From NCBI GenBank assembly GCA_944371905.1, contig CALVYA010000011.1, forward strand, positions 1 to 38,626: a DNA stretch of 38,626 nucleotides, written 5' to 3'. This DNA comes from an uncultured Bacilli bacterium. GTDB taxonomy: Bacteria > Bacillota_I > Bacilli_A > RF39 > UBA660. The translations under genes were made by a program, and so were the position numbers. The notes under the pieces are model-generated. The model searched no databases. It saw only the letters and a program-made list of their open reading frames with translations, and was not told where the DNA came from. Positions 1-38,626 of the stretch are shown here, in pieces. How positions within the stretch are numbered: the stretch's first letter is position 1; each line of letters begins with the position of its first letter.

Positions 1-59
1 CATTTTGACTCACATATACAATTTATAATAATACTTTAAAATATAAGGTTTTAAAGTAG

Positions 60-470
60 TTATATTGTTATTTCTTCGCCTATAACTTGCGACTGCTTTT
101 TGACTACTACAACATCATTGGCACTAGCCATAGTAATTCCTTTCATCAAATCTCTTACTGTCATTTCTTCTCCTGGTTGTAACCATATTTGAGAACCTCC
201 CATACCTGCCGCATTATTACTTACTTTAATTTTTTCATCCCAAGTCAAAGTTCCATTTTCAATATTTTCTAATATTATAATTTGAGCTACCATCTTAGTC
301 ATAGATGCAACCGCTACTTTTTCATCCATATTCTTCTCATATAAAATTTCTCCTGTAGTCTCTTCTATTAATAAACCGCTTTTTGCATTTTTTAATAACT
401 CTTCTTCTGCATAAATATTTATTGGAAAAAGGAAGACTAGTAACGTGATAATTATCAATAGTTTTTTCAC
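60..470 (-). pseudogene. dacA: Truncated D-Ala-D-Ala carboxypeptidase (PBP5/DacA, peptidase S11)
   Basis: The first ~118 residues match the N-terminus of serine DD-carboxypeptidases that trim pentapeptides in peptidoglycan. There is a signal peptide (MKKLLIIITLLVF to about residue 21), the catalytic SxxK motif as SMTK near residue 56 and the SxN motif as SAN near residue 115. Right after SANDVVVV the family similarity stops; a 15-residue unrelated tail follows and then a stop. The KTG motif and the C-terminal two thirds (family length about 380-400 aa) are missing, and positions 1-59 show no continuation. The start is GTG with the RBS AGAGGTGA. I read this as a remnant made by deletion or rearrangement. 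An assembly error at the contig edge is the alternative. Confidence 0.75.
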
Positions 471-574
471 TTTATTTCACCTCTATTAAATTATTATGTC
501 AATACTATTATTTATATTTCATTTATCTTATTTTTTATTATTTTGTCTTGTTTTGTAAGATTAAAGGAGATCGA

Positions 575-602
575 TTGACATATAATTTAGTGATTATATA
601 AT
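575..602 (+). promoter_or_regulatory. Consensus promoter of the VanY-type carboxypeptidase
   Basis: A perfect -35 TTGACA (575-580) and a perfect -10 TATAAT (597-602) are separated by 16 bp, just upstream of the RBS (GGAGG, 610-614) and ATG at 621. This is one of the strongest sigma-A type promoters in the window. Confidence 0.75.
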
Positions 603-620
603 AAATGATGGAGGTAACCC

Positions 621-1475
621 ATGACAAAAAAAATTACTATTTCGTTATTGGTAGTAGTTGTAGTTATTGGCAGTTTACTAATTAGTAATAAAGTTTTCTC
701 AAAAGAAAAAAATAAAGAAGGAAGAAAAATGAATATAAATGAAAAATTAGATTTATTAGATAATATAAATAAAAAAATAGATTATTTTAATAACGATTAT
801 CTAGATCGTTATATTGACTATAAAAAAAAGAATCCTAATTTATCTAATAACGATATTATATTAAGAGTAAATATTGGTTTAGATAAAGATTTTTATACTA
901 ATGTTAAAAAAGCTATTAATTTAAATACTAATTATATATTAGTTAATAAATTTTATTACCTAGAACCAAACTATGTTCCAGAAAATCTAGAAGAAATTGA
1001 TAGTAAATATTCAGTACCGGGAAAACAATTAGTTAATGTTGCTAGAATTTCTTTTGAATTTTTAGCAAAAAAGGCTGAAGAAGAAGGATACAACATTAGA
1101 GCTGTGTCAACTTACCGTTCTTATTCTTATCAAACAGATTTATATAATAACTATGTAACTCAAGACGGCGTAGAAGAAGCTGACAAATATTCTGCTAGAG
1201 CTGGATTTTCAGAACACCAAACTGGTCTTGCAGTAGATGTAGATAATAGAGAAACTGATTTTAATAATTTTGAAAATACGAAAGAATTTCATTGGATGAT
1301 AGAAAATGCCCATAAATATGGTTTTATTTTAAGATATCCTAAAGAAAAAGAATTTATCACAGGATATATGTATGAACCATGGCATTTTAGATATGTTGGA
1401 GTAGAAATTGCCACTTATATTTACCAGAATAATTTAACCTATGAAGAATACTACTTTAAATTTATCCATAAATAA
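621..1475 (+). CDS. VanY-type D-Ala-D-Ala carboxypeptidase (peptidase M15B)
   Basis: This zinc-dependent DD-carboxypeptidase removes the terminal D-Ala from peptidoglycan stem peptides outside the membrane. An N-terminal hydrophobic segment (about residues 5-22) is a signal anchor. The catalytic domain occupies about 130-284. It contains the SxHxxGxAxD zinc motif as SEHQTGLAVD (H199, D206) and the second motif EPWHFRY (catalytic E252, zinc ligand H254). The 284-aa length is normal for the family. The start is set by GGAGG seven bases upstream of the ATG. No vanHAX-type genes are nearby, so I see a housekeeping wall-trimming enzyme rather than a glycopeptide resistance gene. It stands alone, divergent from the broken dacA, and may cover part of the lost DacA activity. 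Confidence 0.9.
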   Translation: MTKKITISLLVVVVVIGSLLISNKVFSKEKNKEGRKMNINEKLDLLDNINKKIDYFNNDYLDRYIDYKKKNPNLSNNDIILRVNIGLDKDFYTNVKKAINLNTNYILVNKFYYLEPNYVPENLEEIDSKYSVPGKQLVNVARISFEFLAKKAEEEGYNIRAVSTYRSYSYQTDLYNNYVTQDGVEEADKYSARAGFSEHQTGLAVDVDNRETDFNNFENTKEFHWMIENAHKYGFILRYPKEKEFITGYMYEPWHFRYVGVEIATYIYQNNLTYEEYYFKFIHK

Positions 1476-1496
1476 AAGACTTTTCATAAGTCTTTT
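1474..1496. terminator. Bidirectional terminator between vanY-type gene and pdp
   Basis: A 9-bp perfect stem AAAAGACTT/AAGTCTTTT with a 5-base loop follows the stop of the plus-strand gene and overlaps the 3' end of the convergent pdp. The A and T tracts let it act on both strands. Confidence 0.75.
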
Positions 1497-2721
1497 ATTC
1501 TATTATAAATGCCTCTCGGATATTAAACTCATCTTTGACTTTATTAACGTATAATGTGCAAAGGAGATCATTTTCTACTATTTTGTCATTTACTTGCTTA
1601 TTTAAAACTATTCCTACTTCATGATCAATTGTATCGTCTTTAGTTAATCTACCCGCTCCTAGTTTCATTGAAATTTCACCGATTAGTTTAGCATCAATTC
1701 CTTTTAAAATTCCATTTTTAGCACTTCTAATTTCTATTTTCTGATCACTAATTTTCAAAGAATTAATATCTCCTTGCTGATATTCTACCAATTTCAAAAA
1801 CTTATGATATGCTTGATTGTTTTTTAAAACCTTAATTACTTCTTGTTCTGCTTCCATCATAGGAATATTTTTCCCCATACTTACTAAATTACTAGCTAGT
1901 TCAATACAAAGTTTAGCAAAAGGTGTATCTATATTTCCTTTTAATACTTCCATAGCCTCTATTACCTCTAAACTATTACCAACATTATTTCCAAGAGGAT
2001 TATCCATAGATGTAATGATTACTCTTGTTTCTTTTTTAAAGCTATTACCTATTTTAATTAAAATTTCTTTTAATTTGTTAGCATCTTCTTTTGTATGAAT
2101 TAAAGCTCCTTTTCCAAGTTTTAAATCAATTACTATCTTATCAGCACCACTTGCTATTTTTTTACTCATGATCGATGATGCAATCAATGGATAAGATTCT
2201 ACTGTACCGGTAACATCTCTTAAAGCATAAATTTTTTTATCAAGAGGTGCTAAGCTAGTCGTTTGACTAGAGATAACTAAACCAATATCTCTTAATTCTT
2301 TTAAAAACTCTTCTTCACTTAATGCTGTTTTAAATCCTTTTATACTTTCTAATTTATCAATTGTCCCACCAGTATATCCTAATCCTCTACCAGACATTTT
2401 AGCCATATAAACACCACAACTAGCAACAATAGGTGCAATAACTAAAGTAGTTTTATCACCAACACCACCTGTAGAATGTTTATCCACTTTTATTCCTGGG
2501 ATACTACTTAAATCTAAAATATCACCACTATCAATAAAAATTTTTGTTAAATTAATAGTTTCTTCTTCCGTCATTCCATTAATACAAATAGCCATCAATA
2601 AAGCAGATATTTGATAACTTTCTATTTTTTCATTTAAGTACCCCATAAAAGCATACTCTAATTCTTCCTTAGCTAAATGATGCCTTAGTCTTTTTTTATT
2701 AATAATATCTACTATATTCAT
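1495..2721 (-). CDS. pdp: Pyrimidine-nucleoside (thymidine) phosphorylase
   Basis: This cytosolic salvage enzyme cleaves thymidine, deoxyuridine or uridine with phosphate to give the base and (deoxy)ribose-1-phosphate. The phosphate-binding signature KHSTGGVGDK lies at residues 81-90, followed by the glycine-rich signature SGRGLGYTGGT at 110-120, both conserved in the Pdp/DeoA family. At 408 aa it is about 25 residues shorter than B. subtilis Pdp, with the shortfall in the C-terminal domain. The ATG overlaps the stop of the upstream acetyltransferase gene by 4 bases (ATGA), suggesting translational coupling. Whether it prefers thymidine (DeoA) or several pyrimidine nucleosides (Pdp) cannot be read from the motifs; I used pdp because of the lineage. 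Confidence 0.9.
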   Translation of the reverse strand: MNIVDIINKKRLRHHLAKEELEYAFMGYLNEKIESYQISALLMAICINGMTEEETINLTKIFIDSGDILDLSSIPGIKVDKHSTGGVGDKTTLVIAPIVASCGVYMAKMSGRGLGYTGGTIDKLESIKGFKTALSEEEFLKELRDIGLVISSQTTSLAPLDKKIYALRDVTGTVESYPLIASSIMSKKIASGADKIVIDLKLGKGALIHTKEDANKLKEILIKIGNSFKKETRVIITSMDNPLGNNVGNSLEVIEAMEVLKGNIDTPFAKLCIELASNLVSMGKNIPMMEAEQEVIKVLKNNQAYHKFLKLVEYQQGDINSLKISDQKIEIRSAKNGILKGIDAKLIGEISMKLGAGRLTKDDTIDHEVGIVLNKQVNDKIVENDLLCTLYVNKVKDEFNIREAFIIE

Positions 2722-3380
2722 ACATTACCTTCCTTTTTATTATAATTAACTTTATTGATTTGTCTACTTCTAGCAATAGCTAATGAATCTTCTTCCACAT
2801 CTTTAGTAATCACTGATCCTGCAGCTATAAAAGAGTTTCTATTTAATATAACAGGTGCTACTAATACACTATTTGCTCCTACATAAGTATCATCACAAAT
2901 AATTGTTTTGTTTTTTATATGATTTTTACCATTCATATTAGCAGTAATCGTACCACATCCAATATTTACTCTTTCTCCAACCATAGCATCTCCTAAATAA
3001 GATAAATGCTTTACTTTAGTATTAGATTTTATTTCACTATTTTTTAATTCTACATAATTGCCAATATTAATATTATTATTTAATATAGTATTGTGTCGAA
3101 GATGAGAAAAAGGTCCAATACTGTTGTGATCACCAATAGTAGAATCTTCTATATAAGAAGATATAATTTTATTATAATTACCAATGTTACTATTTATAAT
3201 TATGGTATTCATATCTATTATAGTATTACTTCCAATTACACAATTACCTCTTATAGATACATTAGGATAAATAATTGTGTTCTGTCCTATAATTACTGAT
3301 TCATCTATATAAGTATGATTACTATCAATAATATTTACTCCTTGATTCATTAATTTTTGATTTGTTTCTTTATAATTCAT
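2718..3380 (-). CDS. Stand-alone GlmU-type acetyltransferase (left-handed beta helix)
   Basis: This matches the C-terminal half of GlmU, which acetylates glucosamine-1-phosphate with acetyl-CoA on the route to UDP-GlcNAc. Hexapeptide repeats of the type IGxNxxI run from residue about 28 to 190. The GlmU active-site signature is kept: GPFSHLR (R95), YVELKNS (K113), KHLSYLGD (catalytic-type H125), the GCGTITAN loop and the terminal LAIARSRQ. The N-terminal uridylyltransferase domain (about 230 residues, GxGTRMxSxxPK) is absent, and the ORF begins with about 20 unrelated residues. It forms an operon with pdp. It could act on GlcN-1-P with a separate pyrophosphorylase, or on another amino sugar. 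Family is sure; substrate is inferred. Confidence 0.8.
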   Translation of the reverse strand: MNYKETNQKLMNQGVNIIDSNHTYIDESVIIGQNTIIYPNVSIRGNCVIGSNTIIDMNTIIINSNIGNYNKIISSYIEDSTIGDHNSIGPFSHLRHNTILNNNINIGNYVELKNSEIKSNTKVKHLSYLGDAMVGERVNIGCGTITANMNGKNHIKNKTIICDDTYVGANSVLVAPVILNRNSFIAAGSVITKDVEEDSLAIARSRQINKVNYNKKEGNV

Positions 3381-3406
3381 ATCATCACCATTTTAATTAT
3401 ATCAAA

Positions 3407-3429
3407 AAAAGATACAGTTAGTATCTTTT
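3407..3429 (-). terminator. Terminator of the XRE regulator gene
   Basis: The perfect stem AAAAGATAC/GTATCTTTT (loop AGTTA) includes the stop codon of the regulator gene and is followed on the minus strand by a run of T. An extended -10-like TGATATAAT lies just after it and may serve the acetyltransferase-pdp operon. Confidence 0.75.
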
Positions 3430-3790
3430 ATCGTAATTTTTTATTGATTAATTCTATCGTCCTTTTAGGATCATCTAATAACTTTTCGTATAAATACATA
3501 TTAGAGCTCTTTCTCAACTCTTCTATTATTTTTATTTCTTCTTTAGCCATCTTCAAACCATAATTGCTGGATTCTTCGGATACCACAAAAGAATCATTAC
3601 CTACAAAATAATCTAAACTTACTTTAAATATATTGGAAAGATCTTTTAAAGTATCTAGTGATGGAATTCTAGTACCCTTTTCATAGCAACAGATACTGAC
3701 TTTAGTTACATTTAACATATTACCTAATTGTTGTTGTGTTAATCCATTACTTTTTCTTAATTTCTTTATCCTTTGCCCTATTAAAGTCAT
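3428..3790 (-). CDS. XRE-family helix-turn-helix regulator
   Basis: This is a DNA-binding regulator of the Cro/CI (HTH_3) type. The HTH domain covers about residues 3-60 (IGQRIKKLR, then TQQQLGNMLNVTKVSICCYEKG, where the second helix pair is the recognition helix, and LDTLKDLSNIFKVSLDYFVG). A charged C-terminal part of about 60 residues has no recognised ligand domain. I chose the inner ATG at 3790 because GGGAG sits about 7 bases before it; an ATG 8 codons upstream has no RBS. Two copies of TTAAAGTTA lie upstream of the gene and could be its own operator. The target genes are unknown. The neighbouring upstream gene is ssb, but the two have separate promoters. Confidence 0.85.
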   Translation of the reverse strand: MTLIGQRIKKLRKSNGLTQQQLGNMLNVTKVSICCYEKGTRIPSLDTLKDLSNIFKVSLDYFVGNDSFVVSEESSNYGLKMAKEEIKIIEELRKSSNMYLYEKLLDDPKRTIELINKKLR

Positions 3791-3812
3791 ACCATCACTC
3801 CCAAGCATTCTC

Positions 3813-3849
3813 ATTATAATTAATTAAAGTTAGTGATTGGTTAAAGTTA
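3813..3849 (-). promoter_or_regulatory. Direct-repeat operator candidate and -10 of the XRE gene
   Basis: On the minus strand a perfect -10 TATAAT (3813-3818) has no good -35. Two identical 9-mers (TTAAAGTTA on the plus strand, 3824-3832 and 3841-3849) lie 17 bp apart in the -18 to -43 region. The spacing of about 1.6 helical turns and the overlap with the -35 region fit regulator binding, probably self-regulation. Confidence 0.45.
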
Positions 3850-3862
3850 ACTAAAAAGAAAC

Positions 3863-4201
3863 TTATGCAAATTTGGTTTCTTTGTTATTAGACAAAAAAG
3901 TAGTTCTTTCTGCTACTACATCTAAATAATATTTTTTACTACCATCCTCTAAATCTATTAATCTACTTTGAATTCTTCCTTTAATGCCAACAACATCACC
4001 TTTGTGACAATATTCAACAGTAGATTTGGCAACATTCTCCCACAATATACAATCAATAAAATCAGTTTCATATTCCCCATTAATATTTTTAAAACTCCTA
4101 GGTACAGCTAAGGTAATATGAGAATATTGTTTATTGTTATCTGTTCTATTTATTACAGGATCTCTTGTCAATCTACCTACTAAAACCACCTGATTTAACA
4201 T
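3863..4201 (-). CDS. ssb: Single-stranded DNA-binding protein, short form without acidic tail
   Basis: OB-fold SSB that coats single-stranded DNA. The opening MLNQVVLVGRLTRDP and the core ITLAVPRSFK, DFIDCILWENVA and GIKGRIQSR are typical of the family. The start at 4201 follows AAAGGAGG by 6 bases; the 11 codons upstream have no RBS. At 112 aa it consists of the OB fold only. It ends in NNKETKFA and lacks the flexible Gly/Gln-rich tail and the acidic DDDIPF-type tip that recruits replication and repair partners in the main SSB. That resembles the short SsbB paralogue of B. subtilis used in natural transformation, so a second, full-length ssb probably sits next to rpsF/rpsR elsewhere. The paralogue role is inference. 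Confidence 0.9.
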   Translation of the reverse strand: MLNQVVLVGRLTRDPVINRTDNNKQYSHITLAVPRSFKNINGEYETDFIDCILWENVAKSTVEYCHKGDVVGIKGRIQSRLIDLEDGSKKYYLDVVAERTTFLSNNKETKFA

Positions 4202-4224
4202 ATTTATCCTCCTTTCGTGTTCTA

Positions 4225-4253
4225 AATTTAACATAGTTAGATTACTCTTACAA
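4225..4253 (-). promoter_or_regulatory. Promoter of ssb
   Basis: On the minus strand -35 TTGTAA (4248-4253) and an extended -10 TGTTAAATT (hexamer TAAATT 4225-4230) are 17 bp apart, about 24 bp upstream of the ssb start. Confidence 0.45.
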
Positions 4254-4290
4254 ATTACTAAAATAATGATTTATTTCATCACACAAAAAA

Positions 4291-4330
4291 GGAATATTAA
4301 TTTTCTTCTTTACTCAAAAATTAATATTCC
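4291..4330 (-). terminator. Terminator of the suf operon
   Basis: A 14-bp perfect stem (GGAATATTAATTTT with AAAATTAATATTCC) around a 12-base loop is followed on the minus strand by TTTTTTG. It lies below the last gene of the sufS-sufU-unknown operon and separates it from ssb. Confidence 0.85.
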
Positions 4331-4368
4331 CTTTCATTTATAAATTATACTAATAAATAATATAAATT

Positions 4369-4731
4369 TTAAAATCTTTTTAGTAATTTTGTTTTTCCCT
4401 TGTTTATTGCTTTATATTCTTCAGTAAACAATTCAGAGTTATCTATATAATGATCTAATTGACTTTTACTATATTTTTTAGCTGGATCTATTCTTCCCAA
4501 AGTCATTTGAACAGCATAAACTTCGCCTATTTCCACTTGATCTCTAGTAATATCTAAAGTACCATTGGCTCTTCTTGAAATATATTTATATTCTTCACCT
4601 GTTTTATAATCATATACTCCACTATCAGTGGTTATTCCCACTACATACTTTAGATGTTTCCAAGCATCTCCTCCATCCATTACTCCCAAATACTCTCTAA
4701 CAGATAATTCCACAACTCCCTGATATCTCAT
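4369..4731 (-). CDS. Unknown 120-aa protein, third gene of the sufS-sufU operon
   Basis: I do not recognise this protein. It has no signal peptide, membrane segment, cysteine or metal-binding motif. It is soluble and mixed in charge, with the segments RYQGVVELSVREYLG and KYISRRANGTLDITRDQ suggesting beta strands and a lysine-rich C-terminal helical part. It starts at an ATG with the strong RBS AGGAGG, 10 bases after the sufU stop, and is followed directly by a strong terminator. It is therefore co-transcribed with the iron-sulfur genes. A link to Fe-S assembly is possible from the operon alone. The absence of Cys argues against a scaffold or carrier role. Confidence 0.7.
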   Translation of the reverse strand: MRYQGVVELSVREYLGVMDGGDAWKHLKYVVGITTDSGVYDYKTGEEYKYISRRANGTLDITRDQVEIGEVYAVQMTLGRIDPAKKYSKSQLDHYIDNSELFTEEYKAINKGKTKLLKRF

Positions 4732-4741
4732 ATAATTCCTC

Positions 4742-5164
4742 CTATCCTATATCTTTTATTATTTGTCTAATTGCCTCAAAAGGTAGAAAGGCACATTTTT
4801 TGCGACTTGGTTGTTTTGCTACCGTATTATATACTACTAATTGACCTAAAACATCCGCATCATACTTTTCACCATTAATCATTTTCTCATAATTATCGAC
4901 AATATTTTTAACCTCATCCACTGTCTTCCCTATTAACGTTTTTATCATAATCGAAGTAGCTGAAGTAGATATCGCACAAGCCTCTCCATCAAATCTAATA
5001 TCAATAAAAACTCCATTTTCTAATTTTGCCATAACATCAATATTATCAACACATGAAGAATTTCTAGTATTTATTTTAACATATCCGCTACTATTTGTTA
5101 AACCTTTATTTACGGGATTTTGATAATTCTCTAAAATAATATCTCTTTTTAATTTTTCATCCAT
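4742..5164 (-). CDS. sufU: SufU, zinc-dependent sulfur-transfer protein for Fe-S assembly
   Basis: SufU accepts sulfur from SufS and passes it on in the SUF iron-sulfur pathway of Gram-positive bacteria. The three invariant cysteines are C38 (NSSCVDN), C63 (GEACAIS) and C124 (RKKCAFLPFEA). With D40 they correspond to the zinc site (B. subtilis Cys41, Asp43, Cys66, Cys128). The 140-aa length and the opening LKRDIILENYQNP fit the family. It lies 13 bases after sufS in the same operon. In most Bacillota the order is sufC-D-S-U-B; here sufC, sufD and sufB are not adjacent, so they must be elsewhere or replaced. Confidence 0.92.
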   Translation of the reverse strand: MDEKLKRDIILENYQNPVNKGLTNSSGYVKINTRNSSCVDNIDVMAKLENGVFIDIRFDGEACAISTSATSIMIKTLIGKTVDEVKNIVDNYEKMINGEKYDADVLGQLVVYNTVAKQPSRKKCAFLPFEAIRQIIKDIG

Positions 5165-5177
5165 TTTATTTCACCTC

Positions 5178-6377
5178 TTATAAAATTATTTCAAAAATTT
5201 TATCTTGTTGTTTTAACGCATTAATTAATTGATCAATTTCTTCTTTTGTATTATACAAATAAAAACTAGCTCGACAGGTATTAGAAACATTAATTTCATC
5301 TTTTACGATTTTTGCACAATGATTTCCAGCTCTTACACAAATATTAAAATGATTTAAAAACACAGCCGTATCTTGACTAAATATTTTATCTATATTAAAT
5401 ATAACAATTCCGGATTTAGAATTTTGATTATATATTTTAATATTAGGAATTTTTAACAATTCTTTCACTGCATATTCTTTTAACTCTAATTCGTATTTAT
5501 GAATATTTTCTAATCCTATATTAGAAAGATAGTCAATAGCTGCCCCCATTCCTAATACTCCTGCAATATTCTGAGTACCAGCTTCTAACCTTTCTGGTAA
5601 TGGTTTATATTCTAATTCTCCACTACTTTCAAAATAGGAATTCATTCCACCACCATATTCGTTAGGAACTAATTTATTTAACAAATCATATTTCCCATAT
5701 AGAACTCCTATTCCAGTTGGTCCTAGCATTTTATGAGCCGAAAAAGCTAAAAATGAAATATTATTTTTTTGAACATCAATTGGTAAATGTCCAATACTTT
5801 GTGCTGCATCTACTACAAATAAAATATTCTTGTCTTTACATATCTTACCAATTTCTTCAATTGGTCGAATATCTCCTACAGCATTTGTAATATGTGCAAG
5901 AGATATAACTTTAGTTTTAGAAGTAATAGATCTCAATAAGTTATCCACCGTTAATTCATGTTCATTATTTAATGGAATATATTTAACAATTACTCCTAGT
6001 CTTTTGGATAATTCTATCCAAGGTAAAATATTAGATGCGTGCTCACTTTTAGTTATTAATACTTCATCATTAGGTTTTAAATAGTTTTTCATAAAACCAA
6101 AAACAATAGTATTAATGGATTCTGTAGTTCCCTTCGTATAAATTATTTCATCTCGTCTAGTAGCGCCAATAAAATCCTTTATTTTATCACGAACTTTTTC
6201 ATACTTTTCATCTACTATTTGGCTAATAGTATAATCTCCTCGATGAGCATTTGCCGTATATTTAGTATAATAATCCACTACTTCTTTCACTACACATTTA
6301 GGTTTCAATGTAGTAGCGCCATTATCAAAGTAAATTACATTACTATTATTCAACATTTCAAAATCTTCCCGATTCAA
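5178..6377 (-). CDS. sufS: Cysteine desulfurase SufS
   Basis: A PLP-dependent enzyme that takes sulfur from cysteine and forms an enzyme persulfide for Fe-S cluster assembly. Motifs (numbered from the GTG at 6386): YFDNGATTLKP near 19-29, SEHASNILPW near 114-123, VVDAAQS at 191-197, the PLP lysine K219 in SAHKMLGPTG and the persulfide cysteine C357 in VRAGNHCAK, followed by SNTCRASFYLYNT. The length is normal (about 400 aa). There are two candidate starts: GTG at 6386, which overlaps the RBS, and TTG at 6377, which lies 7-8 bases after AGGAGGTGA. I chose TTG. The gene opens the operon with sufU and an unknown gene. Confidence 0.93.
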   Translation of the reverse strand: MNREDFEMLNNSNVIYFDNGATTLKPKCVVKEVVDYYTKYTANAHRGDYTISQIVDEKYEKVRDKIKDFIGATRRDEIIYTKGTTESINTIVFGFMKNYLKPNDEVLITKSEHASNILPWIELSKRLGVIVKYIPLNNEHELTVDNLLRSITSKTKVISLAHITNAVGDIRPIEEIGKICKDKNILFVVDAAQSIGHLPIDVQKNNISFLAFSAHKMLGPTGIGVLYGKYDLLNKLVPNEYGGGMNSYFESSGELEYKPLPERLEAGTQNIAGVLGMGAAIDYLSNIGLENIHKYELELKEYAVKELLKIPNIKIYNQNSKSGIVIFNIDKIFSQDTAVFLNHFNICVRAGNHCAKIVKDEINVSNTCRASFYLYNTKEEIDQLINALKQQDKIFEIIL

Positions 6378-6481
6378 AATCTTCACCTCCTATTTTTATA
6401 AACAATATCGTTATCCATAAACTCAACTATTTATATCATCTATTATTAATTTATTCATTTATTAAATTTAGGTATATACTA

Positions 6482-6513
6482 TTTATCTTGTTAAAGATAA
6501 ATTTATTATAACA
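6482..6513 (-). promoter_or_regulatory. suf operon promoter with a palindrome at the start site
   Basis: On the minus strand an extended -10 (TGTTATAAT, hexamer 6505-6510) lies about 120 bp upstream of sufS. The predicted start near 6498 falls inside a 20-bp palindrome (6482-6501, TTTATCTTGTTAAAGATAAA, 8-bp arms and 4-base centre). The position just downstream of -10 suits a repressor operator; a 5' RNA hairpin is the other reading. The regulator is unknown. Confidence 0.5.
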
Positions 6514-6605
6514 TGTTTTTTAGGAAAATTTATGAAAATCCCAATTTATTGTATAAAACCTAAAATAGTATAACATTATATTATTGAATATTTGCTGTAT
6601 TCACC

Positions 6606-6634
6606 AAAAATGCTTTATGCATTTTTATTTTTTT
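6606..6634 (+). terminator. Terminator-like hairpin in front of the HIT gene
   Basis: The perfect stem AAAAATGC/GCATTTTT (loop TTTAT) is followed by ATTTTTTTTG, a classical intrinsic terminator on the plus strand. It lies just 14 bp upstream of the HIT RBS and there is no plus-strand gene before it, except a 13-codon ORF at 6532-6573. It may be a leader attenuator or may end a short RNA. Confidence 0.55.
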
Positions 6635-6661
6635 GATAAAATAGAAAAAGGAGATGATAAA

Positions 6662-7057
6662 ATGGATTGTATTTTTTGTAAAATAATTAATAATGAAATA
6701 CCTAGTTATACACTGTATGAAGATGATATAGTTAAAGTATTTTTAGATATTTCACCAAAAACTAATGGAGATACTTTAATTATTCCTAAAAAGCACTTTA
6801 CTAATATAGTAGATATTGATTTAGAAACTTTAAATCACATTAATAAAATCACTAAAGATATGTATACCTTGTTAAAAGAAAAACTTAACTGTGAAGGAAT
6901 GACTATTATTCAAAATAATGATTATGGACAAGAGATTAAACATTTTCATGTGCATTTAACTCCAAGATACCAAAAGGATCTATTAAATCATGAATATAAT
7001 AAAGAGATGATTAAACCATTAGAAGAAGTATTTAAAATATTAAAAGATAGTGAATAA
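6662..7057 (+). CDS. HIT-family nucleotide hydrolase/transferase
   Basis: Histidine-triad proteins hydrolyse nucleoside phosphoramidates or related dinucleotides in the cytoplasm. The triad HFHVHL sits at residues 94-99, with the middle histidine H96 as nucleophile. The opening CIFCKI(I/V)xxEIPS and the GDTLIIPKKHF loop are typical of the Hit/HinT branch. The 131-aa length is normal. I start at 6662 after AAAGGAG; the reading frame is open further upstream, but that stretch runs through a terminator-like hairpin and is unlikely to be coding. It is a single gene ending in a terminator shared with the convergent lipoprotein gene. Confidence 0.93.
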   Translation: MDCIFCKIINNEIPSYTLYEDDIVKVFLDISPKTNGDTLIIPKKHFTNIVDIDLETLNHINKITKDMYTLLKEKLNCEGMTIIQNNDYGQEIKHFHVHLTPRYQKDLLNHEYNKEMIKPLEEVFKILKDSE

Positions 7058-7078
7058 CTAAATTACTCGCTATCTTTT
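7042..7078. terminator. Bidirectional terminator between HIT and lipoprotein genes
   Basis: A 12-bp stem AAAAGATAGTGA/TCGCTATCTTTT with one G-T pair contains the HIT stop region and the 3' end of the convergent lipoprotein gene. T tracts occur on both strands. Confidence 0.75.
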
Positions 7079-7347
7079 TTATATACTTCACTGCCGATAA
7101 TAATACGATCTGGATTGATTTGACCTGACTCTATAGTACCATCAGATAATTCTATATCAATTACTCCATCATTTTTAGTATAAGTACAAGAATAAATATC
7201 TATGTTAGTTCTCTTTTCACAAGTACCATCCTCATTAAATTGATAAGTTGAATTATCACTAGATATCCACTTTCCTATTAATTCTACTTCCTTACCACAT
7301 CCAGTTATTACAAATAAAACTAATAATATTAATACGATCTTTTTCAT
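7063..7347 (-). CDS. Small lipoprotein of unknown function
   Basis: The N-terminus is a lipoprotein signal peptide (MKKIVLILLVLFVITGCG) with the lipobox ITGC and a predicted lipidated cysteine at residue 17. The mature part is only about 78 residues and contains LIGKWISSDNSTYQFNEDGTC, a pattern seen in small secreted beta-barrel proteins (lipocalin-like 'GxWxxxxxxxYxFxxDGT' domains), and two further cysteines (43 and 54) that could pair. RBS TAGGAGG precedes the ATG. It is a single gene, probably displayed on the outer face of the membrane. The ligand is unknown. Confidence 0.75.
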   Translation of the reverse strand: MKKIVLILLVLFVITGCGKEVELIGKWISSDNSTYQFNEDGTCEKRTNIDIYSCTYTKNDGVIDIELSDGTIESGQINPDRIIIGSEVYKKDSE

Positions 7348-7453
7348 ATAACCTCCTAGTAAATATTATATATCTAATTAATAAATGTTCACAATAAAAA
7401 TATAAAATATATTTGCCAAATTATCTATAAAACTTTAATACTTGACAAGAAAA

Positions 7454-7472
7454 AAAGAACATTTCGTTCTTT
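7454..7472 (-). terminator. Terminator after the tiny hydrophobic peptide genes
   Basis: The stem AAAGAAC/GTTCTTT with loop ATTTC is followed on the minus strand by a T run. It closes the two-peptide unit at 7475-7689. Confidence 0.7.
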
Positions 7473-7474
7473 CT

Positions 7475-7591
7475 TTAATATGATATACATGCACCTAAAA
7501 TAATAGCTAATAAAATATATAAAACTATAATAATAACATAGCTACTATTATTTCCACATGATGTTGTTGTATTCACGTTTTGACAAGACAT
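7475..7591 (-). CDS. 38-aa hydrophobic peptide, YjcZ-like
   Basis: The start ATG at 7591 lies behind the strong RBS AGGAGGTG. The peptide opens MSCQNVNTTTSCGNNSS and ends in a single transmembrane helix, YVIIIVLYILLAIILGAC, then ISY. A short polar Cys/Asn-rich head followed by a ...VLxILLxIILGA helix resembles the YjcZ family of tiny membrane proteins that are abundant in sporulating Bacilli. It is the second of two tandem genes of the same design and a terminator follows. Being so short, it relies on the RBS, the terminator and the paralogue for support. Function is unknown; a sporulation link is inferred from the family. Confidence 0.7.
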   Translation of the reverse strand: MSCQNVNTTTSCGNNSSYVIIIVLYILLAIILGACISY

Positions 7592-7608
7592 AAGTACACC
7601 TCCTTAAA

Positions 7609-7689
7609 CTAAATATAAGCACCTAGTATAATTACTAGTAAAATAAATAATACTAAAATGATTGCTGAAGATGATACACAATTTCCCAT
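7609..7689 (-). CDS. 26-aa hydrophobic peptide, YjcZ-like
   Basis: The ATG at 7689 follows AGGAGG and the ORF ends in TAG at 7609. The product starts MGNCVSSSA and is otherwise a membrane helix, IILVLFILLVIILGAYI. Its helix is nearly the same as that of the downstream 38-aa peptide (both contain VL-ILL-IILGA), so the two are paralogues made as a pair, 17 bp apart. YjcZ-like proteins of Bacillus have this size and shape. Cysteine in the head is shared with the partner. Confidence 0.7.
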   Translation of the reverse strand: MGNCVSSSAIILVLFILLVIILGAYI

Positions 7690-7780
7690 AATTTAATCCT
7701 CCTTTTTTTGTTTACTCACAGTATTTTATGGAATTTTAAAAAAAGTGTTCGGACTATTTGTTAAAAAAAGACTAAAACAA

Positions 7781-7809
7781 TTGTATTTTAAAGTTATATT
7801 TGTTATTAT
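7781..7809 (+). promoter_or_regulatory. Promoter of prsA
   Basis: -35 TTGTAT (7781-7786) and -10 TATTAT (7804-7809) with 17 bp spacing, 33 bp upstream of the prsA ATG, with AAAGGAGG between. Confidence 0.6.
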
Positions 7810-7842
7810 AAATGTGTACATTTTAAAGGAGGAAAAAAATAC

Positions 7843-8820
7843 ATGAAGAAATTATTAATTTGTTTATGCATGATTTTACTATTAGTTACTGGCTGTGGTA
7901 AAGTGCCTAAACTAGAAAATGGTAATGATGCAGTAATTACTTCTAATGAAGGAGATATTTCTATTGACGAATTATATCAAGAAATGAAAGACACTTATGC
8001 ATTGAATACTTTACTTAGTATGATCGATGCAAAACTATTAGAAAAAGATTATCCAAGTGGAGAAGAAGAAGAAGAATATATCAATTCACAACTAGAACAA
8101 TTAGAATATAGCTTTGAAAATAGTTATTATGTAGATTATTATTCTAATTTCAATTCTTTTGCAGCAGCATATTTTGGAGTATCTGATATAGATGCTGTTA
8201 AAGATATCCTAGCATTACAATATAAGAAAAATGCCTATACAGAAGATTATGCTAGATCTATAGTTACTGATAAAGAAATCGAAGAATACTACAATGATAA
8301 AGTGATTGGTGATATTAAAGCAAGTCATATTTTAATAAAAGCTAATTATGATGATTCTGCAACAGAAGAAGAAAAAAATACTGCTTACGAAGAAGCACTA
8401 AAAAAGGCTAACGAAGTTCTTGCTAAATTAAATAATGGTGAAGACTTTGCCTCTCTTGCCAAAGAATATTCCGAAGATGGAAGTAAAGATGATGGCGGAG
8501 ATTTAGGATGGTTCAATCGTGGAGATATGGTTAGTGAATTTGAAGAGGCTGCCATTAAACTAGAAAAAGGGAAATATACAACTGAACCTGTAAAAACTCA
8601 ATATGGATATCATATCATCTTAAAAACAGATCAAAAAGAGAAACCTAAATTAGAAGATGTAAAAGAAGATGTCATCGATACTTTAGCTGATGAAAAAATG
8701 GAGGAAGATGAAAATCTTCAAAATAAAGCTTTAATTCAACTTAGAAAAGATAAAGAAATAGCAATTCAAGATGATAAATTAAAAAAACAATATGAAAACT
8801 ATGTAGATAATATAAAATAA
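7843..8820 (+). CDS. prsA: PrsA, extracellular foldase lipoprotein (parvulin peptidyl-prolyl isomerase)
   Basis: PrsA is a membrane-anchored foldase that helps secreted proteins and penicillin-binding proteins fold outside the membrane. The lipoprotein signal ends in VTGC (lipidated C18). The parvulin domain covers about residues 158-262: [43 protein letters not shown] and [10 protein letters not shown] are the family hallmarks. The 325-aa length is slightly above the B. subtilis protein. The N- and C-terminal helical arms are rich in Glu and Lys. It has its own promoter and is followed by a terminator. The secreted autolysin, surface proteins and PBP1a in this window are plausible clients. 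Confidence 0.93.
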
Positions 8821-8858
8821 AAATTCGCCAAAAAAATGCGAATTTTTTTATTCGCATT
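8819..8858. terminator. Convergent terminator after prsA
   Basis: Two overlapping stems are possible: AAAATTCGC/GCGAATTTT (ending near 8846, T-run after, for prsA) and AATGCGAAT/ATTCGCATT (8835-8858, T-run in the loop, overlapping the end of the convergent gene). The segment GCGAATT is shared, so the two folds exclude each other and could serve opposite strands. Confidence 0.65.
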
Positions 8859-9465
8859 ATTTAAAATATTTAGCATAAACTTTTTCAATTTTTCTAGGTC
8901 TTGTTGGTAACACTTCAATAGATTTATATTTAAATAAACTAATAGATTGTTCGTTTACACTTTCTAACTTAGAAAAATTTATAATTCCATTAGGTGTTAA
9001 TTTTATATTATGTGGTAACATTCTTAAATTAATCTTATGACCTAATATCAATTTTTTTATTGCTTTTAAGTCTTGAGCTGTAATTTCTTTATGTACTCCC
9101 ATATGACTTAATAAATCTCCAATCGGCTCTGCTTCTCTAATAACGATCATATTATTGACTGGACTAGTAACACCTAGTTGTTGAAAATTAGGAATAGAAT
9201 ATTTAAAAGGTTCTCTCTTATAGGTATATAAAATATCATATCCCATTTCACCCTTTTTAGACAATACAATTTTTCTAAGATCTTGAGCTATTAACTTTTT
9301 ACTTAATGCTCTATCAACTACAAACTGCCCTTCACCTAATGGAGTATCACCATCTACATACTTCATAATAGTTACAATTCCAAAATGAATACTCTTTCTT
9401 GGAATACCACGATATTCTCTAACAATTTCTCCTTCATTCTTTTCGTTTAAATCTTGTTCAACCAT
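8857..9465 (-). CDS. Unknown conserved-looking 202-aa cytoplasmic protein
   Basis: I do not recognise a family. The ATG at 9465 follows AAAGGGG; an ATG 13 codons upstream lacks an RBS. The protein has no signal peptide or membrane segment. The N-terminal ~130 residues look like alternating beta strands (GIVTIMKYVDGDTPLG, QFVVDRALSKKLIAQDL, MIVIREAEPIGDLLSH). A basic helical part follows (ITAQDLKAIKKLILGHKINLRML). The C-terminus is Lys/Arg-rich (RPRKIEKVYAKYFK), which could suit nucleic acid contact. It lies downstream of recX on the same strand with a 60-bp gap and is closed by the convergent terminator. No function is proposed. Confidence 0.65.
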   Translation of the reverse strand: MVEQDLNEKNEGEIVREYRGIPRKSIHFGIVTIMKYVDGDTPLGEGQFVVDRALSKKLIAQDLRKIVLSKKGEMGYDILYTYKREPFKYSIPNFQQLGVTSPVNNMIVIREAEPIGDLLSHMGVHKEITAQDLKAIKKLILGHKINLRMLPHNIKLTPNGIINFSKLESVNEQSISLFKYKSIEVLPTRPRKIEKVYAKYFK

Positions 9466-9525
9466 AATAATCCCCTTTCTTAAAAAGTAAAAAGATTTTA
9501 ACATATTTTATGGTAAAAGTCAAAT

Positions 9526-10269
9526 TTAACCTTCATGATAAAAGCCTTTTTGATATAATTTTTGTTTTATTTTATATTCTAATTCTTTTCCCCGATATTT
9601 CTTTGACAATTTTTTATATAATTTATCATATTCTTTTTTCATAATATCTTGATCATCAATTTTTATTTTGTTTACTTCACTCATCGCTGTTTCTTTCGTA
9701 TAACCTTGCATTACTAAATAATCCAATATCTTTCTTTTTAACAAATTATTTCCCTTATTATGATTGATTTTTATTTGCCGTTCTATTATTTTAATTATTC
9801 TCTTTTTTTCTAATTCTTTATCAAAAATATTAATATTATGATTAATGATCTCTTCATTAATTCCCAATTTAATTAAAGATTCTCTTATTTTATACGGACC
9901 ATCATAACTTAAATTTATTCGATCGTTTATATACGCTTTTGTATACATATCATCATTCAAATACCCTTGTTTTATTAAAAGATCAATTGCATTATCAATA
10001 AGACTTGGATTTACTCCTTTTTTAGTTAAGTAATCTCCTACTTCTTTTTTACTTCGCATTTTGATTTTTAAATAATTAAGCGCTAAATCATAAGCAATAT
10101 AAGAAGTATTTTCTTCTAATAATTTATCTATTTGTTCTTCATTAATATTTTTATTTATTAATAAATTATGTTTTAATATTAAATCTTCATGTAATAAAAT
10201 ATTAGTATGATTATCTAATCGAAGTTTATATTGTCCATTTTTTAATTTTATATATTTTTCTATTCGCAT
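9526..10269 (-). CDS. recX: RecX, RecA regulator
   Basis: RecX modulates RecA filaments in recombination and the SOS response. The protein is built of tandem three-helix repeats. The family core is visible at about residues 60-135: ALNYLKIKMRSKKEVGDYLTKKG, IDLLIKQGYLNDDMYTKAYINDR and GPYKIRESLIKLGI, with further degenerate repeats to the C-terminus (YKIKQKLYQKGF). At 247 aa it is close to the B. subtilis protein (264). RBS AGGTGA precedes the ATG. recA itself is 14 kb away in this window, so the two are not co-transcribed. Confidence 0.88.
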   Translation of the reverse strand: MRIEKYIKLKNGQYKLRLDNHTNILLHEDLILKHNLLINKNINEEQIDKLLEENTSYIAYDLALNYLKIKMRSKKEVGDYLTKKGVNPSLIDNAIDLLIKQGYLNDDMYTKAYINDRINLSYDGPYKIRESLIKLGINEEIINHNINIFDKELEKKRIIKIIERQIKINHNKGNNLLKRKILDYLVMQGYTKETAMSEVNKIKIDDQDIMKKEYDKLYKKLSKKYRGKELEYKIKQKLYQKGFYHEG

Positions 10270-10319
10270 ATGAATTCACCTCAATTTATATTATAATCTA
10301 TAAAAGAAATAAATAAAAA

Positions 10320-10335
10320 GAATCTATTTAGATTC
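10320..10335 (-). terminator. Short terminator after rpoZ
   Basis: The stem GAATCT/AGATTC with a 4-base loop overlaps the rpoZ stop and is followed on the minus strand by TTTTTATTTATTT. It is short and AT-rich, so moderate confidence. Confidence 0.5.
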
Positions 10336-10545
10336 CTCATTATTTTCTTTATTTTTAATGATGATTAACCCTTCCGCTATTTCCTCTAATGCTCTTCCTA
10401 TATTCTTAGTAGAAACATATTTATTAATTGGCATTTGAAAATAGTCGGTTCTAGTCATTTCTTTACTACGTCTTGCTGCTATATGCACTAGTTGATATTT
10501 TGAATCAACAATGTTTAATAGTTTGTCAATTGATGGATATATCAC
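10324..10545 (-). CDS. rpoZ: RNA polymerase omega subunit
   Basis: Omega helps fold and hold the beta-prime subunit in RNA polymerase. The 73-aa product begins (V/M)IYPSIDKLLNIVDSKYQLVHIAARRSKEM, the typical opening of Gram-positive omega, and continues NIGRALEEIAEGLI. I chose the GTG at 10545 because GGGAGTG lies 7 bases upstream and family members start here; the 24 codons upstream in frame are not family-like. It lies between recX and the glycan operon, all on the minus strand, and may be transcribed from the latter. The more usual neighbour gmk is absent. Confidence 0.9.
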   Translation of the reverse strand: MIYPSIDKLLNIVDSKYQLVHIAARRSKEMTRTDYFQMPINKYVSTKNIGRALEEIAEGLIIIKNKENNEESK

Positions 10546-10632
10546 TTTATCACACTCCCTATTATTAGGATAAACCTGTTTACATTTTTTTTCAATAGAT
10601 TGACTATAATTAGACAATAATTGACATACACG

Positions 10633-11568
10633 TTAATCTTTTTCGGTTTCTTTTATTACATAAACAGGTCTATTTTTGGTTTCTAAATAAATTTTAGATA
10701 AATATGTACCTATAATTCCAATACAAAATAGTTGAATTCCACTAACAAACAAAATAATGCAAACTAAACTTGGCCATCCACTAACGGGATCTGACCAAAT
10801 AAGAGTTCTCACAATAATAACTATAATCATAATAAAAGATAACAAGCAAAAGAATAGTCCAATAATAGCTGATAAGATTAATGGAATAGTGGAAAAACCG
10901 ACAATTCCTTCTATAGCATAAACAAATAGTTTCAAAAAGTTCCATTTAGATTTCCCCGCTACTCTTTCAATATTTTTATATTCCAACCACTTAGTTTTAA
11001 ATCCTACATAACTAAATAAACCTTTAGAGTAACGATTATATTCTTTTAAAGATAAAATAGCATTAACCATTTTCCTAGTCATTAATCTAAAATCTCTTGC
11101 TCCATCTACCATTTCTATTTTAGACATTTTATTTATTATTTTATAAAACATTTTTGCAAAAAAACTTCGAATTACTGGTTCCCCTTTTCGCGAAATTCTT
11201 CTTGTTCCTATACAATCATATTCACCATTTTTAATATTATCATACATTTCTATCAACATCTCAGGTGGATCTTGCAGATCAGCGTCCATAATTGTTATAT
11301 ACTCCCCTGTTGCATAACTAAGTCCTGCATACATAGCAGCTTCTTTTCCAAAATTTCTAGAAAAAGAAATAAATCTTATTCTTTTATCTTTACGAATCAT
11401 CTCTTTAATTACTTCTAAAGTTTTATCCGTGGAACCATCATCGACAAAAATAATCTCAAATATCACTTTAGATAATTTTTTTGAGACTTTATTTATCTCA
11501 TTATAAAAATAAGGTAACGCTAATTCTTCATTATAACAAGGAACTATAACCGTCAACTTTTTCCTCAT
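10633..11568 (-). CDS. GT2 polyprenyl-phosphate glycosyltransferase (GtrB/DPM1-like), membrane-bound
   Basis: It transfers a sugar from a nucleotide sugar to undecaprenyl phosphate at the cytoplasmic face. The GT-A domain (residues 1-220) has VIVPCYNEE at 8-16, FVDDGSTDKT at 41-50 and the metal-binding DADLQDPPEM at 95-104. RNFGKEAAMYAG and a YxRYSKGLFSYVGF-type segment are typical of this branch. Two C-terminal membrane helices (about 229-258 and 268-292) end in the usual GIIGTYLSKIYLETKNRPVYVI. It is the last of four genes in the glycan operon. Lipid-linked sugars of this type usually feed an extracytoplasmic glycosyltransferase that decorates surface polymers; that partner is not in the window. 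Confidence 0.88.
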   Translation of the reverse strand: MRKKLTVIVPCYNEELALPYFYNEINKVSKKLSKVIFEIIFVDDGSTDKTLEVIKEMIRKDKRIRFISFSRNFGKEAAMYAGLSYATGEYITIMDADLQDPPEMLIEMYDNIKNGEYDCIGTRRISRKGEPVIRSFFAKMFYKIINKMSKIEMVDGARDFRLMTRKMVNAILSLKEYNRYSKGLFSYVGFKTKWLEYKNIERVAGKSKWNFLKLFVYAIEGIVGFSTIPLILSAIIGLFFCLLSFIMIIVIIVRTLIWSDPVSGWPSLVCIILFVSGIQLFCIGIIGTYLSKIYLETKNRPVYVIKETEKD

Positions 11569-11577
11569 AACATCACC

Positions 11578-12066
11578 TTATTTTTTATCATAATTATCAA
11601 TATAATCTTCAATTAACTTTATCATATTCGAAGTATTACTTACATATTTTTTAGGTTTAAAAGTTTCTGCTTTTTTTAAGATCTTGTCCAATTTATCAAA
11701 ATCTTTTAATTCTAAAATATAACCTTCTTTGGTAAATTTCTTTATAATTTGTAATTGATGATCATTTACATGTTCTTTATATTTAGAAAGTCTTGCTGCC
11801 GCAATTACTTTTTTCCCATTTTTTAAACCTGCTAAAATAGACCCTACTCCACCATGAGTAATTAATATCCTACATTCGCTCATTAAGTCATTAAATTTAT
11901 CTGCTGGTATCAAATCAAATGTTTCCATAAATTCACTTTCATATTTAGTAGTTCCTATTTGAGCAATTACTTTTTCTTTAATATTACCTTTTTTAATTTG
12001 CTTTTCAACAGCTTTTAAAAGTCGCGAAAAGTCTTTATCTTGTGTTCCTAAAGTTACTAATATCAT
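11578..12066 (-). CDS. PssE/EpsF-like (Alg13-type) glycosyltransferase catalytic subunit
   Basis: This is the nucleotide-sugar-binding half of a split GT28-type glycosyltransferase; it works as a dimer with the membrane-bound Alg14-type half. The protein opens MILVTLGTQDKDFSRLL, as in PssE and Alg13, and carries the donor-binding segment ILITHGGVGSILAGLKNGKKVIAAARL with the HVNDHQ motif (about residues 68-105). Its 162-aa length fits. The start is 10 bases downstream of the Alg14-like gene's stop, so both halves are made together from one mRNA. In capsule and exopolysaccharide pathways this pair adds the second sugar to the lipid-linked primer. Confidence 0.88.
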   Translation of the reverse strand: MILVTLGTQDKDFSRLLKAVEKQIKKGNIKEKVIAQIGTTKYESEFMETFDLIPADKFNDLMSECRILITHGGVGSILAGLKNGKKVIAAARLSKYKEHVNDHQLQIIKKFTKEGYILELKDFDKLDKILKKAETFKPKKYVSNTSNMIKLIEDYIDNYDKK

Positions 12067-12075
12067 AATATCCCC

Positions 12076-12546
12076 CTAATAAATCCATCCACCATATTTA
12101 GCTTTAGGATATAATTTCAACATATCTTCCCATTGTACTATAAACAAATCAGCAAATTTATAAACCATTTTTCCAGTTACTGATTTAGTTTCAGAATTAG
12201 CAAATGTTTCAATATATACTATTTTACTACCAAAAATTTTTCCAATACAACACATTGGTCCTGCGGTATGAGCACCTGTAGTGACAATAACATTAGGCCT
12301 TATTTTTAAATAGAAAAATAAACTCTTAAAACAATTATATAATAGTTTAAAAGGATATACTAACATATTAGACTTAGTACCATATACTAAATAATTTACT
12401 CTTTTAGGATATTTATCATTTAAATACATATTAGATTTCGTTTTTTCCGTAATAATATGAAAGTCATACTTATCAAACATACTCTTTAATTGCATTAATT
12501 CTGATAAATGCCCTCCTGTTGAAGAAATAAACAACACTTTTTTCAT
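12076..12546 (-). CDS. PssD (Alg14-type) membrane subunit of glycosyltransferase
   Basis: This is the acceptor-binding, membrane-associated half of the split glycosyltransferase. It has the typical start KKVLFISSTGGHLSELMQL, the segment PNVIVTTGAHTAGPMCCIGKIFGSKIVYIETFA and the terminal DLFIVQWEDMLKLYPKAKYGGWIY. Hydrophobic segments near residues 65-80 help it sit on the membrane and recruit the Alg13-like partner encoded directly downstream. I chose the ATG at 12546 (RBS GGTGG) over a GTG four codons upstream. The order PssD then PssE is the common one in capsule loci. Confidence 0.88.
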   Translation of the reverse strand: MKKVLFISSTGGHLSELMQLKSMFDKYDFHIITEKTKSNMYLNDKYPKRVNYLVYGTKSNMLVYPFKLLYNCFKSLFFYLKIRPNVIVTTGAHTAGPMCCIGKIFGSKIVYIETFANSETKSVTGKMVYKFADLFIVQWEDMLKLYPKAKYGGWIY

Positions 12547-12564
12547 CAAAACCACCACTCTTTT

Positions 12565-15015
12565 TTAACTTATAATAGCATTATCTATAAAATCGTTCCA
12601 TCTATCTGTAATTTTTTCTTTAGAAAATTTATGGGCTTTTACTAATGCTTTCTTCCCCATTTCTTTTCTTAATTTAACATTATTCATAAGTTCTTCTAGC
12701 TTCTGAATCATTTCAGTTTCATTTCTATTTTTAATAACAAATCCATCTATATTATTACTAATAATATCATTCACGCCACTTTCCGTCTCATAAGCAATAC
12801 ATGGGACTCCAATACTCATGGCTTCTAATAATACCATAGGTAATCCTTCACTAATAGATGTCATAATAAAAATGCTACTTTTATATAATTCATCTAAAAC
12901 TTCATTATGTGTTTTACTTCCTAATAATACTACTTTTTTAGTTAATTTATTTTCTTTAATTTGATTCATCAAATTTTCTTTTTCCTTACCATCACCAATA
13001 ATTTTAAAAGTCCATTTATTATCTTTCAATTTACTAGCAATATCAATAATTTCATTGATTCTTTTGCCTGCATCTAACCTACCAACAAAAATAACATTAT
13101 TATTATCTAAATTAGAACTTTTATGTACCACCTCTGCTAACATATTAGGCATAGTTATTACTTTAGTATTAGAGCCATTTAAAAACTGTTCATAATCTTT
13201 TTTTAACCCCTCAGTTAAAGCTAGAACATAATCAATATCAAAATAGTGATAATACATAGTTCTTATATACTTTTTATTATTGTTATGATGATAATGTTCT
13301 TGTGCTACTTTTAAAATATTTTTATTCCCATATCTATTTAATAGAGTAGTAAACTCAATCCGAGTAGACACTACAATACCTTCTTTAATATTTTTGATTT
13401 CTTTTTTCATCATAAAATGTTTTTTCCACAAAATTCTACTAGCTATCCAAGAGTTTTTGATTATAGATAGTATTCTTAAGTTTTTTATAGCATACAATAA
13501 TTCTTCTTTATTAGGACGTCCTTCATATAAATATTTTATTTTTACTCGCTCGTCTATATCATAAACATTATCTTTGGATAATCTATAAAAACATATAATT
13601 TGAACATCTTTATCTTTACACAAACTATTAGCAGTATTAATAGTAGCGTTCTCGATTCCTCCTACTCCCAGATGAAGAGATAAAAAGGTGATTTTGTTTC
13701 TATTTAATTTTTTCTTTTTAATTCCATCAAATAAATTTAATGTAAACACTGATATAAAGGCTAAATAGAAACTAACGGAAGGAGCACCAAATACATGACC
13801 GATAAAGAATCCAAATCCTATTCCAATTGCTGTGCCATATCCATAAATAATTTGTTCAAAACTAAGTTTAAATTTAGATTTAAAGGTAGTAACAGCTACT
13901 TTAAAAATAATCATTCCCACTGGTAGCATATAGATGATAAATCCAATAATTCCATACCTAAACAAAACATCAAATAAATCCATTTCTACTAGTTTCGATA
14001 TCCATCCATTATTAATTACTTCACGATTAGAAAATCCTATTCCAAAAAACTTATCTACCATAGAACTATCTTTATATATTTCATAAGCTGATTTTAACAA
14101 AACATCTCTTCCACTTAACATTACAATCTTTTGACCATCTGCTACTTGGCATTCTAATTCTCCTGTTTCTTTGTTATTAATGATTGTTCCATTATAATAA
14201 TCATTTTGACAATCTATTCTTTTTTCCAAATTAACATTCGCTGGAGTATAATTCTTAACGGCAATAGACACAATTATGATTAATGCTACTAAAATAAATT
14301 GTTTTAATTTTTTTCTTATATTAAACAAATAATAAATCGTTAAAAATGAAGTAATGATCAACATCCCATAATAAGGTGCTTTAGTTCCAATAGATAGAAT
14401 AGCTATTATAGTTATAATAATCATAGCACAATGTTTTACTGTAAATTTCCTATCTAAATATAGAAATAAAAATGGATATAAAATAGTTAAAATTGCAGAT
14501 ATTTCATTGGCAGAATAAAACCATCCTACAATTCCATAACCTTCTTTATTATTATAAGAATTAAATCCTGTTTTAGTAATTGTTGGAACAACAATCATGA
14601 TAGCATAAACTAATAAATTTAAGACAAAAAGATTAATTATTTTTTTACGATCAATTTTATACTGATCCACAAAGTTCATACATGAAATAAATAAAATTGG
14701 GAAATAGGAATACTTAAAAATATATACTATTTCATTATATAAAAATTCAAAATTAAAGAAAAATTCTTTTTTAGTTAATAAATAGAAAAGATAAAAAACT
14801 CCTAAAAGTATAATATAAATTATTGAAGTCTTACGATATTTAGACCGATTAAAAAAGAATAAATAACATAACATCACTACAATAAATATTCCCCTTATGA
14901 TTACACCTAATGATACAATAGCAACATCAAATCTAGTCATTAATGATGTTATTAAATCGATAAATGGTTGCAATAAAATAAACATATATAAAATTTTTAA
15001 ATACTTATCTTTCAT
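12565..15015 (-). CDS. O-antigen ligase/polymerase-like membrane domain fused to a GT4 glycosyltransferase
   Basis: One uninterrupted 816-codon frame joins two enzymes that are normally separate. Residues 1-435 hold about ten to twelve membrane helices with a large extracytoplasmic loop (about 255-345) bearing SGRD at 301-304 and FGIGFSN, as in the Wzy/O-antigen ligase family. Residues 441-816 form a cytoplasmic GT4: the N-terminal LGVGGIENATINTANSL, then the donor half with VIFVGRLDAGKR, WTFKIIGDGKEK and the EX7E signature in SEGLPMVLLEAMSIG. A basic linker, GIKKKKLNRNK, connects them. It is the first gene of the four-gene glycan operon and has its own promoter. It may both add a sugar and polymerise or ligate the glycan. 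Substrates unknown. Confidence 0.85.
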   Translation of the reverse strand: MKDKYLKILYMFILLQPFIDLITSLMTRFDVAIVSLGVIIRGIFIVVMLCYLFFFNRSKYRKTSIIYIILLGVFYLFYLLTKKEFFFNFEFLYNEIVYIFKYSYFPILFISCMNFVDQYKIDRKKIINLFVLNLLVYAIMIVVPTITKTGFNSYNNKEGYGIVGWFYSANEISAILTILYPFLFLYLDRKFTVKHCAMIIITIIAILSIGTKAPYYGMLIITSFLTIYYLFNIRKKLKQFILVALIIIVSIAVKNYTPANVNLEKRIDCQNDYYNGTIINNKETGELECQVADGQKIVMLSGRDVLLKSAYEIYKDSSMVDKFFGIGFSNREVINNGWISKLVEMDLFDVLFRYGIIGFIIYMLPVGMIIFKVAVTTFKSKFKLSFEQIIYGYGTAIGIGFGFFIGHVFGAPSVSFYLAFISVFTLNLFDGIKKKKLNRNKITFLSLHLGVGGIENATINTANSLCKDKDVQIICFYRLSKDNVYDIDERVKIKYLYEGRPNKEELLYAIKNLRILSIIKNSWIASRILWKKHFMMKKEIKNIKEGIVVSTRIEFTTLLNRYGNKNILKVAQEHYHHNNNKKYIRTMYYHYFDIDYVLALTEGLKKDYEQFLNGSNTKVITMPNMLAEVVHKSSNLDNNNVIFVGRLDAGKRINEIIDIASKLKDNKWTFKIIGDGKEKENLMNQIKENKLTKKVVLLGSKTHNEVLDELYKSSIFIMTSISEGLPMVLLEAMSIGVPCIAYETESGVNDIISNNIDGFVIKNRNETEMIQKLEELMNNVKLRKEMGKKALVKAHKFSKEKITDRWNDFIDNAIIS

Positions 15016-15047
15016 AGGACACCTCTTTATTTCATGTTGATATTAAT

Positions 15048-15076
15048 ATCATAACATAACGATTTTTAGATATCAA
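15048..15076 (-). promoter_or_regulatory. Promoter of the surface-glycan operon
   Basis: On the minus strand -35 TTGATA (15071-15076) and -10 TATGAT (15048-15053) are 17 bp apart, about 33 bp above the ATG at 15015. An inverted repeat GTTGATAT (15037-15044) and ATATCAAC (15070-15077) brackets the promoter and could be an operator. Confidence 0.65.
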
Positions 15077-15196
15077 CCGCACTAGAATTATTCACTTATT
15101 TTTTTTGGTTTCGTTTTTTATGTGATGTAAATTTTTATCCATTATTTTTATAAAAACGTAAAATTGTGTATATTATTCGACAGTTTCTAAGAAAAT

Positions 15197-15237
15197 TTGA
15201 CATTTATTTTTTTTAAATTTCTTATATATAGTATAAT
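15197..15237 (+). promoter_or_regulatory. Probable promoter region of the autolysin-anchor operon
   Basis: A perfect TTGACA occurs at 15197-15202, but the best hexamers after it (TTATAT at 15222 or TATAAT at 15232) are 19 or 29 bp away, so the spacing is not ideal. TATAAT at 15232-15237 alone may be the -10, about 38 bp upstream of the ATG. Confidence 0.4.
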
Positions 15238-15274
15238 CATATTAGATAAATATATAATAGGGAGTTGGTATTAT

Positions 15275-17371
15275 ATGAAAATCAAAAAAATATTAAAATC
15301 ATCGATCGTAATATTAACTTTAATGTGTATTAGTATATGTTTCACTCCAGTAGTAAAAGCTTTAACTTATACCCAATATACAGCAAGATGCATTGCATAT
15401 TTAGGATTAAATATTCGTAGTAGTGCTTCATCTAATGCCTCCATTGTTGGTAGTTTAGCACATAATGCTACTTTTACTTATACTGATAACGATATAGTTA
15501 AAAATACTAATGATTCGTGTAAAGAATGGATATATATAGCCTCTAAAAATGGGTATGTTTGTAAAGAATATACCGAAGTTACAAAAACAGAACAAATTAA
15601 TGATGAAAATGATAATGAAATGTCAGAAATGACTGACGCTGAATTTGATTCCTATTTAGATAGTCAAGGCTTCCCAGAAAGTTATAAAACAAAATTAAAA
15701 GAACTTCATAAAAAATATCCTTCTTGGGTATTTAAAGGTGTAAAAACAAATAGAGATTGGACAAGTACAGTAAAAGAAGAAAGTGAAATTGGTTATAGTA
15801 CATATTATATGGATGCTATAAGAGAATCAGCCGGACATGAAGCTTATTTAAATACTGATAGTCACTATGATTGGTCTACTAATTTATTTACAGGTTATGA
15901 TGGATGGTTTTTTTTAGCAAATGAACAAACAGTAGCGTATTTCTTAGATCCACGAAATTATTTAAATGAATCTAGTATCTTTATGTTTGAAAGTCTGTAT
16001 TATGATGCTAGTTATCAAACTAAAGACAAATTAAGTAGTATCCTAAGTACTAGTAAATATAATGATTATATTTACAATGCTGGGAAAGAATTTAATTACT
16101 CTCCTATTGCGTTAGCTATAAAAATAAGACAAGAAGGAACCATCGGAAATAGACCTACTAACGGCACAACTAGTGTAAGATGTAATGCTAGTCATTTATA
16201 CGATCCTAATGGAACTTTGTATTCTTCCCCTTTATACAATTTCTTCAATATAGGAGCTTCTTCTAGTCCTAGTAATGCAGACTTAAATGGATTGTGTTAC
16301 GCTGCTACCACTAATTCAAATTATTTATTACCATGGAATACGGAAGAAAAAGCAATAAGGGGTGGAACAAAATGGATAGCAAATCAATATGTTAGTGCCG
16401 GTCAATATACAAATTATTTTCAAAAATTTAATACCGCTAATCCTAATACAGAAATTTGGCATCAATATATGACTAATCTAGAAGATCCAAAATCACAAGC
16501 TAGTATTTTATATAATTTATATGCACAAACCAATATGTTAAGATCATCCTTTGTTTTTTATATTCCTATTTATAATAACATGCCAGATAAAACAGAACTT
16601 CCTACTCCTGGAAATCCTAACAACTGGTTGACTTCATTAACTATTAAAATAGGAAATACAACTAATTCTGTATCTAACTTTAATGGGAATACTACTTCCT
16701 ACACAGTTAATGTGGCAAGTAATGTAAATAATATTACCATTAATAGTACTACAGTTGCTAAAACTTCATATGTTTCTATTGATGGTAGTGCTAAATCTTT
16801 AAAAACACAATCAAAACAAGTTGCATTAAAAGAGAAAGAAAGTACTTTTAACATTGTGGTAACTGCTGGTAATGGCAACACTAAAACCTACACTATAAAA
16901 GTAATTAAAGAAGAATCATCCTCAGTAGAACAACCAACTATTGAAGAAATGTTAGAAAAAGCTAATTTAAACTATACAGCAGAATACATTAGCGGAATCA
17001 CTTTTGGTACTGGTAGTACTACGCTAACCAATCAATTATTAAAAACAAATAGTTTTGCTACTATTCAAATCACTAATAGTCAAGGGATAGCAAAACCAAC
17101 CGGAGCGTTAGGTACCGGAGACAAGGTAAAAATAACTAGCAATAGTGAAACTAAAACTTTTGAGATTGTACTATTTGGTGATATTAATGGGGATGGTACT
17201 ATCAATAATGTAGATTTATTAAGAGTGCAAAAGCATATTTGGAAAGATACCAACTTAACTGGCGCTTTTTATAAAGCTGCAGACATTAATAAAGACGGAG
17301 CTATTACTAATGTCGATTTATTAAAAATACAAAAACATATTTGGAAAGATGCAATCATTTCTCAAAATTAA
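15275..17371 (+). CDS. Secreted glucosaminidase (autolysin) with SH3b, cadherin-like and C-terminal dockerin domains
   Basis: This is a peptidoglycan hydrolase of the beta-N-acetylglucosaminidase superfamily. In order: signal peptide (1-29, VVKA cleavage), bacterial SH3 domain (about 35-103, LGLNIRSSASSNASIVGSL), glucosaminidase domain (about 235-420) with the proposed catalytic E287 in KIRQEGTIGN and the family signatures YNFFNIGA, NGLCYA, PWNTEEKAIRGGTKWIA and GQYTNYFQKFNT, a cadherin-like beta sandwich (453-546), a beta linker module (about 555-634), and a type I dockerin (635-698). The dockerin has two F-hand calcium loops, DINGDGTINNVD (636-647) and DINKDGAITNVD. I start at 15275 after GGGAG. 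The next gene, 11 bases on, encodes the likely membrane partner. Confidence 0.92.
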   Translation: MKIKKILKSSIVILTLMCISICFTPVVKALTYTQYTARCIAYLGLNIRSSASSNASIVGSLAHNATFTYTDNDIVKNTNDSCKEWIYIASKNGYVCKEYTEVTKTEQINDENDNEMSEMTDAEFDSYLDSQGFPESYKTKLKELHKKYPSWVFKGVKTNRDWTSTVKEESEIGYSTYYMDAIRESAGHEAYLNTDSHYDWSTNLFTGYDGWFFLANEQTVAYFLDPRNYLNESSIFMFESLYYDASYQTKDKLSSILSTSKYNDYIYNAGKEFNYSPIALAIKIRQEGTIGNRPTNGTTSVRCNASHLYDPNGTLYSSPLYNFFNIGASSSPSNADLNGLCYAATTNSNYLLPWNTEEKAIRGGTKWIANQYVSAGQYTNYFQKFNTANPNTEIWHQYMTNLEDPKSQASILYNLYAQTNMLRSSFVFYIPIYNNMPDKTELPTPGNPNNWLTSLTIKIGNTTNSVSNFNGNTTSYTVNVASNVNNITINSTTVAKTSYVSIDGSAKSLKTQSKQVALKEKESTFNIVVTAGNGNTKTYTIKVIKEESSSVEQPTIEEMLEKANLNYTAEYISGITFGTGSTTLTNQLLKTNSFATIQITNSQGIAKPTGALGTGDKVKITSNSETKTFEIVLFGDINGDGTINNVDLLRVQKHIWKDTNLTGAFYKAADINKDGAITNVDLLKIQKHIWKDAIISQN

Positions 17372-17382
17372 GGAGGGAGAAT

Positions 17383-18819
17383 ATGAAATTAAGAAAAGGA
17401 AAACTATTAGGATTTATCATTTTTACTCTATTTCTTGGACTTATATTTAAATTAGATGTTCATGCGGCTAGTGCTAACGTATCAATAACTAGTAATAAAT
17501 CAAGTTTAGTTGTTGGTAATACAGTAACTTTTACTGTAAGAGTCCAAGCTGATACCGCTATTGGTGCATGGGATTATGCTACTAATGTGTCTAGTAACTT
17601 AACCTATATTAGTGGTAGTCCAGTATCTAAAAGTGCAAATTTACCATCCAATAATTCCACCAAAGTAATTACTTATAGTTTTACTTATCGAGCAAATTCG
17701 TCTGGAACCGCAACTTTTAATTTTAGATTAAGTAATTTATTAGATTATAAAACAGAAAGTTTAATGAGCTTTCCAGCTAATACTTCTAAAAATATAAGAG
17801 TAATTACCCAAAGTGAATTAGAACAAAGTTATAGTAAAAATAATAATTTAAAAAGCTTATCAATTGAAGGATATCAACTATCCCCTACTTTTAATAAAAA
17901 TACTTTAGAATATAACGTTGAAGTTCCCAATGATGTTACTAAAGTAAAAATTAATGCTACTAAAGAAGATAGTACAGCATCTATACAAGGAACTGGTGAA
18001 AGAGAAGTTAGCGAAGGAAAAAATAAACTTGAAATTAAAGTCACAGCACAAAATGGATCAGTTAAAACTTATGTGATTAATGTAACTGTTAAAGAATTAG
18101 ATCCGATCAAAGTTAAAGTAGATAATGAAGAATTTAATGTCGTTAGAAAAGAATCACAAATAACTGCTCCTAATACTACTTTTACTAAAACAACCATTAA
18201 AATTAATGATTTAGAAGTTCCTGCTTTTGAAAACAAAAAATTAGGATATATATTAGTTGGCCTAAAAAATCAAGATGGAGATATCGCATTATACATATAT
18301 GATGAAAAAGAAAATACTTATACTCCATATTTAGAATATAATTTTAAATCTTCTATTATTTGTATCATTGATGATATAGATAAAATTCCTAAAGGATATA
18401 AAGAAGTTAAAGTAAAAATAGATGATAAAAATGTCACGGCTTATCAAAAAAATAAAAACTCTAAATTTTATTTATTTTATGGAATTAATGTAGAAACGGG
18501 AAAAGAAAATTTATACGTATATGATAGTGAAGAAAAAACAGTTCAAAGATATAATGATGAAGAAATAAATATAGAGGATGATAATACTAATGAAGAAATA
18601 TATCAATATGTAATCATTGGTCTTGGTTCATTATTAATTGTTACTTACCTAGTGTTATTGATATCGTTAATCAATAACAGTAGGAAAAAAAAGAGAATAC
18701 AAATGAAAAAAATGTCAAAAAAAAGAAGATTAGCTGAAGACGATAATAACAATCATAATACTACAGATAACGATAGCAATGATAATAATACTAAGGATGA
18801 AGAGAAAGAAGAAAAATAA
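17383..18819 (+). CDS. Membrane-anchored surface protein with cohesin-like and cadherin-like domains
   Basis: A signal peptide (1-29, ending VHAAS) is followed by a beta domain at about 32-139 (VSITSNKSSLVVGNTVTF, VRVQADTAIGAWDY, SSGTATFNFRLSN). This has the order of strands and spacing of cohesins, the receptors for dockerins. A cadherin-like beta sandwich (154-237, LKSLSIEGYQLSPTFN to KTYVINVTV) follows, then an unassigned region (238-400) with two similar blocks, a membrane helix (406-431) and a basic then Asn/Asp-rich cytoplasmic tail (432-478). Start ATG follows AGGAGGG. The gene is 11 bases after the dockerin autolysin, in one operon with a terminator. The cohesin call is moderate; another Ig-like fold is possible. 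Its cytoplasmic tail could signal or bind ribosome-like partners, unknown. Confidence 0.75.
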   Translation: MKLRKGKLLGFIIFTLFLGLIFKLDVHAASANVSITSNKSSLVVGNTVTFTVRVQADTAIGAWDYATNVSSNLTYISGSPVSKSANLPSNNSTKVITYSFTYRANSSGTATFNFRLSNLLDYKTESLMSFPANTSKNIRVITQSELEQSYSKNNNLKSLSIEGYQLSPTFNKNTLEYNVEVPNDVTKVKINATKEDSTASIQGTGEREVSEGKNKLEIKVTAQNGSVKTYVINVTVKELDPIKVKVDNEEFNVVRKESQITAPNTTFTKTTIKINDLEVPAFENKKLGYILVGLKNQDGDIALYIYDEKENTYTPYLEYNFKSSIICIIDDIDKIPKGYKEVKVKIDDKNVTAYQKNKNSKFYLFYGINVETGKENLYVYDSEEKTVQRYNDEEINIEDDNTNEEIYQYVIIGLGSLLIVTYLVLLISLINNSRKKKRIQMKKMSKKRRLAEDDNNNHNTTDNDSNDNNTKDEEKEEK

Positions 18820-18834
18820 ATTCTTCTTTTTTTG
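18805..18834 (+). terminator. Terminator of the autolysin-anchor operon
   Basis: The stem AAAGAAGAA/TTCTTCTTT (loop AAATAAA, containing the stop) is followed by TTTTG. Confidence 0.75.
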
Positions 18835-18865
18835 TGTAAAGATAAACCTAATTAAAATCAAAATA

Positions 18866-18902
18866 TGGACAAAATAATAATTTCATAGTATAATTTCATA
18901 GT
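18866..18902 (+). promoter_or_regulatory. Promoter of rnjA with a 13-bp tandem duplication
   Basis: -35 TGGACA (18866-18871) and -10 TATAAT (18889-18894) are 17 bp apart. The -10 straddles the junction of two perfect adjacent copies of ATAATTTCATAGT (18877-18889 and 18890-18902). Confidence 0.65.
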
Positions 18903-18934
18903 TAGTTCTTTTATTATTAAAGAAAGGAGAAAAT

Positions 18935-20617
18935 ATGAATAAAAACCAAAAAGAAACTAAAATAATAGTTCTTGGTGGTTTAGGTGAAGTCGGAAAAAAC
19001 ATGTATTGTGTAATGCATGAAGACGAAATTGTTATTATAGATGCGGGTGTTTCTTTTCCAGATGGCGGGCTTTTGGGAATCGATTATGTATTTCCAGATT
19101 ATACTTTTTTAAAACAAAATCAAGATAAAATCAAAGCTTTAGTGATAACACATGGTCACGAAGATCATATTGGTGGTATCCCATTTTTATTACAATCAGT
19201 AAATATTCCTGCTATTTATGCACCTAACCAAGCTAAAGAACTTATTGCTTTAAAACTAGAAGATCGTAATATTAGATATGATAACTTATTTGTTTATACG
19301 GACAAAGACGTATTGAAATTTAAACATATTCAAGTAGAATTCTTTAGAACCACTCACTCTATTCCCGATTCACATGGAATAGTAATTACTACACCTAATG
19401 GTAGAATTGTAACTACAGGAGATTTCAAATTTGATTTTACTCCTATAGGACCAATGGCAGACTTACATAAGATGGCTGAATTCGGACAAAAAGGGGTTGA
19501 CCTACTTATCAGTGATTCTACTAATGCTTTAAATGAAGGAATATCTATTAGTGAAACTAAAGTAGATAATGCTTTAAATGAAATATTTGATAAGCATGAA
19601 AACAGTCGTATTATTATTGCTACCTTTGCCTCTAATATTTATAGATTAAAACATATCGTTGAGACTTGCTATAATCACAATCGAAAACTATGTGTATTCG
19701 GTCGTAGTATGGAAAATAATATTGAGATATCTATCAAAGGTGGTTATATAGATCATAAAGATGTATTAATAACACCTGAAGAAGCTAATAATTTAAAACC
19801 TAAAGAAGTTGCTATACTTTGTACAGGATCACAGGGAGAACCACTAGCAGCACTATCTAGAATTGCTAACAATAGTCATAAACAAATAAAATTAAGACCA
19901 GATGATGTTGTAGTCTTCTCTTCTTCTCCTATTCCAGGTAATGCATTGGCCATCGGTAGAACCATCAATAAATTATATTTGCAAGGTGTTAAAGTTTATA
20001 CTAATACTTCATTAAATGATATTCATACATCAGGACATGCTAATATGGAAGAATTAAAATTAATGATTCGATTAATCAAACCTAAATATTTAATGCCCTT
20101 CCATGGTGACTATCGTATGTTAAAAAATCATGCTAATATTGGTATTGAATGTGGAATTCCTAAAGAAAATACATTTGTATTACAAAATGGAGATGTCCTA
20201 GTTTTAAAAAATCATGTAATTACTAAAGGAGAACCAGTGATTGCTAGCGATATCTATGTAGATGGTAACAGATTAGGCGAAATAAACGGTGCTGTTCTAA
20301 GAGACAGAAAAATAATGGCTAGTGACGGAATATTAGTAGTGATTGCTAATATTGATATGAAAAACAAAACATTATTAATCAAACCAAATATTACTACAAG
20401 AGGATTTATATTAATTAATGAAAATGAAGAACTAATAAGAAAAATAGAAAATATAGCTGCTAATGCTATACAAAATAAACTAAGAGAAAATAATGTTACT
20501 TTTAATGATATCAAAAGTCAAATTACTGCTGATTTATTCCCATTCATATATGAAACTACTGGTAGAAAACCAATTATCTTGCCTGTAGTACTTGATATCA
20601 AAAAGAATAACAATTAA
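18935..20617 (+). CDS. rnjA: Ribonuclease J
   Basis: RNase J is a beta-lactamase-fold ribonuclease with 5'-3' exonuclease and endonuclease activity in mRNA decay and rRNA maturation. The metal-binding motif HGHEDHIGG lies at about residues 71-79, followed by TTHSIPDSHG, TGDFKFD, the beta-CASP region (ATFASNIYRLKHI, CTGSQGEPLAALSRIA, SSSPIPGNALAIGRTINKL) and HTSGHANMEELKLMI with MPFHGDYR. The 560-aa length matches RNase J1. The start is set by AAAGGAG. It stands alone with its own promoter and terminator. RNase Y, its usual partner in the degradosome-like network, is encoded 1.6 kb further on the other strand. Confidence 0.95.
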   Translation: MNKNQKETKIIVLGGLGEVGKNMYCVMHEDEIVIIDAGVSFPDGGLLGIDYVFPDYTFLKQNQDKIKALVITHGHEDHIGGIPFLLQSVNIPAIYAPNQAKELIALKLEDRNIRYDNLFVYTDKDVLKFKHIQVEFFRTTHSIPDSHGIVITTPNGRIVTTGDFKFDFTPIGPMADLHKMAEFGQKGVDLLISDSTNALNEGISISETKVDNALNEIFDKHENSRIIIATFASNIYRLKHIVETCYNHNRKLCVFGRSMENNIEISIKGGYIDHKDVLITPEEANNLKPKEVAILCTGSQGEPLAALSRIANNSHKQIKLRPDDVVVFSSSPIPGNALAIGRTINKLYLQGVKVYTNTSLNDIHTSGHANMEELKLMIRLIKPKYLMPFHGDYRMLKNHANIGIECGIPKENTFVLQNGDVLVLKNHVITKGEPVIASDIYVDGNRLGEINGAVLRDRKIMASDGILVVIANIDMKNKTLLIKPNITTRGFILINENEELIRKIENIAANAIQNKLRENNVTFNDIKSQITADLFPFIYETTGRKPIILPVVLDIKKNNN

Positions 20618-20645
20618 AAAGGAGTTCAAAATGAACTCTTTTTTA
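20616..20645. terminator. Convergent terminator between rnjA and the surface protein gene
   Basis: GGAGTTCA/TGAACTCT with flanking A and T runs (AAAAAGGAGTTC, GAACTCTTTTTT) lies between two convergent genes and can act on both strands. Confidence 0.75.
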
Positions 20646-22121
20646 ATTTGTAATAACTACATAAGGATTACTACTAGTCCCATCTCCACCAGATATTTCT
20701 ACACTAGATTTCAAATTAATGACTGGTCTTACTCCTAACATAGCATTATTGACTTCACTGGCACCTAAAGCCCCATCAGCAATAATATTTCCAACATAAG
20801 CAGAACTTGAAAATATGAAAGGACTCATAGTCCAATAAGAGATACCAATAGATAAATAATAACTAGTATTATCCGGTGAGCTATTATTGTTTGATGTTGT
20901 TCCTCCGGCATACATAGCTTCATCCGCCGATATTAACCCGATTGGATACGATAACATTCCATTCCCATTACTATAACTACTATGATAAGTATATAGATCA
21001 TTACTTTGTGGGCATGAAAATTGTGGTTCGCTTAAATACATTATTCTAGAATGAGTTTCATAATCAGAATATTCAGCTCCATATCCAGGTCCTGCTGCTA
21101 AACTCCTATCACCGCAAAATCCGGCGTCTTCTAAATAAGAAGCATAAGTAAATAAACTTTTTCGATACCAATCATCTAACATTATTTTTATAGTACTATC
21201 AAATGCATTAGCGTGCGTTGAATCATAGTCGCTACTTTGAGGAAAACTATACATATATCCTAAGTAAGTATTATCACTGTATTCTTCATTAAATGCACTT
21301 GTCCCTATAGTGGCACTTGCTCCTGTTGCAGTTGCTGTTGTTCCCTGATAAATCATTCTTACACTAGAATCTTCGTTAATTCTAATTACTCTCCAATAGT
21401 ATCCTGCAAAACTTACATAATTATTCTCTACTGCTCCTCTAAAATAATACGTTGGTTGATTTCCTTGTGTATTAGTAGAAGTGTAATATAATCCTTTTGT
21501 TCCATCTTGCTCACTGGTTTTACTAAAATCAATATTACTATCATTTTTTTCTTCATTATCTTCTAATATAGCATTAACTAATGTTGGTGCTGATATTACT
21601 GGGTCACTTGGGGTTATACTTTGTCCATCATCTTGAATATAATTTAAAGTTATTGTTAACTCCTTCACTGGCTCATTTGGTATTTCGGTTGCATTGATAT
21701 CAAACTCAGTTGTAATTGTAAATGTCTTCGACTCACCTGCTAATAATCTTGTTCCCGATTGAATTCCTTCTATATTATATTTGATTACATAACTTCCTTG
21801 GTTTCCAGCATCAATACTTTCTAATATAGCATCTAAGGTTCCGTAATTTTGTACAGTTACTGTAAAAGTCATTTTATCTCCTGGCTCTTTTACTCCGACA
21901 TTAAAAGTCATAGTAGTATTACTATAAGTTGGTTCACTAATATTATATGCTCTTCCTGTTGAAGTACTTTCTACATTACTAATCCTTATCCCCCAACTAT
22001 CAGTTAAATTACTTGTTCCTTGAATATTTAGATTAGTTGAAAGTATTGCATACCCTACTGCCATAAATACTACTGCAATTAACATTACTACAATTATTTT
22101 AGTTTTTCTATTCCAATACAT
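20643..22121 (-). CDS. Large secreted/membrane-tethered surface protein with TasA-like leader and C-terminal DUF6273-like domain
   Basis: The N-terminus (MYWNRKTKIIVVMLIAVVFMAVGYAILSTN) has the K-rich start and long hydrophobic stretch typical of SipW-dependent (TasA/CalY type) leaders. A beta-rich domain follows (about 35-170, FNVGVKEPGDKMTFTVTVQNYGTLDA). After an acidic linker, residues 215-492 form a domain with FAGYYWRVIRINEDSSVRMIY near its start and SYWTMSPFIF, YVGNIIADG and GVRPVINLKSSVEISGGDGTSSNPY at its end. This layout is common in surface proteins of gut Bacillota and resembles DUF6273 or C-type-lectin-like formylglycine-generating folds. I start at ATG 22121 (RBS GTGGAG 9 bases upstream). 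Single gene; ligand unknown. Confidence 0.75.
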   Translation of the reverse strand: MYWNRKTKIIVVMLIAVVFMAVGYAILSTNLNIQGTSNLTDSWGIRISNVESTSTGRAYNISEPTYSNTTMTFNVGVKEPGDKMTFTVTVQNYGTLDAILESIDAGNQGSYVIKYNIEGIQSGTRLLAGESKTFTITTEFDINATEIPNEPVKELTITLNYIQDDGQSITPSDPVISAPTLVNAILEDNEEKNDSNIDFSKTSEQDGTKGLYYTSTNTQGNQPTYYFRGAVENNYVSFAGYYWRVIRINEDSSVRMIYQGTTATATGASATIGTSAFNEEYSDNTYLGYMYSFPQSSDYDSTHANAFDSTIKIMLDDWYRKSLFTYASYLEDAGFCGDRSLAAGPGYGAEYSDYETHSRIMYLSEPQFSCPQSNDLYTYHSSYSNGNGMLSYPIGLISADEAMYAGGTTSNNNSSPDNTSYYLSIGISYWTMSPFIFSSSAYVGNIIADGALGASEVNNAMLGVRPVINLKSSVEISGGDGTSSNPYVVITN

Positions 22122-22187
22122 AGGTATCAACTCCACTTCTATTATTATATTTATATTATACCTTTAAAAAGTATTGCTATCAAGAAA

Positions 22188-22210
22188 AAAAAGGCACTAT
22201 TTTGCCTCTT
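22188..22210 (-). terminator. Weak terminator at the rny 3' end
   Basis: On the minus strand AGGCA and TGCCT (5-bp core plus flanking pairs) form a hairpin containing the rny stop codon region and precede eight T residues. Confidence 0.45.
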
Positions 22211-23747
22211 CTTGTGCTCTTGTTTCTCTTACTACTGTAACTTTAATAGTACCTGGATACTGCATAGTTTCTTCAATTTTATCTTTAATGTCTCTTGCTA
22301 CTTTATGTGCCGCTAAATCATCAATTTCATCTGGCTTTACAATAACTCTCAATTCACGTCCAGCTTGTACTGCATAAGTTTTTTCTATTCCATCCATTTC
22401 GTTAGCGATACTTTCCAATTGTTCTAAACGTTTAATATAATTTTCTAAAGAATCATTTCTAGCACCTGGACGAGATGCAGATAGACTATCTGCAATAGCT
22501 ACAATGATAGAAATAATGGAAGTAGCTTCCGTATCCCCATGGTGTGAAGCAATAGCATTAATAACCACACTATTTTCGTTATATTTTTTTGCTAAGTCCA
22601 CACCAATTTCTACATGACTTCCTTCGATCTCATGATCAACTGCTTTTCCAATATCATGTAATAATCCTGCTCGTTTAGCCAAAGCAATATTTTCACCCAA
22701 CTCACCGGCAATAAGCCCAGCTAAATGAGCCACCTGTTTTGAATGTTCCAACGCATTCTGGCCATAACTAGTTCTAAAATATAATTTACCAATAAACTCT
22801 ATCAATACTGGATCAACTTTAGTAATTCCTAATTCAAACAAAGCATCATTTCCATATTCAATAATCTTTGCCTTCATTTCTTTGCTTACTTTATCATATA
22901 ACTCTTCAATTCTAGTTGGATGAATACGTCCATCTTTAATTAATGTTTCTAGAGTAACTCTAGCTATTTCACGACGCAACGGATCAAAACTAGACAATAC
23001 CACTGCTTCTGGGGTATCATCTATAATTAAATCAACTCCAGTAATAGCTTCAATTGTTCTTATATTTCTTCCTTCTCTACCAATGATACGACCTTTCATC
23101 TCATCATTAGGCAAAGTAACCACTGTTACTGTTTGTTCGTTTGCCAAATCTGCTGCATACCTTTGCATTGATAAAACTACTAAATCTTTTGCTTTTTTAT
23201 CAGCGACTAATTTCGCTTCATTTTCCTTTTCTTTAATATATAATGCTATTTCTTTAGACATTTGCTCTTCTACTTTTTTCATCATTAAACTATGAGCTTT
23301 GTCTTTACTTAGACCAGATATTTTGCTTAATAAATCAAGTTGTTCTTGCTTTAAATCTTCCACTTTTGCACGTTCGTTTTGGATCTCTTCTTGTTTAGAT
23401 AATAAACTATTCTCTCTTTCATCTAAAGCAATGTCACGTTTTTGATATAACTCTTCTCTCTTATCCATATTATTTTCACGTTGAATAAGGCGGTCCTCAG
23501 AAATCTTTAATTCATTCTTTCTTTCTTTTATTTCTTTATCGGTTTCTATTTTTAATTTATGTATTTCTTCTTTTGCTTCTAATAAAGAATCACGTTTCGC
23601 TTTCTCTGCTTCTTTTTTAGCTTTTTCAATAATTTCTTCTGCTTTTTTAGTAGAATTTTTTTCTTTTATACTATTAGCTAAAAAACTACCTGCAACACCA
23701 GTTGATAATCCAATTACGACTAGCAAAATGGAGAATAATAAATCCAT
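22197..23747 (-). CDS. rny: Ribonuclease Y
   Basis: RNase Y is a membrane-anchored endoribonuclease that starts mRNA decay. A single N-terminal membrane helix (about 3-24) is followed by a long charged coiled coil (about 30-190), a KH RNA-binding domain with GREGRN (about 223-228) and an HD domain with the metal-binding pair H364-D365 in LLHDIGKA and the second histidine in SHHGD. The 516-aa length is standard. RBS TGGAGG precedes the ATG. As in B. subtilis it follows recA on the same strand, but here a terminator and a promoter of its own lie between them. Confidence 0.96.
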
Positions 23748-23804
23748 ATTTTTACCTCCATTCCTATTTATGTTAAAAATTTCTAATCATTAACATCTAA
23801 TTCT

Positions 23805-23833
23805 ATTGTAGTTTTTATTTATTGATAAGTCAA
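23805..23833 (-). promoter_or_regulatory. Promoter of rny
   Basis: On the minus strand -35 TTGACT (23828-23833) and -10 TACAAT (23805-23810) with 17 bp spacing, directly after the recA terminator. Confidence 0.65.
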
Positions 23834-23837
23834 GAAA

Positions 23838-23857
23838 AAAGAGTATTACTACTCTTT
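23838..23857 (-). terminator. Terminator of recA
   Basis: The stem AAAGAGTA/TACTCTTT (loop of 4) followed on the minus strand by TTTTTTC, 6 bases below the recA stop. Confidence 0.75.
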
Positions 23858-23863
23858 GAATCA

Positions 23864-24883
23864 TTACTCTTTTGCCTTAGTTTTTTTGATAGAAATGCCA
23901 TAATAATCTCTAATTTTTTCTTCTAATTCATTACATAAATCTTTCTTTTCTTTCAATAAAAGTTTTACGTTTTCCTTACCTTGCCCTAGTTTTTCTCCAT
24001 TATACGCAAACCAAGCACCACTTTTCTCAACAATATTAGCATTTACAGCTAAATCTATAATTTCTCCTTCTCTACTGATTCCCTCACCATACATAATATC
24101 AACTGTTGCAGTTTTAAATGGTGGTGCTACTTTATTTTTTACTACTTTAACTAACGTTTTGCTTCCAATGACATTTTCTCCTAACTTCAATTGTTCACTA
24201 CGTCTTACATCCATTCTAATAGTCGAATAAAATTTTAATGCTCTACCACCAGTAGTAGTCTCTGGATTACCAAACATTACTCCTACTTTTTCACGTAATT
24301 GATTAATAAAAATTGCAATAGTATTGGTTTTATTAATTGTACCAGATAATTTTCTCAAGGCTTGGGACATTAGTCTTGCTTGAAGACCAACATGAGAATC
24401 TCCCATTTCACCATCAATTTCTGCTTGTGGAACTAAAGCAGCTACAGAATCTATTACAATAATGCTTACCGCTTCACTTCTTACTAATGCCTCACAAATT
24501 TCTAGAGCTTGTTCACCTGTATCTGGTTGCGATAATAATAATTCATTAATATTCACTCCCAAGCTCTTGGCATAATTTGGATCTAATGCATGTTCAGCAT
24601 CAATAAATGCTGCTCTTCCTCCTTGTTTTTGTGCTTCTGCAATAGCATGAAGAGCAAATGTAGTCTTACCACTTGATTCTGGACCATATATCTCTATGAT
24701 TCTTCCTTTAGGATACCCGCCGATTCCTAACGCTATATCTAGAGATAAAGAACCACTAGGACATACATCGATTTCCATGTGTTTATTATCTCCCAACCTC
24801 ATAATAGAACCTTTACCAAATTGTTTTTCAATATCACTTAATACTTGTTCTAATGTCTTATCTTTATCTGCTATTTTACTCAT
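23864..24883 (-). CDS. recA: RecA recombinase
   Basis: RecA forms filaments on single-stranded DNA, catalyses strand exchange and triggers LexA self-cleavage. Walker A is GPESSGKT at 67-74, followed by [11 protein letters not shown], Walker [13 protein letters not shown], the L1 loop region with [24 protein letters not shown] and the L2 loop [16 protein letters not shown]. The 339-aa length is standard. RBS TGGAGG and a consensus promoter lie upstream, with a palindrome next to the -35. It sits between pgsA and rny as in B. subtilis, but cinA, normally between pgsA and recA, is missing. Confidence 0.98.
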
Positions 24884-24916
24884 TTATATTACCTCCATAA
24901 TTTTCACTACATTTAA

Positions 24917-24968
24917 ATCATACACTATTTTTTTATGAATTGCAAGAGTTTTTCAAACAATTGTTTGA
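24917..24968 (-). promoter_or_regulatory. recA promoter with SOS-box-like palindrome
   Basis: On the minus strand -35 TTGCAA (24940-24945) and -10 TATGAT (24917-24922) are 17 bp apart. Seven bases upstream of -35 lies a perfect 16-bp palindrome, TCAAACAATTGTTTGA (24953-24968). It matches the Gram-positive LexA box CGAACNNNNGTTCG except for a symmetric G to A change in each arm. A LexA-type operator is likely; lexA is not in the window. Confidence 0.6.
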
Positions 24969-25001
24969 TTTTGACTTTTTTCCTTATTTTTGAACACAAA
25001 A

Positions 25002-25026
25002 AAAGATTTTCTTAATAAAAATCTTT
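25002..25026 (-). terminator. Terminator of the rodZ-pgsA operon
   Basis: AAAGATTTT/AAAATCTTT stem with a 7-base loop, followed on the minus strand by TTTTTTG and overlapping the pgsA stop. Confidence 0.7.
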
Positions 25027-25630
25027 AATTTTTTTCTTCTTTTTTATCCAAAATTAATTTTTTATTCATATTATAATATTCAATCATAGAAATAATAGAC
25101 ATAATAGTTGCAAAATACAACAAGAAATCTGCAACTCTAATATTAATTAATTCAAATGGTAAATTATAAAAGAAAGTAAGTGCTGTTCCTACCATTAATG
25201 AAGCTGTTTTTAATTTACCTGAACCAATTGCCGCTACTACTTTACCACGACTAGCAGCTTCCATTTTAATTGCATTTACAATGATATCTCTTAACACAAT
25301 AACAACTGGAATAATGGCATTAATAAATCCATTAGCAGCTAAAATAATTAATACTGAATTTACTAATACTTTATCTGCTATCGCATCTAGCATTTTACCA
25401 GTATTCGTAATAAGACCATATTTTCTTGCTATATATCCATCTAAAAAATCTGTAAAACTAGCAATGATAAACAATCCTCCAGCAATTAAATATCTAGAAT
25501 CTACCAAAATATCGCTGATATAAAACTGTGGAAAATTAATATTTACTGCATAAAATGGAAATAACATAATTATAATAATTAAAATTGACATAACAATTCT
25601 TGAAATTGTTAATTTAGTAGGTATATTCAT
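25025..25630 (-). CDS. pgsA: CDP-diacylglycerol-glycerol-3-phosphate 3-phosphatidyltransferase
   Basis: PgsA makes phosphatidylglycerol phosphate, the committed step to phosphatidylglycerol, in the membrane. The CDP-alcohol phosphotransferase signature DGx2ARx8Gx3Dx3D is complete: DGYIARKYGLITNTGKMLD followed by AIAD. Four to five membrane helices cover the rest. I start at ATG 25630 (RBS GGAGGAG), which overlaps the end of the rodZ-like gene by 17 bases; the product begins MNIPTKLTISRI as in the family. The rodZ-pgsA-recA order is conserved with B. subtilis. Confidence 0.93.
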   Translation of the reverse strand: MNIPTKLTISRIVMSILIIIIMLFPFYAVNINFPQFYISDILVDSRYLIAGGLFIIASFTDFLDGYIARKYGLITNTGKMLDAIADKVLVNSVLIILAANGFINAIIPVVIVLRDIIVNAIKMEAASRGKVVAAIGSGKLKTASLMVGTALTFFYNLPFELINIRVADFLLYFATIMSIISMIEYYNMNKKLILDKKEEKN

Positions 25631-26105
25631 ACTTAACTCCTCCACTACTTAATTCTTGATTAATAATTGGTTCTTTAGGTTCTAATAATTTCATTAAGAT
25701 CAATAATAAGATAATAACAATTGCTGCTGCTCCTACAAAGATGAATAAACCTTTAACATTAAACTTTTTCTTTCTTATTTTAGTATAAGGAGAATGAATC
25801 GTTTTTTTTGCTTCTTCATTAGCTTTCTTTTCGGCCTCTAAAATATCTGATAAAGAAATCTTAGAAGTATGTTCAAACATAAAATCATTAAATTCATCCG
25901 CTACTTTTTCTGGATCTAATCCTAAATATTTAGCATAAGCTTTTATTTTAGTTTTTAAACTAAGAACATCTTTAAATGCTCTTATGTTACCTTCTTCAAT
26001 GTTCTCTAAGTCATCTTTTGAAATATCTAAATCTTCAGATGCTTCCTCTAATCCTACACTATTAGATTCTCTTTGTTCTTTTAAATATTCTCCTAAATCT
26101 TTCAA
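25614..26105 (-). CDS. rodZ: Short RodZ-like protein (HTH plus one membrane helix)
   Basis: RodZ links the MreB cytoskeleton to the membrane during wall elongation. The N-terminal HTH_25 domain (about 1-75) is clear: LGEYLKEQRESNSVGLEEASEDLDISKDDLENIEEGN and KIKAYAKYLGLDPEKV. A basic stretch (KIRKKKFNVK) precedes one membrane helix (about 119-141), and only about 20 residues lie outside. The usual extracytoplasmic beta domain is absent, so at 163 aa it is about half of the B. subtilis YmfM/RodZ length. The position upstream of pgsA supports the assignment. mreB is not in the window, so the cytoskeletal role is family knowledge. Confidence 0.82.
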   Translation of the reverse strand: MKDLGEYLKEQRESNSVGLEEASEDLDISKDDLENIEEGNIRAFKDVLSLKTKIKAYAKYLGLDPEKVADEFNDFMFEHTSKISLSDILEAEKKANEEAKKTIHSPYTKIRKKKFNVKGLFIFVGAAAIVIILLLILMKLLEPKEPIINQELSSGGVKYEYTY

Positions 26106-26131
26106 GATAACACCTCTTTAATAGAAAAAAT

Positions 26132-26487
26132 AGTACTTTATAAGCCATGTTCTGTTCCTATTTCTAGGCGACAAACATTTATCTACCATTACTGGTCCTT
26201 AATGGTCCTTAACTCCGTTTGATTCCTTCGTTAAAGCTCCCCTACCAAATTTGGGTTTCTCGCTCGTGGGGTTTACCGCGTTCCACTTCATCTATTTCTA
26301 GAATATTCGTCACTATGGCACTTTACAACTACTCTAATCATATCCATCGGACTTAGATTATTTCATCTCCGTTAGAATTTTCTACCTAAGGTTATTTTTT
26401 CCCTTAGCACGAACACTAAGAACATCTCAGTTCTTGCGAGCATGGACTTTCCTCTACATATTACTATATAGCGTTTGTCAAAGTACT
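26132..26487 (-). ncRNA. rnpB: RNase P RNA (bacterial type B)
   Basis: On the minus strand the RNA carries the universal signatures GAGGAAAGTCCATGCTCGCA near its 5' end and ACAGAACATGGCTTATA near its 3' end. The terminal segments AGTACTTT and AAAGTACT pair to close the molecule (P1). A run of T (ATTTTTT) follows the 3' end and serves as terminator. The length of about 356 nt fits the Bacillus-type (B) RNA. It removes 5' leaders from pre-tRNA. The 5' end begins right at the gpsB stop codon, so it may be co-transcribed with gpsB and processed; the gpsB-rnpB neighbourhood is as in B. subtilis. Confidence 0.96.
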
Positions 26488-26815
26488 ATTCTTCTTCTTT
26501 TCCATATACTATTTTTTCAAGTTGCGATAATCTCCTAATGACATCAACATTTGTTACTTCTTTATTATCACCACTCTTAGCAATCTCAATACTCATCTTT
26601 AAATTACGAATTTCTTGTTTTAATTTCATAATTTCCTCAAGTAAGGATTCTTTTTCTTTTTCACTATCTTTTAAAAGTTCAATGAATTGTTCATAATCTC
26701 CAATCACAACGTCTAGAAATTGATCTACTTCTTTTAGCCTATACCCTCTAGTATCTATTTTAAATTCTTTTTCTAGTATATCCTGTGGAGTTAAGGTTAT
26801 CTTATTTTGATACAT
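26486..26815 (-). CDS. gpsB: GpsB, DivIVA-domain cell-cycle protein
   Basis: GpsB shuttles between septum and side wall and coordinates penicillin-binding proteins. The product begins MYQNKITLTPQDILEKEFKIDTRGYRLKEVDQFLD, the DivIVA membrane-binding domain with the RGY(R/K) turn. A coiled coil (about 45-80) follows, then a short C-terminal trimerisation helix, NVDVIRRLSQLEKIVYG. The 109-aa length is standard. I start at ATG 26815; a GTG four codons upstream is also possible. It directly precedes rnpB, and PBP1a, a known GpsB partner in Bacillus, is encoded about 1 kb away on the other strand. Confidence 0.93.
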   Translation of the reverse strand: MYQNKITLTPQDILEKEFKIDTRGYRLKEVDQFLDVVIGDYEQFIELLKDSEKEKESLLEEIMKLKQEIRNLKMSIEIAKSGDNKEVTNVDVIRRLSQLEKIVYGKEEE

Positions 26816-26841
26816 AAATTTCACCAATCCCTTACTTTTAT

Positions 26842-26870
26842 ATTATCACAAAATTTACTTATTTTGTCAA
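26842..26870 (-). promoter_or_regulatory. Promoter of gpsB (and probably rnpB)
   Basis: On the minus strand -35 TTGACA (26865-26870) and extended -10 TGTGATAAT (hexamer 26842-26847) with 17 bp spacing. The spacer contains the inverted repeat ACAAAAT (26848-26854) and ATTTTGT (26861-26867). Confidence 0.65.
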
Positions 26871-26880
26871 CCAATACTCT

Positions 26881-26988
26881 TTATTTCTTATATCCTCGTT
26901 TCGTTATTCTATTTCGATAAATCAATCTAGAAATCATTATATTTTCACTAATCCTATTCATAACATCTATTACATTTTCTCTTATCAT
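26881..26988 (-). CDS. Possible 35-aa basic peptide
   Basis: ATG at 26988 follows GGGAGGAATT, a good RBS, and the frame runs 35 codons to TAA. The product (MIRENVIDVMNRISENIMI, then RLIYRNRITKRGYKK) has an amphipathic first half and a C-terminal half with eight Arg/Lys. It lies between gpsB and the divergent recU. There is no homology I can name. The RBS and clean frame support it; size and lack of paralogue keep confidence low. Confidence 0.35.
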   Translation of the reverse strand: MIRENVIDVMNRISENIMISRLIYRNRITKRGYKK

Positions 26989-27025
26989 AATTCCTCCCAA
27001 ACAAATCATATAATACTTTATTTAC

Positions 27026-27047
27026 TTTTGTCTTAAATTCGACAAAA
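27026..27047. promoter_or_regulatory. Inverted repeat in the gpsB-recU intergenic region
   Basis: TTTTGTC and GACAAAA, 7-bp arms around an 8-bp centre, lie between divergent genes, 96 bp upstream of recU. It could be a protein-binding site. A TATAAT -10 for recU is at 27121-27126. Confidence 0.35.
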
Positions 27048-27143
27048 CTAGATAAAAAAAGATATTTTTTAACTCTTTTATAAAATAATAAAAAATATAG
27101 AAAAAAATAGGAATTTATAGTATAATTTAATATAGGTGGTTTT

Positions 27144-27719
27144 ATGAAATACCCTAGTGGAATAAAATTAAATACAACAAAGAATATCACTTATGATAAT
27201 AGGGGTATGAATTTAGAAGAAGATATCAATATTACTAATAGATATTATATTGATAACAATATTGCTTTTATCTATAAAAAACCTACTCCCATTCAAATAA
27301 CTAAAGTAGAGTTTTCTAAAAATAATGCTATTATTAAAGAAGCTTATTTTAAAGAACCATCTACTACTGATTATAATGGATTATATCAAGGTAAATATAT
27401 AGATTTTGAAGCCAAAGAAACTGAATCCAAAACATCTTTCCCCTTAAAAAATATTCATAAACACCAAATTAATCATATAAAAAATATTGTTAATAATAAT
27501 GGTATAGCATTTGTTATTGTTAGATTTAATAAATTAAATAAAACTTTTCTATTATTAGGAAAAGATTTAATTCATTTTATAACTCATAATGATAGAAAAT
27601 CTATTCCATTAGATTTTTTTAACAAAAATGCATATTTAATTGAAGAAAAATATTCACCCAGAATCGATTATTTAAAAATAATTGATCTATTATATGGAGG
27701 TAAAAATGAAAACAAATAA
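27144..27719 (+). CDS. recU: RecU Holliday-junction resolvase
   Basis: RecU cleaves Holliday junctions in recombination and chromosome segregation. The family signatures are present: the opening KYPSGIKLN, NRGMNLEEDIN near residues 26-36, KKPTPIQI, and the nuclease core TTDYNGLYQGKYIDFEAKET (D and E/K metal-binding residues) near 77-96, followed by FPLKNIHKHQINHI. The length of 191 aa is near the usual 200. RBS is TAGGTGG. The 3' end overlaps the start of the PBP1a gene, the same recU-ponA pairing as in B. subtilis. Confidence 0.95.
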   Translation: MKYPSGIKLNTTKNITYDNRGMNLEEDINITNRYYIDNNIAFIYKKPTPIQITKVEFSKNNAIIKEAYFKEPSTTDYNGLYQGKYIDFEAKETESKTSFPLKNIHKHQINHIKNIVNNNGIAFVIVRFNKLNKTFLLLGKDLIHFITHNDRKSIPLDFFNKNAYLIEEKYSPRIDYLKIIDLLYGGKNENK

Positions 27720-30546
27720 AAATAATAAGTCGGGAATAAAATATACCAATAAAAAAACTCGTTCCAAAACTACAAAAAGTAGTAAATCCTTTGATATAAA
27801 TAAATTTGATAAAAATAGTATTATTTATATAATTATTGGTTTAATTTTACTTATTCTATTACTAAAATTTATTGGTGTCGTATTTACAATTATTATGATT
27901 GTAGGTATTATCTTAATTTTATTCCTATCTAATTTATTTAAAAAATTACGTCATAAGAAGAAAACTAGATTACTAGTAAACATTTTATTAATTATTTTCC
28001 TAATTTTATGTATTACTGGATGTGTTCTTGCTGGAGTATTCTTCTTCTATGTAGTAAGTAAAGCACCCGATTTTGACGTAACAAAACTAGAACGTTCTGA
28101 ATCTACTATTATGTATGATATGAACAATAAAGTATTTAGTGAATTGGGAACTGAAAAAAGAGAAGAAATTAGTTATGATGAATTAAGTCAATCCTTTATT
28201 GATGCTTTAATTGCAACAGAAGATTCAAGATTTTTTCAACACAATGGTTTTGATGCTGCTAGATTCTTAAAAGCATCTTTGGGTCAAGTCGCAGGAAACA
28301 GTAATGCTGGTGGTGCTTCTACACTTTCTATGCAAGTAGTAAAGAACAGTTTCACTGATGCAAAATTAGATTCCGGATTTGAAGGAATTGTTCGTAAATT
28401 TACAGATATTTATCTTGCCGTATTTAAATTAGAAAAAAATTACAGTAAACAAGAAATAATAGAATTTTATGTTAATATTCACTATATGGGTTCTGGTGCT
28501 TATGGTGTGGAACAAGCTGCTCAAACCTACTTTGGTAAATCAGCTAGCCAATTGAATCTTTCTGAGTCTGCCTTACTTGCTGGATTATTTCAATCACCAA
28601 ATGCTTACGATCCATTTAAAAATCCTGAGAAAGCTACAGAAAGAAGGAAAACAGTTCTTAACTTAATGGTAACTCATGGTTATATTACTCCTGAAGAAAG
28701 AGATATGGCTAATTCTATTCCTGTTTCTAGTCTATTAATTGCTAACCAAGGAAATAGCAATGCTTATCAATCATACATCGATCAAGTAGTAGATGAGATT
28801 CAAGACAGATACGGTGTTAATCCATACAATACACCTATGTTAATTTATACTAACATGGATACTACGAAACAAGCTGGTATGGATGCGATATTTAATGGAA
28901 CCTCTTATTCTTGGGTTGATAATGTTGTGCAAGCAGGTGTAGCAGTCATCGATGTTGATACTGGTAAAATTGTAGCGATTGGTAATGGGCGAAATAAAAG
29001 CGATGCTCTTACCTTAAACTATGCTAGTGGAATTAAAAGGCAAATAGGATCTACAGCTAAACCATTATTTGACTATGCTCCAGGTATGGAATATAATAAC
29101 TGGTCTACTTATACCATGTTTGAAGATAAAGAATATTATTATTCTTCTGGTCAACCAATAAGAAATTCTGATCGTACTTATATGGGATGGATGACTTTAA
29201 GACGTGCTTTAGCATTATCAAGAAACGTACCTGCTCTACAAGCTTTTCAACAAGTAGATAATAAAAAAATAACAGAATTTGTTACTAAATTAGGAATTAC
29301 TCCAGAAATAGATAAATATGGAAATATTCATGAAGCTCACTCTATTGGTGCTTTCACTGGTTCAAATGCTTTAGAAATGGCTGCTGCTTATGCTGCATTC
29401 GCTAATGGTGGAACATACTATGAACCTTATACAGTAAGTAAAGTTGTATTTAGAAATACTGGGGAAGAAGATGAATATAAACCAGAAGCTGTAGAAGCAA
29501 TGAGTGATTCAACTGCTTTTATGATTACAGAATGTTTAAAAACAGCTGTGACTTCTGGTTTAAGTAGTGGAGCTAGAATCGAAGGTGTAAATGTTGCTGC
29601 TAAAACAGGTACTACTAACTATCCAGAAGATTTAATCAATGACAAAGGATTACCTAATAATATAGTAAGTGATGCTTGGATTGTAGGATATGACCCTGAA
29701 TATTCTATCGGTGTATGGTATGGATATCCAGAATTAGATGCAACATATAATTTACCACAATTAGAGGCTGTTAATGAAAGAGCACGCTTATTTAAAGCTG
29801 TAGGTAATATCGTGTTTAATAAAAACTATCAAAATTTTAAAGTTCCTAGTAGTGTTGTTTATTCTGCAGTAGAACTTGGATCTAATCCAGCTGCATTGCC
29901 TAGTGATGATACACCTCAAGATATGATTACCTATGAATACTTTAAAGCTGGTACAGAACCAACAGAAGTTTCTACTAAGTACTCAAAATTAAAAAATGTT
30001 ACTAATTTATCTGTAACTTATGACCCTACTACTTTAACAGTAAATATGACTTGGTCTAAGGCTAATAAAACAAATGCAAAAGAGGAATATGGTAACTTCG
30101 GATACAAAATATATAAAGATGGCAGTTATTTAGGATTTACAGAAGATAATTATTTCATTATTTCTGATGAAGACGATCCATTTGGAACTTATAAAGTAGT
30201 AACTTCCTTTGAAGATTATAGTGGAATGGATAGTAGTGGTGCTACTTTCACTTTAGATGAAGGCGCCGCCTATACCGCTGAATTTTTAGTACCAAATGCT
30301 AGAACTTATCAAATAGGAAGTGATATTGATAGTTGGGATAAAAATCCTTCCTCTAGCGATGTTAGATTATATAAGAATGGAGAACCTTTAAATGACTTTA
30401 GAGCTATAATTTCAATAAAAAATTCCAACGGTGATACCGTAGGAAATATTACTACAAATAACAAAGAAGTCTATACTATTACTTATAGAATCACTTATGA
30501 AAATGATGATGTGGTAACGATTTCTCGAAAAGTAACGATAGAATAA
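27706..30546 (+). CDS. ponA: Class A penicillin-binding protein 1a (glycosyltransferase-transpeptidase)
   Basis: It polymerises and cross-links peptidoglycan. A basic cytoplasmic head (1-36) leads to three hydrophobic stretches (about 38-55, 57-76, 90-117), more than the single usual anchor. The GT51 domain (about 130-310) has catalytic E172 in TEDSRFFQHNGFD, GGASTLSMQ and KFTDIYLAVFKLEKNYSKQEIIEFYVN. The transpeptidase has SxxK S449-TAK452, SxN S505-R-N507 and K633-TG635. A C-terminal fibronectin/Ig-like extension (about 770-946) ends without a tail. I start at 27706 (RBS GGAGG), overlapping recU by 14 bases. A terminator follows. Confidence 0.95.
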   Translation: MKTNKNNKSGIKYTNKKTRSKTTKSSKSFDINKFDKNSIIYIIIGLILLILLLKFIGVVFTIIMIVGIILILFLSNLFKKLRHKKKTRLLVNILLIIFLILCITGCVLAGVFFFYVVSKAPDFDVTKLERSESTIMYDMNNKVFSELGTEKREEISYDELSQSFIDALIATEDSRFFQHNGFDAARFLKASLGQVAGNSNAGGASTLSMQVVKNSFTDAKLDSGFEGIVRKFTDIYLAVFKLEKNYSKQEIIEFYVNIHYMGSGAYGVEQAAQTYFGKSASQLNLSESALLAGLFQSPNAYDPFKNPEKATERRKTVLNLMVTHGYITPEERDMANSIPVSSLLIANQGNSNAYQSYIDQVVDEIQDRYGVNPYNTPMLIYTNMDTTKQAGMDAIFNGTSYSWVDNVVQAGVAVIDVDTGKIVAIGNGRNKSDALTLNYASGIKRQIGSTAKPLFDYAPGMEYNNWSTYTMFEDKEYYYSSGQPIRNSDRTYMGWMTLRRALALSRNVPALQAFQQVDNKKITEFVTKLGITPEIDKYGNIHEAHSIGAFTGSNALEMAAAYAAFANGGTYYEPYTVSKVVFRNTGEEDEYKPEAVEAMSDSTAFMITECLKTAVTSGLSSGARIEGVNVAAKTGTTNYPEDLINDKGLPNNIVSDAWIVGYDPEYSIGVWYGYPELDATYNLPQLEAVNERARLFKAVGNIVFNKNYQNFKVPSSVVYSAVELGSNPAALPSDDTPQDMITYEYFKAGTEPTEVSTKYSKLKNVTNLSVTYDPTTLTVNMTWSKANKTNAKEEYGNFGYKIYKDGSYLGFTEDNYFIISDEDDPFGTYKVVTSFEDYSGMDSSGATFTLDEGAAYTAEFLVPNARTYQIGSDIDSWDKNPSSSDVRLYKNGEPLNDFRAIISIKNSNGDTVGNITTNNKEVYTITYRITYENDDVVTISRKVTIE

Positions 30547-30567
30547 TATTCTCTATCGTTCTTTTTT
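30534..30567 (+). terminator. Terminator of ponA
   Basis: The stem AACGATAGA/TCTATCGTT around a 9-base loop contains the ponA stop and is followed by CTTTTTT. Confidence 0.8.
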
Positions 30568-31330
30568 ACATAAAAAAGTGACATATCATCATAAAGGTAG
30601 CACCTATTATAAAATATTTGGTAGTTCTTGGTATATTATGATATTTTAATGACGCTGGAATTAATTCATAAACGGCGATTGATATCATAATTCCTGCTAT
30701 AATAGCAAATAAAATACTCATCACAAAAGTATTCATATATGGTGCTAAAAATAAATAGGCAATAATCGCACCAATAGGTTCTGATATTCCTGATACAAGT
30801 GTAAATAATAATGATTTTATTTTACTTTTAGTACTATAATAAATAGGAACAGAGATACTAATACCTTCAGGAATATTATGTAGTGTTATTGCTAATGCTA
30901 AAGACAATCCTAATTGAATATCTTTAGTAGAAGTCATAAATGTAGCAATTCCTTCTGGCACATTATGCAAAATAATAGCTATCATTGAAATAATACCTAC
31001 TTTAAATAAACCTTTATCATTTATTTTATTAGAAGAATTAATATCAGGAATATATTTGTTAATAAGCATAGATATTGCTATTCCTAAAATAATAAAAATT
31101 AAAGCTAATAAAATAGCTGGAATCAAATAATAAATATTTAAAAATCCACTAATAGAACTAGGAATCAAATCGGTAAAACTAATCGTCAGCATAACTCCTG
31201 CCGCAAAAGATAAAGAGGCACATACTATTTTTTCACTATTTTTAGCTTTAAAAAAGATTAAAACTGCCCCTAACATAGTTGATAATCCCGCTATTGATGT
31301 AATCAAAAAGCTATATTCAATATTACTCAT
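30566..31330 (-). CDS. ZIP-family divalent metal transporter
   Basis: ZIP proteins bring zinc, iron or manganese into the cytoplasm. The 254-aa protein has about eight membrane helices and the two metal-site motifs of the family: HNVPEGIATF in helix 4 and HNIPEGISISVPIY in helix 5. An early AAGVMLTISFTDLIPSSI segment is also typical. It is ZupT-like in length and motifs; the short loop between helices 3 and 4 (NKYIPDINSSNKINDKG) lacks the His-rich stretch found in some relatives. Single gene, convergent to ponA. The preferred metal cannot be read from this. Confidence 0.9.
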   Translation of the reverse strand: MSNIEYSFLITSIAGLSTMLGAVLIFFKAKNSEKIVCASLSFAAGVMLTISFTDLIPSSISGFLNIYYLIPAILLALIFIILGIAISMLINKYIPDINSSNKINDKGLFKVGIISMIAIILHNVPEGIATFMTSTKDIQLGLSLALAITLHNIPEGISISVPIYYSTKSKIKSLLFTLVSGISEPIGAIIAYLFLAPYMNTFVMSILFAIIAGIMISIAVYELIPASLKYHNIPRTTKYFIIGATFMMICHFFM

Positions 31331-31375
31331 ATATATTCACCCATTTAAATATATGAAGAAATATTATTTAAATAC

Positions 31376-31409
31376 AAAAAAGGATTGTTATCTTTTAAAC
31401 AATCCTTTT
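31376..31409 (-). terminator. Terminator of the Fem-type ligase gene
   Basis: The 12-bp stem AAAAGGATTGTT/AACAATCCTTTT, spanning the stop codon at 31388, is followed on the minus strand by TTTTTTG. Confidence 0.8.
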
Positions 31410-32638
31410 ATTTTTCTTAATAATTTATATAGTTTATTAAAAGAAGATACTTCTAGTTCAAATTCACCAATATATTCTATTACATTACCACCAAATCCTT
31501 TTTTAAATTCATAAACACCATAATATTTATTTTTAGGATCAAAGTCACCAGTAATACCATAAAAATTACAATATTTAAATCCTTCTTTATAAGCATCTTC
31601 AATATGTTTTTCATACATTTGATATTTAGGAGTAAAATCTTTATAATCCACTAAAACACCACTAGATAAAGTTAAATATTCATTTCCCGAACGAATTGAT
31701 AATAAACATCCAATATCTTTACCCTTAGGATTATTTTCTTTAAATTTTTCTGCCCTTTTTAATTCTTTTTCATACTTTTCAATCAAAGCATCTGACGTTT
31801 TTTTCTGATTTCGCAGTTTATTTCCTACATTATCTTTATCAAATTTTAAAGAAATTTCTTTATTTTTGACTTTTTCATCTTTCAATAATTGCTTTGTATG
31901 TTCTAAATACACATCAGGATTTAAATAAGCAATATATATCGTCATTAAATCTTTCATATTTTTATACATTTTTTTATAGTAATCTAAACTACGATAGAAA
32001 AAATCCTTCCTTTTAGCCGTAATTTCAAATATTTCTGTCATGACATTTAAATCATCAATATGTCCTACTCTTACTTGAAGACCCTTTTTATAAGTTGATT
32101 CAATATTTTTCCTAGTACTTTTAGAAAATTTACTTTTTTTAGTCTCATAATCTTCATCTAACTCTAATAAATAAGCCCATCTAGCTTGTCTAGTTTCTAA
32201 ATAAGTATTAAAACCAAAATGTTTAAAGCCTAACTTCTTCAAATTATTTACCGATAAATCATCTCCATCGCCTAAAATTTCCCCTTCACTACTACGTTTA
32301 CGATAAATAACATTAGGATCAATCGTTAAAGTAAATCCATGATATTTTCTCATATATTTTTTTAATTCTGTTACAAAAAAACTTAATAATGAAAAATCAT
32401 GATAATCTACAATTAATCCTCGTGGAGCATAAAACATGGATTTATTAAAAATCGTTTTTGATTCCAATAGTAAAGATGCTGCAACTATTTTTTTTTCTTT
32501 TTTTACACCCACAAAATGAATAATATCACCATAGTCTTTTTTTAAATGTCCTAATTCTACTGATTGCATAAAAGAAGACTGACTATTTGAATTATAGAAT
32601 TTTCTATATTCCTCTTCATTTAAAATAACAAACTCCAT
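31388..32638 (-). CDS. FemABX-type peptidoglycan branch aminoacyltransferase
   Basis: Fem/MurM enzymes use aminoacyl-tRNA to add amino acids to the stem peptide of lipid II. The protein opens with the GNAT-like start FVILNEEEYRKFYNSNSQSSFMQSVELGHLKKDYG, then GVKKEKKIVAASLLL and FYAPRGLIVDY. A second GNAT-like half carries CNFYGITGDFDPKNKYYGVYEFKKGFGGNVIEYIGEFEL, the family's C-terminal signature. The charged insertion at about 235-300 would form the two-helix arm of the family. Length of 416 aa fits FemA/FemX. It implies that this organism has interpeptide bridges or stem-peptide branches. Which amino acid is added is unknown. Confidence 0.9.
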   Translation of the reverse strand: MEFVILNEEEYRKFYNSNSQSSFMQSVELGHLKKDYGDIIHFVGVKKEKKIVAASLLLESKTIFNKSMFYAPRGLIVDYHDFSLLSFFVTELKKYMRKYHGFTLTIDPNVIYRKRSSEGEILGDGDDLSVNNLKKLGFKHFGFNTYLETRQARWAYLLELDEDYETKKSKFSKSTRKNIESTYKKGLQVRVGHIDDLNVMTEIFEITAKRKDFFYRSLDYYKKMYKNMKDLMTIYIAYLNPDVYLEHTKQLLKDEKVKNKEISLKFDKDNVGNKLRNQKKTSDALIEKYEKELKRAEKFKENNPKGKDIGCLLSIRSGNEYLTLSSGVLVDYKDFTPKYQMYEKHIEDAYKEGFKYCNFYGITGDFDPKNKYYGVYEFKKGFGGNVIEYIGEFELEVSSFNKLYKLLRKIKGLFKR

Positions 32639-32699
32639 ACGTATTCACCCCTATTGTAATATTTCTATTATTAATATTAACAAAAAATAAAAAAGAAAT

Positions 32700-33314
32700 C
32701 TATTTTTTAGCTTTACAAATATCTTGTAATTTACAATTAGCACAATTAGGAGCTATTGCTTTACAATGATATCTTCCGAACAATACTAATTGATGGTGAC
32801 GCTTTGACCAATTTTCTTTAGCAAATTTTTTCATTAATTTCTTTTCTATTACTGTAACATCATCATTTTCTTTGGCTAAACTAAGTCTTTTACTAACTCT
32901 TGCTACATGAGTATCCACAGCAATAGCAGGAACATCAAATAAATTGCTTAATACAACATTAGCAGTTTTTCTACCAACTCCCGGCATTTTTTCTAATGAA
33001 GTACGATCGTTAGGAACTTTACCATGATATTCCTTTAATAAAATATTAGCTATTTCTTTTACAAAAATAGCCTTTTTATGAAAAGTTCCAATCGGTTTAA
33101 TAATTTCTATAATGTCATTCAAATCAGCTTTATTTAACTCTTCTAAATTAGGATACTTATCAAATAAAATACTAGTTACACTATTTACTCTTTTATCAGT
33201 AGTTTGAGCACTTAATACTACTGCAATTAATAATTCATAATCTTTATTATAATTTAATTCGCATTTTGGATTAGGGAATAATTCATCTAAATATTTTTCT
33301 AACTTTTCTACCAC
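32700..33314 (-). CDS. nth: Endonuclease III (DNA glycosylase/AP lyase)
   Basis: Nth removes oxidised pyrimidines in base excision repair. The helix-hairpin-helix motif MPGVGRKTANVV contains catalytic K116, and the second catalytic residue D134 lies in VDTHVARVS. The [4Fe-4S] cluster ligands are C184, C191, C194 and C200 (C-x6-C-x2-C-x5-C). The 204-aa length is standard. The start is GTG, overlapping the stop of the DnaD gene by one base (TAGTG), so translation is coupled. dnaD-nth is a conserved Bacillota pair. The cluster makes it a client of the SUF system in this window. Confidence 0.95.
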   Translation of the reverse strand: MVEKLEKYLDELFPNPKCELNYNKDYELLIAVVLSAQTTDKRVNSVTSILFDKYPNLEELNKADLNDIIEIIKPIGTFHKKAIFVKEIANILLKEYHGKVPNDRTSLEKMPGVGRKTANVVLSNLFDVPAIAVDTHVARVSKRLSLAKENDDVTVIEKKLMKKFAKENWSKRHHQLVLFGRYHCKAIAPNCANCKLQDICKAKK

Positions 33315-33973
33315 TACTCATCATCCTCTAACCAATTATATTCAAATACTTCTAATTTATCTTCTTTTTTCTCTTTATGTTTTGTACGATTATTTTCTAC
33401 ATCAGATACTGTCTTTATTCCTTTTTTATTCCATTCATATAAAATTTTATCAATATAACGCAAATTACTTACTCCGTTAAATATAGCCTCTTTCAAAGCT
33501 TCTTTTATTAAATCCGAAGATATTCCACTATCGATCCATGCTTTTACTATTTCATATTCAATAGGACTTAACGTTCTACCAAATTCTTCTTCAATAGTAC
33601 TAAAAATTGTAGAATCATTATTTTCTTTTTGATTATTTAATTCATCTATAATTAACATACTTATTTTTTGATAAAAATTTTCTAGAGAAATATATTCTTC
33701 CATAATATTCTTATCATTCTTAATAACTTCTAAATCAATTAATTTACTATCCGTCAATTTACTAATCAATGCCATTACTTCTTTAATACCAACGCCTAAA
33801 TCTTCTTCTATTATATTAGGGTTAAAAATTATTTTTTCACCTTGATTACATAAATACATTAAGAAAACAAATTCTTCTAAAGTAATATTTAATTTTGCAT
33901 AACATTTATATAAATATAAAGGTATTACGATATTCTTGGATTTTAGAATATCTATTACGGTTTTATTTTTCAT
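33314..33973 (-). CDS. dnaD: DnaD-type replication initiation/restart protein
   Basis: DnaD works with DnaB and DnaI to load the replicative helicase in Bacillota. The 219-aa protein has a winged-helix N-terminal domain (about 20-110) and a DnaB_2 C-terminal domain (about 120-190) with LSPIEYEIVKAWIDSGISSDLIKEALKEA and the hallmark YxxxILxxW as YIDKILYEWNKKGI. A charged tail follows. I start at ATG 33973 because GGGGGG lies right upstream; an earlier ATG lies within the cca gene end. It sits 10 bases after cca and overlaps nth by one base. Confidence 0.92.
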   Translation of the reverse strand: MKNKTVIDILKSKNIVIPLYLYKCYAKLNITLEEFVFLMYLCNQGEKIIFNPNIIEEDLGVGIKEVMALISKLTDSKLIDLEVIKNDKNIMEEYISLENFYQKISMLIIDELNNQKENNDSTIFSTIEEEFGRTLSPIEYEIVKAWIDSGISSDLIKEALKEAIFNGVSNLRYIDKILYEWNKKGIKTVSDVENNRTKHKEKKEDKLEVFEYNWLEDDE

Positions 33974-33983
33974 ATCATCCCCC

Positions 33984-35072
33984 CTAATAATTATGAACAA
34001 TATACTCTTTTAAAATATCATTATTATTTTCTAATTTATTATTTAAAATTAATGTTGTAATATCATTATAAATGTTTTTTAAGTAAGAACCTCCACTTCT
34101 ATTTAAAATCTTCATAATTTCTTCGCTAGTAATGTTAATATCGTGCTTATTAGTAATCGGTAACTTTTCAAATTTATTTGCAATTTGCTTTTTATCAATT
34201 CCTTTAATACTTCCTGCTATACTATTAACATATAAACCATATTGATATAATACCTCATTATCCAAATTATTTTTATTTAAAGCTTCTCTTATTTTTTTAA
34301 TTAATTCTAATTCATTTTTAGAAAATGGATAATTAGGACTAATATCTAAAGAAGCCCAAATTCCCATAATATCTACGTTTAATTTAATTTCATCCAAATT
34401 ATATATTTCTAATTCATAATCTAGACCAAGTTCTTTTAACAAAGATATTCCGTATTTAGCATTAGGACTTGAAAATATTTTATCCAATTCTTCTCGTTTA
34501 CGTTGATAAGATAGATTACGCAAATATTTTTTAGTAAATTTAATGGCTTCTTTTACTTCCTTGCTTAATTTAAAATCAAGAATAGTAGCAAATCTTATGG
34601 CTCTTAAAATACGTAAAGAATCTTCCTCAAATTTATCATGACTATTCCCTACTGTTTTAATTTCCTTTTGATCTAAATCTTCTTTACCGTTCAATAAATC
34701 AATAATTTCTCCTGCACTATTCATACAGATAGTATTAATAGTAAAATCTCTTCTTTTTAAATCTTCTAATAAATCATTAATATACTCAAATTCAACAGGT
34801 TTACGATTATTAATATAAGTTAATTCTCTTCTAAAAGTTGTGATTTCAAATCTAGTATTATGAACAAAAACAGTAACTGAACCATATTCTACTTTTGGTA
34901 TAAAAATATCATTAAATATTTGTTTTATATCCATAGGGGTAGCATCTGTAGCAATATCGACATCTAATGACTCACGTCCCAATAAATAGTCTCTTACGAA
35001 ACCTCCAACAATATAAGCTTTAAATCCATGTTCTTCTATTTTTTTTAGTACTTTTAACGATGTATTTAACAT
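33984..35072 (-). CDS. cca: CCA tRNA nucleotidyltransferase
   Basis: It adds or repairs the 3' CCA of tRNA. The class II nucleotidyltransferase signature GGFVRDYLLG (23-32) with metal-binding D37 and D39 in LDVDIAT is followed by the nucleotide-recognition motif EDLKRRDFTIN (about 103-113) and the neck motif EEDSLRILRAIRFA. At 362 aa it is somewhat shorter than the B. subtilis enzyme (397), mainly in the C-terminal tail. RBS AAAGGAGG. It opens the cca-dnaD-nth operon. CCA adding versus A-adding specificity is not decided by these motifs, but a single such gene in a small genome is usually full CCA-adding. Confidence 0.93.
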   Translation of the reverse strand: MLNTSLKVLKKIEEHGFKAYIVGGFVRDYLLGRESLDVDIATDATPMDIKQIFNDIFIPKVEYGSVTVFVHNTRFEITTFRRELTYINNRKPVEFEYINDLLEDLKRRDFTINTICMNSAGEIIDLLNGKEDLDQKEIKTVGNSHDKFEEDSLRILRAIRFATILDFKLSKEVKEAIKFTKKYLRNLSYQRKREELDKIFSSPNAKYGISLLKELGLDYELEIYNLDEIKLNVDIMGIWASLDISPNYPFSKNELELIKKIREALNKNNLDNEVLYQYGLYVNSIAGSIKGIDKKQIANKFEKLPITNKHDINITSEEIMKILNRSGGSYLKNIYNDITTLILNNKLENNNDILKEYIVHNY

Positions 35073-35089
35073 AGAATTCCTCCTTTATC

Positions 35090-35118
35090 ATTATACCAAA
35101 TTTCTATATAAAGTGAAA
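35090..35118 (-). promoter_or_regulatory. Promoter of the cca-dnaD-nth operon
   Basis: On the minus strand -35 TTTCAC (35113-35118) and extended -10 TGGTATAAT (hexamer 35090-35095) with 17 bp spacing, about 18 bp from the start codon. Confidence 0.6.
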
Positions 35119-35130
35119 GCCCAAAAAAAA

Positions 35131-35148
35131 CAGAGTTTAGTAACTCTG
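35131..35148 (-). terminator. Terminator of hup
   Basis: CAGAGTT/AACTCTG with a 4-base loop; the minus strand continues TTTTTTTT, the plus strand GTTTTTT. Confidence 0.85.
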
Positions 35149-35161
35149 GTTTTTTATAATA

Positions 35162-35434
35162 TTAATTAACTGCGTCTTTTAGTGCTGATCCAGCTTTAAA
35201 TGTAACAGCGTTTCTTGCAGCAATTTTAACTGTTTCACCAGTTTGTGGATTACGTCCTTCACGAGCAGCTCTTTTTGAAACAGCAAATGTTCCAAATCCT
35301 ACTAATGGTACTTTATCTCCTTTAACTAATGCTTCAGTGATAGTAGCAAATGTAGCATCAATTGCTCTTGTAGCGTCTGCTTTTGTTAATCCAGCAGCAG
35401 TTGCAACAGCTTCTACTAATTCTGCTTTTTTCAT
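35162..35434 (-). CDS. hup: HU histone-like DNA-binding protein
   Basis: HU bends and compacts DNA as a dimer. The 90-aa protein is a near-textbook HU: MKKAELVEAVATAAGLTKADA, the beta arm with VGFGTFAVSKRAAREGRNPQTGE and VKIAARNAVTFKAGSALKDAV. RBS GGAGG. Its neighbour upstream on the same strand is the spoIVA fragment, the same order as spoIVA-hbs in B. subtilis, which supports the view that the fragment is in its native locus. HU has its own promoter and terminator. Codon use is richer in GC than neighbours, as expected for an abundant protein. Confidence 0.97.
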   Translation of the reverse strand: MKKAELVEAVATAAGLTKADATRAIDATFATITEALVKGDKVPLVGFGTFAVSKRAAREGRNPQTGETVKIAARNAVTFKAGSALKDAVN

Positions 35435-35485
35435 AATATTATTACCTCCGTATTTTCATTTTAAGCACTATATGCTTACATATAT

Positions 35486-35514
35486 AAAATACCATGTTTT
35501 TAATACAAAAGCAA
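35486..35514 (-). promoter_or_regulatory. Promoter of hup
   Basis: On the minus strand -35 TTGCTT (35509-35514) and -10 TATTTT (35486-35491), preceded by TGG, with 17 bp spacing. An alternative pair shifted by six bases (TTGTAT and ATATAT) overlaps it. A short hairpin AAGCA/TGCTT lies in the leader. Confidence 0.5.
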
Positions 35515-35544
35515 TGATTTTATGATTATTTTACAGTGATTTTA

Positions 35545-35820
35545 TTAAATTACTATTGCAATTAAATTATTCGATCCCTTATTTACTACTTTACTTAAAA
35601 TATTACTTAATTTATAACGAACATTATCTGGCATTAAAGAAATTTTCGATTGAATACCTTCTTGAACAATGACATCTAAACTGCGTCCAAAAATTTCGCT
35701 CTTCCATATGTTAGATGGATTGGTTTCATAATCTTTCATTAAATAATTAATTAATTCTTTACTTTGTACTTCACTACCAATAATTGGTTCAAAAGTGGAC
35801 TGAACATCTACTCTTATCAT
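35545..35820 (-). pseudogene. spoIVA: C-terminal fragment of spoIVA (interrupted sporulation gene)
   Basis: These 91 codons align end to end, by my recollection of the B. subtilis protein, with the last 91 of 492 residues of SpoIVA, the ATPase that forms the basement layer of the spore coat. Matching blocks are MIRVDVQSTFEPIIG, QSKELINYLMKDYE, IFGRSLDVIVQEGIQSK and SLMPDNVRYKL, ending GSNNLIAIVI. No RBS precedes the ATG, and upstream codons in the same frame (..IHM) match for only two to three residues before recombinase DNA takes over. The N-terminal 400 residues, with the GTPase-like Walker A, are not in the window. It is therefore a split gene: either dead, or rebuilt when the adjoining element is excised. 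Native context (upstream of hup) is kept. Confidence 0.9.
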
Positions 35821-37447
35821 ATGAATAAGAACTATTAAACTGCTGTGATTTGTTTTTTATATAATCGGCTTCTATTTCGGTGCCGACTTTTAGGTATATT
35901 TTTAATTTAACTTTCTTTTTATCATCCATATGATATACGACAATTTTATCTAATAATTCAAATAATACTTCATCACTAGGATTATTAACTTTATTTTCAA
36001 TTAACAATTCTAATTTTTTTATTTCTTCTTCCATATTATTAGCTTTTAATTCTTCTTCTTTAATGACATTTAATTCTTTTTCTATTTTACTTAATCTTAA
36101 ATTACAGTCATCATTTCTTTCTTTAAACTCTTTATCACTAATAATTTCATTTATATTATGACTTAATAATTTATCTTTTTCCTTTTTAATCTTTTCTATT
36201 TCGCTCAACTTTTTATTTTTTTCTTTCTCAAAATCTCTTAAACTTATATTTTCTCTATATAAATTAGTTAAATTATAAATAATTGACTTTCTTTGATTTA
36301 TAAAATCTATTAAATTATGTCTTAATATTTTAACTAATTCTTTTTCATATAAAACTGGTGTTTTACATTTATCATCTTTACTTCTATTATTATGAGGACA
36401 TATCCATACGACTTCATCATCTTTTGTCTTATAATTATATACTTTTCTATGAAAATGTCTATTATGTTCATTACATACTATTTTACCACTAAATTTATAT
36501 CTATTTTGATAAACTCTTTTATCAACATCTTTATACTTATCACTTCTTTGATTATATATCTTTTGTGCTAAATCCCATATTTCTTCACTTACAATAGGGG
36601 GAACAGTATCATAATCTTTATACATAATCCAATCTTCTTCATCTTTTCTAACAATTGTTTTTAATTTATAGTCAACAATCGTTGTTTTATTTCCACAATA
36701 ATAACCTTTATATTTTGGGTTTTTAATAATATTTGCTACTGTTGTCATAGCAAGTACATTTCCATTTCTATTTTTAAAACCTTCTTTATATAATTCCCTT
36801 GCTACTGCTGCCATTCCATATTTACCACTACAATATAATTCAAATATTCTTTTAACCATTTTTGCTTCTTCTTCATTTATAACTAACTTACCATCTTTTT
36901 TATCATAACCCCATATATCATTATTACCTAAAACTCTGCCACTCTTAATAGATCTTTTAAAACCAAATTTAACTCTTTCTGATAATTTCCTAACTTCATC
37001 TTGTGCTAATGATGTCATTATTGTTAGTCTTAATTCTGAATCAGCGTCTAATGTATTTATATTATCATTTAAGAAATATACACCAACACCATCTTTTAAT
37101 AATTCTCTTGTATTTTTAATACTATCTAATGTATCCCTTGCAAACCTTGATACTTCCTTTGTGATAATTAAATCAAATTTACCTTCTTTAGCATCTTTAA
37201 TCATTTTATTAAAACTATCTCTTTTATTTGTTGATGTCCCACTTATTCCTTCATCAACATAACCTTCAACAAATTCCCAATTTTCTTTTTCTCTTATCAT
37301 TTCTTCAAAGAAATTAACTTGATTTTCTAATGAATTTAATTGTTCATATTTATCTGTTGAAACCCTTGCATAATAGGCAACTCTTAATTTTAAATCAAAT
37401 ACCGTTTTCCCAGTTTTAAATTCTTCTCTTATTTTATATAAATCCAT
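35789..37447 (-). CDS. Large serine recombinase (site-specific integrase/excisionase type)
   Basis: This recombinase cuts and rejoins DNA at attachment sites. The resolvase-type catalytic domain (about 20-165) has nucleophile S30 in YYARVST, DEGISGT and KEVSRFARDT. The recombinase domain (about 190-300) includes GYDKKDGKLVINEEEA and NPKYKGYY. A zinc ribbon (about 325-361, C325, C350, C361) and a long coiled coil (about 405-490) are typical of large serine integrases. The C-terminal ten residues (YDKSRCSVHF) are read from spoIVA DNA in another frame, so the gene crosses the element boundary. Start ATG follows AAAGGTGATG. It follows a 91-aa gene by 14 bases. SpoIVCA of the skin element is a functional parallel. 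Confidence 0.93.
   Translation of the reverse strand: MDLYKIREEFKTGKTVFDLKLRVAYYARVSTDKYEQLNSLENQVNFFEEMIREKENWEFVEGYVDEGISGTSTNKRDSFNKMIKDAKEGKFDLIITKEVSRFARDTLDSIKNTRELLKDGVGVYFLNDNINTLDADSELRLTIMTSLAQDEVRKLSERVKFGFKRSIKSGRVLGNNDIWGYDKKDGKLVINEEEAKMVKRIFELYCSGKYGMAAVARELYKEGFKNRNGNVLAMTTVANIIKNPKYKGYYCGNKTTIVDYKLKTIVRKDEEDWIMYKDYDTVPPIVSEEIWDLAQKIYNQRSDKYKDVDKRVYQNRYKFSGKIVCNEHNRHFHRKVYNYKTKDDEVVWICPHNNRSKDDKCKTPVLYEKELVKILRHNLIDFINQRKSIIYNLTNLYRENISLRDFEKEKNKKLSEIEKIKKEKDKLLSHNINEIISDKEFKERNDDCNLRLSKIEKELNVIKEEELKANNMEEEIKKLELLIENKVNNPSDEVLFELLDKIVVYHMDDKKKVKLKIYLKVGTEIEADYIKNKSQQFNSSYSYDKSRCSVHF
35813..35829. other. Candidate attachment-site core at the spoIVA/element junction
   Basis: CTTATCATATGAATAAG is an imperfect palindrome (CTTAT, CATATG, ATAAG with one extra base). 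The homology to SpoIVA begins here: the codons for IHM just upstream of the fragment fit B. subtilis SpoIVA ...SIHMIKVDV, and codons before that do not. Serine integrases recombine at short sites with imperfect symmetry and a 2-bp core. The exact crossover cannot be fixed without the other junction. Confidence 0.5.
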
Positions 37448-37461
37448 TTATATCATCACCT

Positions 37462-37737
37462 TTATACTTTAATTATTTCTGCTATTGGCTTTATTCTTTC
37501 TAATAATATCTTTTCAACTTTCTCATATAACTCTTTTGATATATTTCCTTTTTCATATAATTCTTTATTTATTTTTAATTCTAATTCATAAGAACATAAT
37601 ACATTTTTAAATATATTAAAAGGCTTCATATCTTTTATAGTTTCATCAATATATGTGGTATCAATATTTCCAAACTCATCTTCTTCATATTCTTTTACAA
37701 CTTTGTCATTTTCATCTAATTCATAATAATATGCCAT
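37462..37737 (-). CDS. Unknown 91-aa acidic protein preceding the large serine recombinase
   Basis: I do not recognise this protein. The N-terminal half is acidic (YYYELDENDKVVKEYEEDEFGNIDTTYIDE) and the C-terminal half is a charged helix with KINKELYEKGNISKELYEKVEKILLERI. There is no signal peptide or membrane segment. ATG follows AGGAGG, and the stop is 14 bases ahead of the recombinase start, so the two are translated from one mRNA. Small proteins encoded next to large serine recombinases are sometimes recombination directionality factors, which switch the enzyme from integration to excision. Its position allows that role, but nothing in the sequence proves it. Confidence 0.7.
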   Translation of the reverse strand: MAYYYELDENDKVVKEYEEDEFGNIDTTYIDETIKDMKPFNIFKNVLCSYELELKINKELYEKGNISKELYEKVEKILLERIKPIAEIIKV

Positions 37738-37950
37738 ATATATTCCTCCTATTTAAGATTATTCACAATCATAAATAATATAATAATTATTTATCTACAA
37801 AATGTATAAATAAATTATAAATTACTCATAATAATAAATTGCCCCTAAATATTCTCCTATATATATTATACGATTTTTATTTTTCAAAAATTGCCATTTT
37901 GAGCCTTATTTTTAAAATTTCTTTAATTTTTTAGCATTTTTTATCAATTT
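37738..37950. other. AT-rich intergenic stretch inside the element
   Basis: About 210 bp between the resolvase-type gene and the 91-aa gene. I see no ORF with an RBS and no strong hairpin; only AT-rich runs (several TATATA and TTTTTA stretches) that may hold the promoter for the 91-aa/recombinase unit. Confidence 0.4.
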
Positions 37951-38553
37951 TTAATCATTTTGGCTATTTTTTATTAAATTATAAAATGTATTATTCTTTA
38001 AACCTAATAATTCCATTGCTTCTTTACTTTTAATTTTTTTATCTTTCCATTTACTCATAACTTCATCATAATTACTTGGCTTTTCTATTTTAGGTCTTCC
38101 AAATTTAACACCTTTTTTTAAAGCATTTTCTATTCCTTCTTTTTGCCTTAATTTTATAAAACTTCTCTCTTGCTCTGCAACATAACTTAATATTTGCAAA
38201 ACTAAATCACTTATAAATGTTCCTAATAAATCTTTATTATTTCTCGTATCTAATAAAGGCATATCAATAACGACTATATCTGCTTTTATATTTTTTGTTA
38301 TATCTTTCCATTCTTCAATAATCATATTATAATTTCTACCTAATCTATCAATACTCTTAATTACTAATAAATCATTTTCTCTTAATATATGCTTTAATAT
38401 TAAATAATTTTCTCTATTAAAATCTTTTCCACTTTGTTTATCTACATAAATATCTCTTTCATCAATATTAAAATCTTTAAAGGCATTTATTTGTCTTTCT
38501 TCATTTTGTTCTTTACTGCTAACCCTTGCATACCCAAAAATTTTATTATTCAT
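37951..38553 (-). CDS. Small serine recombinase (resolvase/invertase family)
   Basis: A 200-aa site-specific recombinase with a catalytic domain of the Tn3-resolvase/Pin type. The nucleophile is S12 in GYARVSSKEQNEERQ. VDKQSGKDFNRENY, DLLVIKSIDRLGRNY (with the arginines of the active site) and SYVAEQERSFIKLRQKEGIENALKKGVKFGRP follow. The C-terminal helix-turn-helix covers about 165-195 (SKEAMELLGLKNNTFYNLI). RBS AAGGTAGG lies 6-7 bases upstream. It is the second recombinase of the element, about 500 bases from the large one. It could resolve element dimers, invert a segment or be a second mobility module. Confidence 0.92.
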   Translation of the reverse strand: MNNKIFGYARVSSKEQNEERQINAFKDFNIDERDIYVDKQSGKDFNRENYLILKHILRENDLLVIKSIDRLGRNYNMIIEEWKDITKNIKADIVVIDMPLLDTRNNKDLLGTFISDLVLQILSYVAEQERSFIKLRQKEGIENALKKGVKFGRPKIEKPSNYDEVMSKWKDKKIKSKEAMELLGLKNNTFYNLIKNSQND

Positions 38554-38562
38554 ATAAAAAAC

Positions 38563-38625
38563 CTACCTTGCTAAATAATTACTAAATTCCCTAAAAATTC
38601 TATCAAATATGCTATCTTCAAATGT
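38563..38625 (-). CDS. C-terminal end of an unknown gene at the window edge
   Basis: A frame open to the window edge on the minus strand ends in TAG at 38563, nine bases before the resolvase start. The last visible residues are TFEDSIFDRIFREFSNYLAR. The stop overlaps the resolvase RBS, as expected in an operon. With only 20 codons it could be chance. Confidence 0.35.
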   Translation of the reverse strand, partial: TFEDSIFDRIFREFSNYLAR

Positions 38626-38626
38626 T

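Follow-up and report, generated by a model that had tools for sequence, protein, structure and literature searches.

A dockerin-bearing SagB-type glucosaminidase and its cohesin-fold membrane anchor form a probable one-to-one tether outside the cellulosome

A secreted cell wall hydrolase and the membrane protein encoded directly behind it probably form a dedicated, one-to-one dockerin-cohesin tether of a non-cellulosomal kind, which would hold the hydrolase at the membrane (estimated probability about 0.83). Both genes lie in the window, the whole 38,626-nt stretch analysed here, which corresponds to contig 11 in the small (1.29 Mb) draft genome of a gut bacterium. Gene 1 encodes a secreted SagB-type glucosaminidase bearing a C-terminal dockerin, and this dockerin would plug into the cohesin at the N-terminus of the gene 2 product, presumably in a calcium-dependent way. 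Because the gene 2 product is a type I membrane protein, the enzyme would be held by noncovalent contact just outside the membrane, presumably where new peptidoglycan strands emerge, and the tether might restrict where the wall is cut. An earlier note on this DNA had proposed such a tether, and the reading gains support from the predicted cohesin fold, from the co-variation of the two domains and from the worse fit of the other candidates in the genome.

Organization of the locus

The two genes (products P0001 and P0002) comprise the following features.

15275..17371, forward strand: gene 1, SagB-type (GH73-like) N-acetylglucosaminidase by homology with C-terminal dockerin, 698 aa; ATG at 15275, stop at 17369-17371
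15275..15361, forward strand: signal peptide of gene 1, cleavage probably after VKA (by eye)
15404..15571, forward strand: SH3_3-like wall-binding domain (Pfam, under the cut-off)
15647..16594, forward strand: glucosaminidase domain, invariant Glu287 at 16133-16135 (relatives' alignment and profile search)
16628..16909, forward strand: cadherin-like beta-sandwich domain PF12733 of gene 1, residues 452-545 (Pfam)
17168..17368, forward strand: type I dockerin, calcium-loop repeats at 17180-17215 and 17282-17317 (Pfam and sequence reading)
17369..17382, forward strand: stop codon and 11-nt gap; the ribosome-binding site AGGAGG overlaps the gene 1 stop
17383..18819, forward strand: gene 2, membrane anchor protein, 478 aa; ATG at 17383, stop ends at 18819
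17383..17466, forward strand: signal peptide of the anchor (by eye)
17464..17829, forward strand: predicted cohesin domain, divergent; Glu125 at 17755-17757 is a candidate partner of basic dockerin helix residues (predicted fold and relatives' Pfam matches)
17836..18090, forward strand: cadherin-like beta-sandwich domain PF12733 of the anchor (Pfam)
18103..18588, forward strand: two related extracellular repeats of an unnamed family in the anchor (by eye)
18601..18672, forward strand: transmembrane helix of the anchor (hydrophobicity)
18673..18816, forward strand: charged cytoplasmic tail of the anchor, with a basic stop-transfer start; the remainder is not conserved

The coordinates and anatomy previously assigned to both genes, including the 11-nt spacing, are correct. 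The earlier note had also seen no cellulase or CBM nearby, and Pfam scans of 10 other window proteins found none.

The enzyme and its dockerin

The gene 1 product is assigned by homology as a SagB-type glucosaminidase. As a single sequence it has no Pfam glucosaminidase match. A profile built with 18 relatives retrieves Staphylococcus aureus SagB (6u0o_B) at 9.6e-36 and also the Atl glucosaminidase, LytE and Clostridium perfringens AcpCD; the entries taken here to be SagB and AcpCD bear other molecule names in the search table. The best NCBIfam match is likewise SagB, at 38.6 bits against a cut-off of 425, which indicates a relative of SagB and not SagB itself. E287 is invariant across the 18 relatives, consistent with a GH73-like catalytic domain with a conserved Glu. 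No other sequence in the genome matches the protein in full, and one further Pfam glucosaminidase is encoded on contig 9. As an alternative to cleavage, the signal peptide of the enzyme could serve as an uncleaved membrane anchor.

The enzyme ends in a two-F-hand type I dockerin, as had been noticed from the letters. Pfam dockerin I matches residues 635-689 at 5.8e-13, and both calcium loops are present in two repeats of the form Dx[N/D]xDGxxxxxD (D636/N638/D640/D647 and D670/N672/D674/D681). G635, D636 and D647 are invariant among the 18 relatives.

The anchor carries a predicted cohesin domain

Hydrophobic stretches of the anchor are confined to residues about 6-30 and 406-433, corresponding to a signal peptide and one membrane helix. 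The N-terminal domain is predicted to have a cohesin fold. AlphaFold2 modelled residues 28-149 from 56 sequences with a pLDDT of 94 and a pTM of 0.85, and the top Foldseek match of the model is a C. perfringens cohesin (2.9e-05). In VIA-align, three C. perfringens cohesins rank first with Z scores of 11.8, 11.6 and 11.6 (2w1n, Z 11.8 over 117 residues, rmsd 3.5; 2jh2, Z 11.6 over 113 residues, rmsd 2.6), and other cohesins follow from Z 10.4 downward. Non-cohesin sandwiches also score highly, including an adhesin domain (Z 11.2) and a TRAP translocon subunit (Z 10.7), so the sequence evidence for a cohesin matters. Pfam Cohesin PF00963 matches 54 of the 56 protein-family members (E<=0.01), a profile search of the PDB with the domain finds cohesins down to 1.4e-7, and in at least 12 host-family genomes an above-cut-off Pfam cohesin match falls on the first domain of the anchor. 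The window's own copy has no match to PF00963. The earlier note had called this domain cohesin-like and held that a fold unlike cohesin would count against the tether; the fold predicted here is that of a cohesin, although the Pfam model misses the window copy.

The same note had described gene 2 as encoding an unusual transmembrane receptor with a cytoplasmic tail. The transmembrane anchor stands, and a single cohesin anchored in the membrane has a precedent (PMC11557425). Signalling through the tail, and with it the term receptor, is unsupported because the charged tail is not conserved; some relatives have only a few residues there and others over 60.

The enzyme-anchor arrangement is conserved

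The 80 relatives retained from a search of named genomes are uncultured MAGs; most titles give Bacilli, Tenericutes, Mollicutes or Firmicutes, and several also a gut source. The 135 loci with a full-length anchor comprise the window, its own contig-1 paralogue and loci from relatives, some contigs being counted twice. When loci are selected by the anchor alone, a dockerin-ending ORF lies directly upstream in 131 of the 135, and an arrangement that recurs to this extent is far beyond chance. The gap between the dockerin gene and the anchor is -8 to 73 nt, mostly 8-15. Two of the four exceptions lie at contig ends, and the other two (L087 and L088) have a different gene upstream. In the genomes of the latter two the dockerin shares a contig with the anchor: in G019, where the gene order is reversed, it follows the anchor directly downstream, and in G046 it is about 13 kb off.

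Where the enzyme was looked for (54 loci), a P0001 relative lies upstream of the anchor in 51. Among 115 relatives, 61 contain matches to P0002, some of these matches covering the cadherin-like domain alone. All 10 host-family genomes that have no anchor match have no dockerins, and 12 of the 13 host-family genomes that lack either the dockerin or the anchor also have no catalytic domain. In the one exception, G116, the dockerin is absent while glucosaminidase and anchor are both present. The cohesin domain was detected in 7 of 295 genomes of the phylum, five of them from the host family (our own genome included) and two from another family of the class.

The dockerin and the cohesin co-vary

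Of the 131 dockerin pairs, 117 are non-identical, and 114 of these have 250 or more residues ahead of the dockerin. Across these 114 non-redundant pairs, dockerin distances correlate with cohesin-domain distances at r 0.74, compared with r 0.44 for the dockerin and its own catalytic part and r 0.48 for the cohesin domain and its own cadherin-like neighbour. Controlled for the catalytic, cadherin-like and C-terminal parts, the signal peptide and the pre-dockerin segment, the dockerin-cohesin partial r is 0.64 (0/1000 permutations), and restricting the analysis to type a gives 0.41 (0/1000). Judged by these distances, the dockerin and the cohesin-like domain appear to evolve together, each being tied far less closely to the remainder of its own protein. 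At the level of residues, mutual information does not clearly exceed that of the control blocks (maximum of 0.325 for the dockerin and the first anchor domain, 0.333 for the dockerin and the cadherin-like domain). The relation extends to fifteen hand-picked cassettes with proteins other than the autolysin, which give r 0.66 (0/5000) with L227 omitted and three domains cut at a fixed offset.

The types of the two partners also match. Dockerin helix types agree with the domain clusters in 81/81 cases for type a, 7/8 for b, 11/11 for c and 6/6 for d, counts that omit eight dockerins of other types; L071 has a dockerin motif of type b, yet its domain clusters with type a. A tree of the remaining parts of both proteins (L091 omitted) requires 11 changes for each trait. 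When independent contrasts are taken on supported branches, agreement is 5/5 for c, 3/3 for d and an average of 1.8/2 for b, none being significant alone. In the unlinked pairs of G019 and G046, type c is found on both sides. By these sequence comparisons, at least four dockerin types keep to matching anchor types, also where the genes are non-contiguous.

Such matching could in principle arise if the end of gene 1 and the start of gene 2 were exchanged as one recombining block, so that the domains look co-evolved without binding. We consider this unlikely. In its favour, a mere 100 nt or so separate the end of the dockerin from the start of the cohesin in most loci, but the anchor signal peptide, which lies between both domains in the DNA, has a partial r of 0.00, an imperfect control because signal peptides diverge fast, and the stretch immediately preceding the dockerin has -0.01. 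Moreover, the types match in G019 despite the reversed order and in G046 across about 13 kb, and chance linkage leaves the cohesin fold of the domain unexplained.

A candidate contact and a co-fold

A charge pair provides a possible contact for the proposed tether. In a sample of 84 pairs, consisting of type a and four similar pairs after exclusion of a single gapped row, the cohesin E125 position is acidic in 43/50 cases when dockerin helix position 19 is basic (R650; likewise position 53, K684), compared with 8/34 where position 19 is non-basic. With the tree controlled for, the averages are about 5 agreeing and no opposing pairs among 8 independent ones (median p about 0.06), and E125 is the best of 17 columns.

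The co-folding proposed by the earlier note was run on the pair of a relative, L156, as a read-through of dockerin, signal peptide and cohesin (204 residues, 14 rows). The model reached a pTM of 0.77, with a pLDDT of 78-98 in the dockerin and cohesin blocks (78-91 in the dockerin) and mostly below 50 in the linker. Compared with a pTM of about 0.6, our own estimate for undocked domains, this value suggests docking of the dockerin on the cohesin and is consistent with the proposed pairing.

Other dockerins and cohesins in the genome

The genome encodes three dockerin proteins: the glucosaminidase, a 1588-aa repeat protein and a 750-aa surface protein, the latter two described by eye. No plant-polysaccharide enzyme is among them. 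The 1588-aa protein, on contig 1, carries a type b dockerin and is paired with a type b anchor (P0003); the third dockerin is internal and is not adjoined by an anchor gene. P0004, also on contig 1, has the only Pfam cohesin match in the genome and a membrane helix, and it has no dockerin neighbour. No scaffoldin with several cohesins was found, the single Pfam cohesin match being the only one genome-wide and each anchor having one cohesin.

A better-fitting cohesin elsewhere in the genome had been named as a possible objection to the tether, and both candidates fit worse: P0003 is the partner of a dockerin of another type, and P0004 has no dockerin next to it. That the autolysin dockerin docks on P0004, with the downstream anchor serving something else, is slightly less probable still than the recombining block. 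P0004 is the only Pfam-level cohesin of the genome and likewise has a membrane helix; against this, no dockerin gene adjoins it, the sole same-genus genome drawn besides G000 (G003) has one comparable match, and it is the adjacent anchor that is conserved alongside the autolysin and co-varies with its dockerin. Least probable is a minimal, cellulosome-like surface complex with several dockerin proteins on one anchor, for although dockerin matches are numerous in some relatives (12 in G048, 10 in G024 and 10 in G055) and two dockerin genes precede one anchor in two regions (L252 and L258), each anchor has a single cohesin, the two C-terminal dockerins of our genome differ in type and have their own anchors, and the third dockerin is internal.

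Among other host-family dockerins, an anchor gene adjoins 14/29 of the C-terminal and 0/14 of the internal ones; one of those 14, L270, is another autolysin cassette. The domains of types b, c and d have no Pfam cohesin match, and sequence search finds no solved cohesin for them, but profile comparison relates them to type a with a probability of 97%, against 0.3% for the cadherin-like control. They may represent hidden cohesins that current models miss. It seems rather likely that dockerin-cohesin pairing in the host lineage is a general means of one-to-one membrane tethering, with several mutually exclusive specificities and no scaffold, in which the b, c and d cohesins lie beyond Pfam recognition and our genome has two orthogonal pairs, one of which would set the site of SagB-like cutting.

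Relation to known systems

The dockerin-cohesin connector is best known from cellulosomes, machines that digest cellulose. The present pair resembles the type I cellulosomal system in its dockerin with two F-hand calcium loops, located C-terminally on a secreted hydrolase, and in the predicted cohesin fold; it differs in that no multi-cohesin scaffoldin and no CBM were found, the hydrolase acts on peptidoglycan and not on cellulose, and each enzyme has one anchor, which is transmembrane. The closest folds, the C. perfringens non-cellulosomal cohesins (2jh2, 2vo8 and 2w1n) and an Archaeoglobus cohesin (2xdh), are also used outside cellulosomes. According to the PDB titles, the C. perfringens cohesins sit in glycoside hydrolases, whereas here the cohesin would belong to a dedicated membrane anchor, one-to-one with the enzyme.

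The nearest solved catalytic relative is S. aureus SagB (6u0o), an N-acetylglucosaminidase that associates with the membrane and whose position is set by the membrane protein SpdC (PMC10581084). A membrane partner holds a glucosaminidase there as proposed here, but SpdC is a CAAX-protease homologue, in contrast to a dockerin-cohesin plug on a single-pass anchor. The present pair may therefore be a second solution for keeping a SagB-type hydrolase at the membrane. A cellulosome survey lists single-cohesin proteins with a C-terminal transmembrane helix and calls their binding partners unclear (PMC11557425); the anchor has the same one cohesin and C-terminal helix, but its likely partner is encoded adjacently and co-varies with it. 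PMC6403190 cites cell wall hydrolases of Ruminococcus that likewise bear dockerins, which join them to a cellulosome scaffoldin, and PMC9012536 gives precedent for non-cellulosomal dockerin-cohesin pairs in archaea. Dockerin-bearing wall hydrolases, transmembrane single cohesins and non-cellulosomal pairs thus all have precedents; for a dedicated enzyme-anchor cassette with matched types we did not find one in titles and abstract openings, among which few subscription papers are covered.

If the tether operates as proposed, dockerin-cohesin pairing would shift from the digestion of food polymers to the control of the cell's own wall. With over 100 natural pairs, sorted into four or more specificity types, the family makes dockerin-cohesin recognition directly testable and is a possible source of orthogonal connectors. 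A role of the tether as a sortase substitute was considered and rejected: sortase is present in 64 of 68 host-family genomes, with two matches in our own genome, so the tether does not replace it.

Variation in the dockerin-anchor arrangement

In one relative (G116, contig 5; loci L295 and L288), a glucosaminidase gene adjoins the gene for a cohesin-bearing anchor, and the encoded glucosaminidase stops short of any dockerin. No Pfam dockerin was found in the G116 genome. It is possible that the dockerin, the plug of the pair, was lost in G116 and that the cohesin socket was retained.

At two other loci (L252 and L258), a single anchor gene is preceded by two successive dockerin genes of identical type, and one socket is perhaps common to two clients. 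At L263 (contig 82 of another relative, G022), a dockerin shares a single polypeptide with a cohesin/cadherin-like region that has a membrane helix.

Further proteins of the window's own genome

A third cohesin protein with a membrane anchor is encoded on contig 1 (L004:1411-2955). By eye, this protein has several cadherin-like domains and its gene adjoins a polysaccharide-deacetylase-like gene; no dockerin gene was observed among the neighbours. The protein encoded on contig 28 (L094:3761-6010) appears by eye to be related to the window protein at 20643-22136, and a complete dockerin seems to sit midway in their common domain, as an insertion in the contig-28 copy. Elsewhere in the window, an 816-aa protein (12565-15015) fuses an O-antigen-ligase-like membrane domain to a group 1 glycosyltransferase.

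Follow-up and report, generated by a model that had tools for sequence, protein, structure and literature searches.

The window analysed here is a whole contig (C11; 38,626 nucleotides) of the draft genome G000 (1.29 Mb, 93.6% complete, 43 contigs), which comes from an uncultured Bacilli bacterium. The contig stops inside a mobile element. The features of interest are listed below, all on the minus strand.

35162..35434 (-): hup/hbs (HU-like), 90-aa ORF; the native downstream neighbour of spoIVA and the 3' flank of the insertion, named from its sequence and its position beside spoIVA
35545..35826 (-): C-terminal part of spoIVA (SpoIVA residues ~398-491); SpoIVA_C, E 4e-28 (Pfam), TIGR02836 402-492
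35789..37447 (-): large serine recombinase (LSR), 552 aa; Resolvase 2e-31, Recombinase 9e-22, zinc-ribbon domain
35819..35826 (-): att core ATTCATAT at the host-element junction; partner copy at G000:C3 1700-1707; minimal CATAT in relatives
37462..37737 (-): 91-aa SHOCT-like acidic protein, pI 4.6; weak SHOCT_2 match; candidate recombination directionality factor (RDF)
37859..38002 (-): control region upstream of the 91-aa gene and the LSR; contains TCGTATAATATATATA; 76% identical to G000:C3 1364-1510, upstream of a Rep-like gene
37951..38553 (-): small serine recombinase (resolvase/invertase), 200 aa; Resolvase 3e-23, PHROG DNA invertase 2e-47
38554..38626 (-): contig end inside the element; matches the 3' end of a 77-aa gene in the G349 and G176 elements and aligns to G349 from base 6219

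The two halves of spoIVA and the element between them

Next to hup, the stretch 35545-35820(-) carries the end of spoIVA, about 93 codons, and the LSR ORF overlaps this part by 32 bp on the same strand. The initial annotation had recognized the end of spoIVA upstream of hup, abutting a same-strand LSR, and the SpoIVA_C match and the overlap confirm it. It had also predicted an N-terminal half at the far end of the element. This half is present on contig C3 (1603-2901(-)), adjoining der and a 79-aa ORF; it matches TIGR02836 from position 1 to 405 and continues into a tail encoded by the element. Joining the halves at ATTCATAT restores exactly a single open frame of 491 aa (...APSIHM/IRVDV... 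across the junction), and the C-terminal part is 100% identical to the joined protein. A second intact copy would have spoken against the proposal; in a search of the G000 genome, the SpoIVA ATPase domain was found in one place, on C3, and neither half turned up a second time. Uninterrupted 491-aa spoIVA genes, which the annotation had suggested looking for in related genomes, occur in three genomes of the same genus (99, 96, and 94% identity).

No contig of the assembly connects C3 with C11. Their link is inferred from counterparts of both ends in elements that lie whole, or almost whole, on a single contig in other genomes; compared with the element ends of G349 and G176, the C3 side is 91-98% identical (including spoIVA) and the C11 side 96-97%. 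The separate contigs of this draft bin, and the central cargo of the element, which was not found in the bin, might point to an assembly or binning artefact, with halves from chimeric contigs or from another strain. However, the core is exact and the frame is restored, and independent assemblies and isolates show a whole element flanked by the two halves within a single contig. For the split-spoIVA phenomenon the artefact reading is already refuted, and its probability is negligible. As judged from sequence, it is established that spoIVA is split by a site-specific mobile element, precise removal of which would restore the gene.

The element is an integrative, site-specific, non-phage element of about 7 kb. 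In the direction of spoIVA, it encodes a Rep-like protein (278 aa), an XRE repressor (opposite strand), a 188-aa nuclease-like protein (named by eye), a 177-aa macro-domain protein (Pfam Macro, 2e-10), a variable protein, a 77-aa protein, the resolvase, the 91-aa protein, and the LSR. The variable gene is 262 aa in G349 and a KAP NTPase in G176. Assignment of the cargo to a known defence system was rejected: only the KAP NTPase matches, to the candidate PADLOC family PDC-S20. The Rep-like protein has an HxH stretch (DWHLHILLVS), no family match, and a poor predicted model (mean pLDDT 50), and it was not found in viral contigs. No phage structural or packaging families were found among the nine element proteins; the PHROGs of known function are the repressor and the recombinase only. 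The best NCBIfam matches of the LSR are SCCmec CcrC (2e-32; 112 bits vs a cut-off of 900) and cyanobacterial XisF (1e-23; 84 vs 375), both far below the curated cut-offs, so the LSR is not a member of either family. In cyanobacteria, XisF restores a gene that is likewise split.

The reading frame of the LSR continues across the att core. Its last residues are therefore encoded by spoIVA DNA beyond the core, and they differ between hosts (tail compared in G349 and G176). Stops inside the 98% LSR matches of G176 and G349 were considered as signs of an alternative genetic code or of pseudogenes; they fall in this host-encoded tail, and both ideas were discarded. The reconstructed attP forms a 50-bp dyad (19 of 25 positions), and none of 500 shuffles was as good. 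The dyad of G000 centres on CA, which is non-palindromic, so that a palindromic core is not supported here as the cause of a few inverted insertions (L107, L110, and L122).

Distribution of split spoIVA and of related recombinases

Related elements at the corresponding codons of other genera have 96-97% DNA identity. The insertions in G000, G176, G349, L095, and L099 all lie in the SIHM (Ser-Ile-His-Met) codons, ~398-401. The LSRs of these five are 98-99% identical, and SpoIVA of the hosts other than G000 is ~70-80% identical to that of G000. The elements on single contigs are 7115 bp in G349 and 7611 bp in G176 (where the contig ends within the N-half), and further complete elements at SIHM have 7125 bp (G394), 7124 bp (L095), and 6242 bp (G396). 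By these identities, the element is shown to have moved recently between genera, into the same codons each time.

The spoIVA gene is present in 335 of the 385 genomes of the family of G000; some members are without it altogether. It is split in about 27 of the 335 (~8%), at two sites. At site A (codon ~121), about 22 genomes have both halves abutting, among 49 with partial matches. Site B is the SIHM site, with insertions in six genomes (G000, G084, G176, G188, G348, and G349), and G349 has insertions at both sites. Five site-A elements, of 3.6 to 13.9 kb, are each contained in a single contig, and spoIVA has a full frame after joining; the site-B cases tested also give a full frame, or a partial protein where the N-half itself is cut. 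The LSRs of site A share only ~25% identity with that of site B; two recombinase lineages therefore took spoIVA. The contigs of G006, G194, and G294 begin exactly at codon 121, which is only suggestive of an assembler fork there. Some apparent cases were removed: G013 has two contigs overlapping within spoIVA with no insertion seen, G295 looks like a frameshift, and G327 and G285 look like contig breaks.

Beyond the family, 80 relatives of the LSR were surveyed in GTDB genomes. A part of spoIVA lies beside or near the LSR in 39 of the 80, nearly always cut at the SIHM codons, and these split genes span Bacilli and Clostridia. Carriers include the isolates Anaerovorax sp. IOR16, Pseudoflavonifractor capillosus An827, Flavonifractor An10, An92, and An306, Marasmitruncus massiliensis, and Papillibacter cinnamivorans; in each of them, spoIVA consists of a single N-half and a single C-half. 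Element sizes range from 3.5 kb (L106) to ~119 kb (Anaerovorax, measured as the distance between the halves). In An92 and An10, spoIVA is rejoined in frame with a best core of only 3 bp; the element of M. massiliensis has 5184 bp and the core ATACATAT, and the joined spoIVA is in frame. According to its description, M. massiliensis Marseille-P3646 is a motile spore former (PMC9584879). In C. difficile, functional spores depend critically on SpoIVA (PMC5607322); most simply, then, M. massiliensis would rebuild spoIVA during spore formation.

Many of the remaining relatives, from gut Bacilli, lie against part of a transpeptidase gene that encodes the C-terminal ~223 residues; its best NCBIfam match is SpoVD (3e-61), and mraY follows this part in several loci (by eye). 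Four of six spoVD cases on single contigs (L141, L159, L162, and L169) rejoin at a 5-7-bp core to give ...FGQGxSVTxxQQ..., and the uninterrupted spoVD stretch of the congener G004 has the same pattern. Two further LSRs of this group are found in G000, both in spoVD, together with a separate intact transpeptidase gene (713-aa frame). One genome may thus hold several insertions, spoIVA once and spoVD twice in G000, and spoIVA twice in G349. The N-terminal part of sigK is abutted at one locus and a D,D-carboxypeptidase-like gene at three. The hosts of spoVD insertions include Candidatus Aphodocola and Pelethosoma, and the relatives are uncultured Bacilli/Tenericutes. The spoIVA case of the initial annotation is real, but it is not a lone one, with two sites in spoIVA, a further target in spoVD, and many genomes.

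The targets cluster on a tree of 87 LSRs (11 changes vs a shuffled mean of 40), although near-copies inflate the clustering. In 64 of 85 loci, the gene immediately preceding the LSR encodes a small SHOCT-like protein, as counted with an HMM whose seeds came partly from these loci, and in several others such a gene is found elsewhere in the element; an earlier regex search missed most members. With a slight preference, we read this as an LSR clade with a dedicated small partner that may have specialised on sporulation and cortex genes: spoIVA (SIHM), spoVD (TPIQQ), and, in a few cases, the D,D-carboxypeptidase gene and sigK. An unrelated LSR lineage has taken codon 121 of spoIVA. The hosts would then have to excise several elements per spore, including those in early mother-cell genes.

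Control of the recombinase and proposed timing of excision

The 91-aa gene and the LSR of the G000 element form one operon. This operon and the Rep-like gene have ~150 bp of upstream sequence in common, including a TATAAT-like (sigma-A-like) -10, which suggests control by the element itself. No clear sigma-E or other sporulation promoter was found in this operon, and a sigma-E/K promoter scan of 68 upstream regions gave only a weak signal. In Oscillospirales elements, a conserved CATATAGT box precedes the small gene, and several Clostridia elements have a sigma-A-like LSR promoter (by eye). Such an arrangement would be expected if the small gene were a developmental switch. The 91-aa protein is regarded as a candidate RDF because of its analogy with CD1234 of skinCd (PMC5025042). 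The proposal of a skin-like element in spoIVA is partly supported: the halves rejoin in frame, but no clear sporulation promoter was found in G000.

The host is known from an uncultured draft genome and is a putative spore former. It keeps spo0A, an intact sigK (TIGR02846, over the cut-off), sigG, sigE-like and sigF/G-like genes, and spoIIGA. Compared with the congener G001, both spoIVA halves are under strong purifying selection, which may largely predate the insertion. The order RF39, to which the host presumably belongs, is a predicted mix of sporulators and non-sporulators, and multiple losses of sporulation have been inferred in it and in related orders (PMC10868615). In line with these losses, and with the family members without spoIVA, the insertion might be permanent and spoIVA dead, in a lineage that is losing sporulation; for G000 alone, the insertion may be too young for decay. 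Against this, the two halves have open frames of full length in every case tested, the LSR, the small gene, and the att sites are intact, and spo0A and the sporulation sigma factors are kept. A dead spoIVA is considered quite improbable.

Another explanation is that of an ordinary integrative element, for which spoIVA would be a conserved attachment site dispensable in growth. It would excise only on moving, independent of sporulation, and carriers would not form proper spores until its exit. The recent movement between genera with variable cargo, the control region shared by the LSR operon and the Rep-like gene, and the weakness of the sporulation-promoter signal are all consistent with it. 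However, the isolate described as spore-forming has only a split spoIVA. Moreover, ~8% of the family's genomes with spoIVA carry the split, which unrelated LSRs have fixed at two sites, and related LSRs concentrate on sporulation genes. This explanation therefore seems unlikely, though less so than a dead gene.

Excision in the sporulating mother cell, as with skin, is the reading that we hold to be probable. The LSR would insert its own ~7-kb element into the SIHM codons of spoIVA, ~398-401. Since growth does not require spoIVA, the gene is a harmless place for the element to reside. The LSR, with the small protein as RDF, would then excise the element as a circle and restore spoIVA. Less certainly, this might happen soon after sigma-E becomes active in the mother cell; the spore would then be coated, and the element would stay in the chromosome of the forespore. 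Mother-cell excision is likely, and developmental excision is most likely the use of the element.

Relation to known intervening elements

The closest parallel is skin in sigK, with SpoIVCA in B. subtilis and, in skinCd of C. difficile, CD1231 and the RDF CD1234. As in the G000 element, a serine recombinase lies at one end of an element that splits a sporulation gene. Precise excision of skin rebuilds sigK, as precise excision here would rebuild spoIVA. In skinCd, the LSR is constitutive, and a small acidic RDF is under the control of sigma-E/SpoIIID (PMC5025042). The 91-aa protein is likewise small and acidic; however, the operon control differs, the G000 element is non-phage and ~7 kb, and its target is an earlier mother-cell gene, which is sigma-E-controlled in C. 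difficile.

The gin element in gerE of B. cereus (GirC, GirX) is non-phage, with several serine recombinases, restriction-modification cargo, a short core, and recent strain-to-strain transfer (PMC5595907). The G000 element resembles it in its non-phage nature, several serine recombinases, short core, and recent transfer; gin, however, lies in another gene, has 28.6 kb, and carries three LSRs. The mobile elements yin in yabG, vfbin in spoVFB, and SP-beta in spsM are excised during sporulation (PMC10747680, PMC4191935). They also lie inside sporulation genes, but they are prophage-like and occupy late genes in few hosts each, whereas split spoIVA is found in many genera. The published interrupted sporulation genes are sigK, spsM, spoVFB, gerE, and yabG (PMC10747680, PMC5595907). 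The initial annotation knew of no described case in spoIVA, and our literature search, among open-access papers, found none either.

Most of the described intervening elements occupy late genes, and in few species. SpoIVA forms the base on which the spore coat is built, and it acts earlier; a rearrangement in its gene would therefore have to come soon after mother-cell expression begins. Here, the LSRs target defined, conserved coding sequences, and split spoIVA recurs in many genomes of the family and in many Clostridia, including cultured strains, which make the timing of excision directly testable. Annotation pipelines may score such gut bacteria as non-spore-formers when they are capable of sporulation. 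The restoration of key spore genes through DNA excision probably occurs more often than has been recognized.

Interrupted spoIVA and element cargo

In one genome (G349), spoIVA is broken at two places, codon 121 and the SIHM codons, and the large serine recombinases (LSRs) of the two elements are unrelated.

G349 C7 6286-6651, C70 26866-27738 and C70 19511-19786: twice-interrupted spoIVA, with LSR loci L069 and L070

The L069 element and the L071 element, carried by G349 and G176 respectively, have conserved ends, and the cargo between them has been exchanged. The alternative cargo is either a 262-aa protein or a KAP NTPase, the latter matching the candidate defence family PDC-S20; a macro-domain protein adjoins the swapped gene.

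spoVD and other target genes

Two further LSR elements lie in spoVD of the genome under study (G000), inserted close to the SCN motif and to TPIQQ.

G000 C17 23883-25466: LSR element in spoVD (L085)
G000 C1 101594-103171: LSR element in spoVD (L086)

Each of the five genomes of this genus appears to have an interrupted spoVD; an intact 713-aa transpeptidase gene, separate from spoVD, is also present. Among the listed LSR relatives, spoVD is cut at TPIQQ in L141, L159, L162, L169 and about 20 more loci, and joining recovers the frame in the four named. In other relatives the LSR's neighbour is a portion of a D,D-carboxypeptidase-like gene, close to that gene's active-site motif (L128, L176, L177), or the N-terminal part of sigK (L136).

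Site occupancy and a possible rearrangement

The start of three contigs (G006:C16, G194:C18, G294:C65) coincides exactly with codon 121 of spoIVA, a pattern that a sample containing both occupied and empty sites might give. In Papillibacter cinnamivorans DSM 12816 (G393, locus L161), the two spoIVA halves are on different scaffolds, both mid-scaffold. This hints at a subsequent rearrangement, one that would block spoIVA restoration.

Orientation and C-terminus of the recombinase

In L107, L110 and L122, spoIVA and the LSR are oppositely oriented. At 35789-35826 of the window, spoIVA DNA encodes the C-terminus of the LSR. The LSR tail therefore differs from host to host, and would change upon excision.
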